Assembly (NCBI GenBank): GCA_021294835.1
Contig: JAJTDF010000002.1
Span: forward strand, 1 to 64,000
Direction of reading: 5' to 3'
Length of the DNA stretch: 64,000 bases
Origin: Planctomycetaceae bacterium
GTDB lineage: Bacteria > Planctomycetota > Phycisphaerae > Phycisphaerales > UBA1924
The notes below the pieces were generated by a model, which was not told where the DNA came from, did not search any database, and was given only the letters and a program-made list of their open reading frames with translations. How positions within the stretch are numbered: position 1 is the first letter of the stretch; each line of letters begins with the position of its first letter. Shown in pieces: positions 1-64,000 of this stretch. A program made the translations under genes and the position numbers.

Positions 1-1
1 C

Positions 2-508
2 TATTGCGATCAGGTCGGCTCCAGCGTCGGCCTCGCCTGCGTCCGCATCTGGGGCCTCCGCCCCGGCGCTTCCCCAGCCATCGTCACCGAGAAGGCCATC
101 GCCCGGGGCCGCGCCTTCCAGCTCACCAACATCCTCCGCGATGTCGCCCAGGATTACGACGCCGTTCCCTCCCGCGTCTACATCCCGCAAGACAGCCTCC
201 TGCGTCACGGCCTCACCGCCAAGTCCCTCCGCGACTGGGCCGACCCCGCCCGCTGCCTCGCCCTGATGAACCACCACATCGGCGTCGCCCGCGACTACTA
301 CCTCGCCTCAGCCGGACTGGAAAACCTCATCTCCGCCGACTGCTCCGCCGGCCTCTGGGGCATGACCCGCATCTACAGCCAACTCCTCGAACGCATCGCC
401 GAGGACCCCGCCGCCGTCTTCTCCGGTCGCCGTGTCCGCCTTTCCGGCCTCCGCAAAGTTTCCATCGCGATTTCCGCCGCAGCCCGCGCCCGCACGGCCA
501 ACTGGTGA
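2..508 (+). CDS. squalene/phytoene synthase family protein (HpnC/HpnD-like), C-terminal part
   Basis: The gene runs off the left edge; the 168 C-terminal residues are present and read in frame from base 2 to a TGA. This end carries the second half of the trans-isoprenyl diphosphate synthase head-to-head fold. The segment GRAFQLTNILRDVAQDY contains the second Asp-rich motif (DVAQD) that holds Mg-diphosphate, and RVYIPQDSL is also typical of the family. These enzymes condense two farnesyl diphosphates to presqualene diphosphate or squalene. Two bases separate it from an HpnE-like gene, which points to the HpnCDE hopanoid route to squalene rather than carotenoids. HpnC, HpnD and phytoene synthase cannot be told apart from this fragment. 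Confidence 0.85.
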   Translation, partial: YCDQVGSSVGLACVRIWGLRPGASPAIVTEKAIARGRAFQLTNILRDVAQDYDAVPSRVYIPQDSLLRHGLTAKSLRDWADPARCLALMNHHIGVARDYYLASAGLENLISADCSAGLWGMTRIYSQLLERIAEDPAAVFSGRRVRLSGLRKVSIAISAAARARTANW

Positions 509-510
509 CC

Positions 511-1913
511 ATGCCCGCGCCCAGCCGTCCAACTGAAGTGCTGATCGTCGGCGGCGGAATCGCCGGCATCGCCTGCGCTCTCCGCCTCGCCGAGGCCGGC
601 GTCGCCACCACCATTCTCGAAACCCGCAAGAAGCTCGGCGGCCGCGCCACCAGCTTCGTCGACATCCGCTCCGGCGCCGTGCTCGACAATTGCCAGCACG
701 TCGCCCTCGGCTGCTGCACCAACTACCTCGATCTTCTCCGCCGCCTCGGGGTCGATGACAAACTCACCTGGCACCGCACCCAGTACTGGGTCGAACGCGG
801 CGGCCGCATCTCCGAACTCCGCCCCGACGCCTTCGGCGACCGCCTCCCCGCCCCCGTCCACTTCGGCCCCTCGTTCATCGGTGCCCACTTTCTCACCAGC
901 GAGGAAATCGCCCGCGCAGCCTTCGCCATGGGCAAGATCCTCCTGACCGACCGCACCCGCTGGCGTGATGCCACCTTTGACCGCTTCCTCTTCTCGGCCG
1001 GTCAGACCGATCGCCTCATCCGCCGCTTCTGGGAACCGGTCATCGTCTCCGCCTGCAACCTCCCGTGCAACCGTGTCGCCGCCTCCTCCGCATTGCACGT
1101 CTTCCAAGAGGGCTTCCTCGCCCACAAGCGCGCCGCCGAGATCGGCATCTCCCGCGTCCCCCTCCTCGAGCTCTACGACGCCGCCGAGGGCGTCCTCACC
1201 GCCGCCGGCGGGTCCATCCGGCTCGGCGCTTCCGTTGACCGCATCCAGCCCGGCAAGGTCACGCTCTCATCCGGCGAGGAGCTCACGGCACCCCACGTCG
1301 TCTCCACGGTGCCCCCCGAACGCATCGCCTCCACCGTCGCCCCCGAGGTCATCGCCGCCGACCCACGCCTGAACACCGGCGCCGCCGACCGCCTCGCCCA
1401 CAGCCCCATCCTCGGCGTCCACCTCACCTTCCAGCGTCCCGTTCTGCATATCCCCCACGCCGTCCTGGTCGAAGGCGCCACCCAGTGGCTCTTCCGCAAG
1501 GACGAGCACGGCCGCGCCATCCACGCCGTCATCTCCGCCGCCGATGCCTGGATGGACCTCTCCGAGCAGCAGATCGCCGACCGCGTCATGGCCGACCTCC
1601 GTGCCTACTTCCCCGCCGCCAACCCCGAACTCCTCTCCATCCGCGCCGTCAAAGAGAAACGCGCCACCTTCGCCCCCACCCCCGAGGTCGAAGCCCTCCG
1701 CCCCCCGGCCCTCCCCCCCGGCGCCGCCCCCACCGACTTCCTCATCCTGGTGACTGGACCGCCACCGGCTGGCCCGCCACCATGGAAGGCGCCACCCGCT
1801 CCGGCTACTTCGCCGCCGCCGCCGCCCTGGGCCGCCCCGCAGGCGCCTTCCTTGCCCCCAGCCTCCCCGTCGCCCCGCTCGCCCGCTTGCTCGGCCTCCC
1901 CGCATCCGCATGA
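511..1913 (+). pseudogene. hpnE: hydroxysqualene dehydroxylase / squalene-associated FAD-dependent desaturase (HpnE-like), frameshifted
   Basis: The ATG at 511 follows the synthase stop by two bases. The product begins with a dinucleotide-binding motif (VLIVGGGIAGIACALRLAEAG) followed by GGRATSF, as in amine-oxidase-fold desaturases; HpnE reduces hydroxysqualene to squalene. The frame is good to about 1748 (LIL). The conserved C-terminal FAD segment GDWTATGWPATMEGATRSGY then continues in the third frame, ending at the TGA at 1911-1913. A loss of one base (or 4, 7...) around 1745-1752 would explain this. Read through, the protein would be about 467 residues, normal for the family. Either the gene is freshly inactivated, or this is a sequencing or assembly error, or a programmed shift; I see no slippery heptamer. 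Confidence 0.8.
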
Positions 1914-1981
1914 TGCCCGGCACCGAAACCGCTGTTGTCCAACCCCGGCCGTTTCCGCCCCCGTTCTGCTAAACTCCCCCC

Positions 1982-3125
1982 ATGATCTCCCGCCCCATCG
2001 CCCTCCTGCTCGCCGCCGGCCTTGCCCTCGCCGCCGCCCTCCCCGCCCCGGCACAAGACCGCCCTGCTTCCGCACCCGCAACCGCCCCCGGCAAGCAGCC
2101 CGCCGCCCCCGTCCGCGACGGCCCGGTTGATCCCGCCACCGCCCAGCCCTCCATCCGCTTTGGCCTCAAAGAGGCCCCCGCACGCACCAAGGGCGCCATC
2201 CGCGTCACCACCTACAACATCGAAAACCTCTTCGACGACAAGGACGACCCCGCCCTCACCGGCGACAACGACGACAAAGACATGACCAAGCCGGCCGCCC
2301 TCTCCCAGGCCGCCGCCGACGCCATCAAGGCCTTGAACGCCGACGTCATCGCCCTCCAGGAGATCGAGAGCCTCCAGGCCCTCACCCAGTTCCGCGACAC
2401 CTACCTCACCGGCCTCGGCTACGACCACATCGTCTCGCTGGATTCCGGCGACTTCCGGGGCATCGAGAACGCCGTCATCTCCCGCTTCCCGCTGGAGAAG
2501 GCCGAAGTCTGGCCCAACCTCCCCCTCGGCGGCGAGCACCCCGCCACCTGGGGCAACGAGCCCAACCGTGAGGCCGGCAAGCCCATCCTCTTCCGCCGCT
2601 CCCCCCTCCGCGTCACCGTCGTCGTCCCCGCCGCCAAGGTCGCCCAGCTCCAGACCGAAGCCGGAGCCGCTGCCGCTGCCGCTGCACCCGCCGCCGACTA
2701 CCGCCTCACAGCAGAACCCCGCCGGCAACATCCTCGTCCTCGGCGACTTCAACGCCCAGGAGAACGAAGAGTCCTTCAAGATCCTCGAGCGCGGCAACCC
2801 CTCCATCGGCGTCGCCCCCCTGACCGACCTCCTCCCCGGCCTCGGCCGCCAGAACCCCAAGACCACCACCCACTCCTCCGGCCGCGCCATCGACCACATC
2901 CTCTTCGGCTCCAACCTCGCCGGCGAGATCCTGCCCGACACCGCCTTCGTCCTGGGAACCATGGACCGCCCCGCCGGCGCCAACTGGCGCACCACCCCGC
3001 CCCCGCCCGGCTACGCCAGCGACCACTACCCCGTCAGCGTCGACATCCTCCCCATCAACAAGCCCGCCGCGGCCGCCACCCCCGCGACCCCCACCCCGGC
3101 CCCAGCCCCGGCCAACCCCAAGTAA
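1982..3125 (+). pseudogene. secreted endonuclease/exonuclease/phosphatase family protein with internal deletion and frame change
   Basis: The ATG at 1982 opens a signal peptide (a hydrophobic stretch ending near ALPAPAQ). EEP-fold motifs follow: TTYNIENLFDD (the Asn), ALQEIES (the metal Glu), then at 2728-3045 GDFNAQ, SGRAIDHILFG and ASDHYPVSV. The first half reads in frame 2 up to about 2705 (DYRLT). The second half reads in frame 3 from about 2705 (QQNPAGNILVLGDFN) to the TAA at 3123-3125. Between them the family normally has a strand with the HFKS-type catalytic His and a helix, roughly 40-60 residues, and these are absent. As written the gene cannot make a working enzyme. A collapsed assembly is as likely as a real deletion. 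The Ala/Pro-rich tail is typical of neighbouring secreted proteins. Confidence 0.75.
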
Positions 3126-3213
3126 CCCCCCAAAGAACCCCAACCCAGACCCCCGCTCCACCCCGCCCACTTCCCCCGAACGCCTACCGCGTCTATCATC
3201 CTCACCAACCCCT

Positions 3214-3288
3214 GCCGAGGTAGCTCAGCTGGTTTAGAGCGCTGGATTCATAACCCGGAGGTCGGCGGTTCGAGTCCGCCCCTCGGCA
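3214..3288 (+). tRNA. tRNA with CAT anticodon (Met elongator, or Ile2 if lysidine-modified)
   Basis: A full cloverleaf can be drawn. The acceptor GCCGAGG pairs with CCTCGGC, followed by discriminator A. The D stem is GCTC/GAGC. The anticodon loop is TTCATAA on a stem with one A-C mismatch at its closing pair. The T arm is GCGGTTCGAGTCCGC. CCA is not encoded (CTT follows). The initiator signature, an unpaired first base with three G-C pairs closing the anticodon stem, is not evident, so I favour elongator Met or Ile(CAU). It stands alone between the EEP gene and a DUF433 gene. Confidence 0.93.
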
Positions 3289-3418
3289 CTTTCTCCGATC
3301 GGCCCGCTTCGGCCTGTCCTCCCCTTCCTTGTCTCTGTTGTCGGATCCGGTCAGCGGGCCCCGTTCCAGCTATTGCTGGCCCCGGCTCTCGGGGCAACAT
3401 GGCTCCAAAGGGCACGCC

Positions 3419-3652
3419 ATGGAAGAAGTCGCTCACTCACGTATTGAGATCGATCGCCAGAAGTGCCACGGCCGGCCCGTGATTCGCGGGACCCGAGTCC
3501 CTGTAGCGGTGATCACCGGCAGTCTTGCCGCCGGCATGAGCAAAGAGGCTGTCGCCGCCGAGTATGACGTCACCATGGCCGACATCGAAGCCGCTCTCCG
3601 CTACGCAACCGAGTTGCTCGAGCGCCAACGCCGCTCCCCGCTGAGCGACTGA
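3419..3652 (+). CDS. DUF433 domain protein (VapB-like antitoxin family)
   Basis: 77 residues. The sequence has the DUF433 pattern: an N-terminal strand with DRQKCHGRPVIRGTRVPV, then a helix-turn-helix-like segment (GMSKEAVAAEYDVTMADIEAALRYA). DUF433 proteins are often paired with DUF5615 PIN-like toxins and are thought to be DNA-binding antitoxins. No toxin gene follows here: the next 157 bp are non-coding and ndk is on the other strand, so this is an orphan. The start is the first ATG of the conserved domain. Confidence 0.85.
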   Translation: MEEVAHSRIEIDRQKCHGRPVIRGTRVPVAVITGSLAAGMSKEAVAAEYDVTMADIEAALRYATELLERQRRSPLSD

Positions 3653-3809
3653 CTCAAGCCCACCACCCCGGGATCCTCCCCCTCAAAAACCACAACCGGG
3701 GCCGCACCGCAGGCCCTCTCAGGCCCACGCTGCAGCCCCGGCTGGTTCCACCCAATTCCCCGCCCCCACCCTCTCACTCAGCCCCCGCCCCTGCCGCGGC
3801 CGCCCCGGA

Positions 3810-4280
3810 TCACTCCGGCTTGCCGCCGCTCATGTCATAGATCCACGCATCGCCGGCGCGGTTGAAGTTCAGCACCTCACCCGGGGCGAAGAACAGCTTC
3901 AGTTCCCGCTCCGCCGCCTCCGGGCTGTCCGAGCCGTGGATCAGGTTGAAGCTGTTGGACACGCCAAAGTCGCCGCGGATCGTGCCCGGGGCCGCCTTGC
4001 TGCCGAACGTCGCGCCCATCATGTTGCGGGCAATGGTGATCGCGCCGTTGCCGCGGACCGCCATCACCACCACCGGGCTGCTGGTCATGAACTTCACCAG
4101 GCCGGCGTAGAAGCCCTTGCTCTGGTGGGCCTCGTAGTGCGTCGCCGCCAGCTGCTGGCTGATCTGCATCAGCTTCATGCCCACAATCTGCAGGCCCTTG
4201 TCCTCAAACCGGCTGATGATCTTGCCCGTCAGGCCCCGCTGCACCGCGTCGGGCTTCAGAATGATCAGGGTGGTTTCCAT
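3810..4280 (-). CDS. ndk: nucleoside diphosphate kinase
   Basis: 156 residues, the normal length. Ndk transfers the gamma-phosphate between NTPs and NDPs through a phosphohistidine. The active site is seen as FNLIHGSDSPEAAERE, with the catalytic His before GSDS. The N-terminus (METTLIILKPDAVQRG) is canonical. Two ATGs stand in tandem; the second (4280) lies 7 bases from the GGAG Shine-Dalgarno and matches the usual family start, so I chose it over 4283. The gene is monocistronic and divergent from topoisomerase VI subunit B. Confidence 0.97.
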   Translation of the reverse strand: METTLIILKPDAVQRGLTGKIISRFEDKGLQIVGMKLMQISQQLAATHYEAHQSKGFYAGLVKFMTSSPVVVMAVRGNGAITIARNMMGATFGSKAAPGTIRGDFGVSNSFNLIHGSDSPEAAERELKLFFAPGEVLNFNRAGDAWIYDMSGGKPE

Positions 4281-4457
4281 CATGATTCTCCAGTGTTTTC
4301 AGGGTCGAACACCTGTCTTCCAGGCGTGCAATTAAGGGGCCGAGTTTAGGCGCGTCCCCGCCTGACCGGCCCCGCCCCAGACCCCGGCCCCCCTCGTATT
4401 CCCCGCCTTCCTCCGCCCAGACCGCCCGCCAACCCGCCTAAAACTGGGCCGGAAACC

Positions 4458-6917
4458 ATGGCCAAACACCACGCCCGTTCCGGCAAACCCACCGGCCCCA
4501 CCGCCCCCGCCTCCAGAGGACCACGCATGGACGCGTCCCCCTCCCGCCCCTCCGCTGCCCCCGCCGCCCGCACCCGCCGCGCCCCGGCCCACGCCGACGA
4601 CGCCCAGGCCAGCCTCCTGCCCGCCGAGGAAGAAGAACTCTCCTCCGCCAAGGCCCGCATCGAGCGCAAGAAGCGCGAACTGGAGAAAGAGGCAACCGGC
4701 CGCCGCGCCACCGCCGAGTCCATGGCCTCGCGCCAGCGCGACATCTCCGTCTCCGAGTTCTTCGCCAAGAACCGCCACCTCCTCGGCTTTGACAACCCCC
4801 GCAAAGCCCTCCTCACCACCGTCAAAGAGGCCGTCGACAACTCGCTCGACGCCTGCGAAGAGGCCGGCATCCTCCCCGACATCACCGTCATCATCGAGGA
4901 CCTCCAGCCCGACCGCCCCGCCTCCGCCAAGTCCGCCCGCTACCGCGTCAGCGTCGTCGACAACGGCCCCGGCATCGTCCGCAAACAGGTCGAGAACGTC
5001 TTCGGCCGCCTCCTCTACGGCAGCAAGTTCCACCGCCTGAAGATGTCCCGCGGCCAGCAGGGCATCGGCATCTCCGCCGCCGGCATGTACGGCCTCATCA
5101 CCACCGGCCGCCCCATGGTCATCCACACCCGGCCCGATGCCCGCCGCCCAGCGCACCACATCGAGCTGGCCATGAACACCAAGACCAACCGCGCCGAGGT
5201 CACCACCGACGACGAGACCGAAGACTTCCCCCCCCAGCGTTTCCTCACCCTGTCTTCCTCCGCCCGCCGCCTCGCCGCCGAGGGCACACTCCTCGCCTCC
5301 TCCGACTACGTCACCGGCACCTCCGTCTCCATCGAGCTTGAGGGCCGATACCAGAAGGGCCGCGGCTCGGTCGATGAGTTCCTCGAACTCACCGCCATCG
5401 CCAACCCCCACGCCCGCATCACCTTCATCACCCCCTCCCGCGTCGCCGACGACGACGCCGACGACACCGCCCCCATCCGCTTCACGCGAAACAGCGCCCG
5501 CGACGCCGCCGCGGCCAACCCGGCCGCCCCCGCCCAGCCCGAGCCGGGCGACGACAAGCCCCGCACCGACGTCAAGACCGAAGAACGCGACGGCATCATC
5601 CTCTTCCCCCGTGCCGTCAACGAGCTCCCGCCGGAAACCAAAGAGATCCAGCCCCACCCCAAGGGCGTCGAGCTCGGCACCCTCCTGCAGATGGTCAAGG
5701 ACCACGAGGTCGCCCAGCCCGGCGCCACGCTGTACAACTTCCTGCAGGACCGCTTCTCCCGCATCTCCCCCGCCACCGCCAGCAAGCTCTGCGACGGCGT
5801 GAAGATGTCCTCCCGCGCCAAACTCGGCGACGTCGACCACGATCTGGCCGAGAAGCTCTTCAAACTCCTCCAGGACGCCGACCTCCCGCCCCCGCCTACC
5901 GACTGCCTCGCCCCCATCGGCGTCCGCCAGCTCCTGGCCGGCATGCTCAAAGGCGTTCGCGCTGAGTTCTACGCCGCCAGTTCCCGCGAGCCCGCCGTCT
6001 ACCGGGGCCGCCCCTTCCTCATCGAGGCCGCCATCGCCTTCGGCGGCGAACTCTCCGGCGACGACTCCGCCCGCGTCATCCGCTTCGCCAACCGTGTCCC
6101 CCTGCTCTTCCAGCAGTCCGCCTGCTCGTCCTTCAAGGCCGTCGTTGAAACCAACTGGCGCAACTACGACCTCCAGCACCCCCGCGGAGCCCTCCCCGTC
6201 GGCCCCCTGGTCATCATGATCCACATGGCCAGCGTCTGGGTCCCCTTCACCTCCGAAAGCAAAGAGGCCATCGCCGACTACGACGAAATCCGCAAGGAGA
6301 TGAAGCTCGCCCTCATGGAGTGCGGCCGCAAACTCGGCACGTACCTCAAGAAGCGGGCCCGCATGCGCCGCGAGGCCGAACGCCGCGACGTCTTCGAACG
6401 CTACATCGGCGAGATCACCAAGGCCGTCAGCGCTATCAACGGCACCGACGCCCGCAAGCTCTACGACGCCCTGCTCACCCAGGCCAAGAAGCGCACCGCC
6501 GTCGCCGACCTCCAGCTCGACGAAGACGGCAAGGCCATCAAGGACGAAGACCCCGCCGATCAGGACGGCGTCATCATCCTCGACGCACCCGGTTCAGCCG
6601 CCGCCCCAGCCTCCCAGGGCCTCGGCGAGGTCAAGCCCGACCGGGCCATCAAGTCCCGCAGCGGTGACGAAACACCCTCCCTCCTTGGCGACGCACCCGC
6701 CGACGAGCCCCCAGCCCGCAGGGCCAACGCCAAGGCCTCCGCCGCCAAACCCGGCAAGCCCGCCAAAGCAGCCAAGGGCGACAAGGGCGAGAAATCAGGC
6801 AAGCCCGCCAAGTCGGAGCCTCCGCCCGCAGCCGCCAAAGCCGCCAAGCCCAAGATGAGGCTCGATCCCAAGACCGGCAAACTCAAGCCCGTCGACGACG
6901 GCCCCGGCCTGTTCTGA
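4458..6917 (+). CDS. top6B: type IIB DNA topoisomerase VI subunit B (ATPase)
   Basis: 819 residues against about 530-650 in archaea. GHKL ATPase motifs are intact: N1 with KEAVDNSLDACEE (Glu124, Asn128), N2 VVDNGPGI (Asp168-Gly172) and N3 RGQQGIGISAAGMYG (about 198-212). A transducer-type domain follows, with the NRVPLLFQQSAC and HMASVWVPFTSESKEAIADY regions that are typical of TopoVI-B. The enzyme passes one duplex through another with two-base 5' overhangs, using ATP. The first ~90 residues (Pro/Ala/Arg-rich, then charged helix) and the last ~110 (Lys/Ala/Pro-rich, repeated KPAK/KAAK) are extra and look disordered and basic. A lipoprotein gene and then the A subunit follow on the same strand. 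Confidence 0.93.
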   Translation: MAKHHARSGKPTGPTAPASRGPRMDASPSRPSAAPAARTRRAPAHADDAQASLLPAEEEELSSAKARIERKKRELEKEATGRRATAESMASRQRDISVSEFFAKNRHLLGFDNPRKALLTTVKEAVDNSLDACEEAGILPDITVIIEDLQPDRPASAKSARYRVSVVDNGPGIVRKQVENVFGRLLYGSKFHRLKMSRGQQGIGISAAGMYGLITTGRPMVIHTRPDARRPAHHIELAMNTKTNRAEVTTDDETEDFPPQRFLTLSSSARRLAAEGTLLASSDYVTGTSVSIELEGRYQKGRGSVDEFLELTAIANPHARITFITPSRVADDDADDTAPIRFTRNSARDAAAANPAAPAQPEPGDDKPRTDVKTEERDGIILFPRAVNELPPETKEIQPHPKGVELGTLLQMVKDHEVAQPGATLYNFLQDRFSRISPATASKLCDGVKMSSRAKLGDVDHDLAEKLFKLLQDADLPPPPTDCLAPIGVRQLLAGMLKGVRAEFYAASSREPAVYRGRPFLIEAAIAFGGELSGDDSARVIRFANRVPLLFQQSACSSFKAVVETNWRNYDLQHPRGALPVGPLVIMIHMASVWVPFTSESKEAIADYDEIRKEMKLALMECGRKLGTYLKKRARMRREAERRDVFERYIGEITKAVSAINGTDARKLYDALLTQAKKRTAVADLQLDEDGKAIKDEDPADQDGVIILDAPGSAAAPASQGLGEVKPDRAIKSRSGDETPSLLGDAPADEPPARRANAKASAAKPGKPAKAAKGDKGEKSGKPAKSEPPPAAAKAAKPKMRLDPKTGKLKPVDDGPGLF

Positions 6918-6968
6918 TCCACCCGATCGCGCTTCCCCAGTTCCTCCCGCCCCCACACAGGACCACCC

Positions 6969-7283
6969 ATGCCCGCATCCCTCCGCCGTCTCCCCATCTT
7001 CGCCGCCCTTGCCCTCGCCGCCATCCTCAGCGGCTGCGGCCCAAAGCTCGACCAGGCCAGCTACGACAAGATCCAGACCGGCATGACCCTCCGCGAGGTC
7101 GAGCGCATCCTCGGCGGCCGGGGCGAGGACGAAACCGCCTCCGGCATGTCCATCGGCTCCTCCGGCCTGACTGACAACCGCAAGGCCGCCCAGAACGTCT
7201 TCCGTTGGAAGAAGGGCACCGCCAACATCGTCGTCATCTTCCGTGATGACAAGGTCATCTCCAAGACCTCCGAAGGCCTCTGA
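6969..7283 (+). CDS. small outer-membrane-type lipoprotein, SmpA/OmlA (BamE-like) fold
   Basis: 104 residues. A signal peptide with the lipobox LSGC (Cys about residue 25) is followed by the SmpA/OmlA pattern: YDKIQTGMTLREVERILGG, a middle region, then NVFRWKKGTANIVVIFRDDKVISKT. BamE assists outer-membrane protein insertion; many relatives with this fold have other or unknown roles. It lies 51 bp after top6B and 87 bp before top6A, all co-directional, so it is probably co-transcribed with a DNA topoisomerase. I see no functional reason for that. Confidence 0.85.
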   Translation: MPASLRRLPIFAALALAAILSGCGPKLDQASYDKIQTGMTLREVERILGGRGEDETASGMSIGSSGLTDNRKAAQNVFRWKKGTANIVVIFRDDKVISKTSEGL

Positions 7284-7370
7284 CCGAGCACCTCGCCCTC
7301 CGGCCCACCTCGCCCCGCCCCATCCGTTTGCCCCACCTCGCCCCCACCGCCGATCCGTCGAGCACCGACC

Positions 7371-8519
7371 ATGGCCAAGAAAGCCGCCGCCGCCGCCAAC
7401 GCGTCCAACGTCACCAAGTCCGTCAAGGAACGCGACACCCGCACCATGTCGCGCATCGTCGACCTGGCCGACTCGGTCGCCTCCAAGGCCCTCGCCGGCC
7501 GCGAGCCCAAGGTCGCCATCCCCCTCCGCACCAAGTCCAACACCATCTGGAACCGCAAGCGCGGCATGCTCGAGATGGGCGACGCCGCCGCCGAACGCGA
7601 ACTGTTCAACCTCAACCAGGCCAAGCAGTTCATGCAGACCTGCCTGCACGCCAACTCCATCAAGGAGCTCATCGAGGCCGAGAAGACCCTCAGCCTCCGC
7701 GGCATGTTCTACAAGGGCCTGCACACCGTCCAGGGCACCAAGGAAAAGACCTTCGCCGATCAGGACGAGTCCGACGGCATCCTGGAAGACCTGGAAGTCT
7801 CCCTCGGCTCCCTCCGCGAAGAACTGCACATCTTCGCCAAGAAGAAGGGGACGATGATCGGCAACATCACCATCGTCGACACCGGCGACGAGATCGACTG
7901 CCGACGCATGGGCTCCGGCGGCTACGCCATCCCCAGCATCGTCGAGCCCGACGTTATCCAGTTCAAGAAGTGCGACGCCAAGTTCGTCCTCCATGTCGAG
8001 AAGGACACCGTCTGGGGCCGCTTCAACGAGGACAAGTTCTGGCAGAAGCACAACTGCATCCTCACCGAGGGCGGCGGCCAGCCCTCCCGGGGCGTCCGTC
8101 GCCTCCTCCAGCGGTTGAACAACGAACTCGGCCTGCCCATCTACTGCCTGCTCGACTGCGACCCCTGGGGGCACTACATCTTCTCGGTCATCAAGCAGGG
8201 CTCCATCTCCCTGGCCTTCGAGTCCAACCGTCTGGCCATCCCCGACGCCAAGTTCATCGGTATCCGCTCTAAGGACTACACCGCCTGCGACCTCTCTGAC
8301 GACGTCAAGGTCGAGATGAACGACACCGACATCAAACGTGCCAAGGAGATCGCCGCCTACCCCTGGTTCTTGGGCCACAAGGGCTGGCAGGCCGAGATCG
8401 ACCTCATGCTCCGCAACGGCTTCAAGATGGAAGTCGAATCCCTGATCACCAAGGACATCTCCTACGTCACCGAGGAGTACGTCCCCCAGCGCCTCAAGGC
8501 CAAGGACTGGCTGGTCTGA
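7371..8519 (+). CDS. top6A: type IIB DNA topoisomerase VI subunit A (Spo11-like)
   Basis: 382 residues, normal length. The winged-helix 5Y-CAP part carries the Spo11-like active site SLRGMFYKGLH, with Tyr114 as the expected nucleophile that links to DNA. The Toprim domain shows Glu210 (VEKDTVWGRF) and the DxD pair Asp262/Asp264 (LLDCDPWGHYI), the Mg site. Conserved GGGQPSRGVRRLL and the C-terminal EIDLMLRNGFKMEVE match the family. The N-terminal 20 residues are Ala/Lys-rich. The partner B subunit is upstream. All catalytic residues are present, so an active A2B2 enzyme is likely. Confidence 0.94.
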   Translation: MAKKAAAAANASNVTKSVKERDTRTMSRIVDLADSVASKALAGREPKVAIPLRTKSNTIWNRKRGMLEMGDAAAERELFNLNQAKQFMQTCLHANSIKELIEAEKTLSLRGMFYKGLHTVQGTKEKTFADQDESDGILEDLEVSLGSLREELHIFAKKKGTMIGNITIVDTGDEIDCRRMGSGGYAIPSIVEPDVIQFKKCDAKFVLHVEKDTVWGRFNEDKFWQKHNCILTEGGGQPSRGVRRLLQRLNNELGLPIYCLLDCDPWGHYIFSVIKQGSISLAFESNRLAIPDAKFIGIRSKDYTACDLSDDVKVEMNDTDIKRAKEIAAYPWFLGHKGWQAEIDLMLRNGFKMEVESLITKDISYVTEEYVPQRLKAKDWLV

Positions 8520-8541
8520 CAAACCCTACACCAAAGCCAAA

Positions 8542-8577
8542 GGCCCCGGACGCACCCATGTGCCTCCGGGGCCCTTT
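8542..8577. terminator. bidirectional intrinsic terminator
   Basis: A two-tier hairpin: GGCCCCGGA (8542-8550) pairs with TCCGGGGCC (8565-8573), and an inner GCAC pairs with GTGC around a CCAT loop. CTTT follows on the plus strand, and the mirror AAAG precedes the stem. It sits between the convergent top6A and the P-domain gene and would serve both. Confidence 0.75.
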
Positions 8578-8612
8578 CATTCACACCCAATCACCCGCCC
8601 CACCCAGCCGCC

Positions 8613-9992
8613 TCACTGCCGAAGGTTGATCACCGTCGCCGTGAAGCTGTCCTGGTTGTCCGTCCGGAAGCCGTCCGTTCCAAACGTCCGCTGCACCTCG
8701 ATCGACAACGTCGTCGGACCCGCGACCGTCGGCAGTGCCGCCGTCCCGCTGATGGTCATGTGCACGCCGCCCTGATTGAAGAAGAAGGTCGTCCACGGAC
8801 CCACCTGCGTGCCCAGCCGCACACGGGCCTGAATCGCCGTATTCGCCGCGTTGGTGTAGCCCGACAGGCTCCAGTTCACCACCGCCTGTCCCGCCACCAT
8901 CGTGACCGACGAGGGCGTGCCATTGACCGTCGTCGGCGTAACCGCGCTGATCAACTGCACCGGCATGCTGGTCGTGTTCCGCGCCGTCACCGCCGGCGGC
9001 GTCGCCACCGCCACCGGCACGCCCGTGACGCCCGACCACGCCACCGTGTCCGCCTGATCGGCGGTGGCGGCCCGGGTCGCCTGGTCTGCGTCCGTCGCCC
9101 GAATCGCCCGCCCAGCCTGCGGCGCGATGCTGATCGCCTGCCGCGGGCTCAGCGGCACAAAGCCGCTCCCGGGAGGCGACTCCACTTCAATCCCCAGCCA
9201 CAAGGCCCGCGATTCGAGAATCGCCGCCCCGAAGTCCAGTTCCGTCTGCACCAGCCCCCGCTCAATCCCCGTCAGGCTCCGCGTGATCGGCCCCGCCAGC
9301 GCGGTCTCGCCAATCGAGTTGAACGGCATCCCGAACAGCGTAAACCGCACGTTCGCATCCCCCGTCACCGGCCCACTCGCTGTCGACAGCACCCCCTGAT
9401 ACCCAAAGTCAGTCTCCACATCACCGGTAAACGTGATCGTCCACCCACCCAGGATCGTCCCGCCCGCCGCCGATGGGAATCCGTCAGCCACGTACAGCCG
9501 CCACGTCCCGTTGGGGTCCGTGCCATACAGCGTCGACATGTCCGTCGAGTACGGCAGGCCCGGTGCCGGTGCCGGCAAAGCGGCACCGTTCGTCACCGTC
9601 GGCCGGTAGATGCCCGACACTGATGGCACGCCAAACGCCGTCGGCAGCGTCGCCGTCGCTTCTTGGTTGAAGATCCATGTCTGCGCCACCAGGTTGGTGT
9701 TGCTGCCCGCACCGCTCACCAGGAGCACACGTTGCCCACCCGGTGCCACCAGCAGCGCCCGAATGTCCTCAGCAAACAGGTGGTTGATGTTCTGAATCGC
9801 CACCGAGAACGTCTTGATCCGCCGCGGAGCACCCGAAACCACGATCTCGCTCGGATACGGCGACGACACACCCGTCGCGGAAGTCACCGGGATGCCGATC
9901 GGGTTGATGTTCACATACCGCTGCCCCGCAGCCGTTCCCGCCGCCACCAGGCACACCAGCCCCGCCAACACGCCGCCAATAAGGCCTCTCAT
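8613..9992 (-). CDS. secreted P-domain protein with planctomycete surface-protein module
   Basis: 459 residues from the ATG at 9992, chosen for its Shine-Dalgarno (GAGGGAG) and the signal peptide that starts there (MRGLIGGVLAGLVCLVAAG, cleavage near AAG-Q). Residues ~45-195 have the proprotein-convertase P-domain pattern (DIRALLVAPGGQRVLLVSG, then DPNGTWRLYVADGFPSAAGG, GWTITF). Next comes a module seen in planctomycete surface proteins: FGYQGVL, ANVRFTLFGMPFNS, VQTELDFGAAI, RALWLGIEV and LSPRQAISIAP. An Ala/Asp repeat linker (ATDADQATRAATADQADT) and a beta-rich C-terminus follow. No protease domain is present. The role is probably structural or adhesive at the surface, but this is inference. 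Confidence 0.75.
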   Translation of the reverse strand: MRGLIGGVLAGLVCLVAAGTAAGQRYVNINPIGIPVTSATGVSSPYPSEIVVSGAPRRIKTFSVAIQNINHLFAEDIRALLVAPGGQRVLLVSGAGSNTNLVAQTWIFNQEATATLPTAFGVPSVSGIYRPTVTNGAALPAPAPGLPYSTDMSTLYGTDPNGTWRLYVADGFPSAAGGTILGGWTITFTGDVETDFGYQGVLSTASGPVTGDANVRFTLFGMPFNSIGETALAGPITRSLTGIERGLVQTELDFGAAILESRALWLGIEVESPPGSGFVPLSPRQAISIAPQAGRAIRATDADQATRAATADQADTVAWSGVTGVPVAVATPPAVTARNTTSMPVQLISAVTPTTVNGTPSSVTMVAGQAVVNWSLSGYTNAANTAIQARVRLGTQVGPWTTFFFNQGGVHMTISGTAALPTVAGPTTLSIEVQRTFGTDGFRTDNQDSFTATVINLRQ

Positions 9993-10318
9993 CGATGTCT
10001 CCCTCATGGACCGACCCGCTCGAGTCATTGCAGTGCTGCAACTTCGCGTCCACCGCATTGCTCGAAGGAGTGTAGTGGCGTGTTGGCTCCCGAGCGCACC
10101 TCTCTCTTGAGGTTGATGCACACTCAACAGAGTTAATGCCAAATTGACTATTTTATCACGATTCTCACCCCCAACTTTTCCCCAGACAGCCGTTTGTCAT
10201 TTTGTTTTTGTGGAAACTGACACCCCGTTGTCAGTCCCGCACGCCCCCTCATTTGCCCCCGGTCGCCCTTCTGGTATGGTCTCCAGGTCGGCCCACCGCC
10301 GACCAAGGAGACCACGCC
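9993..10318. promoter_or_regulatory. divergent intergenic region
   Basis: This 326-bp gap separates the P-domain gene (minus) from an unknown gene (plus). It holds a GTTGA-N7-TCAAC inverted repeat (10112-10128), an AT-rich tract (about 10133-10163) likely to contain the minus-strand promoter, and the 20-bp palindrome at 10216. A -10-like TATGGT (10275-10280) lies 38 bases before the plus-strand ATG. I found no RNA gene in it. Confidence 0.5.
10216..10235. promoter_or_regulatory. 20-bp palindromic operator candidate (copy 1)
   Basis: ACTGACA-CCCCGT-TGTCAGT, two perfect 7-bp arms around 6 bases. It ends 39 bases before a TATGGT -10-like box and 83 bases before the ATG at 10319. The same arms with the same spacing recur at 60830-60849. 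The symmetry and length fit a dimeric regulator; the regulator is not identified. Confidence 0.55.
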
Positions 10319-10834
10319 ATGTCCGCAACCCTCGCCCCCCTCCCCGCTCAGCCCCTGTCCCCCGCCGGCACAGCCGCCCCGCTGCCCGAAGCCCTGCCCG
10401 CGCTCGCGGCCGCCGCCATCCACGCCGCCCATGTCCTGATCACCTCCCTCACCACCCTCGCCGCCCGCACCGACGAGCCCCAGGTCGCCCTCCGCGCCTG
10501 CTCCACGCTCACCAGCGCCCTCCGCACCCTCCCCAAACTGCTCGCTTCCGTCTCACCCGCCGCCGCCCAGGACGACACAACGCCCCCACAATCCAGCCCA
10601 TCCCGTCAGCCTGCCCGCCGGTCCACCCCAATCCCGCGCCAGACCCCCATTGCCCGCACGCCGCAGCCCCCGGCTTCAGTCACCTCGCTGGCTTCTGCTT
10701 CCCCCGCCCACGTACCCCCATCCGCCATCACGCCCAGCACTTCATCCACACAAGCCGCGCCCGCCAAGCCCACCGACCCACCCGTCGCACCCCCGCACCT
10801 CCGCCCCATCCCGCCTCACCGTGCCGCCGGATGA
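10319..10834 (+). CDS. Ala/Pro-rich protein of unknown function
   Basis: 171 residues from an ATG with a good Shine-Dalgarno (AAGGAG, 7 bases). The first ~85 residues are rich in Ala/Leu and predicted helical (ALAAAAIHAAHVLITSL, CSTLTSALRTLPKLLAS). The rest is Pro/Ser/Ala-rich and probably disordered. I do not recognise it. The 3' end overlaps the convergent apbE by 19 bp. The upstream palindrome suggests regulated expression. Confidence 0.6.
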   Translation: MSATLAPLPAQPLSPAGTAAPLPEALPALAAAAIHAAHVLITSLTTLAARTDEPQVALRACSTLTSALRTLPKLLASVSPAAAQDDTTPPQSSPSRQPARRSTPIPRQTPIARTPQPPASVTSLASASPAHVPPSAITPSTSSTQAAPAKPTDPPVAPPHLRPIPPHRAAG

Positions 10835-11835
10835 AACACCACCTCCACGCCCTCATCCGCAAACCCCCGCACCAGCGCATCGGCCTCCGGCCCCGGCCCC
10901 ATCAGACACAGCGCTGACGCCAGCGCATCGGCCACCCAGCCGCGCTTGGCCACCACCGTCACCGGATACACCCGCTCTGCGCCCATCCCCGTGCGCGCGT
11001 CGATCAGGTGCGCCATCCGCCGCCCGTTGATCTCCACCGTCTGAAACGCATCCCCCGAGGTCGACACCGCCCGATTCACCACCCGCAGCGTCCGCCCCGC
11101 TTCCCCACTGCCGCCGCCGCCCGCCTCCGCCAGCACCTCCCACGCTCCCCCCGCCCGCCCGACGACCGCCGGTCGCGCCGCCCCCGCGAACACGTCCCCC
11201 GCCAGCGCCGCCATCGCTGCCGTCGCCCCCGCACTCTCCATCGCCCGCACCGCCCGCTCCGCGGCGTAGCCCTTGGCGATGCCCCCCACATCCAGCCGCA
11301 TCCCCTCCCGGGCCAACTCCACAGCCCCCGCCCGCTCGTCCACAGTCAACAACGCCCAGCCGCTCCGCGCCCGCGGCTCCGCCAGCGTCGCGTCCGCAGC
11401 CATCACCCCCGTCCGCCTCGCCTCCCGCCACAGCGCCGTCAGCGGTCCCACCGTCACATCAAACCGACCCCCGCTCGCTCGCGCCACCCGCTGCGCCCCC
11501 GCCAGCACCTCCACCAGTTCAGGTGACACATAAACAGGTGATCCAACCGCCGCGACGCCTAGCCGCGACAGTTCACTCCCCGCCCGCCAATCGCTCATCA
11601 TCGCCTCAAGCCGGGCCACCTCGGCAAACCCGACCCGCGCCAGCCGCTCACCTTCCGCCTCATTCGCCGCAAACACCACCAGATCCGCCCGAACCCCCAT
11701 CAGCATTCTGGTATACTCGAAGCGTCCCACGTTCTGTGGGTGCAACCTGCAACCGCTCACCAGCCCCAGCGCAATCACCATCAGGGCAAGCAGCCCCGTT
11801 GCCCGCACCGCCCAACCCACCGCTTGGCAGTTCAT
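10816..11835 (-). CDS. apbE: FAD:protein FMN transferase, lipoprotein (ApbE family)
   Basis: 339 residues. The N-terminus is a lipoprotein signal (hydrophobic stretch then LVSGC). ApbE motifs are present: LDVGGIAKGYAAERA, NRAVSTSGDAFQ, AHLIDARTG and WVADALASALCLMG. The enzyme attaches FMN to Thr/Ser of exported proteins such as Rnf or Nqr subunits using FAD. No flavoprotein target is encoded here. The start at 11835 gives a normal signal length. An ATG at 11895 with a better Shine-Dalgarno (GAGGTGG) would give a 20-residue longer N-terminus. It is divergent from the FGE-fold gene. Confidence 0.9.
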   Translation of the reverse strand: MNCQAVGWAVRATGLLALMVIALGLVSGCRLHPQNVGRFEYTRMLMGVRADLVVFAANEAEGERLARVGFAEVARLEAMMSDWRAGSELSRLGVAAVGSPVYVSPELVEVLAGAQRVARASGGRFDVTVGPLTALWREARRTGVMAADATLAEPRARSGWALLTVDERAGAVELAREGMRLDVGGIAKGYAAERAVRAMESAGATAAMAALAGDVFAGAARPAVVGRAGGAWEVLAEAGGGGSGEAGRTLRVVNRAVSTSGDAFQTVEINGRRMAHLIDARTGMGAERVYPVTVVAKRGWVADALASALCLMGPGPEADALVRGFADEGVEVVFHPAAR

Positions 11836-11956
11836 CCCCCGGCCACTCGGACGCAACCGCCCCCACCCGCAGATTGCTGATCGCCCGCTTCTCATCGCAG
11901 TCCACCTCGTGTTCCCGCGCCCCGCGGCCCCGCATCCTTGCCAAGGACCATCGCCC

Positions 11957-12988
11957 TTGCCCACCCACGCTGCTCCCCGTGTGTCCCGCCGGCTCGCCGC
12001 GCTTCTGCTCACGCTTTCTCCCGCCTTCGTTGCCGCCCCGGCCCAAGGCCAGCCTAAGCCCGCCGCATCCGGCTCCCCCACCCAGCCCCTCAAGGCCACT
12101 CCCCAGTTCATCACCCCCGCCCCGGCCCCCGGCTCCGGGGCCGTCGCGCTCCGCCAGCCCATCCCCGGCGCCGCCTTCAACCTGAACTTGGTCCTCGTCC
12201 CCGGCTCCCCCGACGGCGCCATCAAGCCCTTCTACATCACCACCACCGAGATCACCTGGGAGGCCTACGACGCCTTCGTCTTCGCCCTCGATGAAGGCGG
12301 CAGCATCACCCCGCCCGAGCCCCCGCCCCCCGGCGGCTACAAGCCTGACCCGAACGCCCAGCCGAACATCAAGCCCGACGCCATCACCCGCCCCTCCAAG
12401 CCCTACATCCCGCCCGACCGGGGCTTCGGCCATGACGGCTACGCCGCCATCAGCATCACCGCCAAGGGCGCCCAGGCCTTCTGCACCTGGCTCTCCGCCC
12501 GCTCAGGCCTGACCTTCCGCCTCCCCACCGAGGCCGAGTGGCGGCACGCCGCCGCCGCCGGCTCCACCGGCGAGTACACCTTCGGCGACGACGTAACCAA
12601 ACTCCACGAGTACGCCTGGTTCTCCGCCAACGCAGATGACACGCCCCACCCCGTCGGCAAGAAAAAGCCCAACCCCTGGGGCCTGTTCGACGTCCACGGC
12701 AACATCCAGGAGTGGGTCATCGGCGCCGACGGCAAGCCCATCACCAAGGGCGGCTCGTACCGCGACGCACCAGAGAAGCTCGCCCTGGCCGCCACCGCCC
12801 GCCAGAGTTCCGGCTGGAACGCCTCCGACCCGCAGATCCCCAAGAGCGTCTGGTGGCTCTCCGACGGCCCCTTTGTCGGCTTCCGCATCATCTGCGAAGT
12901 GCCCGCCAACCTGCCTCCCACCCCCCCGTCCACCCCCGCGGCCAACCCCGCACCCGCCGCCGCCCCCACTCAGGAGTCCCGCAAGTGA
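11957..12988 (+). CDS. formylglycine-generating-enzyme-fold (SUMF1/FGE) secreted protein
   Basis: About 343 residues from a TTG at 11957 (Shine-Dalgarno AAGGA); a GTG at 11909 would also fit. A signal peptide (SRRLAALLLTLSPAFVAAPAQG) comes first. The FGE-fold pattern then follows: FYITTTEITWEAYDAF, ARSGLTFRLPTEAEWRHAAA, NPWGLFDVHGNIQEWV, GGSYRD and DGPFVGFRI. True formylglycine synthases have a Cys right after GFR (GFRC); here the sequence is GFRII and the only nearby Cys comes two residues later, so oxidase activity is doubtful. It may bind a ligand or partner. The gene overlaps the next one by GTGA, so the two are translationally coupled. Confidence 0.82.
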   Translation: MPTHAAPRVSRRLAALLLTLSPAFVAAPAQGQPKPAASGSPTQPLKATPQFITPAPAPGSGAVALRQPIPGAAFNLNLVLVPGSPDGAIKPFYITTTEITWEAYDAFVFALDEGGSITPPEPPPPGGYKPDPNAQPNIKPDAITRPSKPYIPPDRGFGHDGYAAISITAKGAQAFCTWLSARSGLTFRLPTEAEWRHAAAAGSTGEYTFGDDVTKLHEYAWFSANADDTPHPVGKKKPNPWGLFDVHGNIQEWVIGADGKPITKGGSYRDAPEKLALAATARQSSGWNASDPQIPKSVWWLSDGPFVGFRIICEVPANLPPTPPSTPAANPAPAAAPTQESRK

Positions 12989-14373
12989 CCTCCCGCGATC
13001 CCATCGCCAAGTCCACACCCCCCGCCGCCGCCAACCTCTCCCGTCGCGCCCTGCTCTCCGCTGCCGCCTCCGCGGCCATCCTTCCAGCCCTCGCTGGCTG
13101 CCGTTCCACCGGCACCGAGCCCCTCGCCTCCGCCCCGGCCCCCGCACCCGCACCCATCCCCCCCGCCGCCCCCGTCACCGGCCCGCTCCGTATCGGCCTC
13201 ATCGGCTGCGGCGGTCGGGGCACCGGCGCCGCTGTCCAGGCCCTCCGGGCCGACAAGAACACCCGACTGGTCGCCATGGGCGACGTCCTGCCCGACCGCC
13301 TGAACGCCTGCCTGAACGCTGTCAGCAAAGAAATGGCCGAGGAGGCCGCCCGCGTCGACGTCCCCGAGTCACGCCGCTTCGTCGGCTTTGACAGCTACCA
13401 GCGCGTCATCGACGCCGGCGTCGACGTCGTCCTGCTCACCTCCTATCCGCAGTTCCGCCCGGCCCATCTGGCCGCCGCCGTCGCCGCCGGCAAGCACGTC
13501 TTCGCCGAGAAGCCCGTCGCCGTCGACGCCCCCGGTGTCCGCTCGGTCATCGCTTCCGCCCGCCTCGCCCAGCAAAAGAACCTGGGCCTGCTCGTCGGCT
13601 TCTGCTGGCGCTACCACGACGGCATGCGTGCCACCTTTGATCAACTCGCCAAGGGCGCCATCGGCCCCGTCCTCTCGGTTCACACCACCTACCACACCAG
13701 CACCCTCGCCCGCCGCCCACGCAAGCCCGAGTGGTCCGACATGGAGTTCCAACTCCGCAACTGGTGGCACTTCACATGGCTCTCCGGCGACCACATCGTT
13801 GAGCAGGCCGTCCACAGCATCGACCGCCTCTCTTGGGCACTGGGCGACCGCATCCCCGAACGTGTCACTTGCCTCGGCGGTCGTGCCGCCCGCAGCGGGC
13901 CCGAACACGGCGACGTCTACGACAACTTCTCGGCCATCTTCGAGTACCCCGGCGGCCTTCGTGCCTTCCACACCACCCGCCAGATCGACTCCTGCCCCAG
14001 CGACAACTCCGACTACGTCGTCGGCGTCAACGGCCGCTGCGAGATCAACGGCTGGAAGCCCGTCTACGCCATCCGCGACCACGCCGGCAAGAAAGTGTGG
14101 AACTACACCGGCCGGGATGACCGCGACATGTACCAGACCGAGCACGACGAACTCTTCGCCTCCATCCGCGCCGGCCGCCCCATCAACGACGGCGAACGCG
14201 GAGCGAGCAGCACCCTCCTGGCCATCATGGCCCGCATGGCCGCCTACACCGGCCAGACCATCACCTGGGAGCAAGCCATGAACTCCCAGCAGAACCTCAC
14301 GCCCGAGTCCCTGGCCATGGGGCCCGCTCCCTCCGCCGAGATCGCCATCCCCGGCCGCACCAAGTTCATCTGA
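12985..14373 (+). CDS. Gfo/Idh/MocA family oxidoreductase, Tat/lipoprotein signal (first copy)
   Basis: 462 residues from a GTG overlapping the previous stop (GTGA). The N-terminal signal combines a twin-Arg start (SRRALLS) with a lipobox-like LAGC. The Rossmann motif IGLIGCGGRGTGAAV, a central EKPVAVD (the family Lys) and a C-terminal beta-sheet domain are present. The sequence WLSGDHIVEQAVHSIDRLSW is typical of planctomycete members. These enzymes oxidise or reduce sugars or cyclitols with NAD(P). Tat export would carry the folded, cofactor-bound protein to the periplasm. The substrate is unknown. Confidence 0.92.
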   Translation: MTSRDPIAKSTPPAAANLSRRALLSAAASAAILPALAGCRSTGTEPLASAPAPAPAPIPPAAPVTGPLRIGLIGCGGRGTGAAVQALRADKNTRLVAMGDVLPDRLNACLNAVSKEMAEEAARVDVPESRRFVGFDSYQRVIDAGVDVVLLTSYPQFRPAHLAAAVAAGKHVFAEKPVAVDAPGVRSVIASARLAQQKNLGLLVGFCWRYHDGMRATFDQLAKGAIGPVLSVHTTYHTSTLARRPRKPEWSDMEFQLRNWWHFTWLSGDHIVEQAVHSIDRLSWALGDRIPERVTCLGGRAARSGPEHGDVYDNFSAIFEYPGGLRAFHTTRQIDSCPSDNSDYVVGVNGRCEINGWKPVYAIRDHAGKKVWNYTGRDDRDMYQTEHDELFASIRAGRPINDGERGASSTLLAIMARMAAYTGQTITWEQAMNSQQNLTPESLAMGPAPSAEIAIPGRTKFI

Positions 14374-14399
14374 CTCTCCCACCAGCGCCGAGCCCACGC

Positions 14400-15377
14400 A
14401 TGCCCCACCCCAACGATCTCACCCGCCGCCGCTTCCTCGCCGCGTCCGCCGGCGCTGTTCTCGCGGGCGAGGCCCTCGCCGCAGCCGCCACCGGCACCGC
14501 CGATGCCGCTCGCACCGAGGCCACCCCGCCCCCCGTGCCCCCGCCCGTCCCTCCCGCCAAGCGCACGCTGCGCAAGGCGGTGATGATCGGCATGATCGGT
14601 GAGGGTGCGACCGTCGCCGACAAGTTCGCCATCGCCCGCGACTGTGGCTTCGCCGGCATCGAGATCGACTCCCCCACCTCGATCCCCATGGACGAGATCA
14701 TCGCCGCCGCCGGCAAGACCGGCCTGGTGACGCACGGCGCCGTGAACTCCGCCCACTGGGCCCACCCGCTCAACCACCCCGCCCCGGCCACCGCCGCCAA
14801 GGGCGCCGCCGCCCTGGAGACCTGCCTCCGCGACGCCGCCAAGGTCGGAGCCTCCAGCATCCTGCTCGTCCCCGGCGTCGTCAACGGCGATCTGGCCTAC
14901 GACCAGTGCTGGGCCAACTCCATCGCCGCCATCACCAAGGCCCTGCCCCTGGCCGCCGAACTCAAGGTCGTCATCGCCGTCGAGAACGTCTGGAACGGCT
15001 TCCTGCTCAGCCCCATGGAAGCCGCCGCCTACGTCGACCACTTCAAGTCCCCCTGGCTGGCCTTCCACTTTGACATCGGCAACGTCATCAACTTCGGCTA
15101 TCCCGACCAGTGGATCCGCATTCTCGGCCGCCGCATCGCCAAGATCCACATCAAGGACTTCAGCCGCAGCAAACGCGACAAGGAAGGCCTCTGGAAGGGC
15201 TTCGATGTCGAACTCGGCAACGGCGACGCCCGCTGGGCCCAGACCATGGCCGCCCTTGACGCCGTCGGCTACTCCACCGACCCCGCCGGTCGCTGGGCCA
15301 CCGCCGAAGTCCGAGGCGGCGACCGCAAACGCCTCCAGCAGATCTCCACCCAGATGGACGCCCTGTTCGCCATGTGA
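14400..15377 (+). CDS. Tat-exported sugar phosphate isomerase/epimerase-like TIM barrel
   Basis: 325 residues. The Tat signal is LTRRRFLAASAGAVLAGEALA. The AP-endonuclease-2/xylose-isomerase-like TIM barrel follows, with metal-ligand regions VIAVENVWNGFLL, AFHFDIGNVINFGYP, IAKIHIKDFSR and the closing WATAEVRGGD. The family isomerises or epimerises sugars and keto-sugars; some members cleave or hydrate 3-keto-glycosides. It lies 26 bp after the first oxidoreductase and 46 bp before the second, which suggests that it acts on their products. Confidence 0.9.
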   Translation: MPHPNDLTRRRFLAASAGAVLAGEALAAAATGTADAARTEATPPPVPPPVPPAKRTLRKAVMIGMIGEGATVADKFAIARDCGFAGIEIDSPTSIPMDEIIAAAGKTGLVTHGAVNSAHWAHPLNHPAPATAAKGAAALETCLRDAAKVGASSILLVPGVVNGDLAYDQCWANSIAAITKALPLAAELKVVIAVENVWNGFLLSPMEAAAYVDHFKSPWLAFHFDIGNVINFGYPDQWIRILGRRIAKIHIKDFSRSKRDKEGLWKGFDVELGNGDARWAQTMAALDAVGYSTDPAGRWATAEVRGGDRKRLQQISTQMDALFAM

Positions 15378-15423
15378 CCCGCCCTGCCACCGCCGGCCCT
15401 CATCCCACGCCCCGGAGCCACCC

Positions 15424-16740
15424 ATGTCCGACGTCAGCCGACGCGACCTCTTGCTCACCACCGCAGCCTCCGGCGCCGCCCTCCTGGCCGGCTCCGCCCT
15501 CGCTGGTGCCCCCGCCGCAGCGCCCGCCACCGCCCGGGGCAGCCGCCGCCTCCGCGTCGCCGTCATCGGCTGCGGCGGTCGGGGCACAGGCGCCGCCTTC
15601 AACGCCCTGGCCGCCTCACCCGATGTTGAGATCTGGGCCTTGGCCGACGCCTTCGCCGACCGCCTGGCCGGTTCCGCCTCCGAACTGGAAAAGCACCACG
15701 GCGCCCGCGCCACCGTGCCCGCCGATCGCCGCTTCGTCGGCCTGGATGCCTTCACCAAGGCCCTCGCCACCGACTGCGACATCGCCATTCTGGCCACCCC
15801 GCCCGGCTTCCGTCCGGCCCACTTCGCTGCCGCCATCGCCGCCGGCAAGCATGTGTTCATGGAGAAGCCCGTCGCCGTCGACCCCGCCGGCGTTCGCACC
15901 GTCATCGCCGCCGCCAAGGCCGCCCGCGAACGCAAGCTCTCGGTCGTCTCCGGCACCCAGCGCCGGCACGAGCAGTGCTATCTCAACGCCCACAAGCGCG
16001 TCGCGAGCGGCGCCATCGGCCCCGTCCAGTCCGCCACCGTCTACTGGAATCAGGGCAGCCTCTGGCACCACAAGCCCCGCCCCGAGTGGTCCGACGCTGA
16101 ATGGCAGATGCGCAACTGGCTCTACTTCGCCTGGCTCTCCGGCGACCACATCGTCGAGCAGCACGTCCACAACCTCGATGTCGCCGCCTGGTTCATGGGC
16201 ATCGGCTCCGCCAGCGACGACACCGACGGCGTCATGCCCGTCAGCGTCACCGCCATGGGCGGCCGGCAGGTCCGCACCGCCGCCGAGTTCGGGCACGTCT
16301 TCGACCACTTCGCCTGCGTCTTCTCCTACGCCGACGGCCGCGAGGTCCACTCCTACTGCCGCCAGATCGAAGGCTGCACCAACCGCGTCGAAGAGATCAT
16401 CCGGGGCACCGACGGCCTGGCCCGCCTGGCCTCCGGCCGCGCAAACATCGCCGGCAAGGAGCCCTGGAAGCACACCGGCGACCAGCCCGACCCCTACACC
16501 ACCGAGCATGAGGACCTCATCGCCAGCATCACCGGCTCCGGCCCGTATCGCAACGAGGGCCGCCGCATCGCCGAGAGCACCCTCATGGCCATCATGGGCC
16601 GCATGTCCGCCTATACCGGCAAGGCCATCACCTGGGAGCAGGCCATGAACAGCAAGCTCGACCTCATGCCCCCCAACCTGGCCTTCGGCCCGCTGCCCGT
16701 GCCCGAAGTCGCCGTCCCCGGCCGCACCCCGCTCATCTGA
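15424..16740 (+). CDS. Gfo/Idh/MocA family oxidoreductase, Tat signal (second copy)
   Basis: 438 residues. The Tat signal is SRRDLLLTTAASGAALLAGSALA. NAD-binding VAVIGCGGRGTGAAF and the catalytic-region MEKPVAVDPAGVR are clear, followed by the subgroup-specific WHHKPRPEWSDAEWQMRNW and HIVEQHVHNLD. It is clearly homologous to the oxidoreductase 1 kb upstream and shares its C-terminal GRT-(K/P)-(F/L)-I ending, so the pair probably arose by duplication and diverged. The Lys-Pro and His motifs needed for catalysis are kept. Confidence 0.92.
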   Translation: MSDVSRRDLLLTTAASGAALLAGSALAGAPAAAPATARGSRRLRVAVIGCGGRGTGAAFNALAASPDVEIWALADAFADRLAGSASELEKHHGARATVPADRRFVGLDAFTKALATDCDIAILATPPGFRPAHFAAAIAAGKHVFMEKPVAVDPAGVRTVIAAAKAARERKLSVVSGTQRRHEQCYLNAHKRVASGAIGPVQSATVYWNQGSLWHHKPRPEWSDAEWQMRNWLYFAWLSGDHIVEQHVHNLDVAAWFMGIGSASDDTDGVMPVSVTAMGGRQVRTAAEFGHVFDHFACVFSYADGREVHSYCRQIEGCTNRVEEIIRGTDGLARLASGRANIAGKEPWKHTGDQPDPYTTEHEDLIASITGSGPYRNEGRRIAESTLMAIMGRMSAYTGKAITWEQAMNSKLDLMPPNLAFGPLPVPEVAVPGRTPLI

Positions 16741-16769
16741 ACCCGCACCGTCCACCCGGAGCCCCCGCC

Positions 16770-17648
16770 ATGCACCGCCGCGACTTCCTCACCGCCGCCG
16801 GCGCCGCCGCCGTCGCGCCCGCCCTCGCCTCCGCCGCCCCCGCAGCTCCGGGCACAGCCAGCACGCAGCCAGACCCGGCCAAGGGCCGCCTCAAGCAGTC
16901 CGTCTGCCGCTGGTGCTTCTCCGGCATCCCGCTGGATGAGCTCTGCCGCCAGGCCGCCGCCATCGGCCTCAAGAGCGTCGAACTGCTCGGGCCCGACGAG
17001 TGGGCCGAACCCGCCAGGCACGGGCTCGTCTGCGCCGTCGCCACCAACGTGTCCGCCAACCCCATCGGCAAGGGCCTCAACCGCGTCGAGAATCACGACG
17101 CCATCGTCAGCCAGCTTGAATCCCGCCTGCCCGAGGTCGCCAAGGCCGGCATCCCCAACCAGATCGTCTTCTCTGGCAACCGCAAGGGCCTGCCCGACGA
17201 CCAAGGCCTCGCCAATTGCGTCACCGGGCTCAAGCGGATCGTCCCTCTGGCCGAGAAGGCCGGCGTCACCATCATCATGGAGTTGCTCAACTCCAGGCGC
17301 GACCACGGCGATTACATGTGCGACCGCACCGCCTGGGGCGTGGAACTGGTCAAGCGTGTCGGCTCCGACCGCTTCAAGCTCCTCTACGACATTTACCACA
17401 TGCAGATCATGGAGGGCGATGTCATCGCCACCATCACTGAGAACGCCAAGTTCATCGGCCACTACCACACCGCCGGCGTCCCCGGCCGACGCGATCTGGA
17501 CGCCACCCAGGAGCTCAACTACCCGGCGATCTGCCGCGCCATCGCCGACACCGGCTTTACCGGCTACTTCGGCCAGGAGTTCATGCCCCGCGACGGCAAG
17601 AACGCCATCGCCGCCCTGCGTTCCGCAGCGGTCACCTGCACGGTCTGA
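16770..17648 (+). CDS. Tat-exported hydroxypyruvate isomerase-like TIM barrel
   Basis: 292 residues. The Tat signal is HRRDFLTAAGAAAVAPALA. The barrel resembles hydroxypyruvate isomerase (Hyi): KQSVCRWCFSG near the N-terminus, then TIIMELLNSRRDHGDYMCD, LLYDIYHMQIMEGDVI, IGHYHTAGVPGRRDLD and TGYFGQEFMPRDG. The Glu, Asp and His metal ligands are present. Hyi interconverts hydroxypyruvate and tartronate semialdehyde in the cytosol, but the export signal and its place at the end of this operon argue for a related sugar-ketose substrate outside the membrane. It is the last gene of the operon. Confidence 0.9.
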   Translation: MHRRDFLTAAGAAAVAPALASAAPAAPGTASTQPDPAKGRLKQSVCRWCFSGIPLDELCRQAAAIGLKSVELLGPDEWAEPARHGLVCAVATNVSANPIGKGLNRVENHDAIVSQLESRLPEVAKAGIPNQIVFSGNRKGLPDDQGLANCVTGLKRIVPLAEKAGVTIIMELLNSRRDHGDYMCDRTAWGVELVKRVGSDRFKLLYDIYHMQIMEGDVIATITENAKFIGHYHTAGVPGRRDLDATQELNYPAICRAIADTGFTGYFGQEFMPRDGKNAIAALRSAAVTCTV

Positions 17649-17679
17649 AGTTCAACCGGCCCGAGCCGGCTATCGCCGA

Positions 17680-19098
17680 TCAGTGATCGACCTTGTGGCC
17701 CAGCATCGGGCTGATCTTGGCCAGCATGGTCGCCAGGATGGTCGGGTCCTTCGCCTCAAGGTTCAGCCGCAGCAGTGGCTCGGTGTTGCTCTTGCGAACG
17801 TTGCACCACCAGCCCTGGTCGCCCCAGCAGTCGATGGTCACGCCGTCCAGTTCGTCCAGGTCGCCCTGATCGATGAACTCGTCGCGCAGCTTGTCCAGCG
17901 CACCGTCCTTGTCCTCAATGGTGAAGTTGATCTCGCCGCTCTGGGCGTACCGGGCCACCGGCGCCACCAGTTCGCTCATCTTCTTGCCCGAGTTGCTCAG
18001 CAGCGTCAGCACCGAGCACATGGCGATCACGCCCGAATCGGCGTTGAAGTTCTGCGCGAAGTAAAAGTGCCCGGACAACTCGCCGCCGAACACCGCCTTG
18101 TTCTCAGCCAGGGCCGCCTTGAGGAACACGTGCCCCACGCGGCCGCGAACCGGCCGCCCGCCCGCCTTGATCACGTCCTCGGAAACCGCCTTGGTCGACC
18201 GCAGGTCGTACACGATCGCCGAACCCGGGTGCTTCTCAAGGAACGGCTTGGCCAGCACCGCCGTGAGGTGGTCGCAGCCGACGATCTTGCCGTTCTCGTC
18301 CACCACCACGCAGCGGTCGGCGTCGCCGTCGTAGCAGAAACCCACGTCCGCCTTGTTGGCGATCACCGCTTCGCAGGTCATCCGCACGTTGGAAGCCACC
18401 AGCGGGTTCGGCTCGTGCACGAACTCGCCCTTGGTGTTGTCGAAGTTGATCTCGATGATCTCCAGACCTTCCACGCCCGCGCCCTTCTTGCCGAAGATCT
18501 TCGGGATCATCGTGCCCGCCATGCCGTTGCTGGCGTCGATCACCGCCCGGATCTTCTTCCCCTTCCGCTTGGAGAGGTCCAGGAACGCCAGCACGTGCCG
18601 CCGGTACGCGTCCCACAGGTCGCGCTTCTCCACTCGCCCGCCCGCCGGCTGCAGCGTGAGCTTGTCCACCGTCGCGGCATACTTGCGGATCTCCGCCAGC
18701 CCCGTCGCTTCGCCCACCGGCTTGGCCTTGCGCTTGGAGATCTTGAAGCCGTTGTACTGGGGCGGGTTGTGGCTCGCGGTCACCATCACGCCGCCGGCGC
18801 AGTCCAAGTGGGTGATCGCGAAGTAGATGAACGAGGTGTCCACCATGCCCACGTCCAGCACGTTGCCGCCGTGGTCGCAGATCCCCTTGATCAGGTTCTC
18901 CGTCAGCGACGGGCTGCTGGTCCGCATGTCGTGCCCCACCACCACGTTCCGCATCATCGGGCTGCCTTCGCCCGCCGCCGCTGCGTCGGCCAGCAGATAC
19001 CGGCTCGCGCCGTAGCCGATCTGCCAGGCCATGGCGTCGGTCAGCAGGTCGGGATAGGTGCCGCGGATGTCGTACGCCTTGAAGATCTTGCCGAGCAT
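17680..19098 (-). CDS. phosphomannomutase/phosphoglucomutase
   Basis: 472 residues from the ATG at 19098 (Shine-Dalgarno GGAAGG). Alpha-D-phosphohexomutase motifs are all there: the phosphoserine loop VTASHNPPQYNG, the Mg loop CYDGDADRCVV, the sugar-specificity loop GGELSGHFYF and the phosphate-binding RKSNTEPLLRL. GELSGH is the usual pattern for bifunctional mannose/glucose enzymes. They convert hexose-6-phosphate to hexose-1-phosphate for GDP-mannose and polysaccharide synthesis. It stands alone, convergent with the sugar operon. Confidence 0.93.
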   Translation of the reverse strand: MLGKIFKAYDIRGTYPDLLTDAMAWQIGYGASRYLLADAAAAGEGSPMMRNVVVGHDMRTSSPSLTENLIKGICDHGGNVLDVGMVDTSFIYFAITHLDCAGGVMVTASHNPPQYNGFKISKRKAKPVGEATGLAEIRKYAATVDKLTLQPAGGRVEKRDLWDAYRRHVLAFLDLSKRKGKKIRAVIDASNGMAGTMIPKIFGKKGAGVEGLEIIEINFDNTKGEFVHEPNPLVASNVRMTCEAVIANKADVGFCYDGDADRCVVVDENGKIVGCDHLTAVLAKPFLEKHPGSAIVYDLRSTKAVSEDVIKAGGRPVRGRVGHVFLKAALAENKAVFGGELSGHFYFAQNFNADSGVIAMCSVLTLLSNSGKKMSELVAPVARYAQSGEINFTIEDKDGALDKLRDEFIDQGDLDELDGVTIDCWGDQGWWCNVRKSNTEPLLRLNLEAKDPTILATMLAKISPMLGHKVDH

Positions 19099-19234
19099 CA
19101 AAGTGCCTTCCAATTGCAGGGGCCCGATGGGCCGATGCGCCGGCGCAGCCCCCAAGCGGGGCCCTGCGTCGGCACGGGCGGCGAGGGTAGCGCCGAACCT
19201 CCGAGAAATCGAAATTGTTTGGGAGATATTTGGG

Positions 19235-21535
19235 TCAGAACGCCGCGTGGTCGTCCCAAGTGAGGGGAGCATCCCCACCGGCGGGCCCGCCCGGCGAGGC
19301 CGGCGGCTTGGCGGCCGGCCGAACCAGCCGCACCTTCACCCCGGGCGGCAAGGCCTGGATGAACCGCTTGCCGTACCACAGCCGGTGGATCCGCGGGTCG
19401 ACCACGACGACCCGCCCGCTGTCGCTCTTGCTGCGGATCAGCCGCCCGAACCCCTGCTTGAACTTGATGATCGCCCGGGGCAGCGAGTCCTCGCGGAAAG
19501 GGTCGCGTCCGGCCGCCTTCAGCCGCTCGCACCGAGCCTCGGTCAGGGGCCGGTCCGGCGGGTCGAACGGCAAACGGGTGATGATCACGTTCCGCAGCCC
19601 CCGGCCCTTCACGTCCACGCCCTGCCAGAAGCTCGCCGCACCCAGCAGCACGCTCCGCTCGTTCTCGCGGAACTTGGCCAGAATCTGCCCAGGCGTGCCA
19701 TCCTCGCCCTGGCGCAGCATGGGCATGCCCCACCGCTCCAGTTGGCCGGCCAGTTCCAGCGCCACGCGGCCCAGGGTGTCAAAGCTGGTGAACAGCACGA
19801 ACGCCCCGCCGTCGGTCTCGCGGATGTGCCCGGCGATGCACGCCGCCAGATCGCGGGCGTAGCGGGCCTTGCTGTCCCCGCCCAGTGAGGCGTCCTTCGG
19901 GTCCGGCACGGTCAAGTCGATGACCAGTTCCGACTGGGTGGCATGGTCAAACGGCGAACCCAGCAGCAGCGTGCGGGCCGACTCGCAACCGATCCGCGAC
20001 ACGAAGTGCTCAAACCCGGTGCGTACCGGCGACTCGCGCGGCGCAGGCGCCCCATCGGCCGGGCGGGCCGGGTCGCCCGGGCCGTCCACCGGCACCACCA
20101 CGCGGGCCCGCTCACCTTCGGTCGGGGCTGTCGCCGCTTTGGCGATGGGCCCGCCCTCGCCGGGCTGGCCCGAGAGCGCCAGCGTGGCGCTGGTCATCAC
20201 CACCGAGATCTCGCGCGAGAACAGGCTCGCCCGCATCGTGGGGGCCACGTCCACCGGAGAGCACGCCAGCGACAGCCTGGCGCGTGCGTTGCGGACGCGG
20301 GCCGACGCGGTGTCGCCCGGCGCGCCCGGGCCCTCGGCCCAGTACACGCAGCCCGGCACCGCCTGCCCGACCAGCGCATCGGCGTCGAAGGCGATCGCCT
20401 CGGCCCGCACCGCGTACGCGTTGAGTTCGAACTTGTCCGGCTCGCTCTCAACCAGGTCCTTCAGGCCCTTGAGCCGTACCGCCAGGGTTCGCATCGTCGG
20501 GCCCAGCGGGGCCTGCACCATGTCCTTTCCGGGGATCCGCCCGTTGCGGAACCGCCCGGACTGCAGGTTCATCAGCACCTCATCAAAGAACGCCCGGCTG
20601 ACCGCCTGCGACTCCATCACCAGATCGACCGTGCGTGAGATCGCCTCACCCGCGGTGGGGTTGCCGCCAATCGTCTGGTCCAGATGGGCCAGGAACCCTC
20701 GACCGGTCCCCGAGTGGTAGAGCGCCGCCAGCAGATGCTCAATGCGGCCCTCGGTCAGCGAGAGACCGAAGTGGTCGGCCGCCACATCCTCCATGGTGTG
20801 GGCCTCGTCGAACACGACGTGCTGGTATGCGGGCAGGAAGCCCGCGTCGGACTCGCGCAGCTTCAGGTCGCTGAAGAACAGCGCGTGGTTGCACACCAGC
20901 AGGTTGCCCAGTTCCATCGCCTGGCGGGATTTCTGGTAGAAGCAGTCGGCATACCGCGGGCACTTGCGGCCCATGCAGTTGTCGCTGTCGCTCTGCACGC
21001 GGTCCCAGATGCCCGGCCGCTCCAAGGGCGGCAGCGTCGCCAGCGAGCCATCGGTGGTGTGCTGCGCCCACTCGTTGACAACAGCCAGCGAACGCTGCTG
21101 GGCGCCGTCGACGAACAGCCGGTCCTGGCGTCGGCTGGCCAGTTCCAGCCGGCGGAGCGACACGTAGTTGCCCCGCCCTTTGACCAGCACCGGCACAAGC
21201 GGACGCAGGGCCGACGTGTCGAGCCCCCACTGATCGATGGTCTCTTCCAGCAGCGGAATGTCCCGCCGCACCAACTGCTCCTGCAGCGCGATGGTGTGCG
21301 TGCAGATCACCACCCGGTCGCCGGTGGTCATCGCCCGCAGCATCGCCGGCACCAGATACGCGAAGGACTTGCCCACGCCCGTGCCCGCCTCGGCCACCAG
21401 TTGCCCCTTGGTCGCCATGGCGCGGCTCACGGCCATGGCCAGTTCAAGCTGCTCCGGCCGGGCCTCAAAGCCCTCGCCAAGGTGGCGTGCGATCGGACCG
21501 CCGGCGCCCAGAATGTCGCGTTCGGGTTGCTTCAC
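19235..21535 (-). CDS. DinG/Rad3-type ATP-dependent DNA helicase
   Basis: 766 residues. This is a superfamily 2, XPD-like 5'-3' helicase. Walker A is AEAGTGVGKSFAY, the DEAH box is VVFDEAHTMED, and the C-terminal motifs include LLGAASFWQGVDVKGRGLRNVIITRLPF and QGFGRLIRSKSDSGRVVVVDPR. Four Cys in CMGRKCPRYADC plus an outlying Cys (VCNHA) fit the iron-sulfur cluster region. The likely role is repair of R-loops or damage. It overlaps the 116-residue gene upstream by ATGA, and rsmG before that, so the three form one transcription unit. Confidence 0.92.
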   Translation of the reverse strand: MKQPERDILGAGGPIARHLGEGFEARPEQLELAMAVSRAMATKGQLVAEAGTGVGKSFAYLVPAMLRAMTTGDRVVICTHTIALQEQLVRRDIPLLEETIDQWGLDTSALRPLVPVLVKGRGNYVSLRRLELASRRQDRLFVDGAQQRSLAVVNEWAQHTTDGSLATLPPLERPGIWDRVQSDSDNCMGRKCPRYADCFYQKSRQAMELGNLLVCNHALFFSDLKLRESDAGFLPAYQHVVFDEAHTMEDVAADHFGLSLTEGRIEHLLAALYHSGTGRGFLAHLDQTIGGNPTAGEAISRTVDLVMESQAVSRAFFDEVLMNLQSGRFRNGRIPGKDMVQAPLGPTMRTLAVRLKGLKDLVESEPDKFELNAYAVRAEAIAFDADALVGQAVPGCVYWAEGPGAPGDTASARVRNARARLSLACSPVDVAPTMRASLFSREISVVMTSATLALSGQPGEGGPIAKAATAPTEGERARVVVPVDGPGDPARPADGAPAPRESPVRTGFEHFVSRIGCESARTLLLGSPFDHATQSELVIDLTVPDPKDASLGGDSKARYARDLAACIAGHIRETDGGAFVLFTSFDTLGRVALELAGQLERWGMPMLRQGEDGTPGQILAKFRENERSVLLGAASFWQGVDVKGRGLRNVIITRLPFDPPDRPLTEARCERLKAAGRDPFREDSLPRAIIKFKQGFGRLIRSKSDSGRVVVVDPRIHRLWYGKRFIQALPPGVKVRLVRPAAKPPASPGGPAGGDAPLTWDDHAAF

Positions 21536-21882
21536 GCCGGGCCTCCGGCGTGCGGGTCCACACCGTCAACGAACAGACAGCCCGTCGCCTCTTCGGCCGA
21601 ACGGCTCTTGATCCGCAGGCGGTAGTCGCGTTCGCTCTCATCAGCCCGACGCGGCGCCAGCGCGTTGCTGGGCGGAAGCACCACCCGCGCCAGCAGCCCC
21701 TTGCTTCGCTTGGGCGGCCTGCCCACTTCAAACAGCGTGGGCTGATACCCGCCCGCCGGCAGGCCGAACCACGGCCGACGCGGTGCGCCCGGGGGCGGGG
21801 CATGGGCCGCGGACGTCGCACCCGACTCGCCCGGCGCGACCTCGGCGGTGTCGGCGGCTGGCTGGTCACCCGTGCCGATCAT
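21532..21882 (-). CDS. hypothetical protein coupled to rsmG and the helicase
   Basis: 116 residues, not recognised. Pro/Ala/Gly-rich N-terminal half, then a more ordered charged part (PTLFEVGRPPKRSKG, ADESERDYRLRIKSR). Its start overlaps the rsmG stop (ATGA) and its own stop overlaps the helicase start (ATGA), which argues strongly for translation. It has no signal peptide or membrane segment, so it is probably cytosolic. Confidence 0.7.
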   Translation of the reverse strand: MIGTGDQPAADTAEVAPGESGATSAAHAPPPGAPRRPWFGLPAGGYQPTLFEVGRPPKRSKGLLARVVLPPSNALAPRRADESERDYRLRIKSRSAEEATGCLFVDGVDPHAGGPA

Positions 21883-23123
21883 CCGGCGTCATCCCCCTGC
21901 CCCTCAGCCGGCGGTCGCCCTGGTCCTTCGCGACGGGGCGGGCCGGGGCGAGCACGATCGACATCGCCCGGCCTGGGCGTTCTGCCTGCACCCAGCGGCG
22001 AGCGTGCGATCTCGCCGCCCTGCCTTGGGTACGGCCGGGGCGTGGGCCGCACCTTGGCCAGCAGCACCAACTTGCCGGTCGGGGTCACCAGCGTCTGATC
22101 ATGCTCGCCGCCCAGCGTGGTGATGGCCTCGTCGGCAGCGGCAAGTTCCTCTTCGGCCCGTTCCCCCTTGATGGCCACCGCGATGCCGCCCATCTTCACC
22201 AGCGGCAGCAGCAGTTCTGAGAGCATCGGCAAAGCGCCCACCGCGCGGGCCATGGCGACGTCGTACCGCTCGCGATGCTCGCGGTGGTCCTGGCCCAGTT
22301 TCTCGGCCCGCTCGGCGAGAACCTGCACGTTGGTGCAGCCCAGGGCCTTGGCGGCGGAACGCAGGAAGGCGGCCTTCTTGCCGGTGGGCTCCATGAGCAC
22401 AAACTGCACATCGGGCAGCAACGCCGCCAGGGGCAACGCGGGCACACCCCCGCCGGAGCCCACGTCGGCCACCCGCAGGTGCGGGCCAGGCTGCGTGGAG
22501 GCGGACTCGGGCAGCAGGCTGGCCAGCACAGGCATGATGCTGATCGCATCGAGGATGTGACGCCGCCAGGCCTCGGTCGGGTCGGTGATGGCCGTGAGGT
22601 TGAAGCGGGTGTTGGCCTGCAGCATCATGGCCAGAAACCGGCCCAGCCGCTCAACATCCGCTGGCTCCAGTTCGACGCCCAGTTTTGACGCCTGGGCAAC
22701 GAAGGTCTCGGGGGCGGGCAGGGCCGCCAGAGTGGGCAGCAGCGCGTCCAGTTCAGCCAACCGCGGATCGTCCTTGGGTGGAGATGGCGCGGGTGCCGGC
22801 TGGCCGGGCTCAGCCGAGCGAAACGGTGGTCCGCCGGGCCGAGGCCCAAAACGCGGACCGGGCCCACCAAAACGCCCGCCCGGGCCTCCGCCCAAACCAG
22901 GCCCCCTGCCCGAGCCAGGCCCCCCGCCCGAGCCAGGCCCCCCGCCGCCGGGCCCGCGTCCCCCGCCCGAACCGCGTCCCCCGCCGGGACCACGCCCGCC
23001 GCCGGGGCCTCGTCCACCGCCGGGCCGACCGCCGCCCCCGTACCCGCCCGGGCCACCTCGGCCGCCTCGACCGCCGCCTGGTGGGTACCCGCCTCCGCCG
23101 CCACTTTGATCCCGGGGGCTCAT
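21879..23123 (-). CDS. rsmG: 16S rRNA (guanine-N7) methyltransferase RsmG with long Gly/Arg/Pro-rich N-terminal extension
   Basis: 414 residues against about 210 normally. Residues 1-119 are almost wholly Gly, Arg and Pro with repeated GGGRGPGG units. The RsmG domain starts near residue 120: LGVELEPADVERLGRFLAMM, the SAM-binding ADVGSGGGVPALPLA, ARAVGALPMLSELLLP and the C-terminal YPRQGGEIARSPL, which matches the usual end. About 35 extra Pro/Arg residues follow. RsmG methylates G527 of 16S rRNA. The start is the first ATG before the extension; an internal start downstream of it has no good candidate. The gene heads the operon with the small hypothetical protein and the DinG-like helicase. 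Confidence 0.92.
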   Translation of the reverse strand: MSPRDQSGGGGGYPPGGGRGGRGGPGGYGGGGRPGGGRGPGGGRGPGGGRGSGGGRGPGGGGPGSGGGPGSGRGPGLGGGPGGRFGGPGPRFGPRPGGPPFRSAEPGQPAPAPSPPKDDPRLAELDALLPTLAALPAPETFVAQASKLGVELEPADVERLGRFLAMMLQANTRFNLTAITDPTEAWRRHILDAISIMPVLASLLPESASTQPGPHLRVADVGSGGGVPALPLAALLPDVQFVLMEPTGKKAAFLRSAAKALGCTNVQVLAERAEKLGQDHREHRERYDVAMARAVGALPMLSELLLPLVKMGGIAVAIKGERAEEELAAADEAITTLGGEHDQTLVTPTGKLVLLAKVRPTPRPYPRQGGEIARSPLGAGRTPRPGDVDRARPGPPRREGPGRPPAEGQGDDAG

Positions 23124-23181
23124 GTCTGCGACGGTAGGCGGTCGGGCCCACCCCGCACAAACCCCGCCCGTATGCTGGGGC

Positions 23182-23817
23182 ATGAGCACCGGCACAGGAC
23201 GGGCCTCGCGGCAGGCGGGACGAATCAGGCAGTGGGCCGCTGGCCCGGTGATCGCGTTGCTGGCGGCGTCAGCAGCGGTGAGCATGCCGGGGTGTGCCAG
23301 TGCCGGCGGGGCTGGCCAGCAGAACAAGGGCCAAGCGATGACGCCATCGACCAATGCCGCGAACCAGGCTCCGAACACCCGCACCGGCCAAGCGGCTGTG
23401 CTGGCGATGCTCGACCGCTTCCACACCGCCGCCTCCAAGGCCGACGCCGACGGCTACTTCGGGCTGTTCGCCCCCGAGGGGGTGTTCATCGGGACTGACG
23501 CGGGCGAGCGGTGGACGGTCGAGCAGTTCAAGGCGTATGCCGCGCCGTACTTCGCCAAGGGCACGGGGTGGACGTATGTCCCGCGGGCCGGCCGCCGGAA
23601 CGTGGACTTCTCGCCGGACGGGACGGTGGCATGGTTCGATGAGATTCTCGATCACGCCAAGTACGGCGTGTGCCGCGGGACCGGAGCGTCGCGGCAGATC
23701 GACGGGCAATGGAGGGTGGTGCAGTACCACCTGACGATCCCGGTGCCCAACGAATTGGCCGAGCGGGTTGTGAAGATGATCAAGGCCCAGTCTGCAGCGG
23801 CGCAGCCAAACAAGTAG
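23182..23817 (+). CDS. NTF2/SnoaL-like domain lipoprotein
   Basis: 211 residues from the ATG at 23182; an in-frame ATG at 23122 lies over the rsmG start and is less likely. The signal ends in a lipobox-like MPGC. The domain (MLDRFHTAASKADADGYFGLFAPEGVFIGTDAGERW and QIDGQWRVVQYHLTIPVPNE) matches the SnoaL-like/DUF4440 subgroup of the NTF2 fold. Such domains bind small ligands or serve as enzymes; the role here is unknown. It is divergent from rsmG. Confidence 0.8.
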   Translation: MSTGTGRASRQAGRIRQWAAGPVIALLAASAAVSMPGCASAGGAGQQNKGQAMTPSTNAANQAPNTRTGQAAVLAMLDRFHTAASKADADGYFGLFAPEGVFIGTDAGERWTVEQFKAYAAPYFAKGTGWTYVPRAGRRNVDFSPDGTVAWFDEILDHAKYGVCRGTGASRQIDGQWRVVQYHLTIPVPNELAERVVKMIKAQSAAAQPNK

Positions 23818-23866
23818 CTGGATCGGCTGGCAAAGCGTTCCGCCTGCGGCACGAGCGTCTATTCGC

Positions 23867-24097
23867 TCACCCCGGTTTGATAATCAGCCCAAGCCGCTCG
23901 GCCATCTTGGCGGCGTCGCAGATCTCCTCGAAACTGAAGCCCAGCAGGCAGTCGGGCATGTTGACGGTGCCAAGGGTGGCCATCACCTTCGGGCCGGTTC
24001 GGCCGAAGGCGGCAACCAGTTCGGCGTCAGCCTGCAGCACGGCGTCCACGGCGGCCATGAGCCGGTCGGGGTTGGTGCGATCCTGAGGCCTGCTCAT
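23867..24097 (-). CDS. small hypothetical protein
   Basis: 76 residues from an ATG with a GGAGCAGAG Shine-Dalgarno. Helical, with MAAVDAVLQADAELVAAFG and the end segment FSFEEICDAAKMAERLG. No signal or membrane segment. I do not recognise it. It is convergent with the NTF2-like gene. Confidence 0.5.
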   Translation of the reverse strand: MSRPQDRTNPDRLMAAVDAVLQADAELVAAFGRTGPKVMATLGTVNMPDCLLGFSFEEICDAAKMAERLGLIIKPG

Positions 24098-24373
24098 CTC
24101 TCTGCTCCGCTGCGTAAGGGCGACACCGCACACACCCGGGGCCGAACGGCCATGGGCCATCTGCGACCCGTGCAAGGTGCCTCATGGCGGACTCCACGGC
24201 AAGCGACAACGTGGGATGGCACCGCTTGCATGGGCACCGCCGGACCGAGAAACCCCGGCATACCGCTGGGTCTAGCCCGATATCATGACGGCGGACCGGC
24301 AGTTCCGGATGCTCTTGCACTCGGAGGCTCGCCGGTCGGTCGTCTGCGTTTTCCGATCGATTGGGAGCCCCCT

Positions 24374-25951
24374 TTGTCCAACAGCACGCTTTCGCCGTCC
24401 GCCACCGCTCCTGACACCGTGCACTCCGCGCCGTACGCCGAACTGCGCAAACTGGTGAAGGAAGCGGCGACGCTGGAGTCGATCGGCTCGCTGCTCAGCT
24501 GGGACCAGGAGACCTACATGCCCAAGTCGGCCGGGGACTTCCGGGCCGAACAGGCCAGCCTGATCTCGGCGATGGCGCACCAGAAGGCCACCGACCCTCG
24601 GGTGGGAGAACTGCTCGAAGCGTGCGAGTCGGACGCGAATCTGATGGGCGCCGCCCACAGCGCCGAGGCGGCCAACATCCGCGAGATCCGGCGCGACTAT
24701 GAGCTGGCCCGCAAGCTGCCGACTGACCTGGTCAGTGAGTTGGCCCGGGCGACCAGCCTGGCCCAGGACGCATGGAAGACGGCGCGGGCCAAGTCGGACT
24801 TTGCCACCTTCCGGCCCCATCTGGAGCACGTGCTGAGCCTGACACGGCGGAAGGCCGAGTGCTACGGCGTGCCGAAGTTCAACGGCCGCACCGGCGAGTT
24901 GTACGACGCACTGCTGGATGAGTACGAGCCGGGGATGTCGGCGGCGGAGATCACCGAGATTTTCACCCCGCTGGGCAAGCGGCTGAGCGGGCTGGTGGCG
25001 GACCTGGTCAATGGGAGCCAGAAGGTCAGCCTTGAGCCGGTGAAGGCGAAGCTGCCGGAAGCCCAGCAGCAGACCTTCGGGCTGGAAGTGCTGCGGGCGA
25101 TGGGCTTTGACCTGAACGCCGGACGGCTGGACGTGACCACGCACCCGTTCTGCTCGGGCATGGCCCCGGGCGACACGCGGCTGACCACGCGGTACACCAG
25201 CGAGTCGTTCCTCGAGCCGTTGTACGGCACGATGCACGAGGGCGGGCACGGGCTGTATGAGCAAGGCCTGCCCAAGGGCACTCGCTTCGGTGAGCCGCTG
25301 GGCCGCTCGGTGAGCCTGGGCATCCACGAGAGCCAGTCGCGCATGTGGGAGAACCTGGTGGGGCGGAGCCGGGCGTTCTGGGAGTGGGCTTTGCCGGTCG
25401 CCAAGAAGCACTTCGGCCCGGCGGTTGGCGGGCTGACGCTGGACAGCGTGTACGCCGCGGCGAACTACGTGGAGCGGTCGTTCATCCGCGTGGAGGCCGA
25501 CGAGGCGACGTACAACCTGCACATCATGCTGCGGTTTGAACTGGAGCGTGGGCTGATCAGCGGGGCGCTGCCGGTGGCCGATCTGCCCGGAGAGTGGAAC
25601 CGCCGCTTCAAGGCCAGCTTCGGGCTGGATGTGCCGGACGACGCGCACGGCTGCCTGCAGGACGTGCACTGGAGCTTCGGGCTGATCGGGTACTTCCCGA
25701 CGTACACGCTGGGCAACCTGTATGCGGCCCAGTTCTGGGAGGCGATCAACCGCGACATCCCCGCGCTGGACGCACAGATCCGCTCGGGCGATTTCTCGTC
25801 GCTGCTGGGCTGGCTGCGGAACCACATCCACCAGCACGGCCGGCGGTATTCGGCATCGGAACTGTGCAAGCGAGCGACCGGGGCGGCGCTCTCGCCCGAG
25901 CCCTTGATGCGAAATCTGGAGGGCAAGCTGCGTCCGTTGTACGGGGCGTGA
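24374..25951 (+). CDS. metallocarboxypeptidase, family M32 (Taq-type)
   Basis: 525 residues from a TTG at 24374 with GGGAG upstream; this gives the standard family length, while longer starts read into the promoter region. The zinc motif HEGGH (TMHEGGHGLYEQG), the family HES element (GIHESQSRMWEN) and the third ligand region (YVERSFIRVEADEATYNLH) are intact. M32 enzymes remove C-terminal residues from peptides in the cytosol. Eight bases separate it from the YeiH-type transporter, so they probably share a transcript. Confidence 0.95.
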   Translation: MSNSTLSPSATAPDTVHSAPYAELRKLVKEAATLESIGSLLSWDQETYMPKSAGDFRAEQASLISAMAHQKATDPRVGELLEACESDANLMGAAHSAEAANIREIRRDYELARKLPTDLVSELARATSLAQDAWKTARAKSDFATFRPHLEHVLSLTRRKAECYGVPKFNGRTGELYDALLDEYEPGMSAAEITEIFTPLGKRLSGLVADLVNGSQKVSLEPVKAKLPEAQQQTFGLEVLRAMGFDLNAGRLDVTTHPFCSGMAPGDTRLTTRYTSESFLEPLYGTMHEGGHGLYEQGLPKGTRFGEPLGRSVSLGIHESQSRMWENLVGRSRAFWEWALPVAKKHFGPAVGGLTLDSVYAAANYVERSFIRVEADEATYNLHIMLRFELERGLISGALPVADLPGEWNRRFKASFGLDVPDDAHGCLQDVHWSFGLIGYFPTYTLGNLYAAQFWEAINRDIPALDAQIRSGDFSSLLGWLRNHIHQHGRRYSASELCKRATGAALSPEPLMRNLEGKLRPLYGA

Positions 25952-25958
25952 GCCGGAC

Positions 25959-27035
25959 ATGAGCAGCGAGAGGCCAGCACCTGCCGGGGAGGCGGGAGCC
26001 AAGCCCGCCAGCGGGACGCAGCCGGCACGCGCAGCGGCCGACGCGGGCTGGTGGCGCAAGGCGGTGTTCCTGCTCGCCGGCGCGGCGTGCGTGACGCCGT
26101 GGGTCTCGGCGGCGGGCGGGCTGGCCATCGGCATGGCGCTGGCGCTGCTGGGGCTGACGGCCTACGCGGCGCAGGGCAAAAAGCTCAGCCGGACGCTGAT
26201 TCAGGCCGGTGTGGTGCTGCTGGGGTTCTCAATTCCGCTGCAGGACATCGCCCGGGCGGGCACGACGGGTCTGGCGTTCGCCGCGGGGACGATCGTGCTG
26301 GTGTTCGCGCTCGGGTGGCTGTTGGGCACTTGGCTGCGGACCGAGCAGCGGCTGACGGCGCTGCTGTCGGCAGGCACGGCGATCTGCGGGGGGTCGGCAA
26401 TCGCCGCGACGGGGGCGGTGATCTCGGCATCGGCGGCGCAGATCTCGGTCGCGACGGCGACGGTCTTTCTGCTCAACGCCTGCGGCGTGTACGCGTACCC
26501 GCTCATCGGCCAGGCGCTGGGGCTGAGCCAGGAACAGTTCGGAGCGTGGGCGGCGGTGGGCATCCACGACGTGGCCGGGGTGGTGGCGGCGGGCAAGGCC
26601 TATGGCGACGTGGCGTTGCAGCAGGCGACGGTGATCAAACTGACGCGGGTGCTGTGGATCGTGCCGGTGGCGCTGGCGCTGGCCTGGTGGGTGCGGCGGT
26701 TGAGCACGGACGCGGGCAAGCGGGCGACGGGCACGCCGGTGCCGTGGTTCGTCGGGTTGTTTGTGCTGGCGTGCCTGATGCGGACGCTGGTGCCGGCTCT
26801 GGGTGAGAGTCAGCCATGGCTGGCGGGCATGCTGGGCGAGGGGCTGGGCAGCCCGGCGGCGGCGCTCAAGGCGGCCAGCAAGGCGATGCTGGGTGTGGCG
26901 CTCTTCCTCATCGGCGCGAGTCTTTCGCCGGCGGCAGTGCGGGCGGTGGGCTGGCGGCCCTTGGCGCAGGGCGTGCTGATGTGGCTGGCGGTGAGCGTGG
27001 TGGCCCTGCTGGTGGTGCGGGCCACGGTGGCTTGA
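25959..27035 (+). CDS. YeiH family putative sulfate exporter
   Basis: 358 residues with about ten hydrophobic segments. Family marks are GVVLLGFSIPL, SAGTAICGGSAIAATG, WAAVGIHDVAGVVAAGKAYG and the late ALFLIGASLSPAAVR. These proteins (TIGR00698) are annotated as putative sulfate exporters, with limited experimental support. The cytosolic N-terminal ~40 residues are Ala/Gly-rich. It follows the M32 peptidase by 7 bp and is convergent with an aminotransferase. Confidence 0.88.
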   Translation: MSSERPAPAGEAGAKPASGTQPARAAADAGWWRKAVFLLAGAACVTPWVSAAGGLAIGMALALLGLTAYAAQGKKLSRTLIQAGVVLLGFSIPLQDIARAGTTGLAFAAGTIVLVFALGWLLGTWLRTEQRLTALLSAGTAICGGSAIAATGAVISASAAQISVATATVFLLNACGVYAYPLIGQALGLSQEQFGAWAAVGIHDVAGVVAAGKAYGDVALQQATVIKLTRVLWIVPVALALAWWVRRLSTDAGKRATGTPVPWFVGLFVLACLMRTLVPALGESQPWLAGMLGEGLGSPAAALKAASKAMLGVALFLIGASLSPAAVRAVGWRPLAQGVLMWLAVSVVALLVVRATVA

Positions 27036-27048
27036 CGGCCCGGAGCCG

Positions 27049-28263
27049 TTAACCGATGGACGCGGCCATGCGGCGAATGCCCTCGGCGACGGTCTCGGGC
27101 CGCTTGCAGAAGGCGAAGCGCACGAGCGTGCGGCCGAGGTGGCGGGTGTGGTAGAACGCACTGGCGGGGATGGCGGCCACCTTGCGGGTGGCGATCAGCC
27201 GCTGCACGAACTCGAAGTCGTCGCTCTCGCCAAGCGGGGCGATGTCGGCCATGACGAAGTAGCCGGAGGGCGGGAAGTAGATGTCGCAGCCGAGCTTCAC
27301 CAGCGCGTCGGCGAGCAGGTCGCGGTTGGCGCGAAGGGTGGCGACCAGCGGTGACACGCACTCGGCCTCGCGGGCGAGGGCGGCGGCGATGCCGATCTGC
27401 AGCGCTGGAGCGACCGAGAAGGTCAGGAACTGGTGGGCGGCACGCACGCTGCGGGTCAGTTCCGGCGGGGCAACGGCCCAGCCGATCTTCCAGCCGGTCA
27501 GCGAAAAGGTCTTGCCCGCCGAAGACAGCGTGATGGTGCGCTCGGCCATGCCGGGCAGCGTCGCCAGGTGCACGTGGGGCAGGACCGGGTCGAAGGTGAG
27601 CCGCTCGTAGACGTCGTCGCAGATGGCGATGACATCGTGGGCGATGCACAGGTCGGCGATGAGTTGGAGTTCCTCGCGGGTGAAGACCTTGCCGGTGGGG
27701 TTGTGCGGCGTGTTGACGAGAATGGCCCGGGGCCCGGAGGCGAAGGCAGCGCGGAGCTGGGCCTCGTCGAAGCGGAAGGGCTCGCGGACGATGCCGACGC
27801 CGGCGGCGTGCTGCGGGCGGTGCAGCGTGACGGGGATCGGGCGGCAGCCAGCCATGACGATCGACGAGCGGTGGATGTCGAAGAACGGCTCGAAGAGGAT
27901 CACGCCGTCGCCGGGGTTGCAGGTGCCGAAGACGGCGGCCGGCAGGGCCTCGGTGCAGCCGCAGGTGACGGTGACGGAGGCATCGGCGTCGACCGGCAGG
28001 CCGGTGTCGCGTGTGAAACGCTCGGCGATGGCGCGGCGAAGGGCCGGCACGCCGGGCATGGGAGCGTACTGGTTGGGCTCGCGCAAGAGGGCTTCGGCCG
28101 CGGTCTGGCGGATGAACTCCGGGCCGTCAAAGTCGGGGAAGCCCTGCGACAGGTTCACGGCCTGGTGCTGGTTGGCCAGCGCCGTGATGGTGGTGAAGAT
28201 GTTGGTGCCGAAGGGGGCGAGCCGGTCGGCGATGCGCGGCCTGGGTGAAGCGGGCTGGGACAT
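27049..28263 (-). CDS. PLP-dependent class I/II aminotransferase (methionine/kynurenine aminotransferase-like)
   Basis: 404 residues. The fold type I signature is clear: SQGFPDFDGP, NTPHNPTGKVFTREE, CDDVYERLTFD and the PLP Lys in SSAGKTFSLTGWKIGW. The opening TNIFTTITALANQHQAVNLSQGFPDFD is typical of the YbdL/kynurenine aminotransferase group, which act on methionine or aromatic substrates. The MoxR gene ends 15 bp upstream on the same strand. Confidence 0.92.
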   Translation of the reverse strand: MSQPASPRPRIADRLAPFGTNIFTTITALANQHQAVNLSQGFPDFDGPEFIRQTAAEALLREPNQYAPMPGVPALRRAIAERFTRDTGLPVDADASVTVTCGCTEALPAAVFGTCNPGDGVILFEPFFDIHRSSIVMAGCRPIPVTLHRPQHAAGVGIVREPFRFDEAQLRAAFASGPRAILVNTPHNPTGKVFTREELQLIADLCIAHDVIAICDDVYERLTFDPVLPHVHLATLPGMAERTITLSSAGKTFSLTGWKIGWAVAPPELTRSVRAAHQFLTFSVAPALQIGIAAALAREAECVSPLVATLRANRDLLADALVKLGCDIYFPPSGYFVMADIAPLGESDDFEFVQRLIATRKVAAIPASAFYHTRHLGRTLVRFAFCKRPETVAEGIRRMAASIG

Positions 28264-28278
28264 GGGAGCGGGTCCGTG

Positions 28279-29214
28279 TCAGGCCGGGCTGGGAACGGTG
28301 CGGAGGATGGCGCGGAGGATGCCCTCGGTGACCGAGCCGCCCCCGACAGAGCCGGGCACGGCGGCCCGGGCGAGCACGCGGTGGGCGCACACGGGGATGA
28401 CGTTGTCGTGGATGTCCTCGGGGATCACGTACTCGCGACCGTTGAGCAGGGCGGTGGCCTTGGCGGCCTGGCTGAGGGCCAGTGATGCACGCGGGGAGAT
28501 GCCAAGCTGCAATTGCTCGTGCCCACGGGTGGCGCGAGCGATCTCGATGATGTAGTCGACCAGCGTGTCATCCATGCGAACGGCGTCGACGCGGTTCTGC
28601 ATGGCGATCACGTCGCTGGCGTGCATCACCGGGCGGAGATTCGGCAGGCTGTTGGCGGCGGGGCGGGTCTTGATGACGGTGGCCTCGTCCTGCGGGCTGG
28701 GGTAGCCGAGGCTGATACGCATCAGGAAGCGGTCGAGCTGGTTCTCGGGAAGGGTGTAGGTGCCTTCAAAGTCGGTGGGGTTCTGGGTGGCGACAAGCAT
28801 GAAGGGCCGTTCGAGCGCGTAGGTGGTGCCGTCGACGGTGACGGAGGACTCGTTCATGACCTCCAGCAGGGCGGTCTGGGTTCGGGGTGTGGCGCGGTTG
28901 ATCTCGTCGGCCAGGACGATGTTGGCGAAGACGGGGCCCCGCTTGAACTCGAAGGTACCGGTCTCCTTGCGGTAGATCGACACGCCGACGATGTCGGAGG
29001 GAAGCAGATCCGGCGAAAGCTGGATGCGGGCGAAGGAGCAGTCGATGCTGCGGGCGAGGGCGTTGGCCAGCAGCGTCTTGCCGACGCCGGGCACGTCCTC
29101 GATGAGGCAGTGGCCCCGTGCCAGCAGGCAGACGATCAGGCGATCCACGGCCGGGCGGGCGCCGACGTAGACGGAGGCGATGGATTCACGCAGGCGATCG
29201 ATGGACGGGTGCAT
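28279..29214 (-). CDS. MoxR family AAA+ ATPase
   Basis: 311 residues from the ATG at 29214. Walker A is EDVPGVGKTLLAN, Walker B VLADEINRATPRTQTALLEVM, and sensor 1 is ATQNPTDFEGTYTLPENQLDRFL. MoxR ATPases act as chaperones or metal inserters, usually beside DUF58 and VWA-domain genes. Neither partner is next to it here, as an aminotransferase follows. The family is abundant in planctomycetes. Confidence 0.94.
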   Translation of the reverse strand: MHPSIDRLRESIASVYVGARPAVDRLIVCLLARGHCLIEDVPGVGKTLLANALARSIDCSFARIQLSPDLLPSDIVGVSIYRKETGTFEFKRGPVFANIVLADEINRATPRTQTALLEVMNESSVTVDGTTYALERPFMLVATQNPTDFEGTYTLPENQLDRFLMRISLGYPSPQDEATVIKTRPAANSLPNLRPVMHASDVIAMQNRVDAVRMDDTLVDYIIEIARATRGHEQLQLGISPRASLALSQAAKATALLNGREYVIPEDIHDNVIPVCAHRVLARAAVPGSVGGGSVTEGILRAILRTVPSPA

Positions 29215-29403
29215 GTTCGGGGCAAGCGTACTCACCGGCCGGCCCGGCTGGCTCGCGTGTGCGATCCGCCCAAGTTGGGGGTGATGCGACTGTCCGGCTT
29301 GCCCAGCTTTCCTGCCAATCGCACCCGGCGGAACCGCCGCAACGGCGGCCTGCCCTCGCGGTGCGGGCGGTTTGGGGGGCGGACCGCCAGTATCATCCCG
29401 CTC

Positions 29404-30483
29404 TTGTCCGACCCGCACGTCCCCAACTCGACAACCCCAGCCGGGTCCTACCCCCCGCCCCATCGGAACCAGTTGTCGCCCCCATCGCAGCCGATCGCGT
29501 CATTGGCGGCAACGGACCGGCACGGCTCCGGCGGGTCAACCGAACCGCAGGCCGCGGGTGTGCGCGGCCTGTCTGAACGGCTGACCGGCCGGCTCCCGTG
29601 CGTGAATTGCCGGTACGACCTGCAGTCGCTGTCCATTCTGGATCGCTGCCCGGAGTGCGGAACACCGGTGCAGGTGACGATTCTGGCGGTGGTGGACCCG
29701 ATGGCCGACGAACTGCAGGCGATCCGCCGGCCGCAGTTGGTTGCCGTGGGGCTGGTGGTCTGGCCGCTGGCAGCGTTGCTGGCCGTCAGTCTGACCTGGG
29801 CGGTGGGGATCGGCCAGGCGCTTGCGACCTATCGGCCGCTGACGGGCTGGCCGATGGCACCGGGCCAGCTGGCGGGCTGGGTGGCGGGGCTGGTGTGTGT
29901 TTCCGGCCTGGCAGCGACAGTGCTGATTGCGCCGCACAAGGGGCTGCCCCGCAAGACACGGCTGCTGACGGCGCTGGCGGTATCGGCGCATGCTCCGCTG
30001 GCCTGGCTCACTTTCAGGCTTGACGCTCTCTCAGCCATGGGCTCGCGCAACGGTGAGCCGGCGTGGTGGACCCCCTGGCCGGCACGAACGGCGGTGCGGG
30101 CAGCAGCGCTGGGGCTGATCGTGTTCATTCTGCTCGGGCTGCGCCCGCACGCTCGGGTGCTGGTGCACCGGTGCCTGGCGATGCGCGCCGGCCGGGTTGA
30201 TCGTCAGACCATGCTGGCCATGGTGGCGGCGGTCTGCCTGCTGATGGCGGGCGACGGGATTGGGGCGATTGCGTATGGCGGCCGACCGCACCTGGAGATT
30301 CTGGCAACTGCCGCGGTGGTGCTGTCGCTGGTGGGGGCGATCCTGCTGACCATCGGGCTGGCGGGATCGCTGGTGGATGGCGTGCGGATCGCCAGCGCGG
30401 TGCTTCGGCCTGCACGGGGCACTCGCCATTTGTTTTCACCGGATGCGGACGGATCGATGCCTGCAGAACGGGAGCAAACGTGA
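29404..30483 (+). CDS. zinc-ribbon multi-spanning membrane protein, unknown function
   Basis: About 359 residues from a TTG at 29404; a GTG at 29560 or an ATG at 29284 are other possible starts. A zinc ribbon (CVNCRYDLQSLSILDRCPECG) precedes roughly seven hydrophobic helices. Zinc ribbon plus membrane domain is a common planctomycete arrangement of unknown role. Its stop overlaps the GTG of the zincin gene (GTGA), so the two are coupled. It is divergent from moxR. Confidence 0.75.
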   Translation: MSDPHVPNSTTPAGSYPPPHRNQLSPPSQPIASLAATDRHGSGGSTEPQAAGVRGLSERLTGRLPCVNCRYDLQSLSILDRCPECGTPVQVTILAVVDPMADELQAIRRPQLVAVGLVVWPLAALLAVSLTWAVGIGQALATYRPLTGWPMAPGQLAGWVAGLVCVSGLAATVLIAPHKGLPRKTRLLTALAVSAHAPLAWLTFRLDALSAMGSRNGEPAWWTPWPARTAVRAAALGLIVFILLGLRPHARVLVHRCLAMRAGRVDRQTMLAMVAAVCLLMAGDGIGAIAYGGRPHLEILATAAVVLSLVGAILLTIGLAGSLVDGVRIASAVLRPARGTRHLFSPDADGSMPAEREQT

Positions 30484-30908
30484 ACCGGACGCAGCAGGAA
30501 CGCTTCGATGCTCTGCTGGAGGAGGCATTGGAAGGGCTCCCCCCGGGCGTTGCGCAGGTCATTGAGGAGATGCCGGTCATCGTGGAGGATCGGCCCAGCG
30601 ATGAACTGATGGCGGAACTGCGGCGTCAGGGGGTCATCGGCCCGGATGACCGCCCTGGAGGATCCGGGGATGAACCGATGGGGCTGCACAGCGGGATCGC
30701 GATCACCGAGCGGAGCGTGGAAGGGCCGGTTCCACTCCCGTCGACCGTGCACATTTTTCGCGAGCCGATCGTCGAGTTCGCCGGCGGCTGGGACGCCCCC
30801 GACGCGGATGATGCCATCTACGAAGAGATCCGCATCACGCTGCTGCACGAGATCGGACACCACTTCGGGCTGGACGAGGATGACCTCGAGGGTCTGGGTT
30901 ACGCGTGA
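30480..30908 (+). CDS. zincin-like metallopeptidase, small (PF06262 type)
   Basis: 142 residues from a GTG overlapping the upstream stop. It matches the minimal bacterial zincin family: FDALLEEALEGLPPGVAQVIEEMPVIVED, an IHIF-like strand and the zinc site LLHEIGHHFGLDEDDLEGLGY (HExxHxxGxxE). It has no signal, so it is cytosolic. Substrates of the family are unknown. Confidence 0.9.
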   Translation: MNRTQQERFDALLEEALEGLPPGVAQVIEEMPVIVEDRPSDELMAELRRQGVIGPDDRPGGSGDEPMGLHSGIAITERSVEGPVPLPSTVHIFREPIVEFAGGWDAPDADDAIYEEIRITLLHEIGHHFGLDEDDLEGLGYA

Positions 30909-30915
30909 CCGCTCG

Positions 30916-32643
30916 TCATGCGGCTCGTCGGGATGACTGGAGTACGGCGACGATGGCCTCGGTCATGATGCTGCTCTCAAGCGGCTTCATCAGATGACCG
31001 TCCATCCCCGCCTGCATGCAGCGGTCGCGATCAATCGCCTCGGATGACGCCGTGAGCGCGATGATGCGAATCGGGCTCCCGTCGCGACCCAGTGGCCCCC
31101 GCTCGGCCTCAGCCCGGCGGATGGTCCGGGTGGCCTCGATGCCGTCCATGACGGGCATCTGACAGTCCATGAGCACCACATCATGCCGACCACTGAGAAC
31201 CTCTTCAACGGCGTGACGACCGTCGCCGACGCTGACAACGCTGCAACCGGCCTCCTTGAGCAGTTCCGAGGCGATGATCTGATTCACGTCGTCATCCTCG
31301 GCGATCAGGACGCGGACGCCGCGACGCTCGGCGATGAGCCGACCCATGCTTGTGCCGTGATCGATGTCGACCGGGTCCAGCGAGCGGTGCCAGGCGGCCA
31401 TCGCTGAGGAGAGGGCATCGATGACGGTGTCCTCGGTGGTGGGCCGGTCGAGTACAGCGCTGACGCCGCTGGTGCGGAGTTGCAGGGCTTCGGCTGGCGT
31501 GGGGGACGTGGGCACTGATGCCACGACGATCATCGACGGACCGTTCGGACTGTTGATCAGGGTCTGGGCGAGGTCGCCGGCGCGGCGGGTATCGGAGACG
31601 GCGAGCACCACGCACACCGCTGTGGCTCTGCTTTCAACAGCGCGACCGACCGCATCGTAAAGAGCATCGGGCCGGGTCAACAGCTGGCAGTCAAGGCCGA
31701 GCCCGATGAGCACATCGGCAATCGTCGCTCCGGCCTCACCATCCTCTGCAAAGATGAAGTGGCGAAGCGATCGCAGATCGACGGGCTGCGTTTCCTGCTC
31801 TCCGGCCTGAACAATGAGACGGGCCGTGAACCAGAATGTGGTTCCGCGACCGGGCTCGCTGGCGACGCCGATCTGGCCGTTCATCAGCGACACCAGATGC
31901 TTGCACAGTGCAAGCCCCATGTCGGGCCCGGCGAGGTCGCCGGCATCCACCGACTCAGCGATGGCCCGGAACAGCCGCTCGATGCGGTCGGCGGGGACGC
32001 CGCAGCCGGAGTCAGACACCACAAAGCGAACCGTGGCCTCCTCGCCCTCGCGACGGTCGAGGACTGCACGGATGGCAATGCCGCCCTTGACGGTGAAACG
32101 CAGGGCAGCCCAGGTCAGGTTGAGCAGAATCTGTCGCAGGCGGACGGCATCGCCGATGACGTTGCGGGGCACATCGGGGGCCGCTTCACAACTGATGTGT
32201 ACGCCCCGGGCCTGCGCCTGGGGCAGGACGACCGCGGTGATCTGCTTGCAGAGCTCGTGCAGATCGACCGGCTCGGCATCAAGTTGCAGTCGTCCATCGC
32301 GTGCCCGCCGATAGTCGTCCGCATCCGAGAGCAGCGCGAGAATGGTGTCGGAAGCGGCTTTGGCCATCTGCACGTAGCGGCTTTGTCGATCGGTCAGGCC
32401 GGTGCGCTGCAGAAGGGCCAGGGCCCCGATGATGGTGTGAAGCGGTGTGCGGACATCAAAGCCGCCGGCGGTGAGCAGACGGTCGGACGCGCGTCGCCAG
32501 TACCGCTTGGGTGTCGGACATTCGGGGCCAATGCCGCCGGTACATGCTGACGGGCGTGGAGTCTCCTCGGCGGTTGAAGGGACCGCTGGACGGGGTACCG
32601 GATTCTGCGTCCACGACTCGCTCAAAGTGTGCTCAGTCAGCAA
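30916..32643 (-). CDS. degenerate hybrid histidine kinase / response regulator
   Basis: 575 residues (TTG start, weak Shine-Dalgarno, so the start is uncertain). Order: H-box helix (61-69), HATPase (~125-275), a receiver-like domain without a clear acceptor (~291-415) and a C-terminal receiver domain (~443-570) with Asp493 in LMDCQMPVMDG and Lys553. The H-box reads GFDVRTPLH where kinases have SHE(L/I)RTPLN, so the phosphorylated His is replaced by Phe62. The N-box has Ala179 where the Mg-binding Asn is expected. The G1 box (DSGCG) is kept. It probably binds but does not turn over ATP, and may be an allosteric or scaffold protein. It has no membrane or sensor domain. Confidence 0.85.
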   Translation of the reverse strand: MLTEHTLSESWTQNPVPRPAVPSTAEETPRPSACTGGIGPECPTPKRYWRRASDRLLTAGGFDVRTPLHTIIGALALLQRTGLTDRQSRYVQMAKAASDTILALLSDADDYRRARDGRLQLDAEPVDLHELCKQITAVVLPQAQARGVHISCEAAPDVPRNVIGDAVRLRQILLNLTWAALRFTVKGGIAIRAVLDRREGEEATVRFVVSDSGCGVPADRIERLFRAIAESVDAGDLAGPDMGLALCKHLVSLMNGQIGVASEPGRGTTFWFTARLIVQAGEQETQPVDLRSLRHFIFAEDGEAGATIADVLIGLGLDCQLLTRPDALYDAVGRAVESRATAVCVVLAVSDTRRAGDLAQTLINSPNGPSMIVVASVPTSPTPAEALQLRTSGVSAVLDRPTTEDTVIDALSSAMAAWHRSLDPVDIDHGTSMGRLIAERRGVRVLIAEDDDVNQIIASELLKEAGCSVVSVGDGRHAVEEVLSGRHDVVLMDCQMPVMDGIEATRTIRRAEAERGPLGRDGSPIRIIALTASSEAIDRDRCMQAGMDGHLMKPLESSIMTEAIVAVLQSSRRAA

Positions 32644-32867
32644 CCAGCCGACGAGGCCGGCAATGAAGCCCGGACAGAATACTGATTGATGGGTATCGAC
32701 CGGGCCGCGGAGGGCCTTTGGAAGCGGACTCCGGGAAACACAAGCGGGTCACAGCTTCTAGGACCAGCGAGACCGTCGAAACGGCCCACCCTAAGTCCAT
32801 CTTCTGAGTATCCAACCGCGAATCAGATCTACGGAAGTCGGCCACAGCGTCGACCAGCGAGCGGGGC

Positions 32868-33086
32868 TCAGCCAGCGGGAGGAAGCGAAGAGCGCCCGGC
32901 GTCTGCTGTGGATGATGTCGGAGGCCTTGCGGATGAGTGAGCAGCGTCCTGATCCTCGGTAAGGATGCGAAGCGCCGGGGTGTCCAGATCGTCGTATTGG
33001 CCGCCCCGAACGGCGCGGGCGAACGCGTAGACCGCCAGAGCGGCCAGGCCGATGGCCAGCGGGAGGATGATGAAGATCACTTCCAT
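32868..33086 (-). CDS. ccoS: cbb3 oxidase maturation protein CcoS
   Basis: 72 residues. An N-terminal membrane helix (MEVIFIILPLAIGLAALAVYAFARAV) is followed by GQYDDLDTPALRIL, the family signature. CcoS is needed for haem and copper cofactor insertion into CcoN. It is the last gene of the cco operon and overlaps the end of ccoI by 10 bp. Confidence 0.93.
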   Translation of the reverse strand: MEVIFIILPLAIGLAALAVYAFARAVRGGQYDDLDTPALRILTEDQDAAHSSARPPTSSTADAGRSSLPPAG

Positions 33087-35584
33087 GCGGAGGTTCCGAA
33101 GGTGCGCGAGCGGAGCGCGATGGCCAGGACGGTCAGCGAACTGGCCGGCATGACGATGGCGGCGATGATGGGATTGATGACGCCGAGGACGGCGCAGGAG
33201 CCGGCGACGACGTTGTAGAATAGCGAGGCCCACAGGGTGCGGCGGACCACCCGAAGGGTGCGGTGCGAGGCGTCGACCAATTCGGCGACGGCCTCCAGGC
33301 CGGGCCGGTTGAGGTACACATCGGCGGCGGCGAGGCTGGCCTCGGCCCCGCCATGCACGGCGATGCCGACGGTGGACGCGGAGAGGGCCGCGGCGTCGTT
33401 CACGCCGTCGCCGACCATGACGACCGGCCCGTGCTGCAGGGCCTCGCGGACGCGGGCGAGCTTGCCCTCGGGGCTGACCCCGCCGAAGAGGCGATCTTCG
33501 GGCAGCCCGAGAGCGCTGCCGACGCGGGCGACCACGCTCTGCTCGTCACCGGAGACGATGGCGGGCTTGAATCCGATGGCGGAAAGGTGATCGATGACCG
33601 GCCGGGCGGAGTCGCGGAGGGGATCGCCAAGGGCGAACAGGGCGCGGGCCCGGCCATCGACGGCGACCATCACGGGCGAAAGGCCCTGGGTGGCGGCGAG
33701 TTCCGCCCACGCGTGGGCATGGGGCGGAACGGTGACCCCGAGGCGGTGCATCATGGCGCGGGAGCCGACGGCGACCGGCAAGCCGCTCACGGTGGCCTGG
33801 ATGCCCTCACCCAGGACCGAGCACACGCCCTGGGCGTGCAGGTCGGGGAGATCCAGCGGCCGACAGGCGGAGACGATGGCGCGGGCGGCCGGGTGGCTGC
33901 TGGTGCGTTCAACGGCCTGGGCCATGGCCAGGGCCTCGCGGCCGCCCTCGACCCAGGCGGCGGAGAGGCGACCGATGGTCAGCGTGCCGGTCTTGTCGAG
34001 CAGCAACGAGCCGGGCTGGGCCAGTTTCTCGAAGACCTCGCCGCCCTTGATGAGCACGCCCCGCTTGGCGGCGCGGCCGATGTTGATGGCGAAGACCAGC
34101 GGAGCGGCGAGCCCCAGAGCGCAGGGGCAGGTGACGATCAGCAGGGCGACAGCGTGATCGACGGCGTGAGCCGGATCCACGAAGAACCAGCCGATGAGCG
34201 TGAGAACGGCGATGATGGAGACGCCGATCACAAAGCGGCCGGCGACGCGGTCGGTGAACTGGATGATGCCGGGCTTGGAGCGGGAGCCGTCTTCGACGAG
34301 CTTCATCAGTTTGGCCGCGGCGGTGTCCTCGCCGGTGGCGATGGCCCGAAGACGGATGGGGGCGGCGAGGTTGACCACGCCGGCCTGTACCAGATCATCG
34401 ACATTGACGGCGACGGGGGCCGACTCGCCGGTCATGATGGAGCGATCCAGACTGGAGCGGCCGGTGATCACCACGCCATCGACGGGGACGCTGTCGCCGG
34501 CGAGCACTTCAACTGTCTCGCCAACCTGGACGGACTGGCTGGGAACGACCTTGATCCCGCCGTCGCGGAGAACGCGGGCGGTGGACGGGGTGAGGGCGTA
34601 GAGCAGTTCGACGGCGTCGGCGGTGGTGCGTTGCTGGCGGTACTGGATGAAGCGGCCGACCAACAGCAGGAAGACCAGGACGGTGAGGGAATCGAAGTAG
34701 ATCTCACCCTGGCCGAGCACACCGTTGACGATGCCCTGGATGCCGCCGGCGAGCAGGCCCATGGCGATGGGGAGATCCAGATTTGGGCTGCGGGTGCGGA
34801 CGGCGGCCCAGGCGTTGCGGAAGAAGACGGCCCCGGGCCAGCACAGCGAGAGCACCCCCAAGCCGGTGGAGAGCCAGTTGAAAAACGTCAGGTACTCGCC
34901 GGCGAGCGGACCGGTAACGCTGCCATAGAGCGCAAAGGCGATCACCATCACGTTGCCGGCGATGGCGCCGGCGACGCCGATGCGGATCAGTTGTCGCCGG
35001 TCCTCGCGGGCACGGACTTCGCGGCCGGTGCGGTCCTTGGCGGCGTGCGGGCGGTAGCCGAGGCTGTCGACGGTGCGGGCGACGCTGGAGAGGGGGACCT
35101 GGGCGGGGTCGTAGACGACGGTGAGCAGGTTGCGGCGGAACTGGACCGACGCCGAAGCGACGCCGGGGCAAACGGCGGGGAGTTTCTCAAGCAGCCAGAC
35201 GCAGGCGGCGCAATGCAGGCCCTCGATGGCAAACTGGGCGGTCTTGAGGGTGCCGCCGCAGGGGCGGCAGTAGATCTCGGCGAAGGCGGGCTCGTCGAAC
35301 TCTTCAAAGCGGCTGCCGGTGCCTTTGGCCTGGGCGGCGGCGCCGGTGGGCGAGCCGGTGGCGCGGGCGAGGTCGTAGTAGCGTTCAAGCCCGGCGGAAT
35401 GGATGATCTGGAAGGCGGTGCGGCAGGCGCGGCAGCAGAACTGGTCGGCGGCGTTCTGCTCGATGAGACCGGCGGGCACGGGCAGAGAGCAGTGCCGACA
35501 GGCGATGCGCCCGGGGGGCTGAGCGGTTGGAGCCGCCCCGCCGCCCCGGAGCGCGTCGCCGGCTTGGAGCAGAGAGGAGATCAC
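33077..35584 (-). CDS. ccoI: copper-transporting P1B-type ATPase CcoI (FixI)
   Basis: 835 residues from a GTG that overlaps the previous stop (GTGA). An N-terminal Cys-rich region (CRHCSLPVP, CCRACRTAF) and a heavy-metal-associated domain (GLHCAACVWLL) precede the eight-helix core. That core has the CPC ion site (VTCPCALGLAAPL), phosphorylation loop DKTGTLT, TGES and hinge GDGVNDAAAL. It moves copper for assembly of the cbb3 oxidase binuclear centre. The N-terminal zinc-ribbon-like region is common in CcoI. It lies between safE and ccoS. Confidence 0.95.
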   Translation of the reverse strand: MISSLLQAGDALRGGGAAPTAQPPGRIACRHCSLPVPAGLIEQNAADQFCCRACRTAFQIIHSAGLERYYDLARATGSPTGAAAQAKGTGSRFEEFDEPAFAEIYCRPCGGTLKTAQFAIEGLHCAACVWLLEKLPAVCPGVASASVQFRRNLLTVVYDPAQVPLSSVARTVDSLGYRPHAAKDRTGREVRAREDRRQLIRIGVAGAIAGNVMVIAFALYGSVTGPLAGEYLTFFNWLSTGLGVLSLCWPGAVFFRNAWAAVRTRSPNLDLPIAMGLLAGGIQGIVNGVLGQGEIYFDSLTVLVFLLLVGRFIQYRQQRTTADAVELLYALTPSTARVLRDGGIKVVPSQSVQVGETVEVLAGDSVPVDGVVITGRSSLDRSIMTGESAPVAVNVDDLVQAGVVNLAAPIRLRAIATGEDTAAAKLMKLVEDGSRSKPGIIQFTDRVAGRFVIGVSIIAVLTLIGWFFVDPAHAVDHAVALLIVTCPCALGLAAPLVFAINIGRAAKRGVLIKGGEVFEKLAQPGSLLLDKTGTLTIGRLSAAWVEGGREALAMAQAVERTSSHPAARAIVSACRPLDLPDLHAQGVCSVLGEGIQATVSGLPVAVGSRAMMHRLGVTVPPHAHAWAELAATQGLSPVMVAVDGRARALFALGDPLRDSARPVIDHLSAIGFKPAIVSGDEQSVVARVGSALGLPEDRLFGGVSPEGKLARVREALQHGPVVMVGDGVNDAAALSASTVGIAVHGGAEASLAAADVYLNRPGLEAVAELVDASHRTLRVVRRTLWASLFYNVVAGSCAVLGVINPIIAAIVMPASSLTVLAIALRSRTFGTSAWK

Positions 35585-36432
35585 GGTGTGTCCTTGGTGC
35601 TGGGGGCGACGTTGCGCCCGCTGAGGCTGCCGGTGAGCGGGCAGCACGGAAGCGGCTGCTCGCCGATACGGGCGATGCCCGCCTCGCCCTGGGAGATGTC
35701 GGGAAGGCCCATGCCGATGTGACCCATCCGCTGGAGGACGGTGACCGAGCCGACGGCGATGAGGGCGAGGGCGGTCAGGGTGGGCAGGCGGCGACGCAGG
35801 GGCTCGGTGAGCAGGCGGGCGGCGGAGCCGACGGCGGCGAGCACCGGCAGCGTGCCAAGCCAGAAAACGGTCATGAGCACCGTTCCGTGCAGCGGCGAAC
35901 CGGTGCCGGCAGCCGCGACCACGAAGGCGTAGAGCCAGCCGCAGGGGAGCAGGGTGGTGAGCAGGCCGATGGTCAGGGCTCGCGAGAAGGGCGGCAGGGC
36001 GTTGGCCCGCTGGTAGCTCAGGCCCGCCAGGCGGCTGAGCCAGGCCGGGGAGGCGGCCCCCATGCGCACGCCCGCAGCCCGGAGCAACGCCAGGATGCCG
36101 AAGGCGACCATCAGGGCCCCGGCCAGCACGGCGGCGGCCTGCTGCACGCCGACCAGCGAGCCCCCCACTTCCAATGCAGCGCCCAGGCCGCCGGCGGCAG
36201 CGCCAAAGGCGAGGTAGGTGAACAGGCGGCCGCTGTGGTACGCCGCTTGAAGGGTGGCATGGGACTGCCACAGGCTCAGGGCGCGGCCGTTGACGGTGAG
36301 GGCGGCGCCGGTGGTGGTGGCGGTGGTGGACTCGCTGGCGGAGGCGAGCACGGCGAAGGGGCCGCACATGCCGGCGCAGTGCAGGCTGCCCAGAAGACTG
36401 GTGCCGAGTACGGTGAGCAGCAGCCCGCTCAT
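35581..36432 (-). CDS. sulfite exporter TauE/SafE family protein (urease-accessory/DsbD-like transmembrane)
   Basis: 283 residues with about six or seven membrane helices. Features are GTSLLGSLHCAGMCGPFAVL near the start and TTLLPCGWLYAFVVAAAGTG later. The two Cys-containing segments match the DsbD/CcdA-like SafE branch that sits in cbb3 clusters. A role in copper or thiol handling during oxidase assembly is likely from context. It overlaps ccoH (ATGA) and ccoI (GTGA). Confidence 0.87.
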   Translation of the reverse strand: MSGLLLTVLGTSLLGSLHCAGMCGPFAVLASASESTTATTTGAALTVNGRALSLWQSHATLQAAYHSGRLFTYLAFGAAAGGLGAALEVGGSLVGVQQAAAVLAGALMVAFGILALLRAAGVRMGAASPAWLSRLAGLSYQRANALPPFSRALTIGLLTTLLPCGWLYAFVVAAAGTGSPLHGTVLMTVFWLGTLPVLAAVGSAARLLTEPLRRRLPTLTALALIAVGSVTVLQRMGHIGMGLPDISQGEAGIARIGEQPLPCCPLTGSLSGRNVAPSTKDTP

Positions 36433-36965
36433 GAACCGGCCTCGACTTTCTGCACACCGGCGGCGGGCACCTGGATGGACTGCACGGCGGTGAAGGCGTC
36501 GGAGCCACGGCGGGCGGAGACGCGGATCTCCCACCAGCCGGCACGGTCGAGCCGGAGGTCGCCCTGGTAGGTGCCGGGCTGGCCTTCACCGAGGAAGACG
36601 GTGCGCTGATCGGCGGCGCGGGCCTGGTGGAAGGCGGTGACCTGGACGGTGGCGCCGTCGATGGGCTTGCTGTCGGCGCCGATCAGACGCAGTTGCAGCA
36701 CAGGAGCACCTCCGCCGAGGGTCTCTCGGACACCAGGCTCGGCCTGCCAGCCGAGCTCCTTGTTGCGGCGGAGCTGAGCGGCGGTGCGGTCCCACGCGAC
36801 GGCCTTGGCGTAGTAGTCCTTCTCCACGGCCATGGAGGCGTCGCCGGTGGCGAGGTAGATCAGGGCGGCGGCGCCCAGGACGTTCAGCCCGAGCAGAGCG
36901 ACGATCAGACCGGGCCAGAGGCGGGTGCGGCGGAGGGACTGGGCTGCGTCAGGCGTGGGGAACAT
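36429..36965 (-). CDS. ccoH: cbb3 oxidase assembly protein FixH/CcoH
   Basis: 178 residues from the ATG at 36965. One N-terminal membrane anchor (WPGLIVALLGLNVLGAAALIYLATG) leads into the family motif AVEKDYYAKAVAWD and a periplasmic beta domain (AGWWEIRVSARRG). FixH/CcoH is needed for stable assembly of the oxidase. It overlaps ccoG by 17 bp and safE by 4 bp. Confidence 0.92.
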   Translation of the reverse strand: MFPTPDAAQSLRRTRLWPGLIVALLGLNVLGAAALIYLATGDASMAVEKDYYAKAVAWDRTAAQLRRNKELGWQAEPGVRETLGGGAPVLQLRLIGADSKPIDGATVQVTAFHQARAADQRTVFLGEGQPGTYQGDLRLDRAGWWEIRVSARRGSDAFTAVQSIQVPAAGVQKVEAGS

Positions 36966-38667
36966 GGCGGGTCTCCTCGTTGACAGCGGGGGCAGGTGCG
37001 GAGGTCTGCGGCTTGGCGTGCTCGGCGTTGCGTGAGGACGGGCCAAGCAGGCGGTAGCTGCGGGTGATCTGAAGGCCGTCGCCATCGGTGAGCGTGAGGT
37101 TGACGTCGCAGATGCCCATCTTGAACACTGCGGGATCGATCAGCACGAGGGCGGGCTGGGTCTTCATCTCGCCGGGCTTGATGAGGATGGGGTTGGACTC
37201 AACCTGGATGCGGGGGCTGCCGGGGCCGGTGATCGACACGGCGTAGAGGTGCGGCTGGTCGGAGCGGTTGGTGACCTTGAGGGTGATCTGGTTGGAGATC
37301 TCGCCGGCGGCGGTGGTGTTGAAGGGCATGCCCCGGAACCGGAGCACGGCGAAGTCGGCGGTCTTGGCGGTGAGCAAAAGCGTGGCCAGAACGCTGAGCA
37401 GAACGGTGAGGATGACCGGGTAGATGAGCACGCGGGGACGCAGGAAGCGGCGGCGGTGACGCTCCACGGCGTTCTGCGAGGAGTAGCGGATCAGGCCCCG
37501 GGGCTTGCCGAGCTTGTCCATCACCGAGTCGCAGGCGTCGATGCACTGGGCGCAGCCGATGCACTCGAGCTGCAGGCCGTCGCGGATGTCGATGCCGGTG
37601 GGGCAGACCTGCGTGCACATGGTGCAGTCGATGCAGTCGCCCTTGGCTGGGGGGGTGGCGGGGGTGGCGGAGATGGCGGCGGGCGGCTGAGCGATCGCTT
37701 TGGAGCGGCAGTTGCCCGAGCAGGCGCCGTTTCCCTTGCAGCCTCCGGCGGAGGGCACAGCGGGCTGATCCAGCGTGGGAAGGCAGAGTTGCAGACCGCC
37801 GGCGGAATCGGCGGCGACAAGGCCGGCCGGCGTGGCCGGGGCCGGGGCCGAGGCCGGAACGCACGCTGCCTTGGCGCGGCCGGCCTTGCCTCGGGGCTCG
37901 CCCCGGAGGCGGTCGTAGATGACGATGAGGCTGTCGCGGTCGAGCATGACGGACTGGAAGCGGCCGTAGGGGCAGGCGATCAGGCAGAGTTGCTCGCGGA
38001 AGAAGGCGAAGTCGAACATCATCAGGGCGGTGACGAAGGCCATCACCAAGAACGGCAGCGGGTGCTCGATGGGGCTTCGCTGCACCCACTGCACCAGACT
38101 GTCGGCCCCGACGAAGTAGGCCAGGAAGGTGTTGGCCAGCGCGAAGCAGAGCACCAGGTAGACGGCGAACTTGATGGCGCGAGCGGCGGGGATGCGGCGG
38201 GGCGGATGGCCCGGGGCGCCCGTGAGCAGCCGCTCGATGGGGCGGAAGACAAACTCCATGTACACGGTCTGCGGGCAGCCCCAGCCGCACCAGACGCGCC
38301 CGAGCAGGGCGGTGACGAAGAAGACGGCGACGAAGAGGCTGACCATCAGCAGCGCGAGCATCAGGCTGTCGGTGGGCAGGAAGGTGCGGCCGAAGAGGGT
38401 GAACTCGCGGCGGAGGATGTCCAGCAGGATGACGGGCTTGTCGTTGATCTTCAGCCAGGGCAGGCTGACGAACACGGCGATCAGGGCGTATCCGACGGCG
38501 CGACGGGCGGAGAGGAAGCGGCCGGGCGCGAGGCGCGGGCGAATCCAGCGGCGTGAGCCGTCGGTGTTGAGGGTTGACAGGACGCGCTTCTCGGGCTGCA
38601 GCAGGTGGGGCGCGGTCTGGCCCGGCGCATGGGGGGCGCCGGGCGGGGGGGTTGAGATGGTCGACAT
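36949..38667 (-). CDS. ccoG: cbb3 oxidase accessory protein CcoG (FixG/RdxA), with Cys-containing insertion
   Basis: 572 residues from the ATG at 38667 (Shine-Dalgarno GGAG). The polytopic N-terminal part includes GRVWCGWGCPQTVYMEFVFRPIE. Two 4Fe-4S motifs are at Cys345/348/351/355 and Cys369/372/375/379. The C-terminal Ig-like FixG domain follows (LKVTNRSDQPHLYAVSI). Between the last membrane segment and the ferredoxin part, residues ~261-343 form a low-complexity insertion with five Cys (269, 295, 310, 316, 320) that ordinary CcoG lacks. CcoG is thought to reduce copper for oxidase assembly. Confidence 0.93.
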   Translation of the reverse strand: MSTISTPPPGAPHAPGQTAPHLLQPEKRVLSTLNTDGSRRWIRPRLAPGRFLSARRAVGYALIAVFVSLPWLKINDKPVILLDILRREFTLFGRTFLPTDSLMLALLMVSLFVAVFFVTALLGRVWCGWGCPQTVYMEFVFRPIERLLTGAPGHPPRRIPAARAIKFAVYLVLCFALANTFLAYFVGADSLVQWVQRSPIEHPLPFLVMAFVTALMMFDFAFFREQLCLIACPYGRFQSVMLDRDSLIVIYDRLRGEPRGKAGRAKAACVPASAPAPATPAGLVAADSAGGLQLCLPTLDQPAVPSAGGCKGNGACSGNCRSKAIAQPPAAISATPATPPAKGDCIDCTMCTQVCPTGIDIRDGLQLECIGCAQCIDACDSVMDKLGKPRGLIRYSSQNAVERHRRRFLRPRVLIYPVILTVLLSVLATLLLTAKTADFAVLRFRGMPFNTTAAGEISNQITLKVTNRSDQPHLYAVSITGPGSPRIQVESNPILIKPGEMKTQPALVLIDPAVFKMGICDVNLTLTDGDGLQITRSYRLLGPSSRNAEHAKPQTSAPAPAVNEETRHVPHA

Positions 38668-38772
38668 CGGATTCTCCAAGCCGGATGCCTTGCACACTCG
38701 GGAACGGATCGGGTTGTCAAGGCCGGAGTCCGCGGCTACACACCGCGGCCCGGCTGCGCCGTGTTCGGGGGA

Positions 38773-39456
38773 TCAGCCGTTGGGCTGAGTGGATGCGGAG
38801 GGAGCGAGGCTCACGCCGTCGCCGGTGGAGCCGGCGGGGCGAGCGGCGTTGCTGCTGCCGGTCTGGCCGTCGGGCTTGGCGGGGGCCTGCGGCCACGGGG
38901 CGACCTCGTGGTCATTGGCCAAGCCGGGGCCGGAGAGGTTGCGACCTCGGAGCGAGGCGACATACGCGGAGACGAGCATGAGCTCGTTGCCGTTGAGACG
39001 GTTGCGCCAGGCGGGCATGGCGCCGCTGTTGGCGCCGTCGGCGATGACGCGGACGATGTCCAGCGGGGCCTTGACGTTGCCGTACTTGTCATCGGTGAGG
39101 TTGGGGCCGACCATGCCGTGCCCGTCGGCGGCGTGGCAGGAGGCGCAGTTGGCCTTGTACATGCTCTCGCCGACGGCGAGCCACTTGGAGTCACCCATCA
39201 GCGAGAGCAGCGTGGCCTCGTCCTGCTTGAGGGTGCCCAGTTTGGCGAACTGCATCTTGTAGACGGCGGCCTGCTGCTTCTCGTGGGTGGAGGCGAGCGT
39301 GGGCGCGTCGGGGTCCATCTCCCAGATGATCCAGTAGAACGCGCTGAACAGGACGGTGGCGAAGAAGATCAGGTGCCACCAGCCGGGGGTGGGGTTGTCG
39401 TACTCGCGGATGCCGTCGTACTCGTGGCCCACGGCGACTTGGTTCTGCTCGCTCAT
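38773..39456 (-). CDS. ccoP: cbb3 cytochrome oxidase subunit III CcoP (single c-type haem)
   Basis: 227 residues, shorter than the usual ~290-310. The N-terminus has the CcoP pattern (HEYDGIREYDNPTPGWW) and one membrane helix. Only one haem site, CASCH at 104-108, is present, with GMVGPNLTDD and the Met region AMPAWRNRLNGNEL. Standard CcoP has two haems. The tail is Pro/Ser/Ala-rich and disordered. It passes electrons to CcoO. It lies between ccoQ and ccoG. Confidence 0.94.
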   Translation of the reverse strand: MSEQNQVAVGHEYDGIREYDNPTPGWWHLIFFATVLFSAFYWIIWEMDPDAPTLASTHEKQQAAVYKMQFAKLGTLKQDEATLLSLMGDSKWLAVGESMYKANCASCHAADGHGMVGPNLTDDKYGNVKAPLDIVRVIADGANSGAMPAWRNRLNGNELMLVSAYVASLRGRNLSGPGLANDHEVAPWPQAPAKPDGQTGSSNAARPAGSTGDGVSLAPSASTQPNG

Positions 39457-39539
39457 GGTGGTGATCCTGTGAATCGGCCCGGGGGTCGGGCGGGTGCGTG
39501 CGGGACGGGAGCGGGTGGACGGGCGTCGGACCGGGCGGA

Positions 39540-39701
39540 TCAGTCCTCGTCGACCGGGATGCGGGCGAAGCGGTTGATGTCCGCCCGGCTGGTGCGGAAG
39601 GCCCGGCTGGCGACCAGGACGAAGACGCCGAGGAAGATCACCAGCGCGGCCATCGGCCAGGCGGCGAGATCCATGTGGCTCATGACGTCGGAGAGTTTCA
39701 T
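39540..39701 (-). CDS. ccoQ: cbb3 oxidase subunit CcoQ/FixQ
   Basis: 53 residues, translated by hand: an N-terminal amphipathic start (MKLSDVMSHMDLAAWP), one membrane helix (MAALVIFLGVFVLVASRAF) and a short charged tail ending in PVDED. Size and position between ccoNO and ccoP identify it as the small subunit that stabilises the complex. Confidence 0.9.
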   Translation of the reverse strand: MKLSDVMSHMDLAAWPMAALVIFLGVFVLVASRAFRTSRADINRFARIPVDED

Positions 39702-39752
39702 GGGGTTGAGTCCTTGCGATGCGGGGAGCGGGACGTACCGGGGCGGGGCGAC

Positions 39753-42074
39753 TCAGTGGCCGCGGGTGGTGCTGGCGGTGGCAGCGCCGGCCTCGGCGGG
39801 CGGGGGCTTGGAGATGTCGACGCCAAGCCGCTGGAGATAGGCGATAAGGGCAACGACCTTCTTGTTCTCAAGGTCCGCCGGGTACTGCTCGGGCAGGCCA
39901 GAGGGGCCGGCCTGGCGGCGAATGTCGTCAGCGATGGCCTTGGCCTGATCGCGGGCGGCCTTCTCGGCGGCGCCGTCATTGACCATCTTGCCGTAGGGCA
40001 CGCCGAGCATGGCCATGGCGCGGACGCGGGCCTGGATGCCGCTGAAGGGCGTGTCCTGGGTGATCAGCCACGTGTAGCGGGGCATGATGCTGTTGGGGCT
40101 GGACTGGTTGGGGTCGTAGAAGTGGTAGAGGTGCCAGAGGCTGCTCTGCTTGCCGCCCTCACGGGCGAGATCCGGGCCGATGCGGCGGCTGCCCCACTGG
40201 AAGGGATGGTCGTAGACGAACTCGCCGGGCTTGGAGTACTCGCCGTACCGCTTGGTCTCGGCGTAGATCGGCCGGATCATCTGGCTGTGGCAGTTGTAAC
40301 AGCCCTCGGCGATGTAGATGTCGCGTCCGGCCAGTTCCAGCGGGGTGTAGGGCTGGACGCTGGCGATGGTGGGGACGTTGCTGCGGATGAGGAAGGTCGG
40401 AATGATCTCAAACAGCGAAGCGACCAGCACCGCCACGAGGACCAGCAGGGAGAACTTCAGGGGCTTGCGCTCCCAGACACGGTGCCAGAAGGCCTTGACC
40501 CAGACGTCGAGCTTCTTGCCGGTCTTGATGTTGGCGGTCAATTCAGAAGCGGGGGCAACGCCGTCGTCATAGTCGGGAAAGAGGGGCGGAGCGTCGTGGA
40601 CGGGCTCGGCATAGACCGCCGGGCGGGCCTTCCAGGTCATCAGGACGTTCCAGGCCATCAGCAGGGCGCCGGCGAGGAACATGCTGCCGCCGATGAGGCG
40701 GACCCAGTACATGGGGATGACCGCGGCGACGGTCTCGATGAACTCGGGGTACTTCAGCTGCCCGGCGTCGTCAAACGCCCGCCACATGAGGCCCTGGGTG
40801 AGGCCGGCGGCGTAGATGGGGATGATGTAGAGCAGGATGCCCAGCGTGCCCAGCCAGAAGTGCGCCGAGGCGAGCTTCTTGCTGTACAGCTCGGTCTGAA
40901 AGAGCCTGGGGGCGAGCCAGTAGATCATGCCGAAGGTCATGAAGCCGTTCCAGCCCAGGGCGCCGGCGTGGACGTGGGCGATGGTCCAGTCGGTGTAGTG
41001 GCTGAGGCTGTTGACGGTCTTGATCGAGAGCATGGGGCCCTCGAAGGTGCTCATGCCGTAGAAGGTGATGCCGACGACGTAGAACTTGAGGATGGGGTCC
41101 TGAGCGACCTTGTGCCAGGCGCCGCGGAGGGTGAGCAGGCCGTTCATCATGCCGCCCCAGCTGGGCATCCAGAGCATGACGCTGAAGAGCATGCCCAAGG
41201 TGCTGGCCCAGGCGGGCAGGGCGGTGTAGTGCAGGTGGTGCGGGCCGGCCCAGATGTAGATGAACACCAGCGACCAGAAGTGGATGATCGAGAGGCGGTA
41301 ACTGAACACGGGGCGGTCGGCGGCCTTGGGCAGGAAGTAGTACATCATGCCCAGGAAGGGCGTGGTGAGGAAGAAGGCGACGGCGTTGTGGCCGTACCAC
41401 CACTGCATGAAGGCGTCCTGCACGCCGGCGTAGACCGAGTAGGACTTGGTGGCCGAGACCGGCACCGCGAGGCTGTTGCCGACGTGCAGCACGGTGACGG
41501 CGATGATGGTGGCGATGTAGAACCAGAGGGCCACGTACATGTGGCGTTCGCGCCGCACCTTGAGGGTCATGAAGAAGTTGGTGCCGAAGAAGCCCAGCCA
41601 CACCACGGCGATGAGCAGGTCGATCGGCCACTCCAGCTCGGCGTACTCCTTGCCCTGGGTGAGGCCCAGGGGGAGCGTGAGGGCGGCACACAGGATGATC
41701 AACTGCCAGCCCCAGAAGTGGAGGGCGCTGAGTTTGTCGCTCCACATGCGGGCCTTGCACAGCCGCTGGGTGGAGTAGTAGATGGCGGCGAAGATGGCGT
41801 TGCCGGCAAAGGCGAAGATGGCGGCGTTGGTGTGCAGGGGCCGGAGCCGGCCGAACGAGGTGAACTCGATGCCCAGGTTGGCGGCCGGGAAGGCCAGCTG
41901 CAGCGCGACCACCAGGCCGACCAGAAACGCCACGCAGCCCCACACGACGGTGGCGGCCAGGAACTTGCGAACGATGGCGTCGTCGTAGACAAAGGCATCC
42001 ATGCGGATGCCGCCGGGGGCTGCGGGCGGTGTGCTGGTCACTGAACCCGGCGATGAATGGGGCAATCCGGACAT
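39753..42074 (-). CDS. ccoNO: fused cbb3 cytochrome oxidase subunits I and II (CcoN-CcoO)
   Basis: 773 residues from the ATG at 42074 (Shine-Dalgarno AGGAG). The first ~500 residues are the 12-helix CcoN with haem and CuB ligands: RPLHTNAAIFAFAGN, YGHNAVAFF, GPHHLHYTALP and WTIAHVHAGALGWNGF. A linker (TANIKTGKKLDVWVKAFW) leads into CcoO with one membrane helix (FSLLVLVAVLVASLFEIIP) and a CYNCH haem site (EGCYNCHSQMIRP). The subunits are separate genes in proteobacteria; fused forms are known in several other phyla. It is the first gene of the operon and reduces O2 to water with proton pumping. Confidence 0.96.
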   Translation of the reverse strand: MSGLPHSSPGSVTSTPPAAPGGIRMDAFVYDDAIVRKFLAATVVWGCVAFLVGLVVALQLAFPAANLGIEFTSFGRLRPLHTNAAIFAFAGNAIFAAIYYSTQRLCKARMWSDKLSALHFWGWQLIILCAALTLPLGLTQGKEYAELEWPIDLLIAVVWLGFFGTNFFMTLKVRRERHMYVALWFYIATIIAVTVLHVGNSLAVPVSATKSYSVYAGVQDAFMQWWYGHNAVAFFLTTPFLGMMYYFLPKAADRPVFSYRLSIIHFWSLVFIYIWAGPHHLHYTALPAWASTLGMLFSVMLWMPSWGGMMNGLLTLRGAWHKVAQDPILKFYVVGITFYGMSTFEGPMLSIKTVNSLSHYTDWTIAHVHAGALGWNGFMTFGMIYWLAPRLFQTELYSKKLASAHFWLGTLGILLYIIPIYAAGLTQGLMWRAFDDAGQLKYPEFIETVAAVIPMYWVRLIGGSMFLAGALLMAWNVLMTWKARPAVYAEPVHDAPPLFPDYDDGVAPASELTANIKTGKKLDVWVKAFWHRVWERKPLKFSLLVLVAVLVASLFEIIPTFLIRSNVPTIASVQPYTPLELAGRDIYIAEGCYNCHSQMIRPIYAETKRYGEYSKPGEFVYDHPFQWGSRRIGPDLAREGGKQSSLWHLYHFYDPNQSSPNSIMPRYTWLITQDTPFSGIQARVRAMAMLGVPYGKMVNDGAAEKAARDQAKAIADDIRRQAGPSGLPEQYPADLENKKVVALIAYLQRLGVDISKPPPAEAGAATASTTRGH

Positions 42075-42541
42075 ATTCCGAACTCCTGCTGCCGCTGCCG
42101 CCTCCCGGGATCTCCAAGCCAGGGGGAGCGACCAGCGATCCAGACCGTTTCTCAGAGCGTCGCGTTCTTTTGACGACTACTTGATGAGATGGTCTTTTTG
42201 TCGTATGCTTGATTGTGATCGCTTTCCACGTCGACGTCAAGCGTGAGACGGTAAGAAATCTGAAAAATCCTTGGAGTACCAGGATGCCCCCCTCGACTTG
42301 GCGATCAAATGAGTTGCTTGTCCGCTTGTCGAGTTTTCTTTGGACTGAGCGCCAACAATCTCCGGCCGGTCCCGGCATGGACCCGATGCCGGGGCAGGGC
42401 GATGCTGCCTGTGTCCCAGTCGAGGTCTCTTGCCCTCCGGAATCCGGCAGGAACAGTTCCCTCAGACGGCAGGGAACGCCTGCTCCTGCTGGATTGACCA
42501 CCGCCCATGAGGACCCTTCACACGTCTCCCGGAGACATGGC
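42075..42541. promoter_or_regulatory. divergent cco / rrf2 intergenic region
   Basis: This 467-bp gap is the control region for the cbb3 operon (leftward) and the Rrf2 regulator (rightward). It has an AT-richer stretch around 42165-42260, consistent with promoters, and the FNR-like box below. Short open frames at 42305-42508 have no homology that I can see. Confidence 0.5.
42209..42222. promoter_or_regulatory. possible FNR/Anr-like box
   Basis: TTGAT-TGTG-ATCGC: one perfect half-site and a second with two mismatches to TTGAT-N4-ATCAA. It lies 135 bases upstream of the ccoNO start. FNR-type control of cbb3 operons is well known in other bacteria, but no FNR gene is seen here, so this is tentative. 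Confidence 0.35.
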
Positions 42542-43105
42542 ATGCTCAGTCAGTCGGTTGGTTATGCGGCGATCGCCCTTGGATACGTCGCCGCGGCAGG
42601 CGGCAAGCCGATCCTCGTCAAAGAGATCGCAGCAGCCTCAGAGATGCCCGCTTCGTATCTGGCCAAGATCATCAACGGGCTGGCCCGCAAGGGCTTGGTC
42701 CTGACGCAGCGGGGCATCGGCGGCGGCGTGGTGCTGGCCAGGCCGGCAACCGAGATCACCCTGCATGACCTGTGCGTGTGCCTGGACGACCCATGCGTGC
42801 TGCCTCGCTGCATGCTGGGAACCGCTGAATGCTCCGATGCCCGAGCCTGTCCGGCACACCAGTTCTGGACACAGTACCGCAACCGGTACATCGACTACCT
42901 CCGGCGAATGACCGTGGCCGACGTAGCGGCGTTTGAACTTCGGCGGCGTGCCAACGGCGGTGTGCCGCCCAAGCCGGAGTCGACCGATGGCGACGCACGC
43001 AAGCGGCGCACGGCCCCGCTGCCGGTGGCGATTGACGCTCTGCTGCCGGGCGAGGTCGAGCCGACCCAAGCCGCCAGCGGTCCGAAGAGCGGCGGCAGCG
43101 CCTGA
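42542..43105 (+). CDS. Rrf2 family transcriptional regulator with Cys-rich centre
   Basis: 187 residues from the ATG at 42542 (Shine-Dalgarno GGAG, 7 bases). The winged helix is standard: SVGYAAIALGYVAAAGGKPILVKEIAAASEMPASYLAKIINGLARKGLV with wing TQRGIGGGVVLA. Six Cys follow (LHDLCVCLDDPC, LPRCMLGTAEC, DARAC), enough for an Fe-S cluster as in NsrR, IscR or RsrR. The C-terminal ~60 residues are extra and disordered. Its place, divergent from the cbb3 operon, suggests that it senses O2, NO or redox and controls it. Confidence 0.9.
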   Translation: MLSQSVGYAAIALGYVAAAGGKPILVKEIAAASEMPASYLAKIINGLARKGLVLTQRGIGGGVVLARPATEITLHDLCVCLDDPCVLPRCMLGTAECSDARACPAHQFWTQYRNRYIDYLRRMTVADVAAFELRRRANGGVPPKPESTDGDARKRRTAPLPVAIDALLPGEVEPTQAASGPKSGGSA

Positions 43106-43147
43106 GCGAAGCACGTCTTTGGTGTGGATGAGACGGCCTGATGCCGC

Positions 43148-43684
43148 TTAGCGGCCGCGACGGACGATCACCTCGTTGCCGCGGTCGTTAACGAGGACCA
43201 CCAGAGCGGCGGTCGGGTCAATACGGTGGACCGTCCAGCCAGAGGGCAGCCGGTCGCCCACCCGCATGAGCGTTCCATCGAGCACAGCCATGGCGACCCC
43301 AGTGTCGCGGTCGCCACCCATAACCACGGAGAGACGCGGAAGTGGAAGGGAATCGACCGGATCCGGATCGGCAACCGGGGCAGGAGCGGGTGCGGGTGCG
43401 GGAGCCGGCACGGCCTGCGGCGGCGGTTTGGGCAGCGACGCCTGGACCATCGGCGAAGTGACCGCCTCCGGCACGCGGCGTTCGGCCCACTGCTGGTACT
43501 GTGGCGGAATCACTTCCGCAGGGTTCATCAGGAGATTCGGGTTGACCGCCTCGGACTGGGGAGAGGCGGCCACAGACTGGGCCGGCGTGGCGGGGCCGCC
43601 AACGGCTCGCAGCGCCAGCACCAGTGCCAGCGGCGCAAACAGCACGAGTGCGTCGGGTAGACGGGCGGGGAGAGAAGGCTTCAT
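43148..43684 (-). CDS. PilP/GspC-like pilus assembly protein
   Basis: 178 residues. One N-terminal membrane helix (ALVLFAPLALVLALRAV), a Pro/Ala-rich linker (PAPAPAPAP region) and a small C-terminal beta domain (VAMAVLDGTLMRVGDRLPSGWTVHRIDPTAALV). This arrangement fits the HR domain of GspC or the PilP domain that connects the inner-membrane platform to the outer-membrane channel. No secretin gene follows. It overlaps pilO by 4 bp. Confidence 0.65.
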   Translation of the reverse strand: MKPSLPARLPDALVLFAPLALVLALRAVGGPATPAQSVAASPQSEAVNPNLLMNPAEVIPPQYQQWAERRVPEAVTSPMVQASLPKPPPQAVPAPAPAPAPAPVADPDPVDSLPLPRLSVVMGGDRDTGVAMAVLDGTLMRVGDRLPSGWTVHRIDPTAALVVLVNDRGNEVIVRRGR

Positions 43685-44364
43685 CGCGGAGCCTCCGGAA
43701 CCTTGGCCGAAGCCGGGGACGAGGTGGGGATGGGGTCAATCGAAACAGCCAGATGCTCCGCCCGCAGTTCAAGCAGAACCTCGCCTCTCTGCGGGTCGTT
43801 GAGTTTGGCCAGCCGCACATCGCGAAGGGCGGTGAAACCCAGTTCGCGACGCATGTCATCCAGCATGGCGAGCACTCCGGCGTACGAACCTGCGGCCACC
43901 ACTTCCATGCCGCGGGCCGTCCAGTGAACCGGCGATTTGGGAGCTTTGGGCGAATGGGCACCGGCACCGGCGGCAACGGCACCGGCACCGGCGGCAGCGG
44001 CGGCATCGCCCGGGCCGCGACCCGGGGCAGCAGCCTGGCTGGGCTGAACGCGCTCAATCCGCAAGCCATGCAGCGCGGCCAGCGCATGAATGGCCCGCAT
44101 GAGCTGCAGGTCATCGGAGGCAACGCGTGAACGGTCAAGTAGAGCGTCGGACTCTCGGCGAGCCCGGTCGGCGGCAGCAACCAAAGCCGCGAGATCGGTG
44201 CTGATACCCTCAAGAGACGACACCTCGGTCAGAAGTGCCGCCTCCCGGTCACGCTGTGCAGCCAGGGAGCGGGCCGCGGGATCAACAAGCCCGAACCAGG
44301 CTCCACAGCAGACAACACCGCAAACGACACCGATGATGACCGTGTCGCGACGCAGTTGGTTCAT
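43681..44364 (-). CDS. PilO/GspM-like type IV pilus inner-membrane protein
   Basis: 227 residues from the ATG at 44364, which overlaps the pilMN stop. It has one membrane helix (TVIIGVVCGVVCCGAWFGLVDP), a coiled coil (SLAAQRDREAALLTEVSSLEG) and a C-terminal ferredoxin-like part (GMEVVAAGSYAGVLAMLDDMRRELGFTALRDVRLAKLND), with an Ala/Gly/Pro-rich insert between. This matches PilO/GspM. It would form the platform with PilM/N and the PilP-like protein. Confidence 0.7.
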   Translation of the reverse strand: MNQLRRDTVIIGVVCGVVCCGAWFGLVDPAARSLAAQRDREAALLTEVSSLEGISTDLAALVAAADRARRESDALLDRSRVASDDLQLMRAIHALAALHGLRIERVQPSQAAAPGRGPGDAAAAAGAGAVAAGAGAHSPKAPKSPVHWTARGMEVVAAGSYAGVLAMLDDMRRELGFTALRDVRLAKLNDPQRGEVLLELRAEHLAVSIDPIPTSSPASAKVPEAPR

Positions 44365-46082
44365 CGCGTGCCTCCTGCGGCGGCGTTGCGACTCTCGCCG
44401 ATCGGCGACCAACCGGGGTCAGCCAGTTCGATGGCCAGTTCGAATTCCTGACGATCCTCCGCCGACCCGGGCAGCCGCTGAACCGAACGCAGCGCGGCTG
44501 ACCGGACAATCGGAATGGCGCGGATCGCGCTGGTGAGCATTTGCATCTGGGCGGTGGAATCGCCGTCACCGCGGAACTGACCGAGATCGTCACGGGAGGA
44601 CGCGACGCCTCGCAGCCGCAGGGTGGACACCGCATTGGGGACGCCGCTGGGAGCAGACAGGTGCACCTCGGAAAACCGCACGGTGGGCGGGGTGGCGGCA
44701 GAGAGTTCGGCCAGCAGCAGCCCGGCCGGGATGCTCGGCTGGCCCCAGCGAAGTACCGTCTGCTTGACCGACTCGTTCAGGCGGCTCACCTCGACGGTGC
44801 GCTTGGCGATAGCGCCGTTGACGGTCGCGGCCTGCAGACGAGTCTGCAGCAGACCGATGCGATGCTCGACCTGCTGGACCTCGGATGTTGCGAACCACGC
44901 ATCGATCCCAAGCAGCGCTAATGCGGCGGCAGCGCCGGTGAGAATGCCGGCGCGAAGCCGTCGCTCGCGATGGGCGATGCGGATCTGTTTGGACCACAGC
45001 ACCAGTTCGGGAAGCGGCCGCCTGATCCAGGCTTCGATGTCGCCCTCCTGCACCACGGACGGCGCCGGACGGTCCTGCTCTTCAAGATCAAGACCGGCCT
45101 GGGTGGCAATGGCTTCCGGCAGGCGGGCAATCAGGGCGCCAGGGCCGATGACCCGGAGGCGGACACGGGTCCGGTCGGTGTCGCGCACCCCGAAGCGGAT
45201 GGACTGCTTGAGATCGATGCTCAGCCTCTGCACAAATGGCTGGATAAGCGGCAGAACGGTTTCGGCGGCGACACCCTGCGCGGAATCAAACATGGTGCCG
45301 CGCCGTGGCAAGCCGTTGCGGGCCCACGCCTGATCGGCTTGCGCGAGCGAGAAGTGCACGGAGCCCTCCTGGCCGTCCACCGTGGTCCGCAGTTCGCGTG
45401 TGATCGCAGTTGCCAGCGTGGCACGTCCGATGGTCAGACGCCGGCAGAAGATCAGCCGACCGTCGACGGCCAGCGCGAGCGCGGAATTGTGCTGGCCGAT
45501 GTGCATCGCGATGCTGGGACCGGCGCCGCCCGATGCCGCGGTGACAATCGCCTCACGCATACCCAGCGCCGGACCCGGCACGACCGCCGACAAACGCAGT
45601 CCGACGGCCCGCAGTTGACTCGCCACTTCCCTGATACCCAGGTCCGACGCGCCGGCCACCAGCAGGTGCTTCTGCAACAGTGTTTGTTCGGGACCGTCCT
45701 GAACTGAGGACGGCGGGGAGTCCGTCCACGCCAGGCAGGCCCCGACAGAGTCGCCGCGAGGGTCCAGACCGGTGGAGTCGAGAATGGACAGGGACGCTGC
45801 ACGACGGGCGTCATCGGTGGTGATGCTGGCCGAGCAGCTGAACATCGCCACCGGCTCATCCGGCAGAGCGCTGATCACCAGCGTCTGCGCACCGGTCACG
45901 CCAAACTGGTCCACCATCTGGATCAGTGCATTCTCGGAGGCCTTGATCATCTCCGGCAGACCAGCGGTCGACCCGACATTCGGATAGGTCGTGCGGGAGA
46001 AGACCACGCGGCCCCGACGCATGATCGCCGCGACCAGGCGGCCGGGTCCGATCTCCAGAATGACCGAGGTTCGCATCTGCAC
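44361..46082 (-). CDS. PilM-PilN fusion protein (actin-like ATPase plus membrane pilus protein)
   Basis: 573 residues. The N-terminal ~350 form a PilM/ActA-like ATPase lobe pair (ILEIGPGRLVAAIMRRGRVV, ASDLGIREVASQLRAVGLRLSAVVPGP, IAMHIGQHNSALALAVDGRLIFCRRL). A membrane helix lies at about 377-393, then a coiled coil (VEHRIGLLQTRLQAATV) and a PilN/GspL-type ferredoxin-like periplasmic domain. PilM and PilN are usually separate and bind each other, so the fusion is logical. T2SS GspL has the same fused order. It overlaps the PilO-like gene by ATGA. Confidence 0.78.
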   Translation of the reverse strand: MQMRTSVILEIGPGRLVAAIMRRGRVVFSRTTYPNVGSTAGLPEMIKASENALIQMVDQFGVTGAQTLVISALPDEPVAMFSCSASITTDDARRAASLSILDSTGLDPRGDSVGACLAWTDSPPSSVQDGPEQTLLQKHLLVAGASDLGIREVASQLRAVGLRLSAVVPGPALGMREAIVTAASGGAGPSIAMHIGQHNSALALAVDGRLIFCRRLTIGRATLATAITRELRTTVDGQEGSVHFSLAQADQAWARNGLPRRGTMFDSAQGVAAETVLPLIQPFVQRLSIDLKQSIRFGVRDTDRTRVRLRVIGPGALIARLPEAIATQAGLDLEEQDRPAPSVVQEGDIEAWIRRPLPELVLWSKQIRIAHRERRLRAGILTGAAAALALLGIDAWFATSEVQQVEHRIGLLQTRLQAATVNGAIAKRTVEVSRLNESVKQTVLRWGQPSIPAGLLLAELSAATPPTVRFSEVHLSAPSGVPNAVSTLRLRGVASSRDDLGQFRGDGDSTAQMQMLTSAIRAIPIVRSAALRSVQRLPGSAEDRQEFELAIELADPGWSPIGESRNAAAGGTR

Positions 46083-46162
46083 GTGTCGGGAAACCTCTGC
46101 GGCGGGATTGCCGAACTCACCTTGTTTGCCTATCGGTCGGATGACGTGGCGGCTTTCAGCGG

Positions 46163-46468
46163 TCAGGCGGACTGCGGGCGACGAATGACGCTATCGGACG
46201 GCGTCGGGCAGGCCGCCCCGAAGGAGCGTGATGGAGGGCGTCGCCACTCGGACAGCGCCCCATCGGCAACGGCCAGTTTGTGTACGTCGTTCGGTGCGGG
46301 TGACAACTCGGGACACGTACGCGATGGCGGCAGCGGGAAGGGAACACGGCGCGTGAGGCGCTCGCGGACGCTCCCGGCGAGAGCCACCGCAGCAGGATCA
46401 GCAACGGCGACACCTGTCTCACGCATGAGCGTGAGAAGGCGTGACAGTGTTGCGAGGCGAGGATTCAT
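46163..46468 (-). CDS. small hypothetical protein in the pilus cluster
   Basis: 101 residues from the ATG at 46468 (GGAG 8 bases upstream). N-terminal helix (RLATLSRLLTLMRETGVAVADPAAVALAG), then a Pro/Ser-rich rest with no clear fold. It lies 80 bp before pilMN on the same strand and may be real, but the composition is only weakly supportive. Not recognised. Confidence 0.4.
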   Translation of the reverse strand: MNPRLATLSRLLTLMRETGVAVADPAAVALAGSVRERLTRRVPFPLPPSRTCPELSPAPNDVHKLAVADGALSEWRRPPSRSFGAACPTPSDSVIRRPQSA

Positions 46469-46849
46469 GGGCATCACTCCGCACGGTTCAGGCCGATACC
46501 GAGTGCCGGTTCTGACCATCTGGCCATGCATGTGGTCCGTCCGCAGTGCTGGCTGCCACCATTTCATGACTGAGGCCTCTGCAGATGTGATCCTGCGACG
46601 CTCTCCCTCAGGCACGGGCAACGGCTTTACTTGAGCCGTCGGCGATTCACCTCTGCCTGACACCCCACCGTGCAAAGACCGGCCCACCCTGCGATGACAG
46701 CGTACAACTCACGCTCTATTCTGGAGCTCGGCTTGCTGGCGAGTTGGCACTGCGACAACTACCACCGCAGAAGAAGCACTTCTGCCCCGACGATCACGCC
46801 GATGGACGGGAGCGGCTGGAAACCGTGACGTCAACGCCGCAGGGACCGA
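46469..46849. other. gene-free stretch
   Basis: 381 bp between the pilin and the small hypothetical gene. No convincing frame, RNA or repeat is visible. It may hold a terminator for the pilin and a promoter for the pilMN part of the cluster. Confidence 0.4.
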
Positions 46850-47314
46850 TCACCAGGTGTTCTCATTGATGCCGGTGGTGTTGGTGTTGGCCCAGATCTT
46901 GCCCACGGCTGAGTCGTAGACATACCCCGGGGTCGGGGTTCCGCTGACGATGGTCTGGGCAGGATTGGGGGTCCCGGCGGTGGGAACGGTGAACGTGCCG
47001 GCAGCGATCACGGCGCTGCCGTTGTACGGATTCGCCGGGATGTAGTCCTGCAGCACCACGCCCGGGGTCTGCATCTGGTTGAGCGATGGATACACGGGCG
47101 CCACGGTCGTCAGGTGGCTGTGTGCATAGAAATTGGAGATCGCCGACCGGACGTTGCCGAGGGTCGAGCGGAGCGTCGCCTCGCGTGCCTTGGCCGAGTA
47201 ATCGAAATACCGCGGCACCGCGATGACTGACAGAATGCCGAGCACCACAATCACTGCAAGCAGTTCGATCAGGGTGAACCCATTCTGCTTCTGGCTCTTC
47301 GTAAAGGTTCGCAT
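46850..47314 (-). CDS. type IV pilin / pseudopilin (prepilin-type N-terminal methylation)
   Basis: 154 residues from the ATG at 47314 (Shine-Dalgarno AAGGAAAGG). The prepilin leader ends NGFTLIELLAVIVVLGILSV: Gly then methylated Phe, with the conserved Glu at +5, and the long hydrophobic helix. The globular part has short beta segments (DYIPANPYNGSAVIAA, GYVYDSAVGKIWANTN), as in GspG/PulG-like pseudopilins. The closest fit is a major pseudopilin or pilin of this cluster. Confidence 0.9.
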   Translation of the reverse strand: MRTFTKSQKQNGFTLIELLAVIVVLGILSVIAVPRYFDYSAKAREATLRSTLGNVRSAISNFYAHSHLTTVAPVYPSLNQMQTPGVVLQDYIPANPYNGSAVIAAGTFTVPTAGTPNPAQTIVSGTPTPGYVYDSAVGKIWANTNTTGINENTW

Positions 47315-47358
47315 ATCGCCTTTCCTTTTATCTACCTCAGTTGCTGGCAGGTATCGGA

Positions 47359-48561
47359 TCACATCCCGACCAGCTTTGCTGAATTCCACATAGGAAGCAG
47401 CACGGCCAGGGCCACAATCAGGACAACGCCCGTGATCAGGACGATCAGGAAGGGTTCGATAACAGTCGACAGTCGCTTTGCCAGGCGAGTGGCCTCACGC
47501 TCCTGTTCGTCAGCAATCAACTGGCACATCTTCGATAACTGAGCGGCCTCCTCGCCGGAGATGAGCATCTGGCGAGCAAGCGGCGAGAAGCTCGGACACT
47601 GAGGAAGCACAGCTCCGATGCGTCCGCCCGCGCGCACCTGCCGGGCGATCCGCTGAGCATCGTCCTGCACAGCCTTGAGGGCGGAGGCACCGCCAGCGAG
47701 GTCAAGGGCCTCAAGCAGATTCAGGCCGGAGGTCAGACACAGGCCCAGGATCCGGCAGAACCGTGCCGTGGCGGTGCCGAGCATGATCACTCGCAAGGGT
47801 GAGAGCCTGAGCAGGATGGCGTGAATCACCGGAAGGACCAGCCCCCTTTTCCAGCATTGATGCAGGACCATAGCGACTCCGCCGCACCCGGCCATCCAGA
47901 GCCACCATGACCCGCGGACGGAGTTGCCGACTGCGACCAGTACCGCGGTCAGCATGGGCACCTCGATATTGCGAGCCTTGAACATGGCCCCGAACCTCGG
48001 CATGACGCCGACGGTCAGAACGATCAGGGCGAGGGCCAGGACCACGATCACGCAAGCGGGATAGACGGTCGCTGATCGCAGGGCTTGCCGGGTTTCATCC
48101 TGACGCTCAAGAGTCTCCGCCAGGAACTCAAGCGCCTTGACAAGGTTGCCGCTCTTCTCAGCGGCGGCGATCGTCTTGACGAAGATCTCGCCGAAGACCG
48201 CGGAATTTCGGCCAAGCGAGTCGGCCAGCGTCTCACCGGCCGTCACCGACTCGGCAGCTGACGCAAGAGCATCACGCAGGCGGCCGGGCTCCGCGGAGTC
48301 AGCGATCGAGCCCAGGGCTCGAGAGAGCGGGACGCCGGCGGACACCAGCACGGCGAGCTGGTGCGCGAAACGACTGGTCTCCAGCGGCGACGCAGCGGAC
48401 GGCCCGAAGCGTCGCCTGGGGACGATGTCGATGCTGGTGACCAGCAGCCCCCGTCCGGTCAACAGTCGCATCGCGGCGATCTCGGAAGCCGCTTCGATCA
48501 CTCCGACCGAGGCGACGCCGGCGCGGTCAACGGCACGGTATCGGAACGGGACGTCGCTCAT
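47359..48561 (-). CDS. type IV pilus / T2SS inner-membrane platform protein (PilC/GspF)
   Basis: 400 residues. Two GspF repeats are visible: FAHQLAVLVSAGVPLSRALGSIAD with SGNLVKALEFLAETLERQDE, and FCRILGLCLTSGLNLLEALDLA with SGEEAAQLSKMCQLIADEQERE. There are three membrane helices. The start overlaps the pilB stop by ATGA. It links the ATPase to the pilin in the inner membrane. Confidence 0.93.
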   Translation of the reverse strand: MSDVPFRYRAVDRAGVASVGVIEAASEIAAMRLLTGRGLLVTSIDIVPRRRFGPSAASPLETSRFAHQLAVLVSAGVPLSRALGSIADSAEPGRLRDALASAAESVTAGETLADSLGRNSAVFGEIFVKTIAAAEKSGNLVKALEFLAETLERQDETRQALRSATVYPACVIVVLALALIVLTVGVMPRFGAMFKARNIEVPMLTAVLVAVGNSVRGSWWLWMAGCGGVAMVLHQCWKRGLVLPVIHAILLRLSPLRVIMLGTATARFCRILGLCLTSGLNLLEALDLAGGASALKAVQDDAQRIARQVRAGGRIGAVLPQCPSFSPLARQMLISGEEAAQLSKMCQLIADEQEREATRLAKRLSTVIEPFLIVLITGVVLIVALAVLLPMWNSAKLVGM

Positions 48562-50297
48562 GCCGACAGCCTCACGGCCGATGCGGCGATATCGCGATCA
48601 AGCGAGCCTGCGGCCAGACGGATGACCTCTTCCAGAGTGGTCAGACCGAGCTGGGCCTTCTCGACGCCGTCGAGCCACATCGGCCGCATGCCTTCGCCGA
48701 GAGCAACCGATCGCACGGCGCCGGCATCGACGCCGGCAACGACAGCCTCACGGACAGGGTCGGTGACTTCCAGAAGTTCGTACACGCCCACTCGACCACG
48801 GAATCCGGTGCTGCCGCAGCGGACACAACCGGCCCCGACGCGGTATCCGCCGCTCTGCATGGCGGAACCGCCGGCGCCGCTGAACGCACTCGCTCCGGCC
48901 AGACGGCCCAGAATGCCGGGATGGGCCTCGCAGGGCCGAGCGCACTGGTCGCAGACGCGTCGGAGCAGTCGTTGCGCGAGCACGCCGCTCAGGGCGGCGG
49001 CGATGGCGAAGTTGGGCACGCCCAGGTCGGCCAGACGAGCAACCGCGCCGGCGGCGTCGCCGGTGTGGATGCTCGAGAGCACCATGTGGCCGGTGAGCGC
49101 GGCCTGCACGGCGATGCGGGCTGTTTCTTCGTCGCGAATCTCGCCGACAAGGATGACGTCGGGGTCCTGACGAAGCACGGATCGCAGCGCGGAGGCGAAA
49201 CTCAGGCCAAGGTCGGCGTTGACCTGAATCTGCCGCACCATGGGCATGCGCACCTCGACCGGGTCTTCGATGGTGATCAGGTTCCGTTCCGCGGTGTTGA
49301 GTGTGCGCAGAGCCACATAAAGGCTTGTGGTCTTGCCTGATCCGGTTGGGCCGGCGGCCAGAACCATGCCGCTGGGCTGAACGAGTACGGCCTCCAGCCG
49401 GCGGCGCTGCTCCCCGGCGAGACCAAGCGACTCCCACGTGGAGCCGGCCATGCCTCCCGCCAGAAGGCGAAGCACGACGTTCTCGCCGTGCACGGTGGGC
49501 ACGATCGAGACACGGACGTCAACGGTGCGACCGTCATGAATGAACCGAAACTTGCCTTCCTGAGGCCGTCGCGTCTGGGTAAGGTCCAGGCCGGACATGA
49601 CCTTGATGCGCTGCACGACAGCCGGGTGGCTTGAGAGGCTCGGACCCGGACGCTGGACGAGCACGCCGTCAATACGCTGCCGGAGGGTGACGCTGGAGTC
49701 CTCGGGTGAGATGTGAACGTCGGACGCGCCGACGGCGGCGGCCTCCGCGATGATCTGGTTGACCGCCTGGACAATGGGAGCTTGATCAGCCGCGATGTTC
49801 TCGCTGCCGGTCGACGACTCGGCACGAGAAGTTTGAGCCCCGTGCAGGGAGTAGGCCCGCTGGATCAGCGAGCGGAGGACGGTCTCCTCAGCAAGCACGC
49901 TGACCACCTCGCACCGCATGGCCTCGCGCACCCGGTCGGCGGCGGTGAGGTCCAGCGGGTCGACCATGGCGACACACGCCGACCCGCCCAGCACGAAGAT
50001 CGGAAACACGCCATGCCGCTCGGCAATCGACCGCGGCAGCAGAGCCGCATTGGCAACCTCGATTTCGTACTGATCAAGATCAACAAACGGGCACTCGCTG
50101 ACCTGCGCCCGGACGATGGCGGCATGCCGGGGGGTGAGAAAACGCAGACCGATGGCGGCTTCCACCAGGCCGCTCCGGCGGGAGGCGGCCTCGGCACGCA
50201 CCTTGTCAACCTGATCACCGGTCAGGTCGCCGCTCTCCAGAAGGGCGGCGATGACAAACTGGTCCTGCTCAAGCTGCAAGGCCCGCTCCTTGCTCAC
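48558..50297 (-). CDS. type IV pilus assembly / T2SS ATPase (PilB/GspE)
   Basis: 579 residues. An MshEN-type N-terminal domain (ALLESGDLTGDQVDKVRAEA, FVDLDQYEIEVANAALLPR) precedes the ATPase. Walker A is AAGPTGSGKTTSLY, the Asp box is ITIEDPVEVRMPMVRQIQV, Walker B ILVGEIRDEETARIA and the His box HMVLSSIHTGDAAGAVARL. The zinc-binding Cys pairs are CDQCARPC and CVRCGSTGF. It powers pilus or pseudopilus extension. MshEN domains can bind c-di-GMP; the exact binding residues are not checked here. It is coupled to the PilZ gene upstream. Confidence 0.95.
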   Translation of the reverse strand: MSKERALQLEQDQFVIAALLESGDLTGDQVDKVRAEAASRRSGLVEAAIGLRFLTPRHAAIVRAQVSECPFVDLDQYEIEVANAALLPRSIAERHGVFPIFVLGGSACVAMVDPLDLTAADRVREAMRCEVVSVLAEETVLRSLIQRAYSLHGAQTSRAESSTGSENIAADQAPIVQAVNQIIAEAAAVGASDVHISPEDSSVTLRQRIDGVLVQRPGPSLSSHPAVVQRIKVMSGLDLTQTRRPQEGKFRFIHDGRTVDVRVSIVPTVHGENVVLRLLAGGMAGSTWESLGLAGEQRRRLEAVLVQPSGMVLAAGPTGSGKTTSLYVALRTLNTAERNLITIEDPVEVRMPMVRQIQVNADLGLSFASALRSVLRQDPDVILVGEIRDEETARIAVQAALTGHMVLSSIHTGDAAGAVARLADLGVPNFAIAAALSGVLAQRLLRRVCDQCARPCEAHPGILGRLAGASAFSGAGGSAMQSGGYRVGAGCVRCGSTGFRGRVGVYELLEVTDPVREAVVAGVDAGAVRSVALGEGMRPMWLDGVEKAQLGLTTLEEVIRLAAGSLDRDIAASAVRLSA

Positions 50298-50691
50298 CCT
50301 CGCTGAGAGACCTGACGGCCAGCGACACCAGCGTGGTCATGACGGCCGCATGCTCAGCGTTCACCACCACACCAAGCGCATAGGTGGGGCGGCGATCGAG
50401 CATGGCGGTGCGGACGACGCGCCCGGAAATCTCAGCCAGCGGCTTGTCGGCGGCGTCGGTGATGGCGATGTCGATGGCGGCGCCGATGGGAACGAAGACC
50501 GGCACCCGCACCTCGACGCCGCCCTGGCTCACGCTGGACAGTCGACCCGGGACGCGGCCGTCAAGGCCGCCGACGCCGCGGGCAAACCGCACCTTGGAGA
50601 CGCAGGACTGTCCGACGCGCAGGGTCATGGCCATATCGCACGAGAAGCGTTCGTGCTGCCGCACTGAAAGATCTGTGCTTGGTCTGATCAT
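50269..50691 (-). CDS. PilZ domain protein
   Basis: 140 residues from the ATG at 50691. RQHERFSCDMAMTLRVG supplies the RxxxR-like part, then SVSQGGVEVRVPVFVPIG the [D/N]xSxxG-like part (here SVSQGG, without the Asp/Asn) and later GVVVNAEHA. PilZ domains bind c-di-GMP; the altered second motif makes binding uncertain. Its last 29 bases overlap the start of pilB, so it is a direct partner of the pilus cluster. Confidence 0.8.
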   Translation of the reverse strand: MIRPSTDLSVRQHERFSCDMAMTLRVGQSCVSKVRFARGVGGLDGRVPGRLSSVSQGGVEVRVPVFVPIGAAIDIAITDAADKPLAEISGRVVRTAMLDRRPTYALGVVVNAEHAAVMTTLVSLAVRSLSEGEQGAGLAA

Positions 50692-50822
50692 GACGGCTCC
50701 GGCCTGTGTTCGGGTAATCGGTCCTGCTTCGGTCGCCCTTGAGACCAGCGAAGGCCCAAAGACCCCGATCACACGGTCTCGGGGCGACGAAAGGGCAGGA
50801 AGTCATCCGATAACCAGATTTG

Positions 50823-52235
50823 TCAGGCCGGCCGAGCCCGAATGGTGACCACGCAGGCGGACTGGCCATGGACGAACACGCCGTCACCAACGGGACCGAT
50901 CTCACCGGCGGCAAACACCCCGGCGAGGGGAACCAGGGCGGCGGGCCCCGCGGGGGCGCCGGCCTTGGCCAATTGCTCACCGGCGGGCGGTTCGGCAAAG
51001 GCCCGCTGCACGGCGGCTGCGTCGTGGTGCATGGTCTTGAACAGTCTGCTGCCCCGGGCATTGCAGGAGATGAGCAACGCCCCCTCCGGCGGGCCGTGGA
51101 GAGACTGACCGTCGAGCAGCATGGCCAGATCAGCATCGGCCGCATCGGCATCACGAACGGCGAAGCGGACGGTCGTCCCGACGGGCACCGGCTCAGCAAC
51201 CACCAGCGAACCGTCTTTCTCGACCACGCCGACGACGTTGCGAATGAGGTAGTCGCCCGGGCCGAAGCGTTCCTTGTACTCGTCGATGACGCGGCCGATC
51301 ATCAGGCCCTGCACGGCCTGCTGCCGCTTGGCATCGTCCATGGGCTCGATCAAATCGTGCAGGGCCTCAAGTGCCGGACGACCGCCGAGTCGGCGGATGA
51401 TCTGGCCCTTGGCGGACGTGACAACGGTGTTGGGGCCGATCATCCGGCATCCCTGGCTGACCAGTGCATCCAGCCGGACAGCGCCGGAGAAGCTCATGCC
51501 GACGTAGCCCCGGTCATACATGCGGCCGTTGAGCAGCAGCGTGTTGCCGCCGAGTTTGCCGGACGCCGACCCGAGAGCGCCGAAGATGGGGCCCCGCCGC
51601 CCGGCCGGATCATCGCCGGACTGCGAAACCGACGAATGGCTGCTGGCCGGGCCTGCCCCCCCGGGAGAACACATGACGCGGGCGCGGGAGATCGCGTGGA
51701 GCACCGGATCAATGGGGCCCGACAGCGGATCAGCGAAGATCAATGTTCCCCGGTGCCCGACGCTCATGCCGACCGCATCGGCGACAGCGGCCAGATCAAG
51801 CTCGTGGTGGTCGTAGTGCTCCTCGGGCTGGCCCCGGAGGCCGGCGGGCATCTCCTCAGCGGCGAACGGGCTGATCGCGACGCCGGGAAGGCTGGCGGCC
51901 AGCAGCGAAACCGCCGGCGTGGCTTCCAGTTCGGTCCGACCGGAGATCACCCCTTCGCCGGCCATGGCAATGATCGCTCGCGGCGCAAGGCGACGCATGA
52001 TGGCCTCGCCAATGCGGCCGATGGCCTGCGCGTGGGCGGCGGACACGAATACGACCGCGAGGTCGGCGATCGGCTGCCCCTTTTCGATCAGTCCGGCAAG
52101 CGCGGCTTCCGCGGCCCGCTCAGCAATGGAGGTGCTGTCGCTTCCGGCGACGGCCCCCATGGCACAGGCCAGTTGGCGGGTAACGCCTGGGACCGAGTGC
52201 ATCGGGTCGGCATCGCCTTGCTTTCGCATCCGCAA
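50823..52235 (-). CDS. FIST domain (FIST N and C) sensory protein
   Basis: 470 residues from an ATG at 52235; M12 at 52202 is possible. Cytosolic. The FIST N region has SIAERAAEAALAGLIEKGQPIADLAVVFVSAAH and GRIGEAIMRRLAPRAIIAMAGEGVISG. The FIST C region includes FAVRDADAADADLAMLLDG and the late GPPEGALLISCNARGSRLF with FAAGEIGPVGDGVFVHGQSACVVTI, which closely matches the family end. FIST domains are predicted to sense small ligands, often amino acids, and pair with kinases or cyclases. Here it is upstream of PilZ and pilB, so it may feed a signal to the pilus. Confidence 0.87.
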   Translation of the reverse strand: MRMRKQGDADPMHSVPGVTRQLACAMGAVAGSDSTSIAERAAEAALAGLIEKGQPIADLAVVFVSAAHAQAIGRIGEAIMRRLAPRAIIAMAGEGVISGRTELEATPAVSLLAASLPGVAISPFAAEEMPAGLRGQPEEHYDHHELDLAAVADAVGMSVGHRGTLIFADPLSGPIDPVLHAISRARVMCSPGGAGPASSHSSVSQSGDDPAGRRGPIFGALGSASGKLGGNTLLLNGRMYDRGYVGMSFSGAVRLDALVSQGCRMIGPNTVVTSAKGQIIRRLGGRPALEALHDLIEPMDDAKRQQAVQGLMIGRVIDEYKERFGPGDYLIRNVVGVVEKDGSLVVAEPVPVGTTVRFAVRDADAADADLAMLLDGQSLHGPPEGALLISCNARGSRLFKTMHHDAAAVQRAFAEPPAGEQLAKAGAPAGPAALVPLAGVFAAGEIGPVGDGVFVHGQSACVVTIRARPA

Positions 52236-52337
52236 CTGTATGGAGCTCCTCTCGGCAGGTGCCCCCGATTGGGGGAAAACACGAGGGCGACCTCACTACC
52301 ATCAAGCGACAGTTCACCCCGAAGCAGGGAGCCTTGC

Positions 52338-52847
52338 ATGTCTCGTTTCTCGATTGTTCTGGCGGTCTATGCGGTGTGTGTGATCGTCTGCGGCCTCTGG
52401 GCGTTCTTCGCGGCGCCCGAGGGCGCCAACCCGACGACGGCACTGATCGCCACCGGGGCGATCGGAGCGATTGCGCTGGCTCTGGGCGGGGCGATCGCCG
52501 GGCTGCGATCGCGACCCAAAGCGGCGCGTGTGGCCCGTATGGCGGCTGTGCTGGTGGTGGTGTTCTTTGCGGTGATGGTGGGCTCGCTGGGCATCAAGCG
52601 GGGTGATGGCGTGGAGGCTCACCGGCAGGCGATGGCCGAGTGGCGCGAGCAGACCATGGGCGGGAAGATGGAGGACACGCCCGCCAACCGCGAGCAGTTC
52701 TTCAAGGCCAAGGGGGCGCCGGAGCGGGATCTGACGTATCTGCGAAACACGCTGTATGCTGTGTCGGGGCTGAGCGTGCTGGCGGCCGGGGCGTTGCTGT
52801 TCATGAACAGCAGCGGCGGGCGGGCAACGGCCGGCGGGAAGCCCTGA
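52338..52847 (+). CDS. small multi-spanning membrane protein of unknown function
   Basis: 169 residues from an ATG with GGGAG 6 bases upstream. Four hydrophobic stretches: SIVLAVYAVCVIVCGLWAFFA, ALIATGAIGAIALALGGAIAG, VARMAAVLVVVFFAVMVGSLG and YAVSGLSVLAAGALLFM, with a charged loop (RQAMAEWREQTMGGKMEDTP) before the last. It resembles TMEM14-like proteins only in topology. Unrecognised; divergent from the FIST gene. Confidence 0.75.
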   Translation: MSRFSIVLAVYAVCVIVCGLWAFFAAPEGANPTTALIATGAIGAIALALGGAIAGLRSRPKAARVARMAAVLVVVFFAVMVGSLGIKRGDGVEAHRQAMAEWREQTMGGKMEDTPANREQFFKAKGAPERDLTYLRNTLYAVSGLSVLAAGALLFMNSSGGRATAGGKP

Positions 52848-53019
52848 CGTTTGGACGGCGACCGGTTCCAGGACCAGCACAGCCCGAGTGTGGACGACGC
52901 CATGCGAGCGGCCTTGAGTTGCCGCAGCGTGAACCGTTCGATGCGGACGGGGCCGCCGGGCGTGCAGGGGCGGCCCGTGCACGCAGGTGGTGAGCAGTTG
53001 GCAAGCAGTTGGTGAGCCC

Positions 53020-54177
53020 ATGAGCGATGTGACCAGCGTCCGACCGTTGCCCAAGATCCAGCGTCTGGTGGTCAAGATCGGCTCGGCGGTGGTTGCGCCC
53101 GGCGGTTCGCTGGATCAGGCGTCGGTGGATCGGCTGGCCGATGACGTGGCGGCGGTGCGGCGGATGGGCGTGCAGGTGACGCTGGTGTCCTCCGGGGCGA
53201 TCGCCAGCGGGTTTCGGCTGCTGGGGCTGACGGCCCCCCCCACTTCGATTGAACTCAAGCAGGCGGCGGCGGCGGTGGGCCAGCAGCGGCTGATGGCGGC
53301 GTGGGCGGCGGCCCTCGGCAGGCACGGGCTGACGGTCGGCCAGTTGCTGCTGACCTCTGATGACATGCTGGCGCGTCGGCGGTACCTCAACGCCCGGCAC
53401 ACGCTGGCGCAGTTGCACCAGCACGGGGTGGCGCCGGTCATCAACGAGAACGACTCGGTGTCCTACGACGAGATCCACTTCGGCGACAACGACGCGCTGT
53501 CGGCCTATGTCTCGGGTCTGGTGGACGCGGACTTGCTGCTGATTCTCTCGCGGGCCAGGGGGCTGTACGCGGAGGGTGACGAGAATCGGGTGATTCCGCT
53601 GGTGCGGCTGGGCGGGGATGCGGAGATCGCCGGGCTGTCTCGGCACGTGACGGACACCAAGACGCTGACGGGCGTGGGCGGCATGGCCAGCAAACTGACG
53701 GCGATCGGCGTGGCGTGGAAACTCGGCGTGCCGGCGCTGATCGCCGGCGGGGATGAACCGGGGGTGATGGGCCGCGTGCTGAGCGGGGAGAACCTGGGAA
53801 CGCTGTTCCTGCCGGTGGACGCGCAAGCGCCCAGCCGCCGGAAGGCGTGGATCATGAGCACCGTGCGTTCGGCCGGGACGGTGCGGGTGGATGCGGGGGC
53901 GGCCAGGGCGGTGGTGAGCCGCCGTGCCAGTCTGCTGCCCAGCGGCGTGACAGCGGTGAGCGGAACCTTTGAACGCGGGGAGCCGGTGGACGTGTGCGGA
54001 CCGGACGGGGTGGTGATCGCCCGGGGCCTGACGGCGTACGCGTCGGAGCAGATCGCACGGATCAAGGGTCTGGCGTCGGACAAGATCGCGACAACGCTGG
54101 GCCAGCATCTCGGGGACGAGGTGATCCATCGCGACGACCTGGCGGTGCTGACCAGCGGCGGCGGAGGGACGGCGTGA
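53020..54177 (+). CDS. proB: glutamate 5-kinase
   Basis: 385 residues. The amino acid kinase fold shows VVKIGSAVVAPGGSLDQASVD, VSSGAIASGFRLLG, PVINENDSVSYDEIHFGDNDALSAYV and TGVGGMASKLTAIGVAWKLGVPALIAGG. A C-terminal PUA domain (GEPVDVCGPDGVVIARGLTAY) is present. This is the first step of proline synthesis: glutamate to glutamyl-5-phosphate. The stop overlaps the proA start (TGATG), so the two enzymes are coupled. Confidence 0.97.
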   Translation: MSDVTSVRPLPKIQRLVVKIGSAVVAPGGSLDQASVDRLADDVAAVRRMGVQVTLVSSGAIASGFRLLGLTAPPTSIELKQAAAAVGQQRLMAAWAAALGRHGLTVGQLLLTSDDMLARRRYLNARHTLAQLHQHGVAPVINENDSVSYDEIHFGDNDALSAYVSGLVDADLLLILSRARGLYAEGDENRVIPLVRLGGDAEIAGLSRHVTDTKTLTGVGGMASKLTAIGVAWKLGVPALIAGGDEPGVMGRVLSGENLGTLFLPVDAQAPSRRKAWIMSTVRSAGTVRVDAGAARAVVSRRASLLPSGVTAVSGTFERGEPVDVCGPDGVVIARGLTAYASEQIARIKGLASDKIATTLGQHLGDEVIHRDDLAVLTSGGGGTA

Positions 54178-55442
54178 TGGACGCACAGACGTTGAGCATT
54201 GAACAGTTGGCCCGGGCTGCCAGGCGGGCGGCGACGGCGGTGGCGACGCTGACCACCGAGCGGAAGAACCAGACACTGCTGGCGCTGGCCGCGAGACTGG
54301 CCCAGCGGCAGGATGCGATTCTGCAGGCCAACGCGCAGGACCTTCAACTGGCCGAAGCGGCCGGGCTGGCCAGCGCCAAGTTGCAGCGTCTGCGGCTGAC
54401 CGCTTCGGGTCTGGGGCAGTTGTGCGACGGGCTGCGGCAGGTGGCGGCGCTGCCGGACCCGGTGGGGGCGGTGGTCAAGGGGTGGACGGCGCCGTCGGGC
54501 ATGCTCGTGAGCAAGGTGCGGACGCCCCTGGGGGTGATCTGCATGATCTACGAGGCCAGACCGGGCGTGACGGTGGACGCGTTTGCGTTGTGCTTCAAGT
54601 CGGGCAACGCGTGCATCCTCAAGGGCGGCAAGGAGGCGCACCACAGCAACACGCTGCTGGCGGCGATCGTGCGGGAGACGCTCACGGAGCAGGGCGTGCC
54701 CCCGGAGGCGATGACGGCGTTCACGTCGTCATCTCGCGACGAGCTTCGCGAACTGTTGCGGCAGGACGCATCGATCGACCTGGTGATCCCGCGCGGCGGG
54801 CACGAACTGATCCGCTTTGTGGCCGAGCACTCGCGGATCCCCACCGTGCAGCACTATCAGGGCGTGTGCCACATCTTCGTGCATGAGCGGGCCGACCTGG
54901 AGCAGTCGCTGCGGGTGTGCCTGACGGCCAAGACCTCGGCCCCGGCGACGTGCAACGCCGCGGAATGCGTGCTGGTGGACCGGGCGGTGGCGGAGCGGTT
55001 TGTGCCGGACCTGCTGCGGGCGTATGGGCAGGCGGGCGTGGAGGTTCGAGGGGACGAGCAGGTGGCGCGGCTGGGCGCGGGGATGGCCCATGTGCGGCCG
55101 GCCGGACCGGAGGACTTCGGCCGGGAGTTCCTGGACCTGATCGTGGCGATGCGGGTGGTGGACGGGCTGGAGGGCGCCATCGAGCACATCGGGCGGTACA
55201 CCTCCAACCACAGCGAGGCGATCCTCACCGAGGACCAGGCGACGGCGACGGCTTTCACGCAGCGGGTGCAGGCCTCATGCGTGCTGGTGAACGCGAGCAC
55301 GCGGATGAACGACGGCTTTGCGCTGGGGCTGGGGGCCGAGATCGGCATCTCGACCACGCGGGTGCACGCGTATGGGCCGATGGGGCTGGAGGAGTTGACG
55401 ACGCAGCGGTACGTGGTGGAGGGGTCGGGCCAGACGCGGTGA
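54177..55442 (+). CDS. proA: glutamate-5-semialdehyde dehydrogenase (gamma-glutamyl phosphate reductase)
   Basis: 421 residues. The aldehyde dehydrogenase fold has VRTPLGVICMIYEARPGVTVDAFALCFKSGNACILKGGKEA, the region around the catalytic Cys TSAPATCNAAECVLVD, HTIG-like EHIGRYTSNHSEAILTED and VLVNASTRMNDGFALGLGAEIGIST. It reduces glutamyl phosphate to the semialdehyde with NADPH. The ATG overlaps the proB stop by one base. Confidence 0.97.
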   Translation: MDAQTLSIEQLARAARRAATAVATLTTERKNQTLLALAARLAQRQDAILQANAQDLQLAEAAGLASAKLQRLRLTASGLGQLCDGLRQVAALPDPVGAVVKGWTAPSGMLVSKVRTPLGVICMIYEARPGVTVDAFALCFKSGNACILKGGKEAHHSNTLLAAIVRETLTEQGVPPEAMTAFTSSSRDELRELLRQDASIDLVIPRGGHELIRFVAEHSRIPTVQHYQGVCHIFVHERADLEQSLRVCLTAKTSAPATCNAAECVLVDRAVAERFVPDLLRAYGQAGVEVRGDEQVARLGAGMAHVRPAGPEDFGREFLDLIVAMRVVDGLEGAIEHIGRYTSNHSEAILTEDQATATAFTQRVQASCVLVNASTRMNDGFALGLGAEIGISTTRVHAYGPMGLEELTTQRYVVEGSGQTR

Positions 55443-55478
55443 GTGAGATCCGCTCACCCACCGTGGGCGGGGTGCGGC

Positions 55479-55817
55479 TTATGCGTGGTCATCGCGAACG
55501 AAACGCAACGGGAAGCCGGTGGAGGTGTGCGCCACCACCGGGCGGTGGCACGGCTGCTCGGCGGGAGCGGCATCGGGCGTGGAATCCTCCGAGGGCGCGG
55601 GCTGCATGGCGGCCAGGGCGGCGTCCTGCTCGCTGAGGATCTGCCGGAGCAAGCGGTCGACGATGCGCTCCAGCACATGCTCGGGGATCTTCACGTGCGA
55701 CTCGGCGCCGGCGGCGACACCGCGGCGGCGGCGGACGGTGCGGGCGGCCTGGGCACGCGCGGCGTCAAGCCGCTCCATGGCCTGGCGATAGGTTTCAGGT
55801 ACGCGGTTCTGGTCCAT
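55479..55817 (-). CDS. small helical hypothetical protein
   Basis: 112 residues from the ATG at 55817 with GGAG 8 bases upstream. The middle is highly helical and charged (AMERLDAARAQAARTVRRRR, EHVLERIVDRLLRQILSEQDAAL). The end is Pro-rich and then has AHTSTGFPLRFVRDDHA. No signal peptide. Unrecognised; convergent with proA. Confidence 0.6.
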   Translation of the reverse strand: MDQNRVPETYRQAMERLDAARAQAARTVRRRRGVAAGAESHVKIPEHVLERIVDRLLRQILSEQDAALAAMQPAPSEDSTPDAAPAEQPCHRPVVAHTSTGFPLRFVRDDHA

Positions 55818-55922
55818 GCGTGAAGCTCCGTACACGCCGATGAACGATCCATCATCACAGTTCAAGCGGTCGGCTCCGCCGGCCGCGGGGGTGGGACGCG
55901 GGCGCCTTTCGGCGCGACGCGT

Positions 55923-58292
55923 TCAGTCGGGCTGCTTGCCCCCTGGCGAATCGGGGCTCGCCGGCGGCGGTGCAGCGGGTGGGGGCTCCTGAGGCGGGGC
56001 GAGCAGCTCGTTCAGGCGGGCGATGGCGGCGACGAGAACCTCGTCGGTCCCGGCGGCGATGCCCTGGGGGGTTGGCGACACGGGGACGGTCGGGGGCGTT
56101 CCGACGCCGTGGTAGACCGAGCCGTCGTCATTGAGCACACGCATGCCGGTCCAGATCATGACGAACCCGCCCGGCAGCATGGTGCGGTTGATGTTGCCGT
56201 TGGTGCCAGCGGTGGTCTGCCCGATGATCTCCCCAAGGCCCAGACTGCGCACGATGCTCAGACAACTCTCAGCGTAACTGATGGCGCCCGCGTTGGTGAG
56301 GAAAGCGACCTTGCCGGCGATGCGAGGCTGAAGCGGCGTGAGGTTCCAGAAGACCTCGGGGTTGAAGGTGAAGTTCTCGCGATCGGGCAGCGTGACAAGG
56401 GGGATGGACATGCGGAGCGTGCGGACCGGACCGGGCACGAGGTGCCGCAGCACCTGCAGGCCGGCTTCGCCGGGGTAGCCCCGCACGTCGAAGATGACCC
56501 CGCGTGCCGCCGCGACGGCGCTGCGGTGCTGGCTCCACGCGGCGGCATCGGCGCCGACGAGATCGAAGTACACGATGCCGGGAGCGACCTGCGAGCCGTT
56601 GCGGGGCAGGTTGACCGGACGCTGGATGTGGGTGAACTGATCCAGCGGGAAGGCCGGGACAGCGACCTCGCGGGGTTCACCATCGCCGGTGCGGACGCGG
56701 ACGGTGCTGGTCGGTTGGTTGAACTCGGCGGCGATGGCGGCCAGCAGGCGGTGGCGACGCCAGCCCTCGGTGGCGGCGGAGATGCGGCTGCCCAGTTCGC
56801 GGGTGATCGCGTCGATCGGCCGCTGGTCGATGGCGAGCACCACGTCGCCGGGCCGGATCTCGCCTTCGGCGGACTTGAACGGCTCGGCCGCGACCAGTGC
56901 GTCGCCGGCCCAGAGCAGACGCAGCCCAAGCACACGACCGGGGGTGACGCTCGGGTGGCCGACGTGGCCGTGCCCGTCGTGCAGGTGGAACATCAACCGC
57001 TCAAGAACGCAGGTCTGCTCGATGGTGTCGGCGGCGAGGGCGGCAGCACCGAGCGCAGCAGCCTGGGCTGCGGGCCAGTCGGTGGTGATGGCGTCGAAGT
57101 AGGGGTAGAAGTGGTGCAGAGTGTTCCAGGCCACCAGCACCGAAGCGAGGCGAACCGAGCGGTCCTCGGCGGTGGATCGCCAGGAGAGCGGCCGCTGCGG
57201 CTGCGGGAGCGTGCCCTGTGCGGCGGGCAGCGTTTGGCCTTCGGCGGTGCAGGGCAGGGCGAGAGGGAACTCGGCCCAGAGGCCGGGGGCGAGGGTGAAG
57301 CGGTGCGGGGCGGGCACGGCGTGCTCGCCGACGGGCAGCACAGTGCGAACGCTGGCGTAGATCTGGCCGGGCCGCGGGTCGCCGGGGCCCAGGCCGTTGT
57401 GGACCCAGTGCACGGAATGGGTGTGCGGGGGAATCGCCGGCATCTCGACGGGGAAGGCGGCTGCGTCTGGCCCGTCGGTTCCAACCCGAAGCAGCGGTGC
57501 GATGGGGCTGTAGGTCTCGACGAGTACGCGGGCGACTTCGGCGGGGGTGGCGGCGGATGCAGCGCGGTCAATGGCGGCGATCAGCAGAGCGTCCCACGGG
57601 GCGGAGACGGACTCGCTGGATGGGTAGAAGAAGCGGACGAGGTGGTGGAGGCGGCCGGTGGCGGTGACGGTGGCGAGTTCACGGTCGTCCAGAGGGGCGG
57701 GCGGACGGCTGCCCTCAAGGGCCGAGCCCAGCACGAGCAGTTGGACGGCGGCGACTTCGATGCTGGCGTCGCCGAAGGCGAGGAAGCCCAGGGTGAGCCC
57801 TTGGGCATCGGCGGCCACCTCGCCGTCGATGCGGGCCTCCTGCCAGTTCTCGCCCCGGATGCGGCGGCCGTCCATGTTGTCAAAGAAGCCCATGCGTCCG
57901 GCCGAGCGGTCCACCCGGGCCCACATGGCGGCCTCGGCCTGACGTTCGCGGCTGAGCACGCGCACGCGGGCGGTGAGCGTGAAGCGACGCCCGGCAACGG
58001 CGGCCATCGCCTCGGACGGGAGCGCCTGCAGCAGGATGCCGTACGGTGCGGCCTGATCCGCTGCACCGCTGCGAGAGAAACGCACGGCGGGGGCGTCGGG
58101 CGATTCGCCGGGGGCCGGGGCGGTGGCCCAGCCGGGGGTGGTCAGCTGCCAGCCGGCGGGGCGACCGTCGGCCCAGGCCTGGAAGTCGCCATTGGCGATC
58201 AGTGCGGGTGCCCCGGCATCGGCGGCAAAGGTCAGCCGGCCGATGAGCAGCAAGGAAGCGATCAGCAGCATGGCGAGGCAGAGGCGACGCAT
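55923..58292 (-). CDS. secreted S41 family peptidase with N-terminal beta domain
   Basis: 789 residues from the ATG at 58292. Signal peptide (LCLAMLLIASLLLIGRLTFAADA). The N-terminal ~200 residues are a beta-rich carbohydrate-binding-like domain (LIANGDFQAWADGRPAGWQLT). A PDZ-like part follows (EIRPGDVVLAIDQRPIDAI). The S41 catalytic region is GIVYFDLVGADAAAW, FDVRGYPGE and FLTNAGAISYAESCLSI, where Ser in ISYAES is the expected nucleophile, with IGQTTAGTNGNINRTMLPGGFVMIWTGMRV after it. It should cleave C-termini in the periplasm. The tail is Pro/Ala-rich. Confidence 0.87.
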   Translation of the reverse strand: MRRLCLAMLLIASLLLIGRLTFAADAGAPALIANGDFQAWADGRPAGWQLTTPGWATAPAPGESPDAPAVRFSRSGAADQAAPYGILLQALPSEAMAAVAGRRFTLTARVRVLSRERQAEAAMWARVDRSAGRMGFFDNMDGRRIRGENWQEARIDGEVAADAQGLTLGFLAFGDASIEVAAVQLLVLGSALEGSRPPAPLDDRELATVTATGRLHHLVRFFYPSSESVSAPWDALLIAAIDRAASAATPAEVARVLVETYSPIAPLLRVGTDGPDAAAFPVEMPAIPPHTHSVHWVHNGLGPGDPRPGQIYASVRTVLPVGEHAVPAPHRFTLAPGLWAEFPLALPCTAEGQTLPAAQGTLPQPQRPLSWRSTAEDRSVRLASVLVAWNTLHHFYPYFDAITTDWPAAQAAALGAAALAADTIEQTCVLERLMFHLHDGHGHVGHPSVTPGRVLGLRLLWAGDALVAAEPFKSAEGEIRPGDVVLAIDQRPIDAITRELGSRISAATEGWRRHRLLAAIAAEFNQPTSTVRVRTGDGEPREVAVPAFPLDQFTHIQRPVNLPRNGSQVAPGIVYFDLVGADAAAWSQHRSAVAAARGVIFDVRGYPGEAGLQVLRHLVPGPVRTLRMSIPLVTLPDRENFTFNPEVFWNLTPLQPRIAGKVAFLTNAGAISYAESCLSIVRSLGLGEIIGQTTAGTNGNINRTMLPGGFVMIWTGMRVLNDDGSVYHGVGTPPTVPVSPTPQGIAAGTDEVLVAAIARLNELLAPPQEPPPAAPPPASPDSPGGKQPD

Positions 58293-58531
58293 GATGTGGG
58301 CTGGGGGTGGGACAGGGGCTTGGCGAGAGGCAGGCGCAGCAGGGCGGCGGCCGCGAGCGCCCGACGTCGGACACAGGAACATGCGGCCGGGCCGCGGGCA
58401 GTTTAACCGCTTTCAAGGTTTCGCCAAGTGCCCATCCTGCCGAGCTTGTGCAGATTCTCCAGATTTCGATCTGCCGCCGCGTGTTCTCGGGCGGGGCAAG
58501 GTCCGAAGATGTGCCGGCGGTCGGGAGAGGT

Positions 58532-59974
58532 TCAGGTTGTGGGGCGGGCGGCGTCAGGGGCGAGCCGCCAGGCGGCGCCGGCGCGTTCAACCCGGCGGTA
58601 GAGGGTGTCGCGCTCAACGGGGATGCCCCCGGCCTCGCGAATGGCCTTGCAGAGCGACCAGACGTTGACCTCCTGATGGGTGGAGGCTCCGCCGACCTTG
58701 GTGATGTCGTACCACACGACGGTGCCGTCGATGTCGTTGGCGCCGGCCTGGAGCATGAGCTGCGCCATGGGCAGCGTCTGCATGATCCAGAAGGCCTTGA
58801 CGTGGGGGAAGTTGTCGAGCATCAGCCGGGCGACGGCGATGGTGCGGAGGTTTTCCATGCCGCTGGGGCCGGGGAGATGCTCCAGTTCGCTGCCGTCGGG
58901 GAAGAAGGGCAGCGGGATGATGGTCTGGAAGTAGCCGCCCCGGGCGTTCATCTCGGGGGTGGGCAGGCGAACGCCGTCGCGGGTGAGGGTGATGACGGGG
59001 ACGTCGTCGCCCTCGTCGGCGGTGTAGCCGAGGTGGCCGGCGGAGGGGGAGGTGGTGTCGGCGGCGGCGGTGTGAGCGGCCGGGGCGTGGTCGGCATAGC
59101 CCAGGCGGGCCAGGGCGCGGTCCTGAGCGCGACGCAGCATGTCCATGTGGACCAGGCGGTCGGATCGCTGCTCGATGTGACCATAGAGCAGGGTGGCGTT
59201 GGAGTTCAGACCCAGTTCGTGGGCGACGCGGTGGACATCGAGCCAGACGTCGCTGCGGATCTTGCCCTTGTACGCCTCGTCGTGCACGCGGTCGTCGAAG
59301 ACCTCGGCGCCGCCGCCGGGGAGTGAGCCCAGGCCGGCCTCCTTGAGTTGCTGCAGCACCCAGCGGATGCCGGCGGTGCGATCGGACTGCTTGTAGACCT
59401 TGGCGATCTTGGCCAGGTGCACGATCTCAACGGCGGTGAAGGCCTTGACGTGCAGATCGCTGCCCAGTTCGCGGGCAGTCTGGCGGATGGTGCGGACCAG
59501 TTCGGGGTAGTAATCCCACGGCAGATACGGGTGCAACCCGCCGACCGAGTGCATTTCAGTCGCACCGCTCTCAACGGCCCGCCGGACCTCGTCGCGGACA
59601 TACGCCATGTCGCGGGTGTACGCGCCGTCCTGATCCTGCTTGCGGTAGAACTCGCAGAACTTGCAGGAGAGGGCGCAGACGTTGGAGTAGTTGAGGTGGC
59701 GATTGATGTTGTAGTAGACCACGTCGCCGTGCAGGCGACGCCGGACCCAGTCGGCCATCATGCACACCGACCAGACATCGGGCGTGGAGAACAGGGTCCC
59801 GCCGTCCTGCAGCGTCAGCCGTTCACCCCGGGCGACCTTGGCGGCCAGGGGCCGCAGGGCTGGGTCAGCGCCGGGGCCGAGCACCAGAGTGCCGCCGTCG
59901 GCCCCGGGCAGATCAGCGCCGGGGCGGTGCGACGGGGTGGCGGACGGCGATGCTGGCGCGACGGCGGTGGGCAT
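58532..59974 (-). CDS. mqnE: aminofutalosine synthase-like radical SAM enzyme (MqnE type)
   Basis: 480 residues from the ATG at 59974. The radical SAM cluster is CALSCKFCEFYR. Futalosine-pathway marks are VYYNINRHLNYSNVCALSCKFCEFY, EMHSVGGLHPYLPWDYYPELVR, AFTAVEIVHLAKIAK, GGGAEVFDDRVHDEAYKGKI and FWIMQTLPMAQLMLQAGANDIDGTVVWYDITKVGGA. MqnE joins SAM with 3-(1-carboxyvinyloxy)benzoate on the way to menaquinone; MqnC is close, but the features favour MqnE. The N-terminal ~45 residues and a Pro/Ala-rich insert before FPVITL are extra. Confidence 0.85.
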   Translation of the reverse strand: MPTAVAPASPSATPSHRPGADLPGADGGTLVLGPGADPALRPLAAKVARGERLTLQDGGTLFSTPDVWSVCMMADWVRRRLHGDVVYYNINRHLNYSNVCALSCKFCEFYRKQDQDGAYTRDMAYVRDEVRRAVESGATEMHSVGGLHPYLPWDYYPELVRTIRQTARELGSDLHVKAFTAVEIVHLAKIAKVYKQSDRTAGIRWVLQQLKEAGLGSLPGGGAEVFDDRVHDEAYKGKIRSDVWLDVHRVAHELGLNSNATLLYGHIEQRSDRLVHMDMLRRAQDRALARLGYADHAPAAHTAAADTTSPSAGHLGYTADEGDDVPVITLTRDGVRLPTPEMNARGGYFQTIIPLPFFPDGSELEHLPGPSGMENLRTIAVARLMLDNFPHVKAFWIMQTLPMAQLMLQAGANDIDGTVVWYDITKVGGASTHQEVNVWSLCKAIREAGGIPVERDTLYRRVERAGAAWRLAPDAARPTT

Positions 59975-60057
59975 GGGTGGATCGTGGCTCGAGGCGAAGC
60001 GGGCGGAGGCTATTTTCAGTTGTTTCTGAAAACTTGATAATACGCCAGCCGATGCGG

Positions 60058-60693
60058 TCAGGCAGCGGCGCCACGCCAAGCCGGAGCCTTGGCCGGGCGG
60101 GTGACCGCAGTCGGGCGAGCGGCCTGGGAGGCCGAGCGGAGTACAGCGGACGGATCCCCGCCGGCGGCGAGCACGGCAGCGGCCAACCCGGGGCTGCTGG
60201 CGAGCTGCCAAGCAACCAGCGAGGTGTCCAGGGCATCACCCATGCCCCCGCTGGGAGCGGCCGCATGGGGCCGGGCAGCGGCCCGCTGCTGCTGGGCGGC
60301 GATCTCGCCGGCCAGCCACCGCAGCGCGGCAACGGTTCGCTCCACAAGTGTCGGGTCCGCAGCGGCGTGTGAGGCGGCCGCCAACCACGCCGCCAGCACG
60401 GCCCCGGTCACGGCCCCGCCGGCAACTTCCAATCCACAGCCGTACCCGGCCGCCATCTCCACCTCGCGCACGACGGTGGCAGCCAGTTCCTCTGCCTCGG
60501 GAGTCGGGCCGTAGCTCAGTTCCATGACCCGCTGGAGAGCCAGAGCGGGGGCCACCATCCGCAGAGAACTGGGGCGGGCCAGACGGGCACGGGCCTCGGC
60601 CGGAAGAGCACGGCCGTTGGCCAGCACGGCATCGAAGGCCTGGGCCTGACGGCCGGTGCGGATGAGCTGGACGACGCGCTTGACGGTCAACAT
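60058..60693 (-). CDS. hypothetical Ala-rich helical protein
   Basis: 211 residues from an ATG close after GGAG. Mostly helical with a positively charged start (TVKRVVQLIRTGRQAQAFDAVLAN) and an Ala-rich middle (GGAVTGAVLAAWLAAASHAA). No signal or recognisable domain. The 20-bp palindrome lies 137 bases upstream of its start, with a TATGAT -10-like box between. Not recognised. Confidence 0.6.
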   Translation of the reverse strand: MLTVKRVVQLIRTGRQAQAFDAVLANGRALPAEARARLARPSSLRMVAPALALQRVMELSYGPTPEAEELAATVVREVEMAAGYGCGLEVAGGAVTGAVLAAWLAAASHAAADPTLVERTVAALRWLAGEIAAQQQRAAARPHAAAPSGGMGDALDTSLVAWQLASSPGLAAAVLAAGGDPSAVLRSASQAARPTAVTRPAKAPAWRGAAA

Positions 60694-60989
60694 GGGACGG
60701 ACTCCTGAGATTCACCTGTTTGCGGTAGATTCGGGGCTTTGAGGACCCGTTCTGTTCGGAAAGTCTACAGGTGTTCGGGCGACCGTCAACCTATCATACG
60801 CTATTTGTTTGGGTAACACATACCTATCGACTGACACGCTGTTGTCAGTCTGTCGTGCAGATTTTTGCGATTGGCTCCCGGCGGCCGAGCCCGGGCCGCG
60901 AAACGGGCGGGCCGAAAGGGCTTGCCGCGGGGTGCCGGCGGGTGGCTCAACTGGGGAATCGGTTGACCGGGAACTGCAGCAGCCGGACC
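60694..60989. promoter_or_regulatory. intergenic region with palindrome and AT-rich promoter
   Basis: This 296-bp gap, between the fur-like gene's end and the hypothetical gene, is AT-rich around 60790-60830 and has TATGAT on the minus strand at 60793-60798. A CACCTGT/ACAGGTG inverted pair (60713-60719 and 60767-60773) lies in the likely 5' untranslated part and could form a long-range hairpin. Confidence 0.4.
60830..60849. promoter_or_regulatory. 20-bp palindromic operator candidate (copy 2)
   Basis: ACTGACA-CGCTGT-TGTCAGT. It has the same 7-bp arms and 6-bp spacer length as the site at 10216-10235. It lies 31 bases upstream of the minus-strand TATGAT, so a regulator bound here would act from near -45, as an activator or antirepressor would. 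Confidence 0.55.
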
Positions 60990-61553
60990 TCAGCGCAAGT
61001 TCGGGCCGCTTGACGTGCCGGGCTTAGGCGGCGGCGGCTGCGATGGGTCGTCGCACTTCTCGCACACGCCGTGGAGCGTGACATTGCTCTGGTTCAGTCG
61101 GATGGACTTGCCCCCGGGCTTGCCGGATCGCTTGGGGCGGAGGACAACCTCGGCGTCGTCAACACACTGGACTTCTCCGCACGAGTCGCAGACCAGATGA
61201 GGGTGCTCATGCTGGTGGTGATCGCCGTGGCAGTGGGCGTGGTCGGTCAGCGAGAAGCGGAACTTGCGGTCACCGGGGTCGACCTTGTGGGCAAGGCCCT
61301 CTTCGACGAAACTGGTCAGGGTGCGGTAGACGGTGACGCGGTCGGCGGCCTCGCCGGAGGCGGAGAGGCGGTCAGAGACCTCGTCGGCGCTGATGGCCAC
61401 GTCACTGGCGTGAAGGGTCTCAAGGATGGCCACGCGGGCACGGGTGACGCGCAGACCAACCTGCCTGAGCAGCGCGGCAAAGTCCGGGTGGGCCTTGGCG
61501 GGCTGTTTGGGGTCGGAAGAGTGGGAAGCGTGATCGTGTCCGGGGGGGACCAT
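60990..61553 (-). CDS. Fur family metal-responsive regulator (Fur/Zur/PerR)
   Basis: 187 residues. Winged helix with RVTRARVAILETLH and RVTVYRTLTSFVEEGLAHKV. The metal sites include HCHGDHHQHEHPHLVCDSCGEVQC and a second Cys pair LHGVCEKC, which together form the structural Cys4 zinc site. The N-terminal His-rich part (MVPPGHDHASHSSDPKQ) is unusual and may bind metal. I cannot choose between Fur, Zur and PerR. It is 12 bp after the MscS gene, so the two are in one unit. Confidence 0.92.
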   Translation of the reverse strand: MVPPGHDHASHSSDPKQPAKAHPDFAALLRQVGLRVTRARVAILETLHASDVAISADEVSDRLSASGEAADRVTVYRTLTSFVEEGLAHKVDPGDRKFRFSLTDHAHCHGDHHQHEHPHLVCDSCGEVQCVDDAEVVLRPKRSGKPGGKSIRLNQSNVTLHGVCEKCDDPSQPPPPKPGTSSGPNLR

Positions 61554-61565
61554 GGCCGGGGGATT

Positions 61566-62549
61566 CTATCGGCCCGCCATCTCTTTGATGCGAACGTCCA
61601 TGGACGGACCGGGAGCGCCCAAGCCATCGGTTTCGATGGTCTGCTTGAGTTCGCGGAGCAGGGCCTGGCGGACGGCGGCGTGCGAGGTCGTCTCGGCCCA
61701 GACGCTGACGGTCCAGGTCTGGGCGGGGTGGAGGTCGTTCAGGCCGACGCCGACGGGCTGGTCGGTGACAACACCGGGGGTTGAACCGGCCACCCTCTCG
61801 GCGGCGGCCAGCAGCGAGGACCGGACGCGGTCGTACGCGAGTCCGCCGTTGACCGCCAGGGTGACGTCGGCACGGCGACGGGGGTGGCGAGTCTGGTTCT
61901 CGATCACGCCGCTGAAGATGGCGCTGTTGGGCACCACGATGCGGCGGTTGTCGCCGGTGTCCAGATTGGTGGTGAACAGATCGATGCCGTCGACCACGCC
62001 GGCCTGCCCGGCGACGATGACGCTGTCGCCGATCTTAAATGGGCGGAAGATCAGCAGCAGCACGCCGCTGGCCAGGTTGCCCAGGTTGCCCTGCAGGGCC
62101 AGGCCGACGGCCAGACCGGCGGCGCCGATGAGGGCGGCGAAGCTGGTGGTGTTGACGCCGAAGGTGCCCAGGCAGGCGATGACGGCGAAGATGATGATGG
62201 CCCACTTGACCAGGTTCGCGAGGAACTTGCTCAGCGTGAGGTCCACCTGAGCGCGGGTCAGCCCGCGGAGGACCAGCCGGCGGACCCAGGCGGCGATGAA
62301 CCAGGCGGCGACCAGCAGCAGCAGCGTGGCGACCACCGCGGGCCCCTGGGTGACGAACCAGTCGGCGGCCTTGGTGGTGAAGCTCTCGACGAAGTTGACC
62401 CCGCGTTCGACCTTCTCGCGGGCCACCTCGACGGCGGCCTTGCTGACGTCGGCAGCGCCCACCTGCCCGCGGTCGATCATTCCGGCGGCTCGAGCCGCCT
62501 CAATCGCCTGCCGTGTTGCCGCTTCGGATGTCGCGCCGCCTGCCTGCAT
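61566..62549 (-). CDS. small-conductance mechanosensitive ion channel (MscS family)
   Basis: 327 residues from the ATG at 62549 (Shine-Dalgarno GGAGG). Three membrane helices, then the pore-lining helix GAAGLAVGLALQGNLGNLASGVLLLI and the beta domain IFRPFKIGDSVIVAGQAGVVDGIDLFTTNL followed by IVVPNSAIFSGVIENQTR. MscS channels open on membrane tension and protect against hypo-osmotic shock. It is followed by the Fur-type gene. Confidence 0.94.
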   Translation of the reverse strand: MQAGGATSEAATRQAIEAARAAGMIDRGQVGAADVSKAAVEVAREKVERGVNFVESFTTKAADWFVTQGPAVVATLLLLVAAWFIAAWVRRLVLRGLTRAQVDLTLSKFLANLVKWAIIIFAVIACLGTFGVNTTSFAALIGAAGLAVGLALQGNLGNLASGVLLLIFRPFKIGDSVIVAGQAGVVDGIDLFTTNLDTGDNRRIVVPNSAIFSGVIENQTRHPRRRADVTLAVNGGLAYDRVRSSLLAAAERVAGSTPGVVTDQPVGVGLNDLHPAQTWTVSVWAETTSHAAVRQALLRELKQTIETDGLGAPGPSMDVRIKEMAGR

Positions 62550-62617
62550 GACTGTGTGCCTCCGAACCGCGGACCACCATCGGCCCGCGGGGCGGCAACC
62601 GTAGACGGTCCCCAGGC

Positions 62618-63157
62618 TCAGGCCCGGCCGCCGGGGCGGGTTGAACTGTCGAGGATCAGCGTGACGGGCCCGTCGTTGAGCAGGCTGACGGCCATGTCGG
62701 CCCCAAAGCGGCCGGTGGCGACGGTGCAGGCCAGGGCCTGGGGCTCGGCGGCGCGGGCGGCCAGCCCGGCCCGGACGCCCTCGACGACGGCGTTGAACAG
62801 ATCGGCGGCCTGGGGCGGACGCATGGCGTTGTCGAACCCGGGACGGTGGCCCTTGCCGGTGCTGGCGCAGAGGGTGAAGTTGGGGACCAGCAGCACACCG
62901 GGGCCGGCTTGAGGGGGGGCGGAAGGGTCGGCCGGCTCCCGCCCGGGGCCGGGCTGCCAGACGGCCAGGTTCATCTTGCCGGCGGCATCGGTGAAGATGC
63001 GCAGCCCGCACAGGCGGTCGGCCAGCCAGTGGGCGTCGGCGGGCGTGTCGGCGACGTGCACGCCGACCAGCACGAGCAACCCCGGACCGATGGCGCCCAC
63101 GGTCTGCCCGTCGACCTCGACCCGACCCCATGCGACGCGTTGGACCAGCCCGATCAT
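62618..63157 (-). CDS. dtd: D-aminoacyl-tRNA deacylase
   Basis: 179 residues against about 150. DTD motifs are intact: MIGLVQRVAWGRVEVDG, the substrate-pocket segment NFTLCASTGKGHRPGFDNAM and the C-terminal LLNDGPVTLILDSS with the Gly-Pro cis motif. It removes D-amino acids (and glycine from tRNA-Ala). A Pro-rich insertion (GPGREPADPSAPPQAG, about residues 70-85) explains the extra length. It lies upstream of mscS on the same strand. Confidence 0.94.
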   Translation of the reverse strand: MIGLVQRVAWGRVEVDGQTVGAIGPGLLVLVGVHVADTPADAHWLADRLCGLRIFTDAAGKMNLAVWQPGPGREPADPSAPPQAGPGVLLVPNFTLCASTGKGHRPGFDNAMRPPQAADLFNAVVEGVRAGLAARAAEPQALACTVATGRFGADMAVSLLNDGPVTLILDSSTRPGGRA

Positions 63158-63202
63158 GCGGTGGCGACGGTACGCGGGGCGGAGCCGGCGTTACCATCGA
63201 CC

Positions 63203-64000
63203 GTGAAGCGGGCGCGTGACAGGCTGACCGGGTGGGTAAGGGCGCAGCCGGTGCTGCTGCCGCTGGCGATTCTGCTGGCGTGCTGGCTGCCCGGAGCCGC
63301 CCAGGGCTGGTTTCGCACCGATTCGCACTACTACGCAGCCATCGGGCTGAGCGCGTGGCGGACGGGCTCGCTGTGGAACCTGCACGTCGGCGAGTCGCTG
63401 TACCTGAACAAGCCGCCTCTGGTGTTCTGGATTCACGGGCTGTTCATGCACCTGCTGGGACCGTCGCTGCTGGCGGGGCGGCTGCCGAGTCTGCTGTTTG
63501 CCGGGGTGACGGTGTGGGCGACGGTGCGAACGGCCAGGCTGCTGGCCGGGCCGGGGCTGGCGATCTGGTCGGGCATCGTGCTGGCTTCCACGCTGGAGTT
63601 CTTCCGCTACACCAAGGCGATCTCGCTGGACATGACCCAGTGCGCCATGCTGAGCCTGGCGACGCTGGCGGTGGTGTGGGCGGTGAAGAGTGACCGAGGG
63701 TCGCGGGTGCTGTGGGCGGGCGTGCCGATCGGGCTGGGGCTGCTGTGCAAGCCGCTGATGGCGCTGCTGGGCCCGGCGCTGCTGGCGGTGTGGCTGGTAA
63801 GCCAGGGCCGCAGCCGGTGGCTGGGGTGGATGGCCGGTGCGGGTGCGGTGGCGCTGGCGGTGGCGGCGCCGTGGCACGCCGGCATGTGGCTGGAGCACGG
63901 CGAGACGTTCGTGCGGGTGTACTTCGTGCAGCAGTCGCTGGAGCGGGCGGGGGAGGTCTCCGACCGGGGGTGGTGGTACTACCTGCATCTGCTGGTTGAG
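63203..64000 (+). CDS. glycosyltransferase family 39-type membrane protein (ArnT/PMT-like), N-terminal part
   Basis: Reads from a GTG at 63203 to the window edge, 266 codons. The catalytic loop region is FRTDSHYYAAIGLSAWRTG, where the Asp is the expected general base or metal ligand. After it comes YLNKPPLVFWIHGLFM, the NKPPL pattern of this family. Several hydrophobic helices follow (LLPLAILLACWLPG, VPIGLGLLCKPLMALLGP). These enzymes transfer sugars from polyprenyl phosphate outside the membrane. It is divergent from dtd. Confidence 0.85.
   Translation, partial: MKRARDRLTGWVRAQPVLLPLAILLACWLPGAAQGWFRTDSHYYAAIGLSAWRTGSLWNLHVGESLYLNKPPLVFWIHGLFMHLLGPSLLAGRLPSLLFAGVTVWATVRTARLLAGPGLAIWSGIVLASTLEFFRYTKAISLDMTQCAMLSLATLAVVWAVKSDRGSRVLWAGVPIGLGLLCKPLMALLGPALLAVWLVSQGRSRWLGWMAGAGAVALAVAAPWHAGMWLEHGETFVRVYFVQQSLERAGEVSDRGWWYYLHLLVE

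Follow-up and report, generated by a model that had tools for sequence, protein, structure and literature searches.

A complete DNA topoisomerase VI in a member of the Phycisphaerales, with signs of a mosaic ancestry and a conserved motif at the tip of subunit B

Introduction

The closest described relatives in bacteria are the DNA topoisomerase VI (topo VI) enzymes of Pirellulales and Sedimentisphaerales, which occur alongside gyrase, topo IV being absent in the species examined (Allen and Maxwell, 2024; PMC11302465). The combination of gyrase and topo VI without topo IV is therefore already known in the Planctomycetota (Allen and Maxwell, 2024). In that study at least two archaea-to-bacteria transfers of topo VI are inferred, subunits A and B each form two bacterial clusters, and 17 bacterial families with topo VI are named, among which we noticed no family of the Phycisphaerales; what leads some bacteria to use topo VI is posed there as an open question (PMC11302465). 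The locus described here, from a 64,000-nucleotide stretch of contig JAJTDF010000002.1 (hereafter the window), resembles these systems in phylum and in the gyrase and topo IV content reported for them, but its host belongs to the Phycisphaerales.

Among structurally characterized enzymes, the window enzyme is comparable to archaeal topo VI (M. mazei, 2Q2E/9O8P; S. shibatae, 2ZBK) in having separate A and B genes, a B subunit of GHKL, H2TH and transducer domains, a winged-helix and toprim A subunit, and the catalytic residues that were compared. It differs in residing in a bacterial host with gyrase, in having a B body nearest to that of M. mazei but an A subunit nearest to that of Sulfolobus, and in a B subunit without the immunoglobulin-like domain, which carries instead an apparently disordered tail with a DxPxLF tip.

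Results

Identity of the enzyme

The source genome is a metagenome-assembled genome (MAG) of the Phycisphaerales (Planctomycetota; 3.85 Mb, 89% complete). The open reading frames of both subunits are uninterrupted, and B lies upstream of A on one strand, an arrangement shared by 57 of the 80 loci from named relatives. The features of the locus are as follows.

4458..6917, + strand: topo VI subunit B, 819 aa (GHKL ATPase, H2TH, transducer, C-terminal hairpin, tail)
4734..5357, + strand: GHKL ATPase domain of B, residues 93-300 (N-box E124/N128, DNGPG from 168, GQQGIG from 199)
6345..6527, + strand: C-terminal hairpin of B, residues ~630-690, corresponding to the M. mazei segment that docks on the A winged-helix domain
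6528..6893, + strand: tail of B, residues 691-812, A/P/K/G-rich, low-confidence/disordered in the AlphaFold2 model
6894..6917, + strand: conserved C-terminal motif DDGPGLF, residues 813-819, and stop codon
6969..7283, + strand: small lipoprotein ORF between B and A, 104 aa, LSGC lipobox
7371..8519, + strand: topo VI subunit A, 382 aa, of the window type (type 1)
7710..7712, + strand: codon of the catalytic tyrosine Y114 of A
7998..8162, + strand: toprim metal-binding residues E210, D262 and D264 of A (first to last codon)

Subunit B matched the family models for topo VI-B (NCBIfam top6b, 438 bits; PRK04184, 596 bits; Pfam Topo-VIb_trans, E 2e-56). An alignment of 31 sequences shows its N-box, its D168-N-G-P-G and G199-Q-Q-G-I-G motifs and its transducer switch lysine (K602) in place and without variation. 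The AlphaFold2 model of B (mean pLDDT 64, moderate confidence) contains the GHKL, H2TH (helices 406-473) and transducer domains, and its best Foldseek match in the PDB was M. mazei Top6B (E 1e-36), with Sulfolobus Top6B also matched. Subunit A scored 510 bits against the NCBIfam PRK04342 subfamily (cut-off 465) and E 2e-57 against the Pfam toprim model; Y114 of its FY pair aligns with Y106 of M. mazei, and the toprim residues E210, D262, D264 and E354 show no substitution when aligned with other A sequences, a haloarchaeal one among them. For both subunits the Pfam and NCBIfam scores lie well clear of the model cut-offs. The first-pass annotation had read the locus as a complete topo VI pair with intact GHKL residues in B and FY/toprim residues in A, and the family models and aligned residues bear this out; a failure of the catalytic residues to align, which would have counted against that reading, was not seen in either subunit.

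Topo VIII is a single-chain type IIB topoisomerase in which A and B are fused, and this identity was rejected on the grounds that A and B are separate ORFs and not one polypeptide. A Spo11/topo VIB-like identity, with a B-like subunit without H2TH, was likewise rejected, since an H2TH domain was found in the B model. Motifs, modelled domain layout and gene pairing together identify the locus as a DNA topoisomerase VI (type IIB), for which strand passage itself is a predicted activity.

Distribution and origin

Topo VI-A was found in 99 of 100 genomes of the window's own family, including all 79 high-quality genomes, several of which are single-contig, and is therefore neither sporadic in the family nor a contaminant. 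Topo VI had been described beforehand as patchy in bacteria, but in this family it belongs to the core genes and the description does not apply; topo VI-B was found in 191 of the 392 Planctomycetota sampled. Recent contamination from an archaeal contig, a possibility raised by the first-pass annotation, can for practical purposes be dismissed: the archaeal affinity of the topo VI family is all that speaks for it, whereas the high-quality genomes of the family carry the enzyme without exception, flanking genes on the same contig include bacterial types, and the nearest homologues belong to the Phycisphaerales (84-88% identity). Topo VI-A was not found in phages, and occurred at one locus in viral contigs and in three haloarchaeal plasmid records; Sulfolobus A as a query gave no match in viral contigs. 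The pair had been proposed to be either inherited in this lineage or gained from archaea, and our data point to inheritance within the lineage (99/100 family genomes) together with an ultimately archaeal origin (a single origin of bacterial A was rejected, AU p 1.4e-5).

Two types of subunit A and a break in subunit B

Planctomycete A sequences fall into two types, sorted into different NCBIfam subfamilies, which share 33% identity with each other versus 48-92% within types; among the matches listed for the 392 genomes, none falls between 36% and 47% identity to the window A. Type-2 A shares 53-60% identity with M. jannaschii A and is nearest to Methanocaldococcus, and type-1 A, to which the window sequence belongs, is about 41% identical to Sulfolobus A, which is above its identity to type 2. 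The B subunits are 54-56% identical between types versus 56-59% across families within a type, and the identity of planctomycete B to any archaeal B sampled is lower than this (33-52%), with a thin archaeal sample of five A and four B sequences that contains no M. jannaschii B and places Sulfolobus on a long branch. Several PDB sequences entered these comparisons as aligned segments only. A single clade of bacterial A was rejected (AU p 1.4e-5), whereas a single clade of bacterial B was not (p 0.46).

Along B, identity between types equals that within types up to residue 629, and past this point the between-type identity drops to 27, 20, 15 and 11%, compared with 36-62% within type 2 alone. 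In M. mazei, a helical hairpin that follows the transducer stalk binds the winged-helix domain of A (PMC13040014). These patterns suggest that planctomycete topo VI is a mosaic, in which the B body up to about residue 629 would form one group while the B hairpin and A are of two deeply different types. They further suggest an exchange, either in bacteria or in the archaeal donors, of a DNA-gate module comprising the 3' end of B and the adjoining A, or else of A alone, to which the hairpin then adapted. In both types the B gene directly precedes A, so that a single breakpoint within its 3' part could transfer the hairpin and the tail along with A. The type-1 hairpin, for its part, showed no signal of likeness to the Sulfolobus hairpin (21% against 24%), so a one-step cassette transfer is not favoured over co-adaptation.

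Unequal rates could in principle produce a similar pattern without any exchange, if A and the B hairpin had evolved much faster in one lineage descended from a single bacterial topo VI ancestor, and the long Sulfolobus branch and thin archaeal sampling lend this some room. We consider it highly improbable, as each type of A is closer to an archaeal A than to the other type (type 2, by a wide margin, to that of M. jannaschii; type 1 to that of Sulfolobus), a single clade of bacterial A is rejected, and the gap in A identities holds among the matches listed. That two archaeal donors each supplied a complete topo VI operon independently, with no exchange of subunits inside the bacteria and the discordance already present in those donors, is somewhat unlikely. 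This would agree with the two bacterial clusters reported for both A and B (PMC11302465), and our data do not reject a single clade of type-1 B (p 0.66), which would allow B as well to have arrived twice. Against it, B is nearly as similar between types as within them, and more so than to archaeal B, at an A identity of only 33%; two donors would have to supply much the same B body with a very different A, so that exchange would still be required somewhere. The mosaic, the break at the B hairpin and the tail motif described below appear to be new, not being described in the parts of PMC11302465 available to us.

The tail of subunit B

Past residue 700 the tail runs for about 120 residues, among which A, P, K and G are abundant. 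Its net charge is only +6, and it is therefore of mixed charge and not strongly basic. The earlier description of a long, basic, Lys/Ala-rich tail that may bind DNA thus stands for its length and its A/K-richness but not for strong basicity, and a simple basic DNA binder does not fit a mixed-charge segment whose conserved element is a terminal acidic-LF motif, a feature absent from the first-pass description. The model points to an apparently disordered linker. Measured past the switch lysine, B extends for 81-87 residues in type 2, 113-209 in type 1 outside the Phycisphaerales, and a median of 186 in the Phycisphaerales. Top6B is also extended past the transducer in gyrase-bearing archaea (Villain et al., 2022; PMC9348778), but there the extension is a globular domain whereas that of the window B appears disordered; type-2 planctomycetes have gyrase but no B extension, an argument against any simple link between gyrase and the extension in bacteria.

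In the Phycisphaerales the tail ends in D-D-G-P-x-L-F. LF occurs within the last 12 residues in 60 of 72 distinct tails, compared with 0.6 expected by shuffling, and is exactly terminal in 43 of the 72, while 17 of the 60 motif tails run 1-4 residues past F. Of the 12 tails without LF in the last 12 residues, eight have it further in, one more (L127) is a broken frame, the real tail ending in GLF, and three are without LF. The D-x-P-x-L-F-stop coding pattern occurs once in the whole genome, at the 3' end of B. With low confidence, the tail and its acidic-P-x-LF tip are read as most likely a flexible tether recruiting the enzyme to a putative partner, perhaps at the replication fork.

One candidate partner is the sliding clamp (DnaN), whose binding by the tail tip would tether topo VI to the fork. 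Such a role would fit an LF tip that closes a disordered linker, DnaE and DinB of the same order carry QxxLF and QLGLF, respectively, and clamp motifs are C-terminal and variable, eukaryotic topo II alpha being listed as a PCNA partner (PMC9690074). The position of Q is, however, occupied by G, S, E or D and only once by Q, whereas the DnaE and DinB motifs keep it, and we regard the clamp as a tentative and rather doubtful candidate. The canonical clamp motif, QL(S/D)LF or QxxLF, was itself rejected for the tail tip, with LF in 60 of 72 tails but Q not conserved. A literature search for a topoisomerase with a clamp-binding motif returned reviews and unrelated work only. Mimicry of the SSB C-terminal tip (DDDIPF), by which the tail would bind SSB partners, is improbable; both have acidic residues and then a terminal Phe after a disordered linker, but all 11 SSB tips examined end exactly in -DxIPF (DDDIPF or close variants), whereas motif tails may extend beyond F and nine more tails have LF further inside. 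An SSB-type tip, acidic residues followed by Phe at the very C-terminus, was accordingly discarded, as 17 of the 60 motif tails go past F.

The lipoprotein gene between B and A

The ORF at 6969-7283 encodes a signal peptide and an LSGC lipobox, and scored 18.4 bits against the Pfam BamE (SmpA/OmlA) model, under the 23.2 cut-off. The lipoprotein gene noticed in the first pass is therefore real as an ORF with a lipobox, but its assignment to the SmpA/OmlA fold is not supported. No other locus retrieved has the lipoprotein adjoining topo VI; in relatives the gaps between B and A, where present, contain assorted unrelated genes, and homologues of the lipoprotein, present in 23 of the 60 other family genomes, are listed at sites other than topo VI-A. 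On these grounds it was rejected as a conserved operon member. The B-lipoprotein-A order, singled out at first as odd, finds no support for a wider significance: the gene is an incidental insertion, private to the window genome.

Topo VI and topo IV

The window genome encodes one PF00521 protein (GyrA/ParC), which has GyrA boxes. Copies of PF00521 were counted across the 392 genomes, excluding those with zero PF00521 match, and a second copy was present in 0 of 63 genomes with window-type topo VI, 19 of 123 other topo VI genomes and 106 of 198 genomes without topo VI (topo VI presence versus second copy, Fisher p 1e-20, uncorrected for shared ancestry). The sister family f3, of the same order, shows the reverse state, with topo VI absent in 7/7 genomes and a second PF00521 present that lacks the GyrA box and is taken to be ParC. 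The f3 copies are 53-67% identical to one another and to the second copy of G370, the sole topo VI-less genome of family f72. This contrast between window-type genomes and f3 also appears to be new. The same alternation was read in families f20, f37, f53 and f94. Exceptions are the gyrase-only lineages f29, f39 and f49, genome G269 in the window's own family, and f63, whose genomes with topo VI carry at least two PF00521 proteins. A single PF00521 in 92 of the 198 topo VI-less genomes marks gyrase-only lineages, so topo VI is not required by all planctomycetes without topo IV; conversely, 19 planctomycetes have topo VI and at least two PF00521 copies, not all of them typed, so the lack of topo IV may have exceptions. 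We infer that either topo VI or topo IV can fill the place of the second type II enzyme, and that some planctomycetes have neither. The gene content described here suggests that topo VI of the Phycisphaerales is most likely a decatenase in topo IV's place.

Discussion

Taken as a whole, the locus probably encodes a working A2B2 topo VI that serves as a second type II enzyme beside gyrase, made mosaic by exchange, with the B tail as a tether and the lipoprotein as an incidental neighbour. By analogy with archaeal topo VI, the ATPase body of B would close on ATP and capture a second duplex, and the transducer stalk and C-terminal hairpin of B would then drive A to cut and pass DNA. The enzyme may act in this way as a chromosome decatenase, the role of topo IV in other bacteria. 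Its present form would have arisen through exchange of the 3' end of B with the adjoining A, or of A alone followed by hairpin adaptation, and the tip of the B tail may bring it to a partner, perhaps the replication fork. A more specific account, in which a one-step exchange of a DNA-gate cassette (the 3' part of B, with hairpin and tail, together with A) rebuilt topo VI and the DxPxLF tip tethers it to the replisome, is unlikely; if true, cassette and tether would have fitted an archaeal decatenase into the bacterial chromosome cycle.

A mosaic would mean that evolution can part the ATPase half of a type IIB topoisomerase from its DNA-gate half, with the break at a known subunit interface, and would bear on how Spo11 and Top6A-like nucleases gained other partners. 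The tail motif may offer a handle on how an archaeal-type enzyme ties into bacterial chromosome biology. With topo VI core, topo IV absent and close relatives showing the reverse, the Phycisphaerales make it a testable question what topo VI does for the bacteria that use it.

Genes flanking topo VI in the window

Two genes upstream of the topo VI genes each give domain matches spread over two frames, and further features were located on either side of the pair:

520-1913, + strand, HpnE-like amine oxidase gene (Pfam Amino_oxidase match across two ORFs)
1982-3125, + strand, endonuclease/exonuclease/phosphatase gene (PF03372), split in two frames
3214-3288, + strand, tRNA gene (Rfam RF00005, 65.9 bits)
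3329-3652, DUF433 ORF, after the tRNA gene
10816-12225, - strand, ApbE-family ORF
11909-12988, + strand, FGE-sulfatase-domain ORF

The N-terminal part of the Amino_oxidase match falls in ORF 4-2130 and the C-terminal part in ORF 1485-1913, and judged from these two frames the HpnE-like gene appears to be split, by either a frameshift or an assembly indel. Successive parts of PF03372 are likewise matched by ORFs 1982-3223 and 2568-3125. With the ORF extents as listed, the ApbE-family and FGE-sulfatase ORFs overlap on opposite strands by approximately 300 bases.

Topo VI and PF00521 proteins in relatives

Genome G269, from the same family as the window's genome and 98% complete, lacks topo VI and encodes a single protein of PF00521, the family used to count GyrA and ParC. 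Topo VI was found in three genomes from its genus, and its absence from G269 reflects either loss or an assembly gap. Phycisphaerales GyrA (L032, G000:C36; L172-L186) contains two Q-x-R-G-G boxes rather than one. Divergent additional PF00521 proteins occur in G342 (L194) and G117 (L193), both of which also possess topo VI; these proteins share 20-30% identity with GyrA and ParC and lack the GyrA box.

Three GenBank MAG records titled Chitinophaga (L094), Isosphaera (L103) and Singulisphaera (L074) carry Phycisphaerales-like topo VI, and their titles are probably misassigned. A contig listed as viral (L198, IMGVR_UViG_3300037657_000197) harbours a B-A pair of type 1, the window's type, which is placed in the tree as sister to other type-1 bacteria; the contig is probably bacterial sequence.
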